A DNA stretch of 43,452 nt from an uncultured Pseudomonadota bacterium (GTDB taxonomy: Bacteria > Pseudomonadota > Gammaproteobacteria > Methylococcales > Methylomonadaceae). The notes under the pieces were generated by a model. The model saw nothing but the letters and a program-made list of their open reading frames with translations, searched no databases and had not been told where the DNA came from. The stretch covers positions 1 through 43,452 of the forward strand of contig CAIQDI010000030.1 of assembly GCA_903870545.1 (NCBI GenBank). The letters run 5' to 3'. Of this stretch, positions 1-43,452 are shown piece after piece. The translations under genes were made by a program, and so were the position numbers. Numbering within the stretch: position 1 is the first letter of the stretch; each line of letters starts with the position of its first letter.

Positions 1-1
1 C

Positions 2-1456
2 GTGGAAGGACGTTTAGCCACTCGCGCGGATGCCGCGAAACATCAAGGCGATTTCCGTAAAATTGTCGAAGGTGTGAATAAAACGTTGGACGCGGTTATC
101 AATCCGTTGAACGTGGCGGCAAATTATGTCGATAACATTTCGAAAGGTGTCATTCCCGCCAAAATTACTGATACTTATAACGGTGATTTCAACATTATCA
201 AAAATAATCTTAACACCGTGAATAGTTGGTTATCGGAATTGATTATTTATGTCACTAAAATTGCCAATGGTGATATGAGCGCAGAAATGGGGAAAGCATC
301 CAACAATGACCAAATCCACGAATGGCTAATGTTGCTCAAACATAACATTCAAGCTCTGGCAATCGACGTTAATATGCTGTCAGTTTCTGCTGTTGAAGGC
401 AATTTACAAAAACGTGCCGATGCCACAAAACACCAAGGCGATTATCGTAAAATTATCGAAGGTTTGAACAGCACGCTGGACGGTATTATTCTTCCCGTGA
501 ATGAAGTGGTAGCGGTTCTCACCGAAGTAGAAAAAGGCGATTTAACTAAAACTGTCCACGGTCATTACAAAGGCCAACTCGAAGATTTTAAAGATACCGT
601 CAACAATACCATCGCTAAAATTGCCGAAATCATTGGAGAAGTGAATAGTGCGGCGGCGAATATCGCCTCGGCAAGTGGCGAAATTTCTGCCACCGCGCAG
701 AGTATGAGTCAGGCGACCAGTGAACAGGCGGCGAGTGTGGAAGAAACCAGTTCTGCGGTCGAACAAATGTCAGCTTCCATTAACCAAAACACGGAAAATG
801 CGAAAGTCACCGACGGTATGGCGACGCAAACCAGTCGTGAGGCTATAGAAGGCGGTGAAGCGGTTAAAACAACCGTACGGGCAATGAAAAGTATCGCGGG
901 AAAAATCGGCATCATCGATGATATTGCATATCAAACCAATTTATTGGCGTTGAACGCGGCGATTGAAGCGGCACGCGCAGGTGAACACGGTAAGGGTTTT
1001 GCTGTCGTCGCTGCCGAAGTTCGCAACCTTGCCGAACGTAGCCAAGTGGCGGCAAAGGAAATTGGGGAACTTGCTGAAAGCAGTGTCGAAATGGCTGAAA
1101 ATGCGGGCAAACTTTTGGATACGATTGTTCCGTCGATTAAAAAAACAGCGGATTTAGTGCAGGAAATAGCGGCAGCTTCTGAAGAGCAATCAACGGGGGT
1201 TGGACAAATCAATACGGCAATGAATCAGCTCAACCAGATTACCCAACAAAATGCCAGTGCTTCGGAAGAACTTGCCGCTACGTCGGAAGAAATGAGCGGT
1301 CAAGCCATGCAATTACAAGAGATGATGGAATTTTTTACCGTGAGTGGTCATAAAGCGTCCGCGAGCAAGCACCCGTCTTCCAAACAGATGATTAAAAAAA
1401 CAGCGACCACTCATTATCATGATGAATTTAATGAAGATGAATTTGTGAAATTTTAG
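2..1456 (+). CDS. Methyl-accepting chemotaxis protein, C-terminal part (5' truncated by window edge)
   Basis: Chemoreceptor that would pass ligand signals to the CheA/CheW complex; 484 residues are visible and the N-terminus lies outside the window. Two related HAMP-like segments occur (around residues 3-35 and 134-166, sharing the pattern RADA-KHQGD-RKI-EG-N-TLD), followed by a third HAMP-like stretch and the long coiled-coil signalling domain. The hairpin tip is canonical ([20 protein letters not shown], then [17 protein letters not shown]). No membrane segment is visible in this part, so either the transmembrane region lies upstream or the receptor is soluble. The C-terminus ends DEFVKF, with no NWETF-type CheR/CheB tether. 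cheW starts 9 bases downstream, so it is part of the che operon. Confidence 0.95.
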
Positions 1457-1465
1457 GGGGAAATC

Positions 1466-2011
1466 ATGGATGCAACACAAGCGGCAAAAACGCTGTCAAC
1501 CGATAGCGGTAGTGAAGATCAACAGCAATATCTGACGTTTATGTTGAGCGGTGAAACCTATGCCATCAGCATTCTTAGCATTAAAGAGATTATTCAATAC
1601 GGTCAACTGACTGAAATCCCCCGAATGCCTGATTTTATTCGTGGTGTGATTAACCTGCGCGGCGCGGTGGTGCCAGTGATTGATTTAAGTTCACGCTTTG
1701 GGAAATCACCCACACCGATAGGACGGCGCAATTGCATTATTATTATCGAAGTCATGTTAGGCGAAATGACTCAGAATGTAGGCGTGATGGTAGATGCGGT
1801 GAACGCGGTACTCAAAATTCCAGCCACTGAAATCGAACATGCGCCGTCGTTTGGTTCTAATATCCGAGCTGACTTTATTGCTGGAATGGGCAAAATTAAA
1901 GGCAAATTTGTGATTATTTTAGACATTCAGTATGTGCTGTCGATGGATGATATGGCAACGCTAGCGGCGGTGAGTTCTATCACCGCTGATAAGGTGGTGC
2001 CAGCAGAGTAA
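1466..2011 (+). CDS. cheW: Chemotaxis coupling protein CheW
   Basis: Adaptor of 181 residues linking receptors to the kinase CheA. The family core is recognisable: YLTFMLSGETYAISILSIKEI, then the conserved RGVINLRGAVVPVIDLSSRFG around residues 60-80. The N-terminal 20 residues are a polar extension. The ATG is preceded by a G-rich ribosome binding site at the end of the receptor gene. Receptor, cheW, cheR, cheD and cheB run in one direction with short gaps; cheA and cheY are not in the window and may lie upstream. Confidence 0.95.
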   Translation: MDATQAAKTLSTDSGSEDQQQYLTFMLSGETYAISILSIKEIIQYGQLTEIPRMPDFIRGVINLRGAVVPVIDLSSRFGKSPTPIGRRNCIIIIEVMLGEMTQNVGVMVDAVNAVLKIPATEIEHAPSFGSNIRADFIAGMGKIKGKFVIILDIQYVLSMDDMATLAAVSSITADKVVPAE

Positions 2012-2036
2012 CGTTCAGTTTTACGAACGCTGATTT

Positions 2037-2068
2037 CGTCATTCCCATGCCCTGTTGCGGGAATGACG
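2037..2068. repeat. REP-like inverted repeat between cheW and cheR
   Basis: CGTCATTCCC at 2037-2046 is matched exactly by GGGAATGACG at 2059-2068 around a 12-base loop. A 5-bp hairpin (CGTTC/GAACG, 2012-2029) precedes it. Arms of the GTCATTCCC/GGGAATGAC type are common dispersed intergenic palindromes in proteobacteria. Lying inside an operon, it could stabilise or partly terminate the upstream transcript. No second copy was seen in the window. Confidence 0.7.
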
Positions 2069-2087
2069 ACAGTAAGTGAATTAACCA

Positions 2088-2942
2088 ATGGAACAAAAAA
2101 TGATGAAAGCTGCATTCCACAACGCGAATCCTCTAGCCGCCGCCGTGGTGTTGCACGAAAAGGAATTCACACAGTTTTGTGACCTCATCTATCGCATTGC
2201 GGGCATTACTTTGTCGTCCAGCAAAAAACCGCTTGTGACCAGTCGCCTGGCAAAGCGATTAGCACATTTCGGACTGAGGAGCTACGGCGAATACTTTAAA
2301 ATGATTACCGCCATCGACGGTAAGGCGGAATTACAAATGACCGTGGATTTACTTACCACGAACGAAACCCACTTCTTTCGTGAACCCAAACATTTTGATT
2401 TTCTGCGCCAGCACATTTTACCCGCGCGAAAATCGGGTAAAACCTTTCGAATTTGGAGCGCAGCGTGTTCCAGTGGCGAAGAACCCTACAGTATTGCGAT
2501 GTTGTTGGATGACGTATTGGGTGTGGCACCATGGGAAATCGTCGCTTCTGATTTGAATATGAAGGTGTTGGAAATGGCACGACGTGGTCATTATTCGATG
2601 GAGCGAATGTCGGAAATCCCTCAGAATTATTTGACCAAATATTGTCTTAAAGGAATCGGGAGTCAAGACGGAACGTTATTGATTGAACGTAAATTACGCG
2701 AACGTATTCAGTTTAAACAACATAATCTTAACGAAGCTCCGCCACAATTGGCTGAGTTTGATGTGATATTTCTGCGTAACGTCATGATTTATTTTGACCA
2801 AAATACTAAACGACAAGTGGTTTCGCGTCTGCTGACACTATTACGCCCCGGCGGATATTTTTTCGTGGGTCATTCCGAAACGCTCAACGGTATAAATGAA
2901 GAAGTACGTTTGGTGCAGCCGTCCATTTATCAGAAGCCCTAA
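2088..2942 (+). CDS. cheR: Chemotaxis protein methyltransferase CheR
   Basis: SAM-dependent methyltransferase that methylates receptor glutamates during adaptation; 284 residues from the first ATG. The N-terminal helical domain is followed by LTTNETHFFREPKHF and the SAM-binding loop WSAACSSGEEPYSIAML, then FDVIFLRNVMIYFD and the late GGYFFVGHSET motif, all typical of CheR. The start is uncertain: an ATG at 2100 has a better-placed GGAA ribosome binding site (2090-2093) than the one at 2088 and would remove four residues. The stop is one base before the cheD start, so translation is probably coupled. Confidence 0.95.
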   Translation: MEQKMMKAAFHNANPLAAAVVLHEKEFTQFCDLIYRIAGITLSSSKKPLVTSRLAKRLAHFGLRSYGEYFKMITAIDGKAELQMTVDLLTTNETHFFREPKHFDFLRQHILPARKSGKTFRIWSAACSSGEEPYSIAMLLDDVLGVAPWEIVASDLNMKVLEMARRGHYSMERMSEIPQNYLTKYCLKGIGSQDGTLLIERKLRERIQFKQHNLNEAPPQLAEFDVIFLRNVMIYFDQNTKRQVVSRLLTLLRPGGYFFVGHSETLNGINEEVRLVQPSIYQKP

Positions 2943-2943
2943 A

Positions 2944-3450
2944 ATGACGAATTCGCTACCCCTTACAGATATGTTTTTACACCCGGGTGATTATTACTTT
3001 GGTAATCGTGATACACGCATTCGCACCGTATTGGGCTCCTGTGTTTCGATTACTTTTTGGCATCCTCAATTATTGGTTGGGGGCATGTGCCATTACATGT
3101 TGCCAGAGCGACGTGATACAAATCGAACCATACTGGATGGACGTTATGCCGATGGGGCGATTGCCTTGCTACTAGAGAAAATGGATGTTATTGGCGCACC
3201 CTACAAAGAATATCAGGTTAAGTTATTTGGTGGCGGCAATATGTTTCCCGAAGCACCAGAAAATAAGATACTCGATATTGGCACTCAAAATGTGCAAGCT
3301 GCACGGCAACTTATAAAACAGCATGGTTTTAAGTGCGTTTCCTCGCATTTGGGCGGGTCGGGATCTCGCACCGTGATTTTTGAAGTGTGGAGTGGAGATG
3401 TTTGGATGAAGCACTGCCATTGTTTTCCGCAGCCAAGTATTAAAAAATAA
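2944..3450 (+). CDS. cheD: Chemoreceptor glutamine deamidase CheD
   Basis: Deamidates receptor glutamines and in many bacteria interacts with CheC. The start is set at the ATG at 2944, one base after the cheR stop; a longer in-frame reading from 2896 would overlap cheR and is rejected. The 168-residue product has the CheD core: LGSCVSITFW with the predicted catalytic Cys at about residue 33, GGMCHYMLP with the His near residue 50, and KLFGGGNMF. No CheC is seen in the window. Confidence 0.95.
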   Translation: MTNSLPLTDMFLHPGDYYFGNRDTRIRTVLGSCVSITFWHPQLLVGGMCHYMLPERRDTNRTILDGRYADGAIALLLEKMDVIGAPYKEYQVKLFGGGNMFPEAPENKILDIGTQNVQAARQLIKQHGFKCVSSHLGGSGSRTVIFEVWSGDVWMKHCHCFPQPSIKK

Positions 3451-3463
3451 ATAGGAACTTAAT

Positions 3464-4528
3464 GTGGCTCAAATAAACGTATTGTTAGTGGATGATTCCG
3501 CCGTGGTGCGACAAGTATTGACGGCTAACCTGTCGCGTGATCCAGGTATTACTGTAATTGGTGCCGTTTCCGATCCGATATTTGCGATGACTCGCATGCG
3601 TAAGCAGTGGCCAGATGTAATTGTGCTGGACGTGGAAATGCCGCGCATGGATGGTATTACGTTTTTGAAAAAACTGATGTCCGAACGACCTACGCCAGTA
3701 GTCATCTGTTCTTCGCTCACCGATAAAGGTGCGGAAACCACTATGCAGGCACTCGCAGCGGGAGCTGTAAGCATTATCACTAAACCAAAAATGGGGGTTA
3801 AACAATTTTTACAAGATGATTCGGAAAATTTGATTGCTGCCGTCAAAGCCGCTGCCCGCGCCAACGTGCGTCGATTGTCCGTTACTGTGCCAGTGCAAGT
3901 TAAATTAACAGCGGATGCCATTCTCCCCGCCGCACTGACCGCGATGGCTGAAACTACGGATAGAATTGTTGCCATCGGTACTTCTACAGGCGGGACGCAA
4001 GCACTGGAAGTTGTATTAACGACCTTGCCGCGTGTTTGTCCAGGTATCGTGATTGTGCAACACATGCCAGAAAAATTTACTGCCGCATTTGCCGCACGTC
4101 TGAATAGCCTATGCCAAATTGAAGTGCGTGAAGCCGTGAATGGTGATCGCGTATTGCCGGGACGCGCTCTGATTGCACAAGGTGGACGACACATGCTATT
4201 AAAACGTAGCGGCGCACAATATTATGTTGAAATTGTAGATGGTCCCTTGGTTACGCGGCATCGTCCGTCGGTAGATGTGTTATTCCGTTCAGTTGCCAAA
4301 TGTGCAGGTAAAAATGCACTCGGCATCATTATGACTGGCATGGGTGATGACGGTGCAAGGGGGTTGAAAGAAATGTCTGATATGGGAGCGCAAACGCTAG
4401 GACAGGATGAAGAAAGCTGTGTGGTATATGGAATGCCGAAGGAGGCAGTAAAATTAGGGGCTGTAAATAGAGAATTGTCGTTAAATCTTATTGCTCATGA
4501 GATTGTAGCTTATGGTGGCAAGCGATAA
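3464..4528 (+). CDS. cheB: Chemotaxis response regulator and protein-glutamate methylesterase CheB
   Basis: Removes methyl groups from receptors once phosphorylated by CheA. The start is a GTG at 3464 with AGGA eight bases upstream. Receiver domain: acidic pair DD at residues 10-11 and phosphoacceptor Asp near 56 in [11 protein letters not shown]. The methylesterase domain carries the catalytic triad: Ser near 174 in GTSTGG, His near 200 in VQHMPEKFT, and Asp in [11 protein letters not shown]. At 354 residues it is normal in length. It is the last gene of the che run and is followed by a noncoding gap. Confidence 0.96.
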
Positions 4529-4530
4529 TT

Positions 4531-4690
4531 CAGCGTTCATGGAATAACGCTTCCGCTCTGGTTTTGTTTTGGGTGAGTTATCGGACAAACCGTGACTGTT
4601 AAAGCTAATCCCATATAAATTGATTTTCAATGAGTAAATCCACTTTCATCAACGCGATAGGGGTAGTAAAAATCTTCAAATTAGATTTTT
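4531..4690 (+). terminator. Hairpins after cheB, possible weak terminators
   Basis: The 258-base gap between cheB and the PQQ operon holds two hairpins. AGCGTT/AACGCT near 4532-4551 lies a few bases after the cheB stop, with a pyrimidine-rich tail. AAAAATCT (4668-4675) pairs with AGATTTTT (4683-4690) and is followed by further T residues. Both are AT-rich or short, so termination strength is doubtful. Confidence 0.35.
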
Positions 4691-4695
4691 TTATT

Positions 4696-4724
4696 TTGAC
4701 AAGGTGTCTGTGTAGTGATTAACT
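4696..4724 (+). promoter_or_regulatory. Possible sigma70 -35 element for the PQQ dehydrogenase operon
   Basis: A perfect TTGACA lies at 4696-4701. Spacing of 17-18 bases leads only to poor -10 matches (TTAACT or TAACTT), so an activator would be expected if this is the promoter. The gene itself has a clear GAGGAG ribosome binding site just before the ATG at 4786. Confidence 0.3.
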
Positions 4725-4785
4725 TTAACGCAGTTTGTCTGCGTGCTGTTACACAGATTTTTTACATTTTTGAGGAGATTATCAG

Positions 4786-6786
4786 ATGAAAGTCACAAAT
4801 AGATTTAATTCTCATGACACTGGTCATTTGAACCTAAAACCAATTTTTTTACGCTCAAAGCTATTCTTAGCAATAACGCTTGGATACGGATTAGTGTCAA
4901 TTTCTAACGCCTCCGTACCAGAGTTTGGTGCTGCAACTGGCACAGAATGGAAAACATCAGGCGGAACGCTTCAAGGAACTCGTTATAGTAGCCTTGCCCA
5001 AATCAATGCAAGTAACATTGGACAGTTAAAAGAAGAGTTTACGCTAAACACTGGTGTTAGCGGGCGTTTTATGGGTGAACCATTAGTCATTGGTTCGACA
5101 CTTTATGTTGTGACGGGTTTTCCAAACAAGTTAATTGCCTATAATTTAGCTACTAAAGATGGGGCAATAAAATGGACTTATACGCCAACGGTTAGTCAAT
5201 ACGCTAAAGGTGCTAATTGCTGTGGTGGAATCAATCGCGGTGCGGCTTATGCGGAAGCATTTACGGATAGTGCAGGAAATTCACAGCCTGCAAGAATCGT
5301 ATTCAGTGCTTTAGATAACACTGTTATTGCAGTTAATGCTAACGATGGCACGTTAATTTGGAAAAATACTCTTGCAGACCCGCACACAGGCGTAACCATG
5401 ACGGTTGCACCTATCATCGTTCCAACTAAAGACTCTTCATCACAAAAAATTATTGGTGGGAAAGTGATTACCGCATCATCAAGTGGTGAAATGGGCGTGC
5501 GAGGTTGGATTGAAGCACTTGATTTAGTAACGGGTCAACACAAATGGCGTGCATATAACACCGGACCTGATGCTGATGTTTTAATCGGTTCTAACACCCA
5601 TCCATTTTATACAAAAGATCAAGGCGATAATTTAGGTAAAACCAGCTGGCCAGAAACGACGGTTGGTGAAGCTCCAGCTGCAAATAAATCTTGGTTATTA
5701 GGTGGTAGTTCTGCTTGGGCTTATTTAACGTATGATCCTGACTTGAATTTATTGTTTTATGGCACAAGTCAACCTGGTGTTTGGAACGCTGATATGCGCC
5801 CGGGTGCAAATAAATGGGGTTCTTCAATTTTTGCTAGAAATCCTGATACAGGTGAAGCAAAGTGGGTTTATCAAGTTACTGAAAATGATAGCTGGGATTA
5901 TGATGCCGCGAGCGAAAACATTTCAGTTGATCAAAAACTGAACCCTGATGATGCAGATGCAAGAAAACTGCTGATTCATTTGAATAAAAATGGGCTTGCG
6001 TACGCTTTTGACAGAAATACTGGCGAAATTATAAAAGCAGAACAATTTGTTGATCATGTCAATTGGGCAACAGCTGATGATTTTAATTATGCAACAGGCA
6101 CTCAAGCTGTAGATCCGAATATGCGTGTGCATCAAAGTACAGTTGAAAAGCCAGCTCAACCTACAACAGTCTGCCCATCGGTATTAGGAGCGAAAGGGTG
6201 GGAACCTGGAGCGTATTCACCCAATACAAAACTCTTTTATATGCCAACGTTTAATTTCTGTAGTACGTTGGACGCATTAAAAGCGGAATTTGTTTCTGGT
6301 GCGCCTTACATGGGTGCGAGTTACAGTGTAGATCTTGATATTACAAACGTTGATTTATCTAAGCCAGAGACCATTTATCTTAGTGAATTGATGGCTTGGG
6401 ATGCCGTAAAAGGTGAAAGAAAATGGACGGTAAAAGAACCATCAATGATTTACGCAGGGATTTTAGCAACAGCTGGGGATGTCATTTTTTATTCTGCTCA
6501 GGCAATTCAAGCGGCTGCGTCATCTCCAGGAAGTGGGAGTAGTTCGGGAGTACCTTCAGATATTACTTCTCCACATTTAAAAGCCGTTAATGCTCAAACT
6601 GGAGACCCATTGTGGAGCATAGCTCTAACGTGTAACGCGGTTGGTAATCCGATTAGTTTTCAAGGTCCCGACGGCAATCAACGTATTGCAGTTTTCAGTG
6701 ATGATTCATCATGCGCTACGAAAAAATCGGGCAGTGTTGGTGGTCAAGTTCATGTGTACAAACTCAATCTAGTCCCAGCTCCATAA
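4786..6786 (+). CDS. PQQ-dependent alcohol dehydrogenase, methanol/ethanol (XoxF/ExaF-like) family
   Basis: Periplasmic eight-bladed quinoprotein oxidising alcohols and passing electrons to a cytochrome c; 666 residues with an N-terminal signal segment (hydrophobic around 28-43). Visible features: vicinal disulfide Cys145-Cys146 over PQQ, metal ligand Glu235 (SSSGEMGVRG), catalytic-base region SWDYDAASE with Asp371, and Asp373 at the +2 position that marks lanthanide-type enzymes in place of the Ala of MxaF. In the segment that normally reads GTGNP, this protein reads GTSQP, so the usual metal-binding Asn is Gln329. A Ser/Gly-rich insert lies near residues 580-590. There is no fused cytochrome domain. 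It heads an operon with a XoxJ-like protein and a cytochrome c. The true substrate cannot be told from sequence. Confidence 0.9.
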   Translation: MKVTNRFNSHDTGHLNLKPIFLRSKLFLAITLGYGLVSISNASVPEFGAATGTEWKTSGGTLQGTRYSSLAQINASNIGQLKEEFTLNTGVSGRFMGEPLVIGSTLYVVTGFPNKLIAYNLATKDGAIKWTYTPTVSQYAKGANCCGGINRGAAYAEAFTDSAGNSQPARIVFSALDNTVIAVNANDGTLIWKNTLADPHTGVTMTVAPIIVPTKDSSSQKIIGGKVITASSSGEMGVRGWIEALDLVTGQHKWRAYNTGPDADVLIGSNTHPFYTKDQGDNLGKTSWPETTVGEAPAANKSWLLGGSSAWAYLTYDPDLNLLFYGTSQPGVWNADMRPGANKWGSSIFARNPDTGEAKWVYQVTENDSWDYDAASENISVDQKLNPDDADARKLLIHLNKNGLAYAFDRNTGEIIKAEQFVDHVNWATADDFNYATGTQAVDPNMRVHQSTVEKPAQPTTVCPSVLGAKGWEPGAYSPNTKLFYMPTFNFCSTLDALKAEFVSGAPYMGASYSVDLDITNVDLSKPETIYLSELMAWDAVKGERKWTVKEPSMIYAGILATAGDVIFYSAQAIQAAASSPGSGSSSGVPSDITSPHLKAVNAQTGDPLWSIALTCNAVGNPISFQGPDGNQRIAVFSDDSSCATKKSGSVGGQVHVYKLNLVPAP

Positions 6787-6811
6787 GGGATAAGGTTAAG
6801 GGGTAAGTAAT

Positions 6812-7672
6812 ATGAATCCAAAATTTTATTTACGCTCTCGGAAGCTATGTTTTTCACTGGTTATGTTTTTCAGTTTAAACATGACAGCAATAGCAGAAGA
6901 TGAACTTCGAGTTTGTGCAGAACCTGATAATTTGCCGTTTTCTAATCAAAAACAAGAAGGATTTGAAAACAAAATTGCGACACTTTTAGCGGGTGAATTG
7001 AATTTGAAACCCCGTTATCTTTGGGAAAAACAAAGGCAAGGTTATATAAAGAATACGTTAGAGGCAAATCGTTGTGATGTTATTGTTGGCGTGCCTTATG
7101 GTCACGCTCGATTATTAACGACTAAGCCCTATTACCGTTCTGGATATGTTTTTGTTACTCAAAAAGAACGTAATTTAGTCATTGAATCTTTCGATGATCC
7201 TATTCTTCGTACTTTGAAAATTGGATTGCACGCAATAGGTAATGATGGTTCAAATTCGCCTCCTGCTCATGCTTTAGCTCACAGAGGGATTGTTAACAAC
7301 ATTGTTGGTTATTCAATGTGGGGGGATTCATCGGTAGAAAATCCTCAAGCTCAGGTTATAGAGGCGGTGGCAAAGGGAGAAATTGATATTGCGATTGTTT
7401 GGGGACCAATAGGTGGTTATTTTGCAACGAAATATGGCGAACAATTAGCAGTGGTTCTTGCGCTCGCCGATGTGCAAATGCCAAAACAACCTTTCTCTTT
7501 TGATATTGCTATTGGTGTCAGAAAAGACGACAGCGGTTTAGCTGCAAAATTGCAACAAGCTCTCGAAGAAAAGCGTAATGAAATTGAAGAAATTTTGACT
7601 ACCTACCACATACCACTCATTAAATCATCACCTGACTTGGTCTCATCAGAAGCCAATGGTGAAACGAATTAA
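6812..7672 (+). CDS. XoxJ/MoxJ-like periplasmic substrate-binding-fold protein
   Basis: A 286-residue exported protein: signal peptide to about residue 29 (ending TAIAED), then LRVCAEPDNLPFSNQKQEGFENKIA, the opening of family 3 periplasmic binding proteins. This matches the quinoprotein-dehydrogenase-associated binding proteins that accompany XoxF and MxaF, which are thought to help assemble or activate the dehydrogenase rather than feed an ABC transporter. No permease or ATPase gene is nearby, in line with that role. It lies 25 bases after the dehydrogenase gene and shares its AT-rich codon use. Confidence 0.85.
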   Translation: MNPKFYLRSRKLCFSLVMFFSLNMTAIAEDELRVCAEPDNLPFSNQKQEGFENKIATLLAGELNLKPRYLWEKQRQGYIKNTLEANRCDVIVGVPYGHARLLTTKPYYRSGYVFVTQKERNLVIESFDDPILRTLKIGLHAIGNDGSNSPPAHALAHRGIVNNIVGYSMWGDSSVENPQAQVIEAVAKGEIDIAIVWGPIGGYFATKYGEQLAVVLALADVQMPKQPFSFDIAIGVRKDDSGLAAKLQQALEEKRNEIEEILTTYHIPLIKSSPDLVSSEANGETN

Positions 7673-7694
7673 CACAATTAAAGGGTAATTGATT

Positions 7695-8228
7695 ATGCGA
7701 GTTCTAACAAATATTGCGAGTACAGTTTTAGGATGTATTCTGCTTGTAGGTACAATCGGTATTGCTAACGCGGATAATGATTCATCGGCGGATTTTAAAG
7801 TTAGTACAACAAAAAATTCATCAGAGAATTCTAAAAATGGTGCTGGTGGCTCTAAAGGTAATGGTGGTGGAACAACCGGTGCGATAAAAAATCCAGCTGC
7901 TGATTCTATACAAATCACTAAGCCTAATTGTTCAAGCACGGGAACTACTCAGGATATGGCGATTGAAGGACGACGCGCCTTTATGCGATTGAATTGTTAT
8001 AGCTGTCACGGTATGGGTGGGCATGGAGCAGGTATGGGACCAAGTCTTATAGGGAAAGCGAGTGAAATGGATGCTGTCACTGGAGGCGAAGAAGGTGGTA
8101 TGCCCTCGTTTAAGAAAAGCTTATGCACCAACGACATTAAAAACTTGAGTGCTTATGTGGCATTACTGGGAACTGCTAGTGAGCCAACTTTCACTCATTG
8201 GTGGGAAAATGGCAGACCATCAAGATAG
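7695..8228 (+). CDS. Periplasmic mono-heme cytochrome c (XoxG-like electron acceptor)
   Basis: Likely electron acceptor of the PQQ dehydrogenase. The ATG at 7695 is chosen because AAAGGG (7680-7685) sits at proper distance; an upstream in-frame TTG at 7689 is too close to it. The 177-residue product has a signal peptide ending near IANA, a 45-residue Gly/Ser/Asn-rich linker, then a heme site CYSCH at 101-105 and the probable axial Met136 in GGMPSF. The fold core (GRRAFMRLNCYSCHGMGGHGAG and LSAYVALLG) is class I cytochrome c. The long flexible linker is unusual. It is the last clear gene of the operon. Confidence 0.9.
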   Translation: MRVLTNIASTVLGCILLVGTIGIANADNDSSADFKVSTTKNSSENSKNGAGGSKGNGGGTTGAIKNPAADSIQITKPNCSSTGTTQDMAIEGRRAFMRLNCYSCHGMGGHGAGMGPSLIGKASEMDAVTGGEEGGMPSFKKSLCTNDIKNLSAYVALLGTASEPTFTHWWENGRPSR

Positions 8229-8272
8229 TGCAAAACATTTTTCAAATTTAGTTTTATTAAGAGGTTGATGTA

Positions 8273-8350
8273 TGGTATCTGATTATCTAATGTTTTTTAA
8301 CATTTGTTGGTCTTTACAATGCGTTGTTTCTAATGAAAATTCATTGTAAG
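8273..8350 (+). CDS. Possible small ORF of 25 codons after the cytochrome gene
   Basis: ATG at 8273 with AAGAGG at 8259-8264; the product begins MVSDYLMFFNICW and ends NENSL. It matches nothing I recognise, lacks the Glu-x3-Tyr core of PqqA, and may be the remaining start of a gene cut by the element that follows. Confidence 0.25.
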
Positions 8351-8362
8351 ATGCCGTTTGCT

Positions 8363-8550
8363 AGCACTGTACCTTATGGCGATAACGAAGCTCTTTGTTA
8401 GCAAAACAAAGAGTGAAGCCTTTTTAGCTTCACATTGGTAGATACACCCACTCATAACGCTGTTATGGGATGCAGTTAACGAAAGTTAAGAAAAAGTATC
8501 GGATTTGACTACCCTATGTGTCACCATAGTTGTCGCTTCCTTTAGGAAGC
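8363..8550 (+). ncRNA. Structured RNA, candidate HEARO / IscB-type omega RNA
   Basis: Within about 190 bases there are six local hairpins in tandem: CTCTTTGTT/AACAAAGAG (8391-8413), TGAAGC/GCTTCA (8414-8432), CTCATAAC/GTTATGGG (8451-8469), TTAAC/GTTAA closed by a GAAA tetraloop (8476-8489), CTATG/CATAG (8514-8529) and GCTTCC/GGAAGC (8535-8550). CGATA (8380-8384) pairs with TATCG (8497-8501), enclosing four of them. GGTAG (8437-8441) could pair across that helix with CTACC (8509-8513), a pseudoknot. The segment GGATGCAGTT before the tetraloop hairpin and the ACC before a 3' hairpin resemble, from memory, the IscB omega RNA scaffold. No IscB gene follows. The structure is well supported; the family name is tentative. 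Confidence 0.5.
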
Positions 8551-8553
8551 ATT

Positions 8554-8622
8554 ATGAGCGTTCAATTTAGTTTAGAATTCAAAGAACCAGTCGTCGAAAA
8601 AGCCTTACAAAAAGTTGTTTAG
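8554..8622 (+). pseudogene. Transposase-like N-terminal stub (22 codons)
   Basis: The ORF starts four bases after the last hairpin of the structured RNA, with GGAAG as a possible ribosome binding site. The peptide contains FSLEFKEPVVEKAL, which resembles the first helix of IS3/IS911-type helix-turn-helix transposase subunits (pattern YSLEFKE-VVK-L). It then runs into a copy of the sucC 5' end, where a G-to-A difference makes the TAG stop. Probably a remnant of a mobile element; too short for firm assignment. Confidence 0.35.
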
Positions 8623-8641
8623 CTTGATATTCGTGAATGTT
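8615..8641. repeat. sucC 5'-end repeat, copy A (diverged)
   Basis: A 27-base match, with one internal mismatch, to the first codons of sucC read on the minus strand. The sucC start codon is replaced by TTA here. It forms the junction between the transposase-like stub and the end of the sucC fragment. It shares extra bases (AAAGTTGTTT) with copy C that copy B lacks. Confidence 0.85.
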
Positions 8642-8930
8642 AATTCGAATCAATCGGCAACCCGACGCAATCCGTTTGTTTGGTGACTAAGCGTGTGCCT
8701 AATAATTCGTGCGTAAACGTAAAAACGTCGTCGGGCGTTTTAGCGACTTTTACGCCGCCGACTTTGCCACGTCCGCCTGCATGAATTTGGGCTTTTACCA
8801 CCCACGATTCGTGCGTTAATTCTTGGGCGATTTTTTCTGCTTCAATCGCAGATGTGGCAATGCGCCCTTCGGGAATTGGAATGGCGTAGTTTTGAAATAA
8901 TTGTTTGGCTTGATATTCGTGAATGTTCAT
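8640..8930 (-). pseudogene. sucC: Truncated succinyl-CoA ligase beta subunit (N-terminal 96 codons)
   Basis: The product starts MNIHEYQAKQLF and continues with WVVKAQIHAGGRGKVGGVK, the N-terminal ATP-grasp region of SucC. The frame is intact for about 90 residues to LGTRLVTKQTD-VGLP, then stops where copy A of the repeat begins. Full SucC is about 390 residues, so three quarters including the catalytic region is missing and no sucD follows. A functional sucCD is presumably elsewhere. The start codon overlaps the hicA stop (ATGA), so the fragment may still be translated with the toxin-antitoxin operon. Confidence 0.9.
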
Positions 8931-8932
8931 TG
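8901..8932. repeat. 32-bp direct repeat (sucC start), copy B
   Basis: Identical over 32 bases to copy C at 9378-9409. This copy is the true beginning of the sucC fragment and also contains the stop codon of hicA. Together with copy C it brackets the hicBA genes, as a target duplication or recombination product would. Confidence 0.95.
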
Positions 8933-9160
8933 CATCCGTCTACTTTTTAAAAGTTCATCAACTGATAATCCAATATCTTTTGCAATTTGTCGTAGCAAAA
9001 TTGGCGATAGGTCGCGTCCCGCATGGAATGGAACCGTCGTGCATCTACCATCAGAATGTCGAAACTGTTTGTGAGAACCACGCTGACGAACTTCAATAAA
9101 GCCTAAAATTTCAAGCAAAAGCACAAGTTCACGCGGTTTTAAAACTGGAATACTTCCCAT
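8927..9160 (-). CDS. hicA: HicA-family toxin (mRNA interferase)
   Basis: Small double-stranded-RNA-binding-fold mRNA interferase of type II toxin-antitoxin systems; 77 residues, the usual size. Typical features: the opening KPRELVLLLEILGF, the motif GSHKQFRH with the predicted catalytic His, then PFHAGRDLSPILLRQIAKDIGL. It starts three bases after the hicB stop, an antitoxin-first order. Its stop lies inside the start of the sucC fragment. Confidence 0.92.
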   Translation of the reverse strand: MGSIPVLKPRELVLLLEILGFIEVRQRGSHKQFRHSDGRCTTVPFHAGRDLSPILLRQIAKDIGLSVDELLKSRRMQ

Positions 9161-9163
9161 CGT

Positions 9164-9373
9164 TCACGCCACGGCGATAGTTTGAAGCCCAACAAATTGG
9201 CTTTCAAATCGTGGCGTTCCTTCTTCAAGCAACATTTCAATCACTTCTTTTAGATTCTGATTTAACTCATCTAAACTTTCGGCTTGCGTGTGTGCGCCTG
9301 TAAATCCAGGCACAAAACCCACATACAAACCCGTTTCGGTGCAGCGTTCGACAATGGCAGTATAAGTTTTCAT
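9164..9373 (-). CDS. hicB: HicB-family antitoxin (short form)
   Basis: Antitoxin partner of HicA; 69 residues with the partial RNase H fold of HicB: YTAIVERCTETGLYVGFVPGF then GAHTQAESLDELNQNLKEVIEMLLEE. The C-terminal DNA-binding helix-turn-helix or ribbon-helix-helix found in longer HicB proteins is absent, so autoregulation may differ. The ATG follows directly on repeat copy C, and no clear Shine-Dalgarno is visible. Translation might be initiated through the short frame opened by the sucC start in copy C. Confidence 0.92.
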   Translation of the reverse strand: MKTYTAIVERCTETGLYVGFVPGFTGAHTQAESLDELNQNLKEVIEMLLEEGTPRFESQFVGLQTIAVA

Positions 9374-9377
9374 AAAG

Positions 9378-9409
9378 TTGTTTGGCTTGATATTCGTGAA
9401 TGTTCATTG
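9378..9409. repeat. 32-bp direct repeat (sucC start), copy C
   Basis: Exact repeat of 8901-8932. On the minus strand it places a sucC ATG and about ten sucC codons between the stop of the preceding gene (9416) and the hicB start (9373). In this copy the sucC frame continues into a short out-of-frame peptide over hicB. Confidence 0.95.
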
Positions 9410-9415
9410 AAGCAC

Positions 9416-9904
9416 TTATTTGTAAAAGTTGATGTCTTGGAAATACTGAACGCGCTCACCGTCTGTTTTTTTGTCTAAATCATCAGCTAATGACTTCATA
9501 TTCTTTATGAATTCTACAGCGACAACCCAGTAACAATCATCTTTTTCTTCTTCCGTTAATAATGGTTCAATTTGTTGTGCTATCCAGCCGAACATATATG
9601 TGTTGGCTGATTTTGGAATTGCTTTTGCCTTTTGTAAAAGGGCAATTTGTTCAAAGGCTCGTAACAATTCAATAAATTTTTTATCCTCCTCGCCGTTCGG
9701 TGTATCACGATGAAAATCTCCGCTTTCCAGTTTATCCCTGTTTTCAGAAAGAAATTTTGTATCCACTAATTTCTGATGTGCATCGATAAATCGTAACGCA
9801 TTATCAACAGTCAATTGGCGGTAGTGCCATGCTGAATTTGTAGCATAAACTACCAACGCTAGAAAAACGCCTATATCTTTTAAATCTATCGTATTAAAAA
9901 TCAT
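9416..9904 (-). CDS. Unknown small membrane-anchored protein
   Basis: A 162-residue protein I do not recognise. One predicted transmembrane or signal-anchor helix lies near the N-terminus (IGVFLALVVYATNSAW, about residues 11-26). The rest is soluble and charged, rich in helices with acidic and lysine residues (ESGDFHRDTPNGEEDKKF, EEKDDCYWVVAVEF). The family may be phage- or island-associated, but this cannot be judged here. It is upstream of and co-oriented with hicBA, 11 bases from the repeat. A terminator lies behind its start on the other side. Confidence 0.75.
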   Translation of the reverse strand: MIFNTIDLKDIGVFLALVVYATNSAWHYRQLTVDNALRFIDAHQKLVDTKFLSENRDKLESGDFHRDTPNGEEDKKFIELLRAFEQIALLQKAKAIPKSANTYMFGWIAQQIEPLLTEEEKDDCYWVVAVEFIKNMKSLADDLDKKTDGERVQYFQDINFYK

Positions 9905-9935
9905 AAAATTCCATGTGAAAACCGTAAAAGAATAA

Positions 9936-9964
9936 AGGCGGCGTGTTGAATTACGTCGCCTTTT
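9936..9964. terminator. Bidirectional terminator after the PKD-domain gene
   Basis: GGCGGCGT (9937-9944) pairs with ACGTCGCC (9953-9960) with one G-U pair. TTTT follows on the plus strand and a T-rich tail on the minus strand. It lies about 50 bases past the stop of the minus-strand gene ending at 10012. Confidence 0.7.
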
Positions 9965-10011
9965 CTGCGATGTTGAGAGCGGGAGCGAACCGACGGGCGC
10001 GGTTTAATTAC

Positions 10012-11166
10012 TTAACTAGCTGGAACAGCCGCAAGAAATGATTTTATATAATCTGCTGGTATCTGAAAAATCTCTTCTCCGCCCGTTCCGCTAATTTTTA
10101 ATTTAATTCCAGTATCTTGTACACTTGTAAGGTACTCTCGCGTCACATTTGCACCAACATCTTCCCTATATGTACACGAAAATGACTGACAACCAACATC
10201 GCTAGAAATAGTAGTGGTCGGTAAAGAGTTTCCATTTAAGTCATAAACCGCATCATAATATCGCCAGGAAGTCCATGATACATAAACAGATGACATGTAA
10301 ATTTGGTATCGAAAAGAATCTAAAATTTTAAACGCCCTAATTGTCCATTTGCTTCTTAAATCCCAAAAACCTGCTTTCTCACCAGTTTCCGATAAAATGG
10401 TCACGCCTATATAACTTGTCATCTTTTTGAACACATCATAACTTTCAGTTACTGGATACGTTACAGCAATAGGAACTGTAACAACTGGAGGCTTAACTTC
10501 AACAGGTGCAAGATTTGAAACAATAACAATTTTAGAAATTGATTTGCTTTTTAATACGGGTGTGCCTTTGTCGCTTGCAAACGCATTCCAAGAAAAATCA
10601 CCTTCAGCAGCATAAGTGTGATTAAAAACTAAATCTTTACTGTCTGTTGCGGTTAACGTATCCGGTGAAGTGCTATCACCCCAATTCATTGTGATTGAAC
10701 CTAGATTCGCATCAACATCTTTAGCATTTAACGTGACGGTGTATTTTGTATTTGCCGTAGCTGTCGTGTCTGAACTAATCAACGTTAATGTTGGCGCATG
10801 ATTAACGGGAGCTGCGCTTGTAACCTTGTAAGTTCCAGTATTGATGGCACCTCGTAAAGCACCACGACTGGTGTAAATGCCAACCGTATACTTTTTTACA
10901 CCAGCGGTGAATAGAGCTTGTGATAACGAGTATTGCGTCTCCGTTCCAGTCATCGCAATTAAAGTACCGCTGCCAACATTGATTTTAACTTTATCGCCAA
11001 CAATTAACGGTGCGCTTAATGTTGTCGAGAATTTAAATATCGCCCCAGCGGTTGCAGTAGCTGGCGTTACACTAATACGGGAAATTCTAGGAGCAACTGT
11101 TGCAGCTGTCGCTACATTAACCACTAAAAACATAAGCGGGATTATAAATTTGGAATGAATCATCAT
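10012..11166 (-). CDS. Exported protein with PKD/Ig-like domain, function unknown
   Basis: A 384-residue protein with a signal peptide (FIIPLMFLVVNVATAA, cleavage likely after residue 22). Residues about 25-115 form an Ig-like beta region (RISRISVTPATATAGAIFKF). Residues about 125-215 form a PKD or cadherin-like repeat (ANLGSITMNWGDST, then FNHTYAAEGDFSWNAFASDKGTP). The C-terminal 150 residues are aromatic-rich with one CQSFSC pair, possibly a disulfide, and match nothing I know. The ATG at 11166 follows AGAGG. A monocistronic secreted or surface protein is the safest reading. Confidence 0.8.
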   Translation of the reverse strand: MMIHSKFIIPLMFLVVNVATAATVAPRISRISVTPATATAGAIFKFSTTLSAPLIVGDKVKINVGSGTLIAMTGTETQYSLSQALFTAGVKKYTVGIYTSRGALRGAINTGTYKVTSAAPVNHAPTLTLISSDTTATANTKYTVTLNAKDVDANLGSITMNWGDSTSPDTLTATDSKDLVFNHTYAAEGDFSWNAFASDKGTPVLKSKSISKIVIVSNLAPVEVKPPVVTVPIAVTYPVTESYDVFKKMTSYIGVTILSETGEKAGFWDLRSKWTIRAFKILDSFRYQIYMSSVYVSWTSWRYYDAVYDLNGNSLPTTTISSDVGCQSFSCTYREDVGANVTREYLTSVQDTGIKLKISGTGGEEIFQIPADYIKSFLAAVPAS

Positions 11167-11186
11167 TTAACCTCTTTCTCGCGTAA

Positions 11187-11227
11187 TAAAAAAACGGATT
11201 CAAACAGCACGCGCTATTTGAATCCGC
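11187..11227 (-). terminator. Terminator after the cupin gene
   Basis: On the minus strand CGGATTCAAA (plus 11217-11226) pairs exactly with TTTGAATCCG (plus 11195-11204), followed by a run of seven T residues. It lies immediately behind the stop of the cupin gene and between it and the start of the PKD-protein gene. Confidence 0.85.
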
Positions 11228-11233
11228 TAGTTT

Positions 11234-11512
11234 CTAATCGTAGCTGTAATGTTTTTTCAACGGTTTCACAACTTCCCAGTCGCTTTCTAAACCTTCGAGG
11301 AAAAACACTAAATCGCCCGCCACAATTCGCACAGGTTCTCCGCCTTTTGGCGTGACTAAAATTTCGCCTTCCAAAAGATAGGCTTTTTCGGTTTCGTCGA
11401 AATCGATGTTAAATTTCGACACTTCTTTTTCCCAGATTTCCCAACTCGACACACCTAATTCTTTGAGGCGTTCGTCGCTTGGATTGTGTTCAATGACGAT
11501 AAGGTCAGACAT
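11234..11512 (-). CDS. Cupin-fold protein (EutQ/DUF861-like)
   Basis: A single-domain cupin of 92 residues: WEIWEKEVSKFNIDFDETEKAYLLEGEI, then the second cupin motif GDLVFFLEGLESDWEV. The family binds small ligands or metals; the substrate is unknown. It follows the macro-domain gene on the same strand by 18 bases and ends at a strong terminator, so it is probably the last gene of the hoxH-hoxW-macro-cupin run. Confidence 0.85.
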   Translation of the reverse strand: MSDLIVIEHNPSDERLKELGVSSWEIWEKEVSKFNIDFDETEKAYLLEGEILVTPKGGEPVRIVAGDLVFFLEGLESDWEVVKPLKKHYSYD

Positions 11513-11530
11513 TTTTTTCTCCAGTAAAAA

Positions 11531-12016
11531 TTAGGCTTCGTTTGCAGCTTGGTCAGCGTGATACGTTTCGTAGACGTAAACAGGAATGTTTAAATCGCCC
11601 AATTTTTTCTCAATCAACGGCAACACGTCCGCCCAATCTAATTCACCCACACCAGTCGCCAAACGTGGCAACGCCAGTGAAGTTAAATTTTCTTTGACAG
11701 CGATTTTCGCCAAGTTTTTCAACGCATGTTGAACGAGAACCAGCGTCGATTTTCCATGACGATGATCGTGACTATCCGCGCCTTCTTGTGTGATTAAATT
11801 GACAACGTATTTGCCTTCTGCGCTAACCCACGCCCACGCTTCGCCGGCTTCGGGATTGTTTTGATGACACCAGTGGTGAAAGTCTTTGTGCATCGCGGGA
11901 TACAAATTGTGTAGCGATAATGCCAATCCTTTGTCCATCGAATCGTTAATGCCAACGCCTTGAACAATGGCGTGAGCGTTGCTCAATAAAATATCGCCTT
12001 CTACTAAATGAATCAT
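11531..12016 (-). CDS. Macro-domain protein (ADP-ribose binding or hydrolysis)
   Basis: A 161-residue protein with the macro-domain layout: IHLVEGDILLSNAHAIVQGVG at the start, the loop VVNLITQEGAD, and LALPRLATGVGELDWADVLPLIEKKL near the end, as in ADP-ribose-1''-phosphate phosphatase-like members. Such enzymes bind or remove ADP-ribose; the target is unknown. It lies 28 bases downstream of hoxW. A link to NAD(H)-dependent hydrogenase metabolism would be speculation. Confidence 0.88.
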   Translation of the reverse strand: MIHLVEGDILLSNAHAIVQGVGINDSMDKGLALSLHNLYPAMHKDFHHWCHQNNPEAGEAWAWVSAEGKYVVNLITQEGADSHDHRHGKSTLVLVQHALKNLAKIAVKENLTSLALPRLATGVGELDWADVLPLIEKKLGDLNIPVYVYETYHADQAANEA

Positions 12017-12044
12017 GAGATTTCCTTTTTATGGTTGTTAAAAA

Positions 12045-12530
12045 TTATTGTGTTGTGATTTGAGATTGCCAAAACTCGAACGTCGGATTATTCAAAAGCG
12101 TTTCCATAAATTCAGACGCTTTGGCTAAATTTTGTTTTGCTTTATCGCCTAAATCTTCGCCCAATTCAAAACTGTCTGCGCCAATTGCCAATAAAAAACA
12201 AGGCGGTGGCGTTTCGTTTTTAATCGTTTGATAAGTGTCCAAAATCGCGGCGGGACTCATGGCGTGCGTGGTGTGACTTAAATCTCGAATCGGTTGTAAT
12301 TGCGTAAATTCAAACGCAATTTCACTTTTCACTGACGCATCGACGAAAACCACAAGTTCACGGTTTTCTAAATCGAGTGCGTGTTCAATTTGAAGCTGAA
12401 AATCGGTCAGTAAATCGATATTTTCTAGCGTGAAACGCGCTTCAATGTGTTCCAACATCAACACACCAAGCGCGTCGTCGCCGCGACTTAAATTGCCATA
12501 ACCAAAAACTAAAATCGGTTTAGTAGACAC
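12045..12530 (-). CDS. hoxW: Hydrogenase maturation protease HoxW
   Basis: Endopeptidase that trims the C-terminus of the [NiFe] hydrogenase large subunit after nickel insertion. The core motif ILVFGYGNLSRGDDALGV is at the N-terminus. Further conserved spots are DFQLQIEHALDL and VVFVDAS, with the nickel-recognition acidic residues expected there. The start is set at the GTG at 12530, overlapping the end of hoxH by 11 bases; an in-frame ATG at 12569 would give a 13-residue longer N-terminus before the core. The product is 161 residues, normal for the family. The adjacency to hoxH supports specificity for it. Confidence 0.88.
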   Translation of the reverse strand: MSTKPILVFGYGNLSRGDDALGVLMLEHIEARFTLENIDLLTDFQLQIEHALDLENRELVVFVDASVKSEIAFEFTQLQPIRDLSHTTHAMSPAAILDTYQTIKNETPPPCFLLAIGADSFELGEDLGDKAKQNLAKASEFMETLLNNPTFEFWQSQITTQ

Positions 12531-14019
12531 GTTCAATTTCGCCCGTGTCGTGTTTGACCAATTTATCAATCAATTCGCCTTTTGAATTGACCAATTCAAG
12601 TTGCAACGGCATTTTGCCGACGGCGTGCGTCGCGCAAGACAAACACGGATCATAAGCACGAATCGCGACTTCTAAATTATTCAAAAGTGGTTCGGTCAAT
12701 TCTTGTCCCGACAGATATTCTGCCGCCACTTGGCGCACCGATTCATTCATGCCCATGTTGTTGCTGGTTGTCGAAACGATTAAATTTGCCTTCGTCACAA
12801 TATCGTTTTCATCGACTTGATAATGATGAAATAACGTGCCGCGCGTGGCTTCAATTACGCCAACGCCTTCAAAACGACGTTCGCCTTTGGCGGGTTCTTC
12901 GTGTTTCAAAACGTCAGGGTCATTCAATAATTCTTTGATACTTTCAGCGCAATGCAAAAGCTCAATCAATCGCGCCCAATGAAACGCTAACGTGCTGTGA
13001 ACCATTTGTTCCGCGCCACCGTGCGCTTTGAATTCAACCCGTTCTTTTTCAGCAATCGGCGTATTGATGTAATCGCAATTGTTCACGCGAGCGAGTGGCC
13101 CAACGCGATACCAGCCATTTTCTTTGCCTAATTCGGTTAAATACGGAAATTTCATGTACGTCCACGAACGCACTTCTTCGTGAATGTAATCGTTGTATTT
13201 GCAATAATCGAGGTGGTCAAACAGCGTTTTACCTTCGGCATTTTTTACCCGCAAACCACCGTGATACAGTTCCAACGCGCCATCAGGCTGAACCATGCCC
13301 AAATAATTGGTGCGAATCGTGCCGAAATCGTCGTAATACGGCAAGTTTGAACAATGCACGGTTTTGACCAATTTCACCGAAGCCGCCGCCCAGTCAATAA
13401 TTTGGTCAATGTCAGTCAACAAATAATCGCGCTCTTCTTTGCTTAACGGTTTATTCATGCCGCCCGCAATCGCGCCCGTGCCGTGAATCCGTTTGCCAGA
13501 AACCATGCGAATCACTTCTTGCCCATATTTACGCAATTTCACGCCTTGCAAACCAATATCGGGAAAATCGTTTAATACCGCGACAATCGACCGTTTTTGG
13601 ATTTCACTTTCAAACCCAAACAACAAATCCGGACTGGATAAATGGAAAAAATGCAGCGCGTGCGATTGTAAAACTTGCCCAAAATGCAGCAATTTTCTGA
13701 GTTTTGTCGCTGAAATTGGCAAATTTTCAGGATCCACACCAACGAGTTGATCAATCGCTTTTGCCGCCGCGAGATGGTGACTCACCGGACAAATACCACA
13801 TAAACGCTGCACCAAAACAGGCAATTCCCAATACGGACGACCTTGAATAAATTTCTCAAAGCCGCGAAATTCCACGATGTGCAAACGCGCTTGCTGAACT
13901 TTGTTATTTTCGTCGAGTAACAACGTCACTTTGCCGTGACCTTCTACCCGCGACACGGGGTCAATCACCACACGTTTTAAATTTTCGGTATTTTTGGCAG
14001 TTTCTAAATGTTCGTACAT
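12520..14019 (-). CDS. hoxH: [NiFe] hydrogenase large subunit HoxH (group 3d-like)
   Basis: Catalytic subunit of a bidirectional NAD-linked hydrogenase. The 499-residue product has both nickel-binding motifs: RLCGICPVSHH with Cys74 and Cys77, and DPCLSCATHA with Cys459 and Cys462. A C-terminal extension of about 34 residues after His465 would be cut by HoxW. The opening VVIDPVSRVEGHGKVTLLLDE is typical of HoxH. AGAGGG precedes the ATG. The small subunit HoxY and diaphorase subunits HoxE, HoxF and HoxU are not beside it: upstream is dsbC. They must be elsewhere, or the enzyme is incomplete. Confidence 0.93.
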   Translation of the reverse strand: MYEHLETAKNTENLKRVVIDPVSRVEGHGKVTLLLDENNKVQQARLHIVEFRGFEKFIQGRPYWELPVLVQRLCGICPVSHHLAAAKAIDQLVGVDPENLPISATKLRKLLHFGQVLQSHALHFFHLSSPDLLFGFESEIQKRSIVAVLNDFPDIGLQGVKLRKYGQEVIRMVSGKRIHGTGAIAGGMNKPLSKEERDYLLTDIDQIIDWAAASVKLVKTVHCSNLPYYDDFGTIRTNYLGMVQPDGALELYHGGLRVKNAEGKTLFDHLDYCKYNDYIHEEVRSWTYMKFPYLTELGKENGWYRVGPLARVNNCDYINTPIAEKERVEFKAHGGAEQMVHSTLAFHWARLIELLHCAESIKELLNDPDVLKHEEPAKGERRFEGVGVIEATRGTLFHHYQVDENDIVTKANLIVSTTSNNMGMNESVRQVAAEYLSGQELTEPLLNNLEVAIRAYDPCLSCATHAVGKMPLQLELVNSKGELIDKLVKHDTGEIERVY

Positions 14020-14090
14020 GACGCGCCCTCTTTGAATTTATGAATAAAACGGCAGTTTAACGGGTTGAGTTTTCAAACAAGTGACACAAA

Positions 14091-14804
14091 TTACTTTTTA
14101 TCTTTTTCGCTTTTTAATCTTTCAAGTAATTCTTTAGCGGGTAAATACCCAGGATAAATGGTGCCATTTTCGCTGACAATCATTGGTGTACCGGTGACAT
14201 CAAACTCGCCAGCCAGTGCCATGTGTTCATCGACTGGATTTTCACACGTTTTTTCTTCAATTTTCTGATCTTTTTTCGCCGCTGTTAATGCCGCGTTTCT
14301 ATCTTTGGCACACCAAACCGAAACGGCTTTTTTGTAAGATTCCGAACCTTTGCCAGCACGCGGATAAAATAGATATTGAACTTGAATGCCTTCGGCTAAA
14401 TACGAATCCAATTCTGAATGCAATTTGCGACAATAGCCACAATCAATATCAGTAAAAATCGACACGGTGTAAGTATGAATTTTAGGTTTGAAGATAATCA
14501 TTTTATCCGCGCCTAATTTTTCCAACGCGATTTTACGCGCTCCGCCTAATTTCTCTTCGGTCAAATCGGTGCGGGTTTGCGTGTCAATCAATCGCCCTTG
14601 CAACAAGTATTTGCCATCATCCGAAACATAAACCATGCTGCCACCAATCGTGACTTCAAAAACGCCTTTGATAACAGACGGTTTCACCGTGTCAATTTGC
14701 ATCGTCGGCATCGATTTTGTGAGTTGTTCGCGGATGGTTTTTTCGTCTGCGTGAACATTGGCGGCGAGTAACGCAAAAGTTGCGCTTAACAGTAATTTTT
14801 TCAT
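14091..14804 (-). CDS. dsbC: Thiol:disulfide interchange protein DsbC
   Basis: Periplasmic disulfide isomerase. The start is set at the ATG at 14804 (MKKLLLSATFALLAANVHA, a clear signal peptide); a TTG five codons upstream is less likely. After an N-terminal dimerisation domain comes the thioredoxin fold with active site CGYC in FTDIDCGYCRKLHSEL, a second Cys pair (VWCAKD and KTCENP) and the cis-Pro loop GTPMIV. The length of 237 residues is normal. It is transcribed towards hoxH but is probably separate, with a 72-base gap. Confidence 0.93.
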   Translation of the reverse strand: MKKLLLSATFALLAANVHADEKTIREQLTKSMPTMQIDTVKPSVIKGVFEVTIGGSMVYVSDDGKYLLQGRLIDTQTRTDLTEEKLGGARKIALEKLGADKMIIFKPKIHTYTVSIFTDIDCGYCRKLHSELDSYLAEGIQVQYLFYPRAGKGSESYKKAVSVWCAKDRNAALTAAKKDQKIEEKTCENPVDEHMALAGEFDVTGTPMIVSENGTIYPGYLPAKELLERLKSEKDKK

Positions 14805-14823
14805 TTTATAATTTCTCAAGGTA

Positions 14824-14875
14824 GGCGCGAATAAATTCGCGCTTTGTGCAAGTACAGCGCGAATTTATTCGCGCC
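14824..14875. repeat. Long palindromic intergenic element (cruciform-forming)
   Basis: Two 20-base arms (14824-14843 and 14856-14875) are exact inverted repeats around a 12-base loop. Each arm is itself nearly palindromic (GCGCGAAT/ATTCGCGC). It fills the gap between rseP and dsbC. The GCGAA...TTCGC core is shared with the paired elements at 20416-20480, suggesting a dispersed family. Confidence 0.85.
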
Positions 14876-14898
14876 CACAATTTTTAACTTATTTTCAG

Positions 14899-16239
14899 CT
14901 ACTGAAACAATCGCCCAACATCCATAAACATCGCTATCGACATCAACAACCCCAGAAACACAATACCAATTTTTTGAAAAAAGAGCTGAATTTTTTCCGA
15001 CACGGGCGAGCCTTTCAGCCCTTCAAGTGCGAAGAAAAATAAATGTCCGCCATCTAAAACAGGAATCGGCAATAAATTCAACACGCCCAAACTCACGCTA
15101 ATCAATCCCATGAATTTCAGAAAATGCACCAGCCCCATGTCAGCAGATTGCCCCGCATATTGCGCGATGCTAATCGGGCCACTCAAATTATCGAGCGACG
15201 CTTTGCCCGCAAACATGCGTCCCATCATTTTTAGCGTGGACGTAGCATAATGATAAGTTGTACTGAACGCAGCAGGAATCGCAGCCAATGGCGAAATCGC
15301 ATAATGTACTTGAAGCGATTTCAACAGATTTTCAGGAATTTGTGCCGACGCGCCAATTTTTCCATCCGCATTCGGTGTCAGTGACAAACTCGATTGCACA
15401 CCGTCGCGTTCCACTAAAATTTGCACCGCTTGATTCGGATTCGCTCTGATAATATCGACCCATTGTTGCCATTCTTTCACCACCGTTTCATTAGCGCGAA
15501 GAATCAAATCGCCTTGTTTTAGCCCTGCTAATTTTGCCGCACCATTCTCTAAAACATGACCAATCAAAGGCTGCAACGTTGGCGAAAATAATTTAAAACC
15601 CAACTTTGCATAAAGCGCGTCAGGGTTTTGCGTTTCAGTCATGTCAACGTGCAAGGTTTTAACAATTTGCGTGTCATCACGATTTTTCACTTTGACCGCA
15701 ATATCTGCATCGCCTTCCAACGCTGTTGAAATAATGGCAGACATCGCGCTTGTCCACGTTGGCGTAGGTTCGTCATTGACGGAAATAATTTCGTCGCCTT
15801 CCGAAAAACCGGCATTCGCAGCGAAAGATTGGGCGGACGATTGACCTAAAATCGGTCTAATACCTACTTCGCCAATGACCAAAACACTCCAAAATAACGC
15901 CACCGCCAATGCTAAATTAAAAATTGGGCCAGCGGCAACAATCGCGGTTCGTGCTAAAAGAGATTGTCGATTAAACGAAAAGGCTAAATATTCCGCTTTG
16001 ACTTCGCCTTCACGTTCATCGACCATTTTGACGTAGCCGCCCAACGGAATCAGCGATAAAACGTATTCAGTGGCGTTTGGATTTTGTTGGTATCGCCACA
16101 AAACATTGCCAAAACCAATCGAAAAACGCAGCACTTTCACACCTGCACGTCGCGCCACCCAGAAATGCCCAAATTCATGCACCGTCACTAAAACGCTAAT
16201 GGCGACAATGAAATAAAACAGCGTGTGTAAAAAATTCAT
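14899..16239 (-). CDS. rseP: Inner-membrane zinc metalloprotease RseP
   Basis: Site-2 protease that cleaves anti-sigma factor RseA and signal peptide remnants within the membrane. The ATG at 16239 overlaps the dxr stop by one base (TAATG); an upstream extension is rejected. The first membrane helix carries the zinc motif HEFGH at residues 21-25. Two PDZ domains follow in the middle (AGFSEGDEIISVNDEP and AAKLAGLKQGDLILRANE). Near the end is the third zinc-ligand motif NLLPIPVLDGGH. The length of 446 residues is normal. In most relatives bamA follows; here the palindromic element and dsbC do. Confidence 0.95.
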   Translation of the reverse strand: MNFLHTLFYFIVAISVLVTVHEFGHFWVARRAGVKVLRFSIGFGNVLWRYQQNPNATEYVLSLIPLGGYVKMVDEREGEVKAEYLAFSFNRQSLLARTAIVAAGPIFNLALAVALFWSVLVIGEVGIRPILGQSSAQSFAANAGFSEGDEIISVNDEPTPTWTSAMSAIISTALEGDADIAVKVKNRDDTQIVKTLHVDMTETQNPDALYAKLGFKLFSPTLQPLIGHVLENGAAKLAGLKQGDLILRANETVVKEWQQWVDIIRANPNQAVQILVERDGVQSSLSLTPNADGKIGASAQIPENLLKSLQVHYAISPLAAIPAAFSTTYHYATSTLKMMGRMFAGKASLDNLSGPISIAQYAGQSADMGLVHFLKFMGLISVSLGVLNLLPIPVLDGGHLFFFALEGLKGSPVSEKIQLFFQKIGIVFLGLLMSIAMFMDVGRLFQ

Positions 16240-17423
16240 TAAAATCTCGGTTCGCAAATCAACATTTCCGCTACATCACGAGCATCTTGGTCAACTTCTA
16301 AAATAGTTTCCAAGCTATCAGCTGGTTCCGATTTAATTATTTTCATCGTTTTTTCAATTATCAAAGGAATATCGGTAAAACGAATTTGCTCATTTAAAAA
16401 CGCTTCAACCGCAATTTCATTCGCCGCATTCAAAATTGTTGGCATCGTGCCGCCCGTTTGAATTGCCTCGTAAGCCAAGCGCAAACACGGAAAACGTTGT
16501 AAATCAGCCGGTTCAAAATCCATCTGTTTGACTGCGAAAATATCCAGCGGCGTGGCACCAGATTCAAAACGTTCGGGATACGCCAGCGCGTGAGCAATCG
16601 GAATCCGCATATCAGGACAACCCATTTGCGCCAATACCGTACCGTCAACGTAATCCACCATCGAATGAATCACGCTTTGCGGATGAATTACCACTTGGAT
16701 TTGTTCCGGTTTCAGGTCGAATAACAAACAGGCTTCAATCATTTCCAGCCCTTTATTCATCATGGTGGCGGAATCGACAGAAATCTTTTTTCCCATATCC
16801 CAATTCGGATGCGCGACGGCTTGCGCGGGGGTGACGTGCGCTAATTCGTCTAACGGCAGGGTGCGAAAAGGGCCGCCCGATGCGGTCAATAAAATTCGTC
16901 GCACACCTTTTGCGGACGCGCCCGTTTGATAGGCTGACGGCATACATTGAAAAATCGCGTTGTGTTCGCTATCAATCGGCAACAATTGTGCGCCCGACTT
17001 TTCGACCGCATTCATAAAAATATCGCCCGACATTACCAGAGCTTCTTTGTTGGCGAGCAAAACGGTTTTGCCTGCTTCCGCCGCCGCCAACGTGGGCAAT
17101 AATCCCGCCGCGCCTACAATTGCCGCCATCACCGAATCCACATTCGGCAACGTCGCGACTTCAATCAATGCGTCTGCACCAGACAAAATACGCAAATCGG
17201 CTAACGTTGAATGTTCAATTTTGGTTTTAAATTCTGCCGCTTTTTGTTCATCAACAATGACCACGACTTCGGGCGAATGCGCCAAACATTGCTCATAAAG
17301 CGCGTCGATATTTTTATTCGCGGTCAACGCCACGACGTTGTACAAATTCGAATGCCGCGCCACCACGTCCAACGTGCTAACGCCAATCGAACCCGTTGCG
17401 CCCAGAATGCAAATACCTTTCAT
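16239..17423 (-). CDS. dxr: 1-deoxy-D-xylulose 5-phosphate reductoisomerase
   Basis: Second enzyme of the MEP isoprenoid pathway: converts DXP to MEP with NADPH and a divalent metal. The ATG at 17423 overlaps the cdsA stop (ATGA). The start [17 protein letters not shown] is the NADPH site. [13 protein letters not shown] holds the metal-binding Asp and Glu, and LTASGGPFR is the flexible substrate loop. The length of 394 residues is normal. The product feeds the isoprenyl diphosphates used by UppS two genes upstream. Confidence 0.96.
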
Positions 17424-18325
17424 GAAAATAGCCCGACAGATTCTAAATAAATTCCCGCATAAAATAGCGGAATAGCGGCACACAAACTGTCAATTCTATC
17501 TAAAATTCCGCCGTGTCCCGGCAATAAATTTCCACTGTCTTTTGCGCCTGCGCGACGCTTGACCACGCTAAAAAATAAATCGCCATAAACTGAAATTAAG
17601 ACGGTTAAAACAGAAAGCAAAATGAAATCTGCGATAATCATTGGTTGTTCAAAACCGTCAATCAAACTCAACGCAATTCCACAAACTATTGCGCTACCCA
17701 ATGCGCCGTACATGCCTTCGACGGTTTTTCCTGGACTAATTTCAGGCGATAATTTGGTTTTCCCCCATTTTTTTCCCACAAAAAAGGCGGTAATATCTGC
17801 GACCCAAATCAAAAGTAAAAAATACATCGTCATTTCTGAGCCAAAAAAAGCGCGTAATCGTGACAAAAACATCCAACTCATCAACAACACAAACCAGCCA
17901 ATTAACGCTTGTTTGAACGGTGATAATTCGAGCTGCAATACGCCTTCCGGTGAATTCCGAATCACCATCATCGTTAATACCCAAAAGAAAACGGCGGGCA
18001 ACGCTAACCATTCTAAAAGTCCGGATTGATTGCGAATATCTTCCATCACAAATTTGAATTTTTCCGCTAAATAATCCATTAACGGAGCCATCGCTTCTAA
18101 CAAATACGTCCACAAATGAATGAACAACATTGCGCCAATTAACGACACGAAAAAAAGTCCGCGCATCTTGAAATGAGTGACTTTGGTGAGATTTAACCAT
18201 TCGTTTGCGCCGAGTAGCACAATAACGGCAATTAAAAGTGAAAAGTAAGTCGAGGGAAGTTCAAACACCGCTAAAACCACCAACGTGGCGAGCAATGTTG
18301 CGGTGATAATGCGCTGTTTTAACAT
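17420..18325 (-). CDS. cdsA: Phosphatidate cytidylyltransferase
   Basis: Integral membrane enzyme making CDP-diacylglycerol from phosphatidic acid and CTP, the branch point of phospholipid synthesis. The 301-residue protein has many hydrophobic helices and the C-terminal CDP-DAG synthase signature: [25 protein letters not shown]. It is somewhat longer than many homologues, with a loop around residues 85-105 between early helices. It overlaps dxr by four bases. Confidence 0.95.
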
Positions 18326-18346
18326 AAGAATTTGTTTGAAAAAGAT

Positions 18347-19099
18347 TTAAGGAGTGGCAAGCGCGGCAATTTGATCGCCGGTATGCCCAAAACGCCGTTG
18401 TCGGCCTTTAAAACTGGTAATCGCTTCTTCCAAAGCGGCTTGATTGAAATCCGGCCAAAGTGTCGGCGTGAAATAAAATTCGGTGTAAGCGAGTTGCCAA
18501 AGCATAAAATTACTGACGCGCTCTTCGCCGCCGGTGCGAATGAACAAATCGGGTTCGGGCAAATCAGCCAGACAAAGATGTTGATTTAAAACCGTCTCGT
18601 TAATATCGCTAGATTTCAATTCGCCCGTTTCAACTCGTTCCGCAAGACGTTGACAGGCTTGTGTCATATCCCAACGTCCACCGTAATTTGCTGCAATGAC
18701 CAGCGTTAACGCCGTATTATTTTTGGTTTTTTGTTCGCCTTCGTTCATTTTTTGTTGCAACGCCAAATCTAACGCGGTGCGGTCGCCAATGAAACGTAAA
18801 CAAATGTTATTGTTATGCAATTTGTCGATCTCTCTTTCTAACGTGGTTAAAAATAAGCGCATCAATAACGACACTTCAGTTTTCGGGCGATTCCAATTTT
18901 CACTACTAAAGGCAAATAAACTGAGGACATCGCAAGTCGGTTCGGCGGCGCAATATTCGACAATTTTACGCACTGCTTTCACACCTGCACGATGCCCGAC
19001 GGCACGCGGTAAAAAACGTTGCTGCGCCCAACGCCCATTGCCATCCATAATGATGGCAATATGACGGGGGGCGGCTAAATGAATACGTTCAGCAGACAT
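18347..19099 (-). CDS. uppS: Undecaprenyl diphosphate synthase (cis-prenyltransferase)
   Basis: Condenses isopentenyl diphosphates into the C55 carrier for cell-wall synthesis. The 250-residue protein opens with HIAIIMDGNGRWAQQR (P-loop with catalytic Asp) and has FSSENWNRP and the C-terminal signature DLFIRTGGEERVSNFMLWQLAYTE. It lies six bases past frr and 21 bases before cdsA, in the Pseudomonas-type order. Confidence 0.96.
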   Translation of the reverse strand: MSAERIHLAAPRHIAIIMDGNGRWAQQRFLPRAVGHRAGVKAVRKIVEYCAAEPTCDVLSLFAFSSENWNRPKTEVSLLMRLFLTTLEREIDKLHNNNICLRFIGDRTALDLALQQKMNEGEQKTKNNTALTLVIAANYGGRWDMTQACQRLAERVETGELKSSDINETVLNQHLCLADLPEPDLFIRTGGEERVSNFMLWQLAYTEFYFTPTLWPDFNQAALEEAITSFKGRQRRFGHTGDQIAALATP

Positions 19100-19104
19100 T
19101 TTTG

Positions 19105-19662
19105 TTACATCGATAATAAATCAGCTTCTTTAACTTCTAAAAGCTTTTCTACTTCTTTAATGTGTTGATCGGTTAATTTTTGAACTTTATCTTCTACGCC
19201 TTTCGCATCGTCTTCCGAACATTTTTTGTCTTTGACTAAATTTTTAATCGTCGTGTTCGCATCGCGGCGAATGTTGCGAATCGCGACACGTCCATCTTCA
19301 GCGGCATTTTTAACAATTTTGACCAAGCTACGACGGCGTTCTTCCGTTAACATGGGCAACGGAATCCGAATAGTCATGCCGTTTGTCATCGGATTTAAAC
19401 CTAAATCGGATTTCAAAATGGCTTTTTCAATCGCTTGTACCATGCCTTTTTCCCATGGCGTAACGCTCAACATTCGCGCATCTTCAACGACCACATTGGC
19501 AACCTGCGAAAGCGCAGATTCTGTGCCGTAATACGACACCATGATTTGGTCTAATAAACTCGGATGAGCGCGACCGGTGCGAATTTTAGAAAAATCTTGC
19601 TTTAAAGAGTCGATGCTTTTGCCCATTCGTGTGGCAGCATCTTGTTGAATATCGCTAATCAT
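19105..19662 (-). CDS. frr: Ribosome recycling factor
   Basis: Splits post-termination ribosomes together with EF-G. 185 residues, the standard length, with [20 protein letters not shown] and the C-terminal helix region [22 protein letters not shown]. The ATG overlaps the pyrH stop by one base (TAATG), implying coupled translation. Confidence 0.97.
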
Positions 19663-20387
19663 TAGGGGTTTCCTCGTTCAATAAGAGAGCCTATGGATTG
19701 TCCTGTCATAAGTTTCATCACAGCACCTTGTTCAAAGATATTCATCACCCGCATCGGGACATTATTGTCTCGACATAAAACGAGTGCGGTGGTGTCCATC
19801 ACATTTAAACGTTGATCTAAGGCTTGGTCGTAAGTGAGATAGTCATAAAATTTGGCATCCGCATCTTTGTTGGGATCAGCCGAATAAACGCCTTTTACTT
19901 TGGTGGCTTTAATCATCAATTGAGCGTTAATTTCAATGGCGCGTAAACTCGCCGCTGAATCGGTGGTGAAAAAAGGATTGCCCGTTCCCGCTGCAAAAAT
20001 GACGACACGCCCTTTTTCCAAATGACGAATCGCCCGCCGGCGAATGTAATCTTCACACACTTGATTGATTTTTAACGCTGACATAACCCGCGCAGGTTGC
20101 CCAAGATGTTCGAGCGAGTCTTGCATCGCCAGAGCGTTAATTACCGTGGCAAGCATTCCCATTTGATCACTCGTAACGCGATCTAAACCTTCACTGGCTT
20201 TTTCCGCGCCGCGTAAAATGTTACCGCCGCCAATCACTAAACCGACTTCCACGCCAACATCGCAAAGCTCTTTGATTTCGGTGGCGAGACGTTTCACGGT
20301 ATCCGCGTCAATACTACCGCCCGTTGGACTCATTAACGCTTCACCGCTTAACTTCAATAAAATTCTTTTGCAAATTAGATTAGTCAT
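19662..20387 (-). CDS. pyrH: UMP kinase
   Basis: Phosphorylates UMP to UDP; hexameric amino-acid-kinase-fold enzyme. The 241-residue protein has the start [24 protein letters not shown], and [13 protein letters not shown] in the nucleotide site. It lies between tsf and frr. A pair of palindromic elements occupies the gap to tsf. Confidence 0.97.
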
Positions 20388-20415
20388 ATTTTCTCTGGTG
20401 AAAGGTTTTGAAAAT

Positions 20416-20480
20416 GTAAGAGCGAAAAAATTTTCGTCTCTACCACTCGAAAGTAAGGGCGAAAAATTTTTCGCCCCTAC
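20416..20480. repeat. Two tandem palindromic elements between tsf and pyrH
   Basis: Two 28-base near-palindromes of the form GTA-gGGCGAAAAA/TTTTTCGCCC-TAC lie at 20416-20443 and 20453-20480, nine bases apart. They can each fold alone or pair with each other. The first is more degenerate. They share the GCGAA-TTCGC core with 14824-14875. The position within an operon suggests a role as transcript-stability element, or simple mobility. Confidence 0.85.
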
Positions 20481-20494
20481 TTACACAAATCAAT

Positions 20495-21385
20495 TTATTT
20501 CATTGAATTAACTTGCGCCATCACTTCGGCAGCAAAATCTTCTTCTTTTTTCTCAATGCCTTCGCCCACTTCAAAACGACTGAAACGAATAATGGTGTTG
20601 CCTTTTGACGCGGCTAATTTACCGACCGTTACTTTGTCGTCTTTGATAAAAGGTTGACCGTTTAAAGTCACTTCGGCTAAGAATTTGCTGATACGACCTT
20701 CAACCATTTTCGCAATGATTTCAGCAGGTTTACCGCTTTCAGCCGCTTGTGCAGAGAAAATTTCTTTTTCTTTTTCGATGATGTCCGCAGAAACTTGATC
20801 TTCTGACACACATTGTGGTTTCGTTGCGGCAATGTGCATCGCAACATCTTTGCCTAATTCAGCATCATTCACCGCTAATTCAACGATGACACCGATTTTT
20901 GTGCCGTGCAAATAACACGCGGTGCCGCCTTCTGATTGATATTTTTGAAAACGACGAATAACGATATTTTCGCCCAATTTTGAAATCAAACCACGACGAA
21001 TTTCATCAACCGTAATGCCGTCTTCCAACGGCATGGCGAGCAATTGTTCTTCGGTTTCGATACCGTCATTATTCAACAAAGCGTGCGCCACGTTGTTTAC
21101 AAAGCCCACGAAATCTTCCGCTTTTGCCACGAAATCGGTTTGGCAATTCACGTCAACAATCGCGACATTTTGACCACAATTGCTGACTTTTACGCCGATG
21201 ATACCTTCTGCCGCGATGGTGTTCGATTTTTTGTCCGCTTTCGCTAAACCGGCTTTACGCATATTTTCGATGGCTAATTCCATGTCACCTAGTGAATCCA
21301 CTAAGGCGCGTTTGCATTCCATCATGCCAGAACCGGTGCGTTCGCGTAATTCTTTTACCATTGATGCGTTAATTTCTACAGTCAT
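20495..21385 (-). CDS. tsf: Translation elongation factor Ts
   Basis: Guanine nucleotide exchange factor for EF-Tu. The 296-residue protein has the N-terminal UBA-like module KELRERTGSGMMECKRAL and the exchange-core motif VDVNCQTDFVAK. It is downstream of rpsB as in nearly all bacteria, with a 108-base gap that contains an attenuator-like hairpin. Confidence 0.97.
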   Translation of the reverse strand: MTVEINASMVKELRERTGSGMMECKRALVDSLGDMELAIENMRKAGLAKADKKSNTIAAEGIIGVKVSNCGQNVAIVDVNCQTDFVAKAEDFVGFVNNVAHALLNNDGIETEEQLLAMPLEDGITVDEIRRGLISKLGENIVIRRFQKYQSEGGTACYLHGTKIGVIVELAVNDAELGKDVAMHIAATKPQCVSEDQVSADIIEKEKEIFSAQAAESGKPAEIIAKMVEGRISKFLAEVTLNGQPFIKDDKVTVGKLAASKGNTIIRFSRFEVGEGIEKKEEDFAAEVMAQVNSMK

Positions 21386-21417
21386 TTTTTATCTCTCTAT
21401 TGCTGATATTTATTGTA

Positions 21418-21441
21418 AAAACGCCCCCAAAAGGAGGCGTT
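21418..21441 (-). terminator. Hairpin between rpsB and tsf, possible attenuator
   Basis: On the minus strand AACGCC and GGCGTT pair around a pyrimidine/G-rich loop (with two extra inner G-C pairs), followed by TTTT. It would partly terminate transcripts after rpsB, adjusting the S2 to EF-Ts ratio. Confidence 0.6.
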
Positions 21442-21493
21442 CTTGTTCTAACTTAAAACGGTTAATCTCGCGCGGAGCTTCACTGAAATAAGA

Positions 21494-22240
21494 TTATTCT
21501 GCCGCCGCTTCTTCAACGAAATCGTCAGAATCTACTTTTGCTGAAAAACCTGCAATAGCATTTTTAGCATCTAAAACGGAAGAGGCAGCGGTTTCACAAT
21601 ACAATTTAATCGCGCGAATTGAATCGTCATTACCAGGAATGATGTAATCAATATTGTCTGGTGAATTGTTTGAATCGACGATACCAACAACAGGAATTCC
21701 TAATTTGATTGCTTCAGCAATCGCATTTTTTTCATAGCCAACGTCCAAGACGAAAATGACATCTGGAATGCCTTTCATGTCTTTAATGCCGCCTAAGCTG
21801 CGTTCTAATTTTTCTAATTCACGTTCCATACCTAACGCTTCTTTTTTACCAAAACGTTGATGTAACGAGCCATCTGCTTTCATTGCTTCAAGTTCTTTCA
21901 AACGAGCAATGGATTTTTTAATGGTTTTGAAGTTCGTTAACATGCCGCCTAACCAGCGGTGATTAACGTAAGGCATTCCGCATAATGTCGCTTGTTCAGC
22001 CACGACTTTACGCGCGGCTTTTTTCGTGCCGACAAATAAAACGGTGCCTTTATTGGCAGACATTTGACCCAAATAATTCATTGCGTCATTGAACAAAGGA
22101 AGCGTTTTGTCCAAGTTGATAATGTGAATTTTGCTGCGTGCGCCGAACAAATAGTTCGCCATTTTTGGATTCCAATAACGGGTTTGGTGTCCAAAATGAA
22201 CACCCGCTTCAAGCATTTCGCGCATAGTTACTGCTGCCAT
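21494..22240 (-). CDS. rpsB: 30S ribosomal protein S2
   Basis: The 248-residue S2 protein is recognisable by [48 protein letters not shown] and the late [20 protein letters not shown]. The ATG is preceded by AGGAGAAATAA. It is the first gene of the minus-strand operon that runs to rseP, divergent from map. Confidence 0.98.
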
Positions 22241-22260
22241 TTATTTCTCCTAAATTGAAT

Positions 22261-22276
22261 TGGGACTGGCTGTCCC
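22261..22276 (-). promoter_or_regulatory. Leader hairpin upstream of rpsB
   Basis: GGGAC and GTCCC pair around a five-base loop just upstream of the rpsB ribosome binding site on the minus strand. Gammaproteobacterial rpsB leaders carry structures bound by S2 for feedback control; this could be part of such a leader. The remaining divergent gap to map (about 210 bases) shows no other clear feature on this strand. Confidence 0.35.
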
Positions 22277-22405
22277 ATTGGGTTACGCCACCGATTATCC
22301 CGTTTAAAAAACTTGTGATTTTACACGAAGCACCCTTTTAAACGTGACGATAAACGTGAGGATTGTTACAAAAATGAACGCGGATTTATAACATGATTCG
22401 CTTTT

Positions 22406-22434
22406 TACAACAAGATGCCTCTGTTAGAATCATC
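22406..22434 (+). promoter_or_regulatory. Possible sigma70 promoter for map-glnD
   Basis: TTTACA followed after 15 bases by TAGAAT lies in the rpsB-map gap, some 50 bases upstream of the map ATG. The spacing is shorter than ideal, so this is a tentative call. Confidence 0.3.
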
Positions 22435-22486
22435 CATTAACTGTAACAACTGTAACTGTGTTCTTAACTACTTAAATTTGGAAACC

Positions 22487-23251
22487 ATGAGTATTATTAT
22501 CAAAACCGAAGTTGAAATTGAAAAAATGCGAACCGTTGGTCGTCTGGCTGCCGACGTGCTGGATATGATTGCACCGCACGTTGTAACGGGCATCACCACG
22601 AATCAATTGAACGACATTTGCCACGATTATATCGTCGATATTCAACAAGCGATTCCGTCGCCGCTCGATTATCGCGGCTTTCCAAAATCAATTTGTACGT
22701 CCGTCAATCATCAGGTTTGTCACGGTATTCCGAGCGATAAAAAGCTGAAATCGGGCGACATTATTAACATCGATATTACGGTCTTAAAAGACGGTTTTCA
22801 TGGCGATACCAGCATGATGTTTTTTATCGGTAAAGTTTCATCACACGCGCAACGCTTGTGTAAAATCACCCACGAAGCGTTATTTTTGGGCATTGAACAA
22901 ATTAAAGCGGGAGCCACGCTCGGTGACATTGGTCACGCGATTCAAACACACGCTGAAGGCAATCGTTATTCAGTGGTGCGTGATTTTTGCGGTCATGGCA
23001 TTGGGCGGGATTTTCACGAAGAACCGCAAGTGTTGCATTACGGTAAAATGGGCGAAGGCACCGTGTTGGAAGCGGGTATGATTTTGACCGTCGAACCGAT
23101 GATTAACCAAGGCAAACACGCCACCAAATCACTCGGCGACGGCTGGACAGAAGTCACGAAAGACCACAGTTTGTCGGCACAATATGAACATACTATTTTG
23201 GTGACACAAACCGGTTACGAAATTTTAACGCTCCGCCAATCTGAACGGTAA
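22487..23251 (+). CDS. map: Methionine aminopeptidase, type I
   Basis: Removes the initiator methionine from nascent proteins. The start is set at the ATG at 22487, where family homology begins (SIIIKTEVEIEKMRTVGRLAADVL); an upstream in-frame ATG at 22415 would add 24 residues rich in Asn and Cys with no family similarity. Metal-binding motifs: DIDITVLKDGFHGDTS, GHGIGRDFHEEP, TVEPMIN and QYEHTILVT. 254 residues, normal for type I. It is divergent from rpsB and six bases before glnD. Confidence 0.96.
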   Translation: MSIIIKTEVEIEKMRTVGRLAADVLDMIAPHVVTGITTNQLNDICHDYIVDIQQAIPSPLDYRGFPKSICTSVNHQVCHGIPSDKKLKSGDIINIDITVLKDGFHGDTSMMFFIGKVSSHAQRLCKITHEALFLGIEQIKAGATLGDIGHAIQTHAEGNRYSVVRDFCGHGIGRDFHEEPQVLHYGKMGEGTVLEAGMILTVEPMINQGKHATKSLGDGWTEVTKDHSLSAQYEHTILVTQTGYEILTLRQSER

Positions 23252-23257
23252 ACCCTT

Positions 23258-25888
23258 ATGAATTCGCCACTCAATGCGTCGTTATTTGCCAAACCAAATG
23301 TGCTAGCCACGTTTAAAAATTTACTCAAAACCAAAGAACTCGCCTTGCGCGAAAAATTTAATCCGAAACAATCGGTATCGAAATTATTACGCGAAAAATC
23401 CGATTTTATTGATGATGTTTTAAACTGTTGTTGGCAACATTTTTTAGGGGAACAAGCGAAAAACGGGGCATTGTGTGCGGTCGGCGGTTACGGGCGGCAA
23501 GAAATGTTTCCGTATTCGGACATCGATATTCTGGTGATTTTGCCCACCGATGACATTGCCGATTATCAAGAAAGTTTGGGCGCGTTTTTTACGTTTCTTT
23601 GGGATATTGGTTTGAAACTGGGTTACAGCGTGCGGAGTATTCCGCAATGTATCGAAGTTGCTACGAATGACCAAACGATTATGACCAGTTTGCTGGAAAT
23701 TCGACTGATTGGTGGCAGTGCAAATTTATTGAAGTCGCTTAAAAATGAAATTTCACCGGATAAAATTTGGTCGTCAGATGAATTTTTTGCCGCCAAAATG
23801 GCAGAACAACACGCCCGTTATGCGAAATATCACGACACCGCTTACAACTTAGAACCGAATGTCAAAGAAGGTCCAGGCGGATTGCGTGACCGACAAGTTA
23901 TCGCCTGGGTTTTCAAACGGCATTACAACGTGGCAACGTTAAAAGAGTTAATCAAATACGGCTTTTTGCCCGAAGCCGAATACGCCGAATTAGTGGCGGC
24001 GTTGAGCGTTTTGTGGCGCATTCGTTACGCGCTGCATTTGCTGACGAATCGGGCGGAAGACCGGTTGGTATTTGATTATCAGCGTGACCTGGCGGCGCAA
24101 TTTGGCTTTAGCAGTGAAACGCAAGGTTACAATCAAGATGTTGAACGATTTATGCAGTTTTATTTTAAAACAGTGTTGGGTTTGGAACGATTGAACGAAA
24201 TGTTATTACAGCTGTTCAGCGAACGTTTCGTGCCGCGTGAAGCGGACGACGTGCAGAATTTGGATGCCAATTTTGATGTCATTAACGGTTATTTGGACGT
24301 AGTAGATGAACAGGTTTTTGAACGGCAGCCGTTGGCGTTGTTGGAATTATTTTTAACGCTCGAACAACACGACGACATCAAAGGCGTTCGGGCGGCGACG
24401 TTGCGCTTAATTCGGAAAAGTTTGCATTTAATCGATGCCGATTTTCGGAAAAATAAAGCCGCGAATCGATTGTTTATCGAAGCATTTCGCAAACCGAGCG
24501 GCATCACCAATCAATTGCGGCGCATGAATCGTTACGGCGTGTTGGCGGCATATATTCCGTGTTTTGCGAATATCGTGGCGCGAATGCAATACGATTTATT
24601 TCACATTTATACCGTTGATGAACACACGTTATTTGTCGTTCGGAATTTGCGCCGTTTCACCATCGAAAAACACATTGCCGAATTTCCATTTTGTAATGCG
24701 ATTTTTCAGCTGATTGCGAAACCCGAAATCTTGTACTTGGCGGCGTTATTTCACGATATTGCAAAAGGTATGTCCGGCGATCATTCGGTTGTGGGCGAAA
24801 CGATTGCGCGGGAATTTTGTGTGCAACACGATTTATCGCGCCACGATACGAATCTGGTGGCGTGGCTGGTTCGCAATCATCTGATTATGTCGATGACCGC
24901 GCAACGCAAAGATATTAGTGATCCCGATGTAATTCACGAATTCGCGCAAAAAGTTGGCAGTACCGAGTATTTGAATTATTTATATTTACTCACGGTGGCA
25001 GATATTCGCGCCACTAATCCGGAATTGTGGAATTCGTGGAAAGATGCGTTGTTGAAGGAATTGTATTCGGAAACTTATCTTGTCATTCGTAAAGGTTTAC
25101 CGAATCCCGCTGCATTGACGGATCGTTTGCTCGAAAATAAACAAGAAGCGAAAACAGAATTGCTGAAATTGGGCATGCTTGAACCCGCGATTGATTGGGC
25201 GTGGCAGCATGTGAGCGACGATTATTTTTTGCGTTATTCGGCAGATGAAATTGCCTGGCATACGATTGCAATTGCCGCGTCACAGGAACAGGATTTTCCG
25301 TTGGTTTTATTACGTCCACAAACGCAACGTGGCAGCGCGGAAGTGTTTGTTTATACCAGAAATGAAGGCGCGATTTTTTCGTTAAGTACCGCCACGCTTG
25401 ACCAATTGGGCTTGACCATTTTGGACGCGCGAATTATTACCACGTTGGATAATTACGTTTTGAACAGCTTTTTGGTGCTGGAACAATCCGGCGAGCCGAT
25501 TGAGGATTTATTTCGCGAAGTGCATATTTGCACCACGTTACGCGAAAATTTGTTGCAAAATAAAGTTAAAAAAAATAAAAACATTCATCGCCAATCACGC
25601 CAAGCCAAACATTTTCCCATTCCGACACACATTGAATTTCATGCCGATGCGTTGAACCGTTACACATTGATTGAACTCGTAACCACTGATCACGCGGGGT
25701 TATTATCGAAAATTGGGCAAGCATTTGTGCAACAGCATATTCACTTGCACAACGCGAAAATCAGCACGATTGGTAGCCGCGTTGAAGATATGTTTTACAT
25801 TGTGGACGAACAAAAACAGCCGATTACAGATACGCAAACACTGGAAGCGTTACAGTCGGCGATACTGAAACAATTAGCTATGATTTAA
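23258..25888 (+). CDS. glnD: PII uridylyltransferase / uridylyl-removing enzyme
   Basis: Nitrogen sensor that modifies the PII protein according to glutamine level. The 876-residue product has, in order: a nucleotidyltransferase domain with GGYGRQEMFPYSDIDILV (about residues 72-89); the GlnD linker; an HD phosphohydrolase domain with AALFHDIAKGMSGDHS around residue 505; and two ACT domains, one from about 690 (VFVYTRNEGAIFSL) and one from about 800 (LVTTDHAGLLSKIGQAF). All key motifs are intact. It follows map closely, as in enterics. Confidence 0.96.
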   Translation: MNSPLNASLFAKPNVLATFKNLLKTKELALREKFNPKQSVSKLLREKSDFIDDVLNCCWQHFLGEQAKNGALCAVGGYGRQEMFPYSDIDILVILPTDDIADYQESLGAFFTFLWDIGLKLGYSVRSIPQCIEVATNDQTIMTSLLEIRLIGGSANLLKSLKNEISPDKIWSSDEFFAAKMAEQHARYAKYHDTAYNLEPNVKEGPGGLRDRQVIAWVFKRHYNVATLKELIKYGFLPEAEYAELVAALSVLWRIRYALHLLTNRAEDRLVFDYQRDLAAQFGFSSETQGYNQDVERFMQFYFKTVLGLERLNEMLLQLFSERFVPREADDVQNLDANFDVINGYLDVVDEQVFERQPLALLELFLTLEQHDDIKGVRAATLRLIRKSLHLIDADFRKNKAANRLFIEAFRKPSGITNQLRRMNRYGVLAAYIPCFANIVARMQYDLFHIYTVDEHTLFVVRNLRRFTIEKHIAEFPFCNAIFQLIAKPEILYLAALFHDIAKGMSGDHSVVGETIAREFCVQHDLSRHDTNLVAWLVRNHLIMSMTAQRKDISDPDVIHEFAQKVGSTEYLNYLYLLTVADIRATNPELWNSWKDALLKELYSETYLVIRKGLPNPAALTDRLLENKQEAKTELLKLGMLEPAIDWAWQHVSDDYFLRYSADEIAWHTIAIAASQEQDFPLVLLRPQTQRGSAEVFVYTRNEGAIFSLSTATLDQLGLTILDARIITTLDNYVLNSFLVLEQSGEPIEDLFREVHICTTLRENLLQNKVKKNKNIHRQSRQAKHFPIPTHIEFHADALNRYTLIELVTTDHAGLLSKIGQAFVQQHIHLHNAKISTIGSRVEDMFYIVDEQKQPITDTQTLEALQSAILKQLAMI

Positions 25889-25918
25889 CGACAAACAATT
25901 TTAAAAAACCGTTGTGGA

Positions 25919-26491
25919 TTAACGCTCTTCTTTTTGGAGCAAGCGGCGTATGTTACTTTCGTGTCGCCATAATAAAAGCCCCGTCATAACCAATGCAGCG
26001 AGCGTTAACACAATATCTTCGGTTAAAAACCACGCAAAAATGGGCGACAATGTCGAAGCGATTAACGCTGATAAGGATGAGATTTTGCCCAATTTGTAAA
26101 CGATAACCCACGTTAATATAAACGCGCCACCGACGAATAAATCAAAACCTAATAATACGCCCGCCGAAGTCGCCACGCCTTTTCCGCCTTTAAAACCAAA
26201 AAAGACCGGATAAAGATGTCCCATAAATGCCGCCAATCCCGCAAATGCCAATAAATAAGACGGTGCGCCAATAAATTTAGCCAGTAAAACAGGCAAAAAT
26301 CCTTTTAATAAATCGCCTAAAAATGTAATGGCTGCCGCTTTTTTACCACCAATCCGCATCACGTTCGTCGCGCCAGGATTGCCCGAACCTTGTTCACGCG
26401 GATCGGGCAAACCCATTAAACGACACACAATAATGGCACTCGAAATCGAACCGATTAAATACGCGAGGGGAATAAGAAAACCTAGAATCAT
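25919..26491 (-). CDS. plsY: Acyl-phosphate:glycerol-3-phosphate acyltransferase PlsY
   Basis: Membrane acyltransferase for the first acylation in phosphatidic acid synthesis. The 190-residue protein has multiple helices and the loops EQGSGNPGATNVMR (near residue 35) and FFGFKGGKGVATSAG that bind phosphate and glycerol phosphate. It faces glnD tail to tail and is divergent from folB, a typical neighbour. Confidence 0.95.
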   Translation of the reverse strand: MILGFLIPLAYLIGSISSAIIVCRLMGLPDPREQGSGNPGATNVMRIGGKKAAAITFLGDLLKGFLPVLLAKFIGAPSYLLAFAGLAAFMGHLYPVFFGFKGGKGVATSAGVLLGFDLFVGGAFILTWVIVYKLGKISSLSALIASTLSPIFAWFLTEDIVLTLAALVMTGLLLWRHESNIRRLLQKEER

Positions 26492-26592
26492 TTTACACCT
26501 GTTAAAATTCGTGAAAACTTGTAAATATGCCGACTTTGCGGCGATACTTACGCCCTTTTTAAACGACTATCATAATCGGAAAATCAGCAAAC

Positions 26593-26949
26593 ATGACAGA
26601 CATCATTTTTTTACGCGACTTACATATTGACACGTTAATCGGCATTTTTGATTGGGAACGCACCGCCAAACAAACGCTTATTTTTGATTTAGAAATGGCG
26701 TTTGATTGCCAACCCGCCGCAGAATCGGATGACATTGCCGACGCGCTCAATTACAAAGCCGTTTACGATCGATTAGTGGAATTTGTCGGGCAAAGTGAAT
26801 TCTTTTTAATTGAGAAACTTGCCGCCGAAATGATTCATTTAATTCAAACCGAATTTGGCGTGTCGTGGCTAAAATTAACGGTCAATAAAAAAGGCGCAGT
26901 TGGCGCAGATATTAGCGTCGGGGTCATTATGGAACGCGGTTCACGTTAA
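26593..26949 (+). CDS. folB: Dihydroneopterin aldolase
   Basis: Folate pathway enzyme splitting dihydroneopterin to hydroxymethyl-dihydropterin. 118 residues, with DIIFLRDLHIDTLIGIFDWER at the start, LNYKAVYDRLVEFV, and a catalytic Lys in LKLTVNKKGAV. The stop overlaps the folK start by one base. Confidence 0.95.
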   Translation: MTDIIFLRDLHIDTLIGIFDWERTAKQTLIFDLEMAFDCQPAAESDDIADALNYKAVYDRLVEFVGQSEFFLIEKLAAEMIHLIQTEFGVSWLKLTVNKKGAVGADISVGVIMERGSR

Positions 26950-27401
26950 TGGCGTACTGTTATATCAGCGTCGGCAGCAACATCGACAAAGAAAAAAACG
27001 TCGCAGCGGGATTGTGTTCATTGCGTGAAACGTTTGGCGAATTGCGTGTTTCGCCCATTTACGAAACGGCTGCCGTCGGGTTTGAGGGCGACGATTTTTA
27101 CAATTTAGTCGTGGGATTTGAAAGTGAATTATCGGCGCACGCTGTTTTTCACACGTTGCGCGAATTGGAATTTAGGCACGGACGTTCGGCAAATAGTCAG
27201 AAGTTTTCACCGCGCAGTTTGGATTTAGATTTGTTGTTGTACGGCGACGCGATTATTGACGATGACTTATTAACCGTGCCTCGCGTGGACATTGAACTTT
27301 ATATTTTTGTGCTGCAACCGCTCGCCGATATTGCGCCGAATTTGCTTCACCCCGTTTTTCAAAAATCGTATCGGAACATGTTGACAGCGCAGCAGAATTA
27401 G
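26949..27401 (+). CDS. folK: 2-amino-4-hydroxy-6-hydroxymethyldihydropteridine pyrophosphokinase
   Basis: Next folate enzyme after FolB: transfers pyrophosphate to hydroxymethyl-dihydropterin. 150 residues, with the start CYISVGSNIDKEKN, the signature SPRSLDLDLLLYGDAI (about residues 87-102) and the late VPRVDIELYIFVLQPL. Direct coupling to folB (TAATG). Confidence 0.95.
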   Translation: MAYCYISVGSNIDKEKNVAAGLCSLRETFGELRVSPIYETAAVGFEGDDFYNLVVGFESELSAHAVFHTLRELEFRHGRSANSQKFSPRSLDLDLLLYGDAIIDDDLLTVPRVDIELYIFVLQPLADIAPNLLHPVFQKSYRNMLTAQQN

Positions 27402-27426
27402 AAAAATCACACTCAAAAGGTTAGTT

Positions 27427-28086
27427 ATGTTTACAGGAATTATTTTAGCAGTCGGTAAAATTACCGCGATGACACCGCGCGGTGGCGACATGCGTTTAAC
27501 TATTCACACCGGAAAATTGCCGCTTGCCGATACAAATTTAGGCGACAGCATTGCGGTAAATGGCGTGTGTTTGACGGCGGTGGAATTGGGACACGATTAT
27601 TTTGTCGCAGACGTGTCGAATGAAACTTTATCGCGCACCAGTTTAGCCACCGCGCAAATTGGTTCGCCGGTGAATTTGGAACTCGCACTCACACCGACCA
27701 CGCGCCTTGGCGGGCATATTGTCAGCGGTCACGTCGATGGCGTGGGGACGATTATCGACAAAAAAAATGACGGGCGTTCGATTCGTTTTAGCGTGCAAGC
27801 TCCGTACGAGTTGGCGAAATATATTGCTGAAAAAGGCTCGATTTGTATTAACGGCATTAGTTTGACGGTGAATAATGTGAATGGCGCGAGTTTTGACATT
27901 AACATCGTGCCGCACACGTTGAAAGAAACCACGTTGAACGATGCAACAATTGGCACGAAAGTGAATGTAGAAGTCGATGTGTTGGCGCGATATATGGAAC
28001 GGCTCATGAAAGGTGAAGCCGCCGCAAAACCGTGTTCCGCTGTTACAATGGAACTTTTGCAAAACAGTGGATTTTTAGCGAAATGA
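27427..28086 (+). CDS. ribE: Riboflavin synthase alpha chain
   Basis: Final step of riboflavin synthesis, dismutation of two lumazine molecules. The 219-residue protein shows the two lumazine-binding repeats: MFTGIILAVGKI-AM with GDSIAVNGVCLT, and GHIVSGHVDGVGTI with GSICINGISLTVN. The C-terminal residues after ARYMERLM form an extended tail. The stop overlaps the ribBX start (ATGA). Confidence 0.95.
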   Translation: MFTGIILAVGKITAMTPRGGDMRLTIHTGKLPLADTNLGDSIAVNGVCLTAVELGHDYFVADVSNETLSRTSLATAQIGSPVNLELALTPTTRLGGHIVSGHVDGVGTIIDKKNDGRSIRFSVQAPYELAKYIAEKGSICINGISLTVNNVNGASFDINIVPHTLKETTLNDATIGTKVNVEVDVLARYMERLMKGEAAAKPCSAVTMELLQNSGFLAK

Positions 28087-29180
28087 ATAGCACCGAAGAA
28101 ATTATTGAAGATTTAAAACAAGGCAAAATGGTCATCATCATGGACGACGAAGACCGTGAAAATGAAGGCGATTTGTTGATGGCGGCAGAGTTTGCCCGTT
28201 CCGAAGACATTAACTTTATGGCGCGTTACGGACGCGGTTTGATTTGCCTGACGTTGACGCAAGAACGTTGTCAACAATTGCGTTTGCCGTTGATGGTCAG
28301 CGATAATAAAACGCCGTATTTCACGAATTTCACCGTATCGATTGAAGCGGCAACTGGCGTAACCACGGGGATTTCTGCCGCAGATCGAGCGCGAACCATT
28401 CAAGCGGCGGTAGCGAAAAATGCGGTTGCGGCGGATTTGGTTCAACCTGGGCATATTTTTCCGTTAATGGCACAAGCCGGCGGCGTGTTAAATCGTGCCG
28501 GTCACACCGAAGCCGGTTGTGATTTTGCGCGATTGGCGGGCGTTGAACCAGCGGCGGTGATTGTCGAAATTTTAAATGAAGACGGTTCGATGGCGCGAAA
28601 GGCGGATTTAGAAGTTTTTGCCGCTGAACATCAACTCAAAATCGGCACGATTGCGGATTTAATTCATTATCGAATTGAACACGAAAACACCTTGGAGCGC
28701 GTGAGTGAATGCGCGTATCCGACGGAATTCGGCGATTTTCGGTTATTTGCGTACCAAGATCACACCGATAATAATCTGCATCTTGCGTTGGTAATGGGAA
28801 AAGTGTGCGGCGATGAACCGGTTTTAGTGCGCGTTCATGCGCGAAATGTGTTGGATGATATTTTTTCGTCAAAACGTAACGAATCCAGTGTGTCGATTCG
28901 GTTGGCAATGGAAAAAATTGCGGAAGCGGGTTGCGGTGTTTTGGTTTTGATTCGTCAAAGTGAGAATAATCAAGCGTTGGCGGAACAAATCCACCGTTAT
29001 CAATTGGCTGATAATGGGCATCAGGTCGCGCCAAATAGTGATGTCGATTGGCGAACAACCGGAACTGGCGCACGCATTTTGGCGGATTTGGGCGTGAAAA
29101 AATTAAAAGTGTTGGGCGCACAGAAAAACTATATTGCGTTGTCGGGTTTTGATTTGGAAGTTTCGGAACACGTTGGTTGA
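28083..29180 (+). CDS. ribB: 3,4-dihydroxy-2-butanone 4-phosphate synthase fused to degenerate GTP cyclohydrolase II domain
   Basis: The ATG at 28083 overlaps the ribE stop; a longer in-frame reading from 28032 inside ribE is rejected. The RibB half (about residues 1-200) is intact: GKMVIIMDDEDRENEGDL, TGISAADRARTI, and RAGHTEAGCDFARLAG. The C-terminal half follows the RibA fold (YQDHTDNNLHLALVMG, then VRVHARNVLDD). It lacks the three zinc-binding cysteines of GTP cyclohydrolase II, so it is probably not catalytic, as in the RibBX type. A separate ribA would then be needed. 365 residues. Confidence 0.9.
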   Translation: MNSTEEIIEDLKQGKMVIIMDDEDRENEGDLLMAAEFARSEDINFMARYGRGLICLTLTQERCQQLRLPLMVSDNKTPYFTNFTVSIEAATGVTTGISAADRARTIQAAVAKNAVAADLVQPGHIFPLMAQAGGVLNRAGHTEAGCDFARLAGVEPAAVIVEILNEDGSMARKADLEVFAAEHQLKIGTIADLIHYRIEHENTLERVSECAYPTEFGDFRLFAYQDHTDNNLHLALVMGKVCGDEPVLVRVHARNVLDDIFSSKRNESSVSIRLAMEKIAEAGCGVLVLIRQSENNQALAEQIHRYQLADNGHQVAPNSDVDWRTTGTGARILADLGVKKLKVLGAQKNYIALSGFDLEVSEHVG

Positions 29181-29187
29181 TTCTTGT

Positions 29188-29222
29188 AAAAATGGGCGCA
29201 AAGTGATTCGCGCCCATTTTTT
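29188..29222. terminator. Bidirectional terminator between ribBX and acnB
   Basis: AAAAATGGGCGC (29188-29199) and GCGCCCATTTTT (29210-29221) are exact inverted repeats around a 10-base loop, with A and T tracts on the two sides. It lies between convergent genes and serves both. Confidence 0.93.
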
Positions 29223-29230
29223 AATTCAAA

Positions 29231-31780
29231 CTACCCGCGATAATCCGCTATCTGATCAAAATTTAAATATCGATAAGTGTCAGCGGCATTGTCGTTAATG
29301 TTTGCGGCATAACGCATATATTCTGAAACCGTTGGGATTTTGCCCAAAATCGAACACACCGCTGCCAATTCTGCTGACGATAAATACACATTCGTGTTGT
29401 CGCCCAAACGATTCGGAAAGTTTCGCGTTGACGTTGAAACCACCGTCGCACCTGCTTTTACTCGTGCTTGATTTCCCATGCACAACGAACAACCGGGCAT
29501 TTCTAAACGTGCGCCCGACTGTTCAAATGTGTCGTAATAGCCTTCTTTGGTTAATTGCGCGGCATCCATTTTTGTGGGCGGCGCAACCCATAATTTGCTT
29601 GGCAAATCGCCATTTTGTTGTTTAAGTAAATTCCCGGCCGCGCGAAAATGCCCGATATTTGTCATGCACGAACCCAAAAACACTTCGTCGATTTTCGTTC
29701 CTGCTACGTCCGACAATTTTTTAATATCGTCAGGATCATTCGGACACGCGAGCAGCGGCTCTTTGATGTCATTCATGTTGATGTTGAGAATTTCAAAGTA
29801 TTCCGCATCGGCATCGGGCGCGAGTAACACCGGATTTTCAAGCCAATCTTGCATTTTTGAAATACGGCGTTCAATCGTCCGCGCGTCGCCGTAACCTTCT
29901 TTAATCATCCAGTTCAACAACGTGATATTTGAATTTAGATATTCACGAATCGGGGCTTCATTCAAACGCACCGTGCAACCCGCCGCCGAACGTTCTGCGG
30001 ACGCATCCGACAATTCAAACGCTTGTTCGACTTTCAAATCTGGCAAACCTTCGATTTCTAAAATTCGTCCTGAAAAAACGTTCTTTTTGCCTTGTTTATC
30101 AACCGTCAACAAACCGCGTTGAATCGCGGCGTAAGGAATCGCGTTGACTAAATCACGCAAAGTAATTCCAGGTTGCATTTCGCCCGTGAAACGCACCAAA
30201 ACCGATTCGGGCATATCGAGCGGCATCACGCCGGTCGCTGCCGCGAAAGCGACCAAACCTGAACCTGCTGGAAACGAAATCCCGATTGGAAAACGGGTGT
30301 GCGAATCGCCGCCCGTGCCAACCGTATCGGGCAATAACATTCGATTTAACCACGAATGAATAATGCCGTCGCCCGCGCGTAACGACACGCCGCCACGATT
30401 CATAATGAAATCGGGCAAAGTGTTTTGCATCGTAATATCAATCGGTTTCGGATACGCGGCGGTGTGACAAAACGATTGCATCACCAAATCTGCCGAAAAT
30501 CCTAAACACGCCAAATCTTTCAATTCGTCGCGCGTCATCGGGCCGGTTGTGTCTTGTGAACCGACCGTGGTCATGTGCGGTTCACAATAAGTATTCGGGC
30601 GCACACCCGCTACGCCACACGCTTTGCCGACCATTTTTTGCGCGAGTGTAAAACCTTTGCCGCTGTCTTTTTCGTCAATTGGACGTTTGAAAACAGTGGA
30701 CGGTTCTAAATTTAACGCGATTCGCGCACGGTCGGTTAAACCGCGTCCGATAATTAACGGAATGCGTCCGCCCGCTCGCACTTCGTCTAACAAAACGTCG
30801 GTTTTAAGTTCAAATTTACAGATAATTTCGTCGCTGTCGTGGCGTTTGACTTCGCCTTGATACGGGAAAATATCAATCACGTCGCCCATATTTAACTGGC
30901 TCACGTCGCATTCAAACGGTAATGCGCCCGAATCTTCCATGGTATTGAAAAAGATGGGCGCGATTTTGCCACCGATGCACACACCGCCTTCGCGTTTGTT
31001 GGGAATGTGCGGAATGTCGTTGCCCATAAACCATAAAACCGAATTGGTCGCGGATTTGCGTGACGAACCGGTACCCACTACGTCGCCAACATAAGCGACG
31101 GGAAAACCTTTTTGTTTTAATTGGGCAATTTGCGCTTCAGCATTGGTAATACCGTCGCGGGGAATTTTCAACATCGCTTTCGCGTGCAACGGAATATCGG
31201 GACGCGACCAGGCATCGGGTGCAGGCGATAAATCGTCGGTATTGGTTTCGCCGGTGACTTTGAAAACCGTCACAGTTAATTTTTCCGGCGTGGCATTTTT
31301 CGCGGTGAACCATTCTGCGTCCGCCCACGCTTGCAGAACTTGTTGCGCGAATAAATTACCTGCTTTCGCTTTGGCTTGAACATCGTGAAACGCATCGAAA
31401 ATTAACAATGTGTGCGACAATCCTTTTGCCGCAAGCGTACAAATCGTTTCGTTTTCATTATCGAGCAAATCAATTAGTGGCGCGATGTTGTAACCGCCGA
31501 GCATGGTGCCGAGCAATTCAGTCGCACGTTCTGCGGTTAAAATCGGCGACGTATTTTCAGCTTTTGCAATTGCCGCTAAAAATCCTGCTTTCACATAAGC
31601 GGCTTCATCTACACCCGCTGGAATACGGTTTGCGAGTAAATCCAAAATAAAATCGGTTTCATCAGCAGGCGGATTTTTAAATAATTCAATCAGTGCGGCA
31701 GTTTGTGGCGCGTCTAATGGTTGGGGTACAACGCCTTCTGCTAAACGTTCTGCAACGTGTTGTCGATATATATTCAACAT
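29231..31780 (-). CDS. acnB: Aconitate hydratase B
   Basis: TCA-cycle enzyme isomerising citrate to isocitrate; AcnB may also bind RNA when its cluster is lost. The 849-residue protein has the AcnB order: N-terminal HEAT-like domain ([30 protein letters not shown]), the swivel domain with [17 protein letters not shown], then the core with [28 protein letters not shown] and the cluster ligands in [10 protein letters not shown]. It appears complete. It is a single-gene unit, since the gene on its 5' side is divergent. Confidence 0.97.
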
Positions 31781-31948
31781 AAAAATCCTTAAGGTTAGTT
31801 ATAAAAATGGGTGTGTAAAAAGGGCGATTAAGTCACTTTATTTTTAAAGTAATCAGCGTAGAATCCGATACAGTTCAAGGCGGGTTACTTTGTACAACAC
31901 CTGCTCTACATTTTATTCGATTTTACTGCCTAAAAGGCGAGGTTCGTC

Positions 31949-32632
31949 ATGTCATTTAATATATCATCTACTTCCATTAGTACCAGCATTTACAACACAC
32001 AGACTACCAATCAAGTTGCAACCGTCAATAGCAGTAATCTAGCCAATAATGCGGCAAATCAATCTGCGTTTTCGTCGTACATTGGACAAGCATTTGCACA
32101 AATTGGTGTGGCGAATCCGACTAATGCGTCTGCACCCGTTGTTAGTGGTGCCAATAAGACTAGCGCAAAAGAGCAAGAATCACAAAAATCAGTCAGCACG
32201 TTTATTCAAGATTTGTTTTCGATTTTAAGCAATCCAAACACCGCTCAAAAAGTTGCTACCTCAGTCACACAACAATCCAACTCGTCACCATCTCCATCAC
32301 AAAATAACGGTCAGAAGGGCAATCAGTCATCCGATTCCGACATCAATCAATCTGCTGTAGCCGCTTACAATGCAGAAAACAGCACGACTGTCGGCAATAT
32401 CGTTACCAACTTAAAAACGCTGGTTAATCAACTGAACTCTGCCAGACAAGATTCGCAGAATAACAACGCGGCGACGATTCAAGCCTTGCAAAATGGATTT
32501 CAAAGTATCTTAGACGCTCAAGGTGCATCAGCAAGTAGTAATAAAACCACGCTTGGCGGTTTTTTACAAACATTGGCGCAAAATTTACAAGGTCAAAGTC
32601 CGTTGGGCATTATCATCAATACCGAAGCCTAA
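31949..32632 (+). CDS. Unknown Ser/Asn/Gln-rich protein
   Basis: A 227-residue protein I do not recognise. It has no signal peptide or membrane helix. The first 110 residues are low-complexity (Ser, Asn, Thr, Gln, Ala) with few charges. Residues 110-130 are a Gln/Asn/Ser linker. The C-terminal 90 residues look helical (VGNIVTNLKTLVNQLNSA, IQALQNGFQSILDA, LGGFLQTLAQNLQG) and end GIIINTEA. A GAGG ribosome binding site precedes the ATG. A weak -10-like TAGAAT lies about 90 bases upstream, in the gap shared with divergent acnB. The composition suggests a secreted, extracellular or filament-type protein, but that is a guess. Confidence 0.75.
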   Translation: MSFNISSTSISTSIYNTQTTNQVATVNSSNLANNAANQSAFSSYIGQAFAQIGVANPTNASAPVVSGANKTSAKEQESQKSVSTFIQDLFSILSNPNTAQKVATSVTQQSNSSPSPSQNNGQKGNQSSDSDINQSAVAAYNAENSTTVGNIVTNLKTLVNQLNSARQDSQNNNAATIQALQNGFQSILDAQGASASSNKTTLGGFLQTLAQNLQGQSPLGIIINTEA

Positions 32633-32645
32633 TCACTGAAAAATG

Positions 32646-32678
32646 CACAAAAAAATAGCGCGGCTGAAAAGCTGCGCT
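32646..32678 (-). terminator. Terminator downstream of ihfB
   Basis: On the minus strand AGCGCAGC pairs with GCCGCGCT (plus 32671-32678 with 32657-32664, one wobble), followed by a run of T residues. It also lies just after the plus-strand stop at 32632 and may serve both genes. Confidence 0.75.
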
Positions 32679-32693
32679 AACAACATAAACATG

Positions 32694-32713
32694 CACTTAA
32701 TCGTGATTAAGTG
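32694..32713. repeat. Perfect palindrome at the ihfB 3' end
   Basis: CACTTAATC (32694-32702) and GATTAAGTG (32705-32713) flank a two-base centre, three bases beyond the ihfB stop. It is too tight for a good RNA hairpin and more like a dimeric protein-binding site. Confidence 0.5.
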
Positions 32714-32715
32714 AC

Positions 32716-33021
32716 CTATTCAACAATTTTATACTTATCCGATGACGCATTGACGCGATCACGCAATTCTTTACCCGGTTTGAAATGCGGAACGTGTTTT
32801 TTCGCTAACGCGACCGATTCCCCTGTTTTAGGATTACGTCCCATACGCGGTGGTCGCAAACGCAACGAAAAACTTCCAAATCCTCTAATTTCAATACGTT
32901 CACCCGCAGATAACGCTTGATTCATTTGTTCTATAATACATTTTACAGTTGATTCTACGTCTTTTACGGCAAAATGCGCTTGCTGTTTTGCCAACACCTC
33001 AATAAGTTCAGATTTTGTCAC
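32716..33021 (-). CDS. ihfB: Integration host factor beta subunit
   Basis: DNA-bending nucleoid protein subunit; 101 residues. The HU/IHF signature [22 protein letters not shown] contains the Pro of the DNA-intercalating arm. The start [11 protein letters not shown] is typical of IhfB. It lies behind rpsA in the conserved cmk-rpsA-ihfB order, with a strong terminator between them, so it likely has its own promoter too. Confidence 0.96.
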
Positions 33022-33045
33022 TGGCTCTCCTGTTAAAATAAAAAA

Positions 33046-33069
33046 GGAGACACGACAAATCGTGTCTCC
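33046..33069 (-). terminator. Strong terminator after rpsA
   Basis: GGAGACACGA and TCGTGTCTCC are exact 10-base inverted repeats with a four-base loop. On the minus strand the hairpin is followed by six T residues. It lies 18 bases after the rpsA stop. Confidence 0.93.
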
Positions 33070-33086
33070 CTTACAATCCGAAGATT

Positions 33087-34799
33087 TTATTTTTCCATTT
33101 GTTGCTTGAAAATATCACCTAAAGTGGGTGATGCAACGCTTTGGTTTTGTTGTGCTGAATACTCTTTTGCAGAAATCGGATGTTCTCTTTCTGTGTGCGT
33201 GTGTGCGTGTGCTTGAGCATGATGCACTTCTTCTTTTGGTTTCATCGATAAGCTGATCGTTTTCGCTTTTTTATCGATACCAATGAATTTCGCTTCAATG
33301 CTGTCGCCTTCTTTCAACAAGGTACGCGCATCTTCAACGCGATCACGTTGAATTTCAGACGCTCTCAAATAGCCTTCGATGCCGTCTTCTAAAACGATAG
33401 TTGCGCCTTTTGCATCAACTTCTTTAACGGTACCTTTCACTGCGCTGCCTTTTTCATGGGTCGCGAGGAAATTTTGGAACGGATCTTGTGCTAATTGTTT
33501 GATACCTAACGAAATGCGTTCACGTTCTGAATCAACCGCTAAAATAATCGTTTCCAGTTCATCGCCTTTTTTGAAATCACGAACAGCCGTTTCGCCTTCG
33601 CCTTCCCAAGAAATGTCAGACATGTGAACCAAACCATCAATGCCGCCATCTAAGCCGATGAAAATACCAAAATCAGTAATCGATTTGATTTTACCGGTGA
33701 TTTTGTCGCCTTTATTGTGCGTGGCTGCAAATTCATCCCAAGGATTAGTTTTGCATTGTTTCATGCCCAATGAAATACGACGACGTTCTTCGTCGATTTC
33801 CAAGACCATGATTTCAACTTCGTCGCCCAACTGTACTAAGCGTGATGGGTTAACATTTTTGTTTGTCCAATCCATTTCTGAAACGTGAACTAAACCTTCA
33901 ACACCTTCTTCGATTTCAACAAAACAGCCGTAATCGGTTAAGTTATTCACTTTACCCGAAACGCGCGTGCCAGCTGGGTAGCGGCGTGCGATATTCAACC
34001 AAGGATCTTCGCCCATTTGTTTCATACCCAAAGACACACGATTTTTGTCTTTGTCGTATTTCAACACTTTCACGTTGATTTCTTGACCAATTTCAACGCA
34101 TTCTGACGGATGACGTACACGTCTCCACGCCATGTCGGTGATGTGTAACAAACCGTCGATGCCGCCTAAATCAATGAATGCGCCATAATCCGTTAAGTTT
34201 TTCACTACACCGACAACCGTCGCGCCTTCTTCAAGCGTTTTCAACAATTCTTCGCGTTCTGCGCTGTATTCTTTTTCAACTACCGCACGACGTGATAACA
34301 CTACGTTGTTACGTTTTTGGTCGATTTTGATGACTTTGAATTCTAAATCACGACCTTCTAAGAAAGTTGTGTCACGAATTGGACGCACGTCAACGAGTGA
34401 ACCGGGTAAGAACGCGCGTAATGCGCCCACTTCCACAGTAAAGCCGCCGCGTACTTTGCCGTTAATACGACCAATGATGGTGGCATCATTTTCAAACGCT
34501 GTTTCGAGTTCGAACCAGGCTTTATTTTTCTTTGCTTTGTCGCGGGAAAGAATGGTTGAACCTAAACCATCTTCAAACAAATCTAAAGCCACTTCGATTT
34601 CATCGCCAATCGAAATTTCTAATTCGCCTTCAGCATTCAAAAACTGCCATTTCGGAATAACGCCTTCTGATTTGGAATGGGTACTGACGATAACCATATC
34701 GTTTTCAATATCAATAACCGTACCAACTAACATCGCACCAGGACTCATTTTCGTCTTGGTTAAACTCTCTTCAAGTAATGCAGCAAAGCTTTCGCTCAT
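33087..34799 (-). CDS. rpsA: 30S ribosomal protein S1
   Basis: mRNA-binding ribosomal protein; 570 residues with six S1 (OB-fold) domains in tandem, seen as repeated patterns such as [38 protein letters not shown] and [18 protein letters not shown], each followed by HISDM or HVSEM-type segments. The C-terminus has a His-rich stretch ([11 protein letters not shown]), which is unusual but not disruptive. An 8-bp hairpin sits directly upstream of its ribosome binding site. Confidence 0.97.
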
Positions 34800-34810
34800 T
34801 TTTCTTTCCC

Positions 34811-34831
34811 AGATTGGTTTGACACCAATCT
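34811..34831 (-). promoter_or_regulatory. Hairpin overlapping the rpsA leader next to the ribosome binding site
   Basis: AGATTGGT and ACCAATCT are exact inverted repeats around a five-base loop. On the minus strand the hairpin lies immediately before the GGGAAAG ribosome binding site of rpsA. S1 represses its own translation through 5' leader hairpins in E. coli, so this may be the operator; the role is inferred. Confidence 0.5.
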
Positions 34832-34853
34832 TTTCTGTTATTTAAAAGTTAAT

Positions 34854-34875
34854 AAAAAACCGCAGAATGTTGCGG
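34854..34875 (-). terminator. Terminator or attenuator between cmk and rpsA
   Basis: On the minus strand CCGCA pairs with TGCGG (plus 34871-34875 and 34860-34864), then six T residues. A short stem, so partial read-through is likely. Confidence 0.65.
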
Positions 34876-34890
34876 CGACTAAAAAATCCG

Positions 34891-35547
34891 TTATCGGACT
34901 AAACTTAACACTTCTTCAACGACAGCTTGAATGCTTAAGTTGGAAGAATCAATATAAACTGCGTCAGGAGCAGGAATCAGGGGTGCAAATTGACGTTCTC
35001 TGTCACGCTGATCGCGTTCTTGTATATCGGCAGTTATCTTTGAAAGGTTAGCATCAATTCCTTTCAGTTTCAACTGTTTATAACGTCTTTCTGCGCGGGT
35101 GAATGCGCTGGCGGTTAAAAAAACTTTATATTTCGCTTCTGGAAAAACCACTGTTCCCATATCACGCCCATCAGCAACCAATCCATTTGCTTGTTTAAAA
35201 TTGCGCTGTTTTTGCAATAATGCCGCGCGTACTTCCGGAATCGTAGCAATTTTTGAAGCGTTATTTCCGGTGCTTTCTAAGCCTAATAAATCGGTAATAT
35301 CTTGACCATTAAGCATTACCGATTGCTCTTCGCCACATTCAAAAGCTAAATCCATTGCCAAAGCCACTTCTACGATTTCAGCAATTTCTGCGTGTAAAAA
35401 ATCTTTTTCGGTCAGTTCAAGAGCTAACGCGCGGTAAATTGCGCCACTGTCTAAATAACGCCAGCCTAATTGTTGCGCGACTAAACGACTGACCGTGCCT
35501 TTGCCCGCGCCACTGGGACCGTCAATTGTTAAAATTGGAATGGTCAT
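34891..35547 (-). CDS. cmk: Cytidylate kinase
   Basis: Phosphorylates CMP and dCMP. The 218-residue protein has the P-loop DGPSGAGKGTVSRLVA at residues 7-22, DSGAIYRALALEL, VADGRDMGTVVFPEA and the lid RDQRDRERQFAPL. The ATG overlaps the aroA stop by one base (TAATG). Confidence 0.96.
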   Translation of the reverse strand: MTIPILTIDGPSGAGKGTVSRLVAQQLGWRYLDSGAIYRALALELTEKDFLHAEIAEIVEVALAMDLAFECGEEQSVMLNGQDITDLLGLESTGNNASKIATIPEVRAALLQKQRNFKQANGLVADGRDMGTVVFPEAKYKVFLTASAFTRAERRYKQLKLKGIDANLSKITADIQERDQRDRERQFAPLIPAPDAVYIDSSNLSIQAVVEEVLSLVR

Positions 35548-36866
35548 TAACCTTCCTCGCTGGTAAGTTGCAATCCTAAATCGGTGGCTAATTTTTTAAA
35601 CGTGGGAAACGACGTGTTCACATTCGCGCAATCTAAAATCGTAATCGGTGCCGTGGCGCGTAAACCGGCAATCGCAAACGCCATCGCAATACGATGATCA
35701 CCGTGAGATTCCACCGTTCCACCACCGATTGCGCCGCCTTGAATAATCATGCCGTCTGGCGTAGGTTCTGCGTTGACACCCAAAATTTGCAAGCCGTCCG
35801 CCATCACTTGAATGCGGTCAGATTCTTTGACGCGCAATTCTTCCGCGCCGGTCAAACGAGTTTCCCCTTCGGCACAAGCGGCGGCAATAAATAACACGGG
35901 AAATTCATCAATCGCTAATGGCACCAGGTGTTCGGGAATATCGATGCCTTTTAATGGACTCGAAATCACGCGCAAATCCGCAACGGGTTCACCGCCAACA
36001 ATTCGCTCATTCAACACTTCGATATTCGCGCCCATCAAACGCAAAATATCAATCACGCCCGTTCGCGTTGGATTGATGCCAACGTGTTTTAATAAAACAT
36101 CGGAATTCGACGCAATCGACGCGCCCACCAAGAAAAATGCTGCCGACGAAATATCGCTCGGTACGTCAATCGTCATTGCGGTTAATTGTCCGTTTGCGGT
36201 GATACTCGCTTGATTTTTATCAACGGAAACCGGATAACCAAAACCCGTCAACATACGTTCCGTGTGGTCGCGAGTGGGCGCGGGTTCGGTAACTTTCGTT
36301 TCACCTTGCGCGTACATTCCCGCCAATAATAAACACGATTTTACCTGTGCGCTCGCCATCGGCATGTCGTAATCAATGCCCGTTAACTGCCCTGCTCTGC
36401 CCGTAATTTCCAACGGTGCGGTGCCTTTTTCGGTGGTTTTAATATCCGCGCCCATTTGCGCCAATGGTTCAGTAACCCGTTTCATCGGGCGTTTGGATAA
36501 CGATTCGTCGCCGGTCAAAATGGAATCAAACGCTTGTCCGGCTAATAAACCGCTTAACAGTCGCATCGATGTTCCTGAATTTCCCAAATACAACGGGGCT
36601 TGCGGAGCTTTTAAACCGTGTTTGCCGACACCGTGAATGGTTACGCAACCGCCGCCAGTTTGTTCAATTTCTACGCCCATGTCTCGAAAGGCTTGCAAGG
36701 TTGCCAGCGCGTCTTCGGCTTCTAAAAATCCGGTGACGTGTGTCACGCCTTCCGCCAATGAACCCAGCATAATCGAACGGTGTGACATCGATTTATCGCC
36801 CGCAACTCGTGCTTCGCCGCGTAATGAACCGCCATTTTGAACTTTGAATGTTATTTTTTTAGTCAT
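35547..36866 (-). CDS. aroA: 5-enolpyruvylshikimate-3-phosphate synthase
   Basis: Shikimate-pathway enzyme joining shikimate 3-phosphate and phosphoenolpyruvate. The 439-residue protein has GDKSMSHRSIMLGSLAEG, the signature LYLGNSGTSMRLLSGLLAG, and RVKESDRIQVMADGL. The GNSGTSMR form and KSMSHR start suggest a class II-like enzyme of the Bacillus or Pseudomonas kind rather than the E. coli type. It heads aroA-cmk-rpsA. Confidence 0.95.
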   Translation of the reverse strand: MTKKITFKVQNGGSLRGEARVAGDKSMSHRSIMLGSLAEGVTHVTGFLEAEDALATLQAFRDMGVEIEQTGGGCVTIHGVGKHGLKAPQAPLYLGNSGTSMRLLSGLLAGQAFDSILTGDESLSKRPMKRVTEPLAQMGADIKTTEKGTAPLEITGRAGQLTGIDYDMPMASAQVKSCLLLAGMYAQGETKVTEPAPTRDHTERMLTGFGYPVSVDKNQASITANGQLTAMTIDVPSDISSAAFFLVGASIASNSDVLLKHVGINPTRTGVIDILRLMGANIEVLNERIVGGEPVADLRVISSPLKGIDIPEHLVPLAIDEFPVLFIAAACAEGETRLTGAEELRVKESDRIQVMADGLQILGVNAEPTPDGMIIQGGAIGGGTVESHGDHRIAMAFAIAGLRATAPITILDCANVNTSFPTFKKLATDLGLQLTSEEG

Positions 36867-37012
36867 GTTTTATTTTTTTGTGGTGGAATTATTTTTTAAA
36901 TACAGTGATTTTGCATTTACTTGCCGATATTATCCAACTTTAATTGAAAAAGTTCGCCCAAAACCATCAAAAAAATTGCCACCTAAAATGTAAGTTTCGA
37001 TATTTCTACATG

Positions 37013-38581
37013 CTATGCAGGCAAATCAAAAACAACTATCGTGCCACCGCTTGTGGTTTCTTTTAAACTCACCGAACCATCGCAACTCTCGACAATGCGT
37101 CGAACAATCGCCAATCCAATGCCTGTCGAATCTTGTTCTTCTGTGACTTGTAAGCGTTCAAAAACTAAAAAAACACGTTCACGATATTCTGGTGCAATAC
37201 CCATACCGTTATCTTCGACGTAATAGCGAATTCGAGATCCTTTCCTTTCCGCGTAAATCCGTATTTTGGGTGAGCAATTAGGTTGTGAATAACGGATAGC
37301 ATTATGAAGTAACTGACTAAAAATATCATATAAACGCGCACTGTCAATTGTCACATTAAGCAATTTACCATATTCAATCCGTGTATCGGTTTTAGAAATT
37401 AACGTCGCGTTATCTTCCAACACCTTGCGAATAACACTCGCAACATCAACGGATTCAAGAGCTGAACTCGGCTGTATGGCAGCAAGATAAAGTTGAATAT
37501 CACGCACCAATGCCCGTTGGCGCAACGCACTCTTGGTAATAAAATTTAGCGAGAAATTCACCTCTTCGTTAGGTGTGATGATATTCGCTAATTGAGTTTG
37601 TAATAGCTGTGCAAAACTCGCCATTCGCCGCGTCGGCTCTTGTAAATGATGCGCGGCAATATTGGTGAATTGCAATAAATCCGCATTACTTATCGCCAAT
37701 TTCCGCTCTTTTTCTAACAATATTTTAATGGCTTTTTTACGCTCAACATTCCGGTAATGAAGAATTCCCATAATCGTCAACAGAAAAATGCCAATAACAG
37801 GCGTGAGGTACTTAATCAGCAAGGGGAGAAACTCTTTTTCTTCATAAATACCGAACCATTTCTCATACAGTTTGCCATAAACACCACTCGCTTTTGTTAA
37901 GGCTAATCCTTCGTTAATTTGGGCGAGCAATTCAAAATTCCCTTTCTGCACGGCAAACGAAAACTTTTGAGCAAAACCAACTTTAATCGGCAGCACTTCA
38001 ACGTTGGTAATGTTTAGATTTGCCAGCGTTTGCTTACCTGTCAATTTTGCTAATAACAACACATCATATTGTCCCGAAGCCAACAATTGAAAGCCCGCTT
38101 CAGCGGTATTAACCAAAATAAGCTGTTTTTCCCACCCTTTTGACACCGCGTAATCGTGTGCGAGATCCGCATTCAAAACAATAATTTGTTTGTCGCTTAA
38201 ATCCGCTTCAGAATGAATTCGACTTTCACCATTACGCACAAAAATCGCGCCATGAACAATAACGTGCGGCACCGTGAAATCAACGAATTGACGGCGTTCA
38301 TCTGATTGCGCCAGATTGATCAACACGTCTATTTTCCCCGCTTTAAATTCGGTCAAAATGTCATGAAAAGGCAAAACGTGAATGGTTGAATTTAGGTGGC
38401 TTTCTGCTGCCACAGCACGCCATAATTCAACGGTAAACCCGTCCGCCGTTTCATCAGTCAAACCCAATGCAAAAGGTGGATAATTTTGTTCACTCCCGAC
38501 AATTAAAGGCTTTGTGTCGGCTTGACTGAATGTGCTGATACTCACAAAAAGTAACAGAAAAATAATATATAAGTTTTTCAT
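37013..38581 (-). CDS. Hybrid periplasmic-binding sensor histidine kinase
   Basis: Membrane sensor kinase of 522 residues. Order: signal peptide (residues 1-21); a family 3 solute-binding domain (about 25-245) starting LIVGSEQNYPPFALGL and containing DVLINLAQSDERRQFVDFTVPHV; one transmembrane helix (YLTPVIGIFLLTIMGILHY, about 255-273); a short coiled linker; a dimerisation helix with phosphoacceptor His311 in AAHHLQEPTRR; and an ATPase domain with LLHNAIRYS, DNGMGIAPEY, FLVFERL and GIGLAIVRR. It has no receiver domain, and no response regulator lies next to it. The ligand is probably an amino acid or similar, but cannot be told. Confidence 0.92.
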   Translation of the reverse strand: MKNLYIIFLLLFVSISTFSQADTKPLIVGSEQNYPPFALGLTDETADGFTVELWRAVAAESHLNSTIHVLPFHDILTEFKAGKIDVLINLAQSDERRQFVDFTVPHVIVHGAIFVRNGESRIHSEADLSDKQIIVLNADLAHDYAVSKGWEKQLILVNTAEAGFQLLASGQYDVLLLAKLTGKQTLANLNITNVEVLPIKVGFAQKFSFAVQKGNFELLAQINEGLALTKASGVYGKLYEKWFGIYEEKEFLPLLIKYLTPVIGIFLLTIMGILHYRNVERKKAIKILLEKERKLAISNADLLQFTNIAAHHLQEPTRRMASFAQLLQTQLANIITPNEEVNFSLNFITKSALRQRALVRDIQLYLAAIQPSSALESVDVASVIRKVLEDNATLISKTDTRIEYGKLLNVTIDSARLYDIFSQLLHNAIRYSQPNCSPKIRIYAERKGSRIRYYVEDNGMGIAPEYRERVFLVFERLQVTEEQDSTGIGLAIVRRIVESCDGSVSLKETTSGGTIVVFDLPA

Positions 38582-38714
38582 TTTTCAATTGTTAACCATC
38601 TTGCTCAATTATGTAATAATTTTTATGGCATCGACATTGTAAAATTCCTCGCGCTGCCCAATTTTGGTAGAGTTTACAGACAAGCTGCTTAAACGACAAA
38701 AATAGAGAAAATTC

Positions 38715-40172
38715 ATGAACAACAAATTTTGGCGACAATTGCTTTTGATTAGTTTATTGACCAATGCCAATGCAATTTTCGCCCTCGAACTGGACAAAAT
38801 TGAATTGCCCGACATGGGAGATTCGGCGGGCGCGTTGATTAGTCCCGCTGAAGAAAAACAGTTTGGCGAGGCATTCTTTCGCAGTTTGCACACGCAAGTA
38901 ACCATCAATCAAGACAGCGAAATTCAACAATATATTCAAACGATTGGCGAAAAATTAGTCGCGCACAGCGACACGCCCAGTTATCCCTTTCATTTTTTTG
39001 TGGTGTTGGAAAATGATATTAACGCTTTTGCAGGCCCCGGCGGTTATATCGGCGTGAATTCGGGATTGATTTTAATGACGGAAGCAGAAAGTGAACTCGC
39101 TTCGGTGATGGCGCACGAAATCGCCCACGTTACGCAACGCCATTTGTACCGTTCGTATGAAGCAAGTTCGCGTTTGTCGATTCCAATGGCGGCGGCGACA
39201 TTGGGCGCAATTTTACTCGGCACGCAATCGGCGGCGGCGGGACAAGCGGCGATTATGGCGATTCAAGCGGGCAGCGTGCAATTTCAAATCGATTTCACTC
39301 GTGAACATGAAGCCGAAGCCGATCGCGTGGGAATGCAAACGTTGTCGAGTTCAACCTATGACCCGCGCAGCATGCCGACTTTTTTTGAACGTTTGCAGCA
39401 ATCGACGCGCTATTCGGGGCAAAATGTGCCGGAATTTTTACGCACACATCCGGTGACAGCGTCGCGGATTTCAGACACGCGCGGGCGGGCGGATAATTAT
39501 CCGTATAAACAATATCCGGACTCGTTGGCGTACCAGCTGATTAAAACGAAATTGCAGGTTTTATTGAGTCGCGACGACCATGAAATTCGGGCGATTTTAC
39601 AGGCGCGATTGAATCAAGGATTGCCCGAACAGCACACGGTGGCGACATATGGATTGGGATTACTCGCGCTCAAAATGCAAAACTTTGCCGAAGCTGAAAC
39701 GATTTTTCAAACCTTAACGCAAGCTAATCCGGAACAACCGCATTACGCGGCGGCATTAGCGCGAACGGCGTTGGAAGCCAGTAATTACAAACTCGCTTTG
39801 ACGCGCTATCAAAAACTCACCGCTCAGTTTCCAGATAATGACGCGATTAAGCTGGAATATGTCGGCGCATTATTGAAAACGGCGAACCCCGTTGCCGCAA
39901 AAAATTTGCTGCTCACGACCTCACTGAAAACCCAAAGTTTGCCGGTATTTTCAGAACTTCTCGCCCAAATTTACGGCGATTTGAATCAACCCGCTGAATC
40001 GCATCGTTATTTGGCGGATTATTATTTTGCGACGGGCGAAACCCAGCAAGCTATTTTACAAATTCGATTAGCGCAACAAATTAAAGGCATTGCTCCACAA
40101 ATGGTGTCAATTTTGCGCGAAAAATTAGCTTTTTTATGGTCAATCGTCGAACAAGAGCATCGCAATCCATAA
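38715..40172 (+). CDS. bepA: Outer-membrane-assembly chaperone/protease BepA (M48 family with TPR)
   Basis: Periplasmic metalloprotease that degrades or assists misassembled outer-membrane proteins such as LptD. The 485-residue protein has a signal peptide ending near IFA, the zinc motif HEIAH at residues 134-138 in MAHEIAHVTQRH with the downstream Glu in REHEAEADRVGM, and a C-terminal TPR region from about 300 (YGLGLLALKMQNFAEAETIFQ, YAAALARTALEASNYKLAL). The order and length fit BepA (YfgC). It is divergent from the sensor kinase gene. Confidence 0.93.
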   Translation: MNNKFWRQLLLISLLTNANAIFALELDKIELPDMGDSAGALISPAEEKQFGEAFFRSLHTQVTINQDSEIQQYIQTIGEKLVAHSDTPSYPFHFFVVLENDINAFAGPGGYIGVNSGLILMTEAESELASVMAHEIAHVTQRHLYRSYEASSRLSIPMAAATLGAILLGTQSAAAGQAAIMAIQAGSVQFQIDFTREHEAEADRVGMQTLSSSTYDPRSMPTFFERLQQSTRYSGQNVPEFLRTHPVTASRISDTRGRADNYPYKQYPDSLAYQLIKTKLQVLLSRDDHEIRAILQARLNQGLPEQHTVATYGLGLLALKMQNFAEAETIFQTLTQANPEQPHYAAALARTALEASNYKLALTRYQKLTAQFPDNDAIKLEYVGALLKTANPVAAKNLLLTTSLKTQSLPVFSELLAQIYGDLNQPAESHRYLADYYFATGETQQAILQIRLAQQIKGIAPQMVSILREKLAFLWSIVEQEHRNP

Positions 40173-40204
40173 TTAAGAAAAATACACAACAAAACAGCTT
40201 TTAT

Positions 40205-40234
40205 TTGCGTTTTCAAGCATATTTTAAGTATAAT
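40205..40234 (+). promoter_or_regulatory. Sigma70-type promoter upstream of rpoD
   Basis: TTGCGT (40205-40210) and a perfect TATAAT (40229-40234) are separated by 18 bases, about 45 bases before the rpoD ATG. Confidence 0.65.
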
Positions 40235-40279
40235 CCGGTGCTAAAAGTCGTTAACCGATCTTAACTGCGTGGATAAATA

Positions 40280-42154
40280 ATGAGCGAAGAACAACAGCAA
40301 TCACAGCTAAAACAATTGATCGCCAAAGGTAAAGTTCAAGGTTACTTGACTTTTGCCGAGGTGAACGATCATTTACCCAGTGATATTGCTGATCCAGAGC
40401 AGATTGAAGATATTATCAATATGATTAACGATATGGGAATTCAGGTGCATGAAGTGGCACCCGATGAAGACTCGTTAATTACTGATTCTGCTGCGGTCAT
40501 TACGGACGATGAAGATGCCGAAGAAGTGGCTGCATTAGCATCTTCAGATAATGAATTCGGACGCACCACCGATCCAGTGCGAATGTACATGCGTGAAATG
40601 GGTTCCGTTGAATTATTGACTCGAGCCGATGAATTAAAAATTGCCAAACGTATCGAAGAAGGACAGCGACATATCGTGCAAGCGATGGCGCGTTCTTGTA
40701 TTGTGGTGAGTGAATTTATTTCGGCATTTAAATCCATTCCGCTCGAAGAGGTCGTTAATAACAATTCAAAAAACAGTGACGAAAACAGCATTCGTTTAAT
40801 TGATTTAATTTCTGGCTTTATCGATTTATCTGAACCTGAGGACTTGATTGCCTCCTTGCCTATAGCTACTGATGACGATGCTGAAGTAGATGACGAAGAA
40901 GAAACTGCCACGGTCGATGAAAGCGGTGAAGACGAAAGCAAAGGTTTGAATTATGACGAAGTTAAAGAAAAAGTTGATGCACTGCAACAGCAATTAACGC
41001 GCGTTTTAAGTGCAACGAAAAAACACGGTTATACCAGCAATGAAACGGAAGAGGAGCTTGAAAAGCTCACCGAACTGTTCATGGAATTTAAATGGTCATC
41101 GAATTATTTGAAAAAAATGACCAGCATCATTCCGCGCGGTATCGTAATCGTTCGAACACAAGAAAAATTGATTAACGAAATTATCGTCAATCATGCCAAA
41201 ATGCCACGCAAAGAATTTTTAGCGTTATTTAGCGAAAATGAAACGAATCCTGTATGGCTGGAAAAATGTTTAGCGGATTCGGTTTACGGTGAAAGTATAA
41301 AAGAGCGTGAGAAAGAGTTACGCAAATCCTTGAGAATATTAACTGAAATTGAATCTGAATATGGTTCAACAATCAGTGGCTTAAAAGACATCAACCGACG
41401 CATGACCATTGGCGAAGCTAAGGCGCGACGGGCAAAAAAAGAAATGATTGAAGCGAATTTACGACTGGTGATTTCAATCGCCAAAAAATACACTAATCGC
41501 GGATTGCAATTTCTTGATTTGATTCAAGAGGGCAATATTGGGTTAATGAAAGCGGTTGATAAATTCGAGTATCGACGTGGCTATAAGTTCTCAACTTATG
41601 CGACGTGGTGGATACGCCAAGCGATTACACGCTCGATTGCTGATCAAGCTCGCACAATCCGAATTCCAGTTCACATGATTGAAACAATCAATAAGTTGAA
41701 TCGAATTTCACGACAAATTTTGCAAGAAAAAGGACGTGAAGCCACACCTGAAGAACTGTCTGAACGCATGGAAATGCCAGAAGATAAAGTCCGGAAAGTG
41801 TTGAAAATTGCTAAAGAACCGATTTCAATGGAAACTCCCGTCGGTGACGATGAAGATTCACATTTAGGTGATTTTATCGAAGACGCGAAAGTGTTATCGC
41901 CGATTGAAGCCGCGACAATAGAGGGTTTGAAAGAATCTACCCAAAATGTGTTGGCAGGTTTAACGGCTCGTGAAGCAAAAGTGTTGCGGATGCGTTTTGG
42001 TATCAATATGAATACTGATCACACGCTGGAAGAAGTTGGCAAACAGTTCGATGTAACACGGGAACGGATTCGACAAATTGAGGCAAAAGCCTTGCGAAAA
42101 CTGCGTCATCCTTCTCGCTCTGAACAATTGCGTTGTTTTTTAGATAGCGATTAA
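40280..42154 (+). CDS. rpoD: RNA polymerase housekeeping sigma factor RpoD
   Basis: Primary sigma-70; 624 residues. Region 1.1 at the N-terminus ([23 protein letters not shown]), then [18 protein letters not shown] (region 1.2), an acidic nonconserved insert around 190-225, region 2 with [30 protein letters not shown] and [13 protein letters not shown], region 3 with [11 protein letters not shown], and region 4 with [30 protein letters not shown]. All regions are complete. The tRNA-Ile(CAU) gene lies 10 bases downstream. Confidence 0.98.
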
Positions 42155-42164
42155 AATTTTTTAA

Positions 42165-42241
42165 GGGCCCTTAGCTCAGTTGGTTAGAGCGTCCGACTCA
42201 TAATCGGCAGGTCGTAAGTTCAAGTCTTACAGGGCTCACCA
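42165..42241 (+). tRNA. tRNA-Ile (CAU anticodon, lysidine type)
   Basis: Complete cloverleaf of 77 bases with encoded CCA at 42239-42241. Acceptor GGGCCCT pairs with AGGGCTC (one G-T), D-arm TAGCTCAGTTGGTTAGAGC, anticodon loop CTCATAA (CAT at the centre), T-arm GTAAG/CTTAC with TTCAAGT. CAT would read Met, but the sequence and the position after rpoD match the Ile2 tRNA (ileX), whose C34 is modified to lysidine by TilS. The outermost anticodon-stem pair is a T/C mismatch. Confidence 0.9.
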
Positions 42242-42250
42242 TTCAATTCA

Positions 42251-42285
42251 AGCCCTGCGGCGGTTTTCGTCAGCAGGGCTTTTTT
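42251..42285 (+). terminator. Terminator after the tRNA gene
   Basis: AGCCCTGC (42251-42258) pairs exactly with GCAGGGCT (42273-42280), followed by TTTTT. It ends the rpoD-tRNA transcript. Confidence 0.92.
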
Positions 42286-42306
42286 GTGCGTGTAGTAAAA
42301 CCATTT

Positions 42307-42450
42307 TTAAATCTGCCCAACCACTCCAATAATCCACAGCGTTTGTTTGTGAACAATTTTTGCAAAATTCGCTTCAACCGTCTTGATTTCTAACTTGGTG
42401 GCTTGAATTTTCTTTTGCAAGCGCAATTCCGTATCAAGCAAAATCGGGCT
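42307..42450 (-). pseudogene. Remnant of a coiled-coil protein with a C-terminal membrane anchor (DUF1640-like)
   Basis: A 47-codon frame without a start, read on the minus strand, containing LLDTELRLQKKIQATKLEIKT and ending in a hydrophobic TLWIIGVVGQI. The pattern of coiled coil followed by a membrane anchor resembles the tail of DUF1640-type proteins. A TAA stop precedes it and no ORF joins it to the next gene. Probably a decayed gene fragment between the tRNA and the nuclease-like genes. Confidence 0.35.
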
Positions 42451-42463
42451 TTAACACAAGCCC
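42446..42463 (-). terminator. Possible terminator after the 193-residue nuclease-fold gene
   Basis: GGGCTT and AAGCCC pair around a six-base loop and are followed by GATTTTG on the minus strand, five bases past the gene's stop. Confidence 0.5.
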
Positions 42464-42467
42464 ACTT

Positions 42468-43049
42468 TTACCAAATTTTCGCCGCAAAACTTTTGTCATT
42501 TCGCAATTCCAAATGCTCACCGTTTTGACCAATCACATACAACCCTTTGCGAATCGCATACGTTGCCACATTGTCAGGAATGACCATACCTGCGACAGCC
42601 CCTAAAATTCGACAATCTTTATAACGCGGTAAAAGACGCTTCACTTTTTCTAGCCGGTCAAGCTGTTCGTTCACGTCATCGATGCTTAAATTACTTTTGC
42701 ATTCAATCACCACAACATCTTCGTTATTCACAACAAGTAAGTCGATTTCTAAGGCTTCACCATCACGTTTTGCGGTGACATTTTGTTGAACTTCGTGAAT
42801 ATCAATTCCGCGTTCTCGAAACAAACGCACCGCCGAAGGGCGTACCGCTTCTTCTACAAATTCACCTAAACGGCTTGTTAAACGCCCAACGCTTGTATTT
42901 ACTTCTTTCACATCAACAGACAGTTTTTTCAAAATCCTATCCGTTTGCTTTTGCGCCGCTTGCAACGCTAATTGTCCGCTTTTGAATTCTTCCTGTGATT
43001 TAGCCAACCCACGCAAAATATCCCAAATCTCATTCGCTACTGCACTCAT
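42468..43049 (-). CDS. Coiled-coil protein with PD-(D/E)XK nuclease-like domain (DUF3782-type)
   Basis: A 193-residue protein. Residues about 10-75 are an amphipathic coiled coil (ILRGLAKSQEEFKSGQ, ILKKLSVDVKEVNTSVGRL). Residues 80-190 look like a restriction-endonuclease-like fold: ALEIDLLVVNNEDVVVIECKSN carries the Asp and Glu-x-Lys of the PD-(D/E)XK motif. A later part, RILGAVAGMVIPDNVATYAIRKGLYVI, is typical of this family. Function is unknown; such proteins are common in gammaproteobacteria with large filaments and in cyanobacteria. It is related to its upstream neighbour. Confidence 0.8.
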   Translation of the reverse strand: MSAVANEIWDILRGLAKSQEEFKSGQLALQAAQKQTDRILKKLSVDVKEVNTSVGRLTSRLGEFVEEAVRPSAVRLFRERGIDIHEVQQNVTAKRDGEALEIDLLVVNNEDVVVIECKSNLSIDDVNEQLDRLEKVKRLLPRYKDCRILGAVAGMVIPDNVATYAIRKGLYVIGQNGEHLELRNDKSFAAKIW

Positions 43050-43094
43050 TTTTAAATCCTCAAATGCGTTAAAAAGTTACGCAAATCCTACCAC

Positions 43095-43128
43095 AAAAAA
43101 ACCGCCTCACAGTTTCCCACGAAGCGGT
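43095..43128 (-). terminator. Terminator after the partial nuclease-fold gene
   Basis: On the minus strand ACCGCTT pairs with AGGCGGT (plus 43122-43128 and 43101-43107; one G-T), followed by a run of T. It separates the two paralogous genes, so each is probably its own unit. Confidence 0.8.
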
Positions 43129-43160
43129 CTTTTCTGACAAGGTCAAGTAACAGCGGGTTT

Positions 43161-43451
43161 TTACAGCACCAACAAATTTTCAGCTGCATCGGTATGAATC
43201 AAATCACCGCTACGTTGTAACACAAAAAACCCGCGATTTAAGGCTTCACTTTTTGCATCGTCGTTAATGTGAAACGATGCCATTGCGCCGTAAAGTTTGT
43301 AATTTTCAAACCACGGAAACAACGTTTTAAAATTTTTCATTTTACGCTCTAACTTTTCTAAATCATTGATATGTGCTTTGTATTTCACTTCAACAATGCC
43401 AATCGCGTTCCCGTTGGTCATCACAATATCGTATTCTTCTTCAGTTTTACC
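43161..43451 (-). CDS. PD-(D/E)XK nuclease-like protein, C-terminal part (cut by window edge)
   Basis: The open frame runs off the window end; 96 residues are visible, and the internal ATG at 43424 is not the start. EEEYDIVMTNGNAIGIVEVKYK holds the Asp and Glu-x-Lys pattern of the nuclease fold, followed by LEKLERKMKNFKTLFPWFENYKLYG and FVLQRSGDLIH. These parallel the end of the 193-residue protein next to it (RLEKVKRLLPRYKDCRILG, YVIGQNGEHLEL). The two are likely paralogs. Confidence 0.75.
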   Translation of the reverse strand, partial: GKTEEEYDIVMTNGNAIGIVEVKYKAHINDLEKLERKMKNFKTLFPWFENYKLYGAMASFHINDDAKSEALNRGFFVLQRSGDLIHTDAAENLLVL

Positions 43452-43452
43452 C

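Follow-up and report, generated by a model that had tools for sequence, protein, structure and literature searches.

A probable non-autonomous IS607-type element with a stand-alone TnpB right-end RNA, and the counterpart of its 5' module inside related tnpB genes

Introduction

About 190 bases (8363–8550) of the analyzed DNA, a stretch of 43,452 nucleotides called the window here, had been predicted to form a stand-alone structured RNA resembling a HEARO / IscB omega RNA, with a guide at its 5' end and no IscB gene. HEARO RNAs are structured, linked to insertion sequences (IS) and to iscB, may occur as orphans and carry the guide at the 5' end. The locus raises the question to which family such an RNA belongs and how it comes to stand without a nuclease gene. 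The best explanation, to which we assign a probability of about 0.8 as a whole, is that positions 8265–8502 are a non-autonomous IS607-type derivative that would have lost tnpA and most of tnpB. Judged from its homologs, the RNA itself is a TnpB right-end RNA (reRNA).

Boundaries and structure of the element

Within the 39 contigs of the own genome (G000), BLAST found a single near-identical copy of window positions 8300–8502, on contig C31 (97%); with a longer DNA query this match spanned 8257–8502 at 95% identity (query 18–263). Positions 8512–8611 matched contigs C7 and C19 independently of this block. Since the two blocks are separate, the element comprises the 238 bp at 8265–8502 (plus strand, as all features below), between a GG dinucleotide that flanks its left side (8263–8264, placed by the empty sites of sister copies) and a GG that closes its right end and the RNA scaffold (8501–8502, placed likewise by empty sites). 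The hairpin GCTTCC/GGAAGC at approximately 8535–8550, the last of six local hairpins in the original prediction, consequently lies outside, in a separate IS fragment at 8512–8611. The 22-codon transposase-like stub noted earlier is the start of this same fragment. Related copies of the fragment were seen in G000 (C7, C19), and several at 88–89% in G212.

The element consists of a left end (8265–8310, the 3' limit being approximate), a promoter region, the reRNA scaffold (8353–8502) and the right end. Several copies and the autonomous element share TTG....ATAGTATC in the left end, where the window copy reads TTGATGTATGGTATC. The scaffold, which scores 144.9 bits with the covariance model R1 (see below; the window copy is among the model's ten sequences), begins with a 5' module at 8357–8405, formed by an outer stem (8357–8366/8396–8405) and an inner stem (8378–8380/8390–8392) around the loop GATAACGAA (8381–8389), which reads GA[GAT]AACCAA in most relatives. 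It is followed by hairpin B (8413–8433; its counterpart in tnpB genes is a hairpin formed by the final codons), the conserved TTGGTAGATACACCC (8435–8449), hairpin C (8451–8469) and hairpin D (8476–8489). The TTGGT of 8435–8449 is able to pair with the ACCAA of the 5' module, with one mismatch in the window copy.

Of the predicted local hairpins, three are present as hairpins B, C and D. The first two recur in relatives with differing sequence, and the predicted GAAA tetraloop of the third was borne out and is the same in the copies compared. A further hairpin, CTCTTTGTT/AACAAAGAG at 8391–8413, was rejected: it is not conserved, being absent from the G046 copies, and competes with the conserved outer stem. 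The proposed pseudoknot GGTAG/CTACC had to be given up: it is not conserved, and its CTACC lies outside the element (8508–8512). The proposed long-range helix CGATA/TATCG survives in part: GAUA/UAUC can form in the window, but most copies read GAGA and only the GA/UC core recurs. The RNAalifold structure of R1 contains a long-range helix of 4 bp.

Folding of 8340–8570 gave −58.1 kcal/mol (z −1.94), and 11 of 200 shuffled sequences folded equally well; because this is only mildly better than the shuffles, proof of the structure had to rest on homologs. When pseudoknots are left aside, the conserved structure has −29.1 kcal/mol in the window RNA, as against −37.7 kcal/mol for the best single-strand fold, which is unlike it. 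On the minus strand, two hairpins in 8391–8433 resemble intrinsic terminators (2 versus 0.2 in shuffles).

Identification of the RNA family

An Rfam scan of the whole window yielded only tRNA and t44 above gathering scores, and a search of 8250–8660 up to E 10 only mir-103 and IS009, both far under their gathering scores. HEARO, the model that the original prediction called for, had no match at the gathering score over the window and none up to E 10 over 8250–8660. Nor did the RAGATH-18 reRNA, which has an Rfam model, match in the window or in 8250–8660 up to E 10.

Homologs of the RNA were found instead at the 3' ends of tnpB genes (L031, L032, L033, L071, L072, L074–L076 and L080); in L031, L032 and L033 a 3' block reading TTGGTAGATACACCC...GTATCGG or similar continues from the last tnpB codons. 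In the family, the scaffold thus sits at the tnpB 3' end and stops where the transposon's right end is reached; the window copy represents the family without tnpB. As the 3' half of the homologs ends both the tnpB gene and the transposon, the RNA is read as a TnpB reRNA whose guide follows the right end, from 8503 onwards, and not as one with a 5' guide at 8340–8362. The resemblance to HEARO given in the original prediction, the several hairpins, the GAAA loop and the fact that the RNA stands alone would suit an orphan HEARO / IscB omega RNA, which is likewise structured, IS-linked and able to be an orphan; however, HEARO RNAs have their guide at the 5' end and are linked to iscB, whereas the RNA studied here has no HEARO covariance-model match up to E 10 and its relatives overlap tnpB 3' ends, so that we regard this identity as having a negligible chance. 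What stands of the original prediction is the kind of RNA: structured, of the guide type, belonging to an RNA-guided nuclease that an IS encodes, and standing alone without that nuclease. The family and the polarity were wrong.

Stand-alone copies in the genome and in the family

All ten sequences behind R1 are stand-alone copies, and the window copy is one of them. The model identified three stand-alone and two cis copies in G000 and, among 237 genomes of the family, 26 matches in 10 genomes. Reading of the loci divided these 26 into 15 stand-alone copies with the 5' module, nine at tnpB ends and two that comprise only the 3' half. The stand-alone copies belong to G046 (six), G000 and G216 (three each), G211 (two) and G218 (one), and contig ends truncate three of them (both of G211, one of G216). 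The original prediction had looked to further copies with covariation, and both were found: G000 has two more stand-alone copies, and the 5' stem covaries across relatives.

A DNA search of the 237 genomes had matches in 11, including a 26-base match in G210 that is probably due to chance; copy numbers from this search, which scored no more than 3 candidates in most genomes, are minimum values, and the R1 search applied stricter filters. A pattern of the 3'-end sequence occurred in 10 genomes and misses the window copy because that copy is one A short. The sequence 3' of ...TATCGG varies among copies, two G216 copies being the exception. In G216, the loci L027 and L038 have different 5' flanks and a common 3' flank leading into a tmRNA-like gene, which may mean two loci or an assembly effect. 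In L059 (G223) and L061 (G228) the 3' half is found at what seems to be one shared place, without a visible 5' module; situated just upstream of a small gene, it could be a domesticated remnant.

The window copy and the copies on C31 and in G216, G218, G211 and G046 (type 1) have a right end of the L074 / Chromatium okenii type, and the stand-alone G046 copy L067 agrees at every position of its 62-nt 3' half with the tnpB gene L074. The third stand-alone reRNA of G000 (C24, L126:1160–1348) is divergent, with a stem of its own and an extra hairpin. It lies between fabG-like and acpP-like genes (named by reading), its right end resembles that of the own tnpB on C9, its outer stem ACAAGAC/GTCTTGT differs, and inspection for a left end recognized none. 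From this we infer at least two separate deletions, one leading to type 1 and one to the C24 copy, that kept both modules; retention of both in separate deletions argues that the RNA needs both.

No relatives of the element were found in phages up to E 1. Three Serratia plasmid matches (41 bases, E 0.4) fell in the IS-fragment part of the query and were taken as chance, as were 56 matches of the 16-letter 5' core in viral contigs, none of which had TTGGTAGAT within 1 kb downstream.

Insertion sites and the predicted guide

Insertion of IS607 elements by crossover at GG is reported in PMC10711439. Empty sites joined at GG were identified for two sister copies, that of the C31 copy in G218 (L127) and that of the G218 copy in G000 (L126). 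The former keeps GG without duplication; the latter also has no duplication, its G-run count being ambiguous by one (joined here at the first G). When the joined flanks were searched in the other genomes of the genus, those of the C31 copy were matched end to end in 10 of 17, with four more matching partly across the junction. For the G218 copy, 13 of the 17 genomes that remain when G218 is set aside had end-to-end matches. Many of these matches are distant and differ around the junction, L127 and L126 being the nearest and clearest. The two sister copies thus exhibit a GG crossover without duplication, as expected for IS607. The 5' flank of the window copy had no match in the other genomes of the genus at E 1e-5. 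In 10 of 11 copies the base preceding the left GG is A or G, which is compatible with the GGG motif that the same source reports for ISXfa1 (PMC10711439).

By reRNA polarity, the predicted guide of the window copy is the 20 nt at 8503–8522, composed of about 10 nt of old flank and then the beginning of the unrelated IS fragment. For the sister copies the guide can be compared with the empty site of a relative: the C31 guide matches the G218 site at 19 of 20 letters, and the G218 guide matches the G000 site at 18 of 20.

These sites also bear on the possibility that the RNA is a domesticated regulator that guides a TnpB-like protein to nearby genes in the manner of TldR, as might be suggested by the acpP-, ssrA- and ferredoxin-like genes (named by reading) that adjoin some stand-alone copies. 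Such a role appears very unlikely to us: the guide is the element's own flank, so that only sites free of the element should offer an intact target, positions vary among the genomes compared, and the own TnpB retains its RuvC residues. TldR, a nuclease-dead TnpB, is defined by loss of the RuvC catalytic residues, whereas all eight TnpBs compared here keep D, E and D, residues identified by motif, without exception, and the own copy has them too.

The autonomous parent and its TnpB

The original prediction had suggested a search for an IscB gene in trans. The candidate nuclease found in trans is an IS607 TnpB: contig C9 of G000 carries an IS607 parent with TnpA and TnpB. Its TnpA passes the IS607 model NF033518 (172.5 bits, cut-off 110), which provides the TnpA-bearing parent that an IS607 assignment calls for. 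Its TnpB, with 373 codons to the stop, scores above the cut-offs of NF040570 (126.6 bits against 100) and Pfam PF07282 (49.3 against 26.3). The nearest PDB sequence to the TnpB is the TnpB-like protein L79 (PDB 9b0l; E 4.4e-18). The second tnpB copy of G000 is frameshifted. At L025:5892–7446, an IS200/IS605 pair of TnpB and transposase directly adjoins the frameshifted IS607-type tnpB.

TnpB relatives at E 1e-25 are present in 7 of 237 genomes of the own family and 4 of 369 drawn from the class (the own genome included in both); in the family to which G413 belongs, 13 of 42 genomes have them. A scan of genome contigs yielded 13 loci with close TnpB relatives, from Methylococcales, Thiotrichaceae, Chromatium okenii, Thiomargarita and others. 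G216 and G211 have stand-alone copies and no TnpB relative at E 1e-25, presumably through loss or assembly gaps.

A counterpart of the 5' module inside tnpB

In the tnpB-bearing relatives the RNA appears in two places. The 3' half is at the 3' end of tnpB; about 640–680 nt upstream, within the gene and before the first RuvC motif, is the 5' half, a stem around GGCGANAACCAAGCC (measured from the right end, the distance is approximately 676 nt in L024 and 640 nt in L074). In the stand-alone RNAs the 5' module is a variable outer stem around GTACCTTATGGCGANAACCAAGCCC. The module inside tnpB could be traced as far as relatives whose proteins are about 50% identical, GANAACCAA being kept in 23 of 25 aligned TnpB loci (all except L107 and L112), and its loop is closed by GGC/GCC in one group and mostly by GCC/GGG in the other. 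R1 also matches the module inside tnpB of L075 and L077, weakly (E 0.002) and at the right position. In L101, L110, L118 and L102 a second block like CTTTGAGAGATACCTCCC was seen 3' of the tnpB stop codon, as if the 3' module had left the coding sequence.

The stem of the module (stem A) was examined in an alignment (A2) of 19 sequences, nine stand-alone, nine tnpB and the C24 copy, that is, 18 of 20 distinct cores plus L068; the near-duplicate L071 and L032, a degenerate tnpB locus whose 5' side does not pair, were omitted, and the tnpB row L055 is a gene with stops. Of its cells, 91.2% are paired, as against 24–50% when the strands are slid. Double changes occupy 34 cells versus 13.2 in shuffled alignments, a value reached in none of 500 shuffles, which ignore relatedness. 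They occur in all six outer pairs, a number of pairs that 318 of 500 shuffles also reach. In the nine tnpB rows alone (A4) there is a single pair with changes to both partners (4 of 9 rows; 482 of 500 shuffles reach that number of pairs), and eight rows of the second tnpB group (A3, without L103 and L105, which are nearly the same as L100) provide modest covariation support (19 of 500). G-U pairs are found in the covarying stem.

A second line of evidence comes from synonymous codons. The set consisted of 18 of the 25 loci; three near-duplicates (L071, L076, L078) and four distant loci (L107, L112, L122, L124) had been dropped. The 11 most constrained of 362 windows along tnpB all lie in the 5' module (best z 3.7), followed by the 3' module. 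Constraint is strong on the unpaired loop AACCAA and on the TTGGTAGAT codons of the 3' half; the codons of the invariant DPG beside the 5' module use synonyms freely. L122 and L124 keep AAC CAA, and L107 and L112 are without the module.

A loop contact ACCAA/TTGGT is plausible. It has no covariation, ACCAA being constant in the module-keeping TnpBs, and the partner letters at the tnpB end differ in L101, L102, L105, L110, L122 and L124. A possible GA/UC pairing near the guide resembles in position the ISXfa1 pseudoknot between U-130 and A-3, for which PMC10711439 describes U-130A and A-3U changes as a test.

The element could also act purely at the level of DNA, with its hairpins serving as transposase or recombinase sites, no guide function, and the stem inside tnpB as a DNA site. 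The ends and the GG insertion are DNA features, and the promoter hexamers of the window copy are weak; against this, G-U pairs occur in the covarying stem, constraint extends to the unpaired AACCAA and the TTGGTAGAT codons, and promoter-like hexamers precede the RNA in several stand-alone copies of differing sequence, which makes a function confined to DNA unlikely.

Proposed mechanism and comparison with known systems

If the element is a non-autonomous IS607 derivative encoding an RNA, as we prefer, it would keep both ends and a complete TnpB reRNA preceded by a promoter region of its own. Stand-alone elements may be mobilized in trans by the genome's IS607 TnpA, and TnpB may load their RNA in trans. 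The approximately 20 nt after the right end would then guide TnpB to cut the element-free site next to RGG, and repair of the cut site would copy the element back, resulting in its retention; cutting of the empty site leading to retention is reported for IS200/605 (PMC11870625).

In the parents, the reRNA would consist of a pseudoknot stem-loop midway along the tnpB message and a 3' part at its end, separated by the RuvC-coding segment, and the stand-alone elements would be natural fusions of the two halves. We put at even odds the more specific proposal that the guide RNA is split by coding sequence, such that an essential stem-loop before RuvC-I works together with the guide-bearing end about 600 nt downstream, either across a very large loop or, after cleavage, as separate pieces resembling tracrRNA and crRNA; deletion of the RuvC segment would have produced guide-only elements more than once, natural single-guide RNAs that parasitize TnpA and TnpB in trans.

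If true, TnpB guide RNAs can themselves be mobile parasites, and an indispensable part of them may lie within the coding sequence. This would bear on how TnpB derives a guide from its own mRNA, on the apparent inactivity that some TnpBs may show when given only the 3' end as guide RNA, and on the possible origin of the two-piece guides of Cas12-type enzymes. The stand-alone elements would also be naturally compact guide scaffolds. In the literature consulted, mostly outside subscription papers, we recognized no earlier description of an IS607 guide-RNA element that stands alone or is non-autonomous, nor of a reRNA part midway along tnpB.

The omega RNA of IS200/IS605 TnpB (ISDra2) overlaps the tnpB 3' end and has a 3' guide, as does the RNA described here, but the transposase there is another one and there is no GG; to our knowledge, no RNA module is known in the middle of IS200/IS605 tnpB. 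For ISXfa1, PMC10711439 describes an IS607 TnpB reRNA whose scaffold is taken to include the flanking G and whose guide is at the 3' end; IS607, GG crossover, 3' guide and a length of about 150 nt are common to both RNAs. The difference is that the RNA here stands alone with its own promoter region, and that its autonomous relatives have the stem-loop about 640–680 nt upstream inside tnpB. The RAGATH-18-derived reRNA, also an IS607 TnpB guide RNA with an AG-rich TAM (AGGAG or GAGGG), is described as independent of coding sequence (PMC11061315), and differs from the RNA here, which has no Rfam match. All eight TnpBs compared have DPG at RuvC-I and an E-x6 spacing before the zinc-finger motif. 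The DPG and the shifted RuvC-II glutamate recall Fanzor2 and pro-Fanzor proteins (PMC10711439), but the TnpBs here are bacterial IS607 proteins and the first CxxC of their zinc finger reads HPET.

State of the window copy and neighboring features

At 8324–8352, just upstream of the scaffold, the window copy has a promoter-like TTGTTT-N17-TAAGAT, weak in this copy and assigned by comparison with relatives; a consensus scan of the window did not detect it and reported two promoter-like sites versus 1.2 in shuffles. At the same place, the G046 copy L067 reads TTGACA-N16-TAGAAT, and in several stand-alone copies promoter-like hexamers lie just 5' of the RNA despite differing sequence.

The window copy has AACGAA where the other copies have AACCAA, and one A fewer before GTATCGG, and is probably partly decayed, either weakened or dead. 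There is an even chance that it is a dead remnant while the family works, which would be compatible with the best explanation: the mismatch in AACCAA, the lost A and the IS fragment within the predicted guide speak for it, and the intactness of the remaining helices and an R1 score of 144.9 bits, versus 158.7 for the C31 copy, against it.

Downstream of the IS fragment, window positions 8640–8930 hold a reversed fragment resembling the start of sucC, followed at 8927–9373 by two small reversed genes resembling a HicA/HicB toxin-antitoxin pair (both recognized by eye). Positions 8609–8645 recur at 8895–8931, and 8605–8645 at 9368–9408. The t44 RNA of the Rfam scan lies farther away, at 22282–22378 (60.2 bits).
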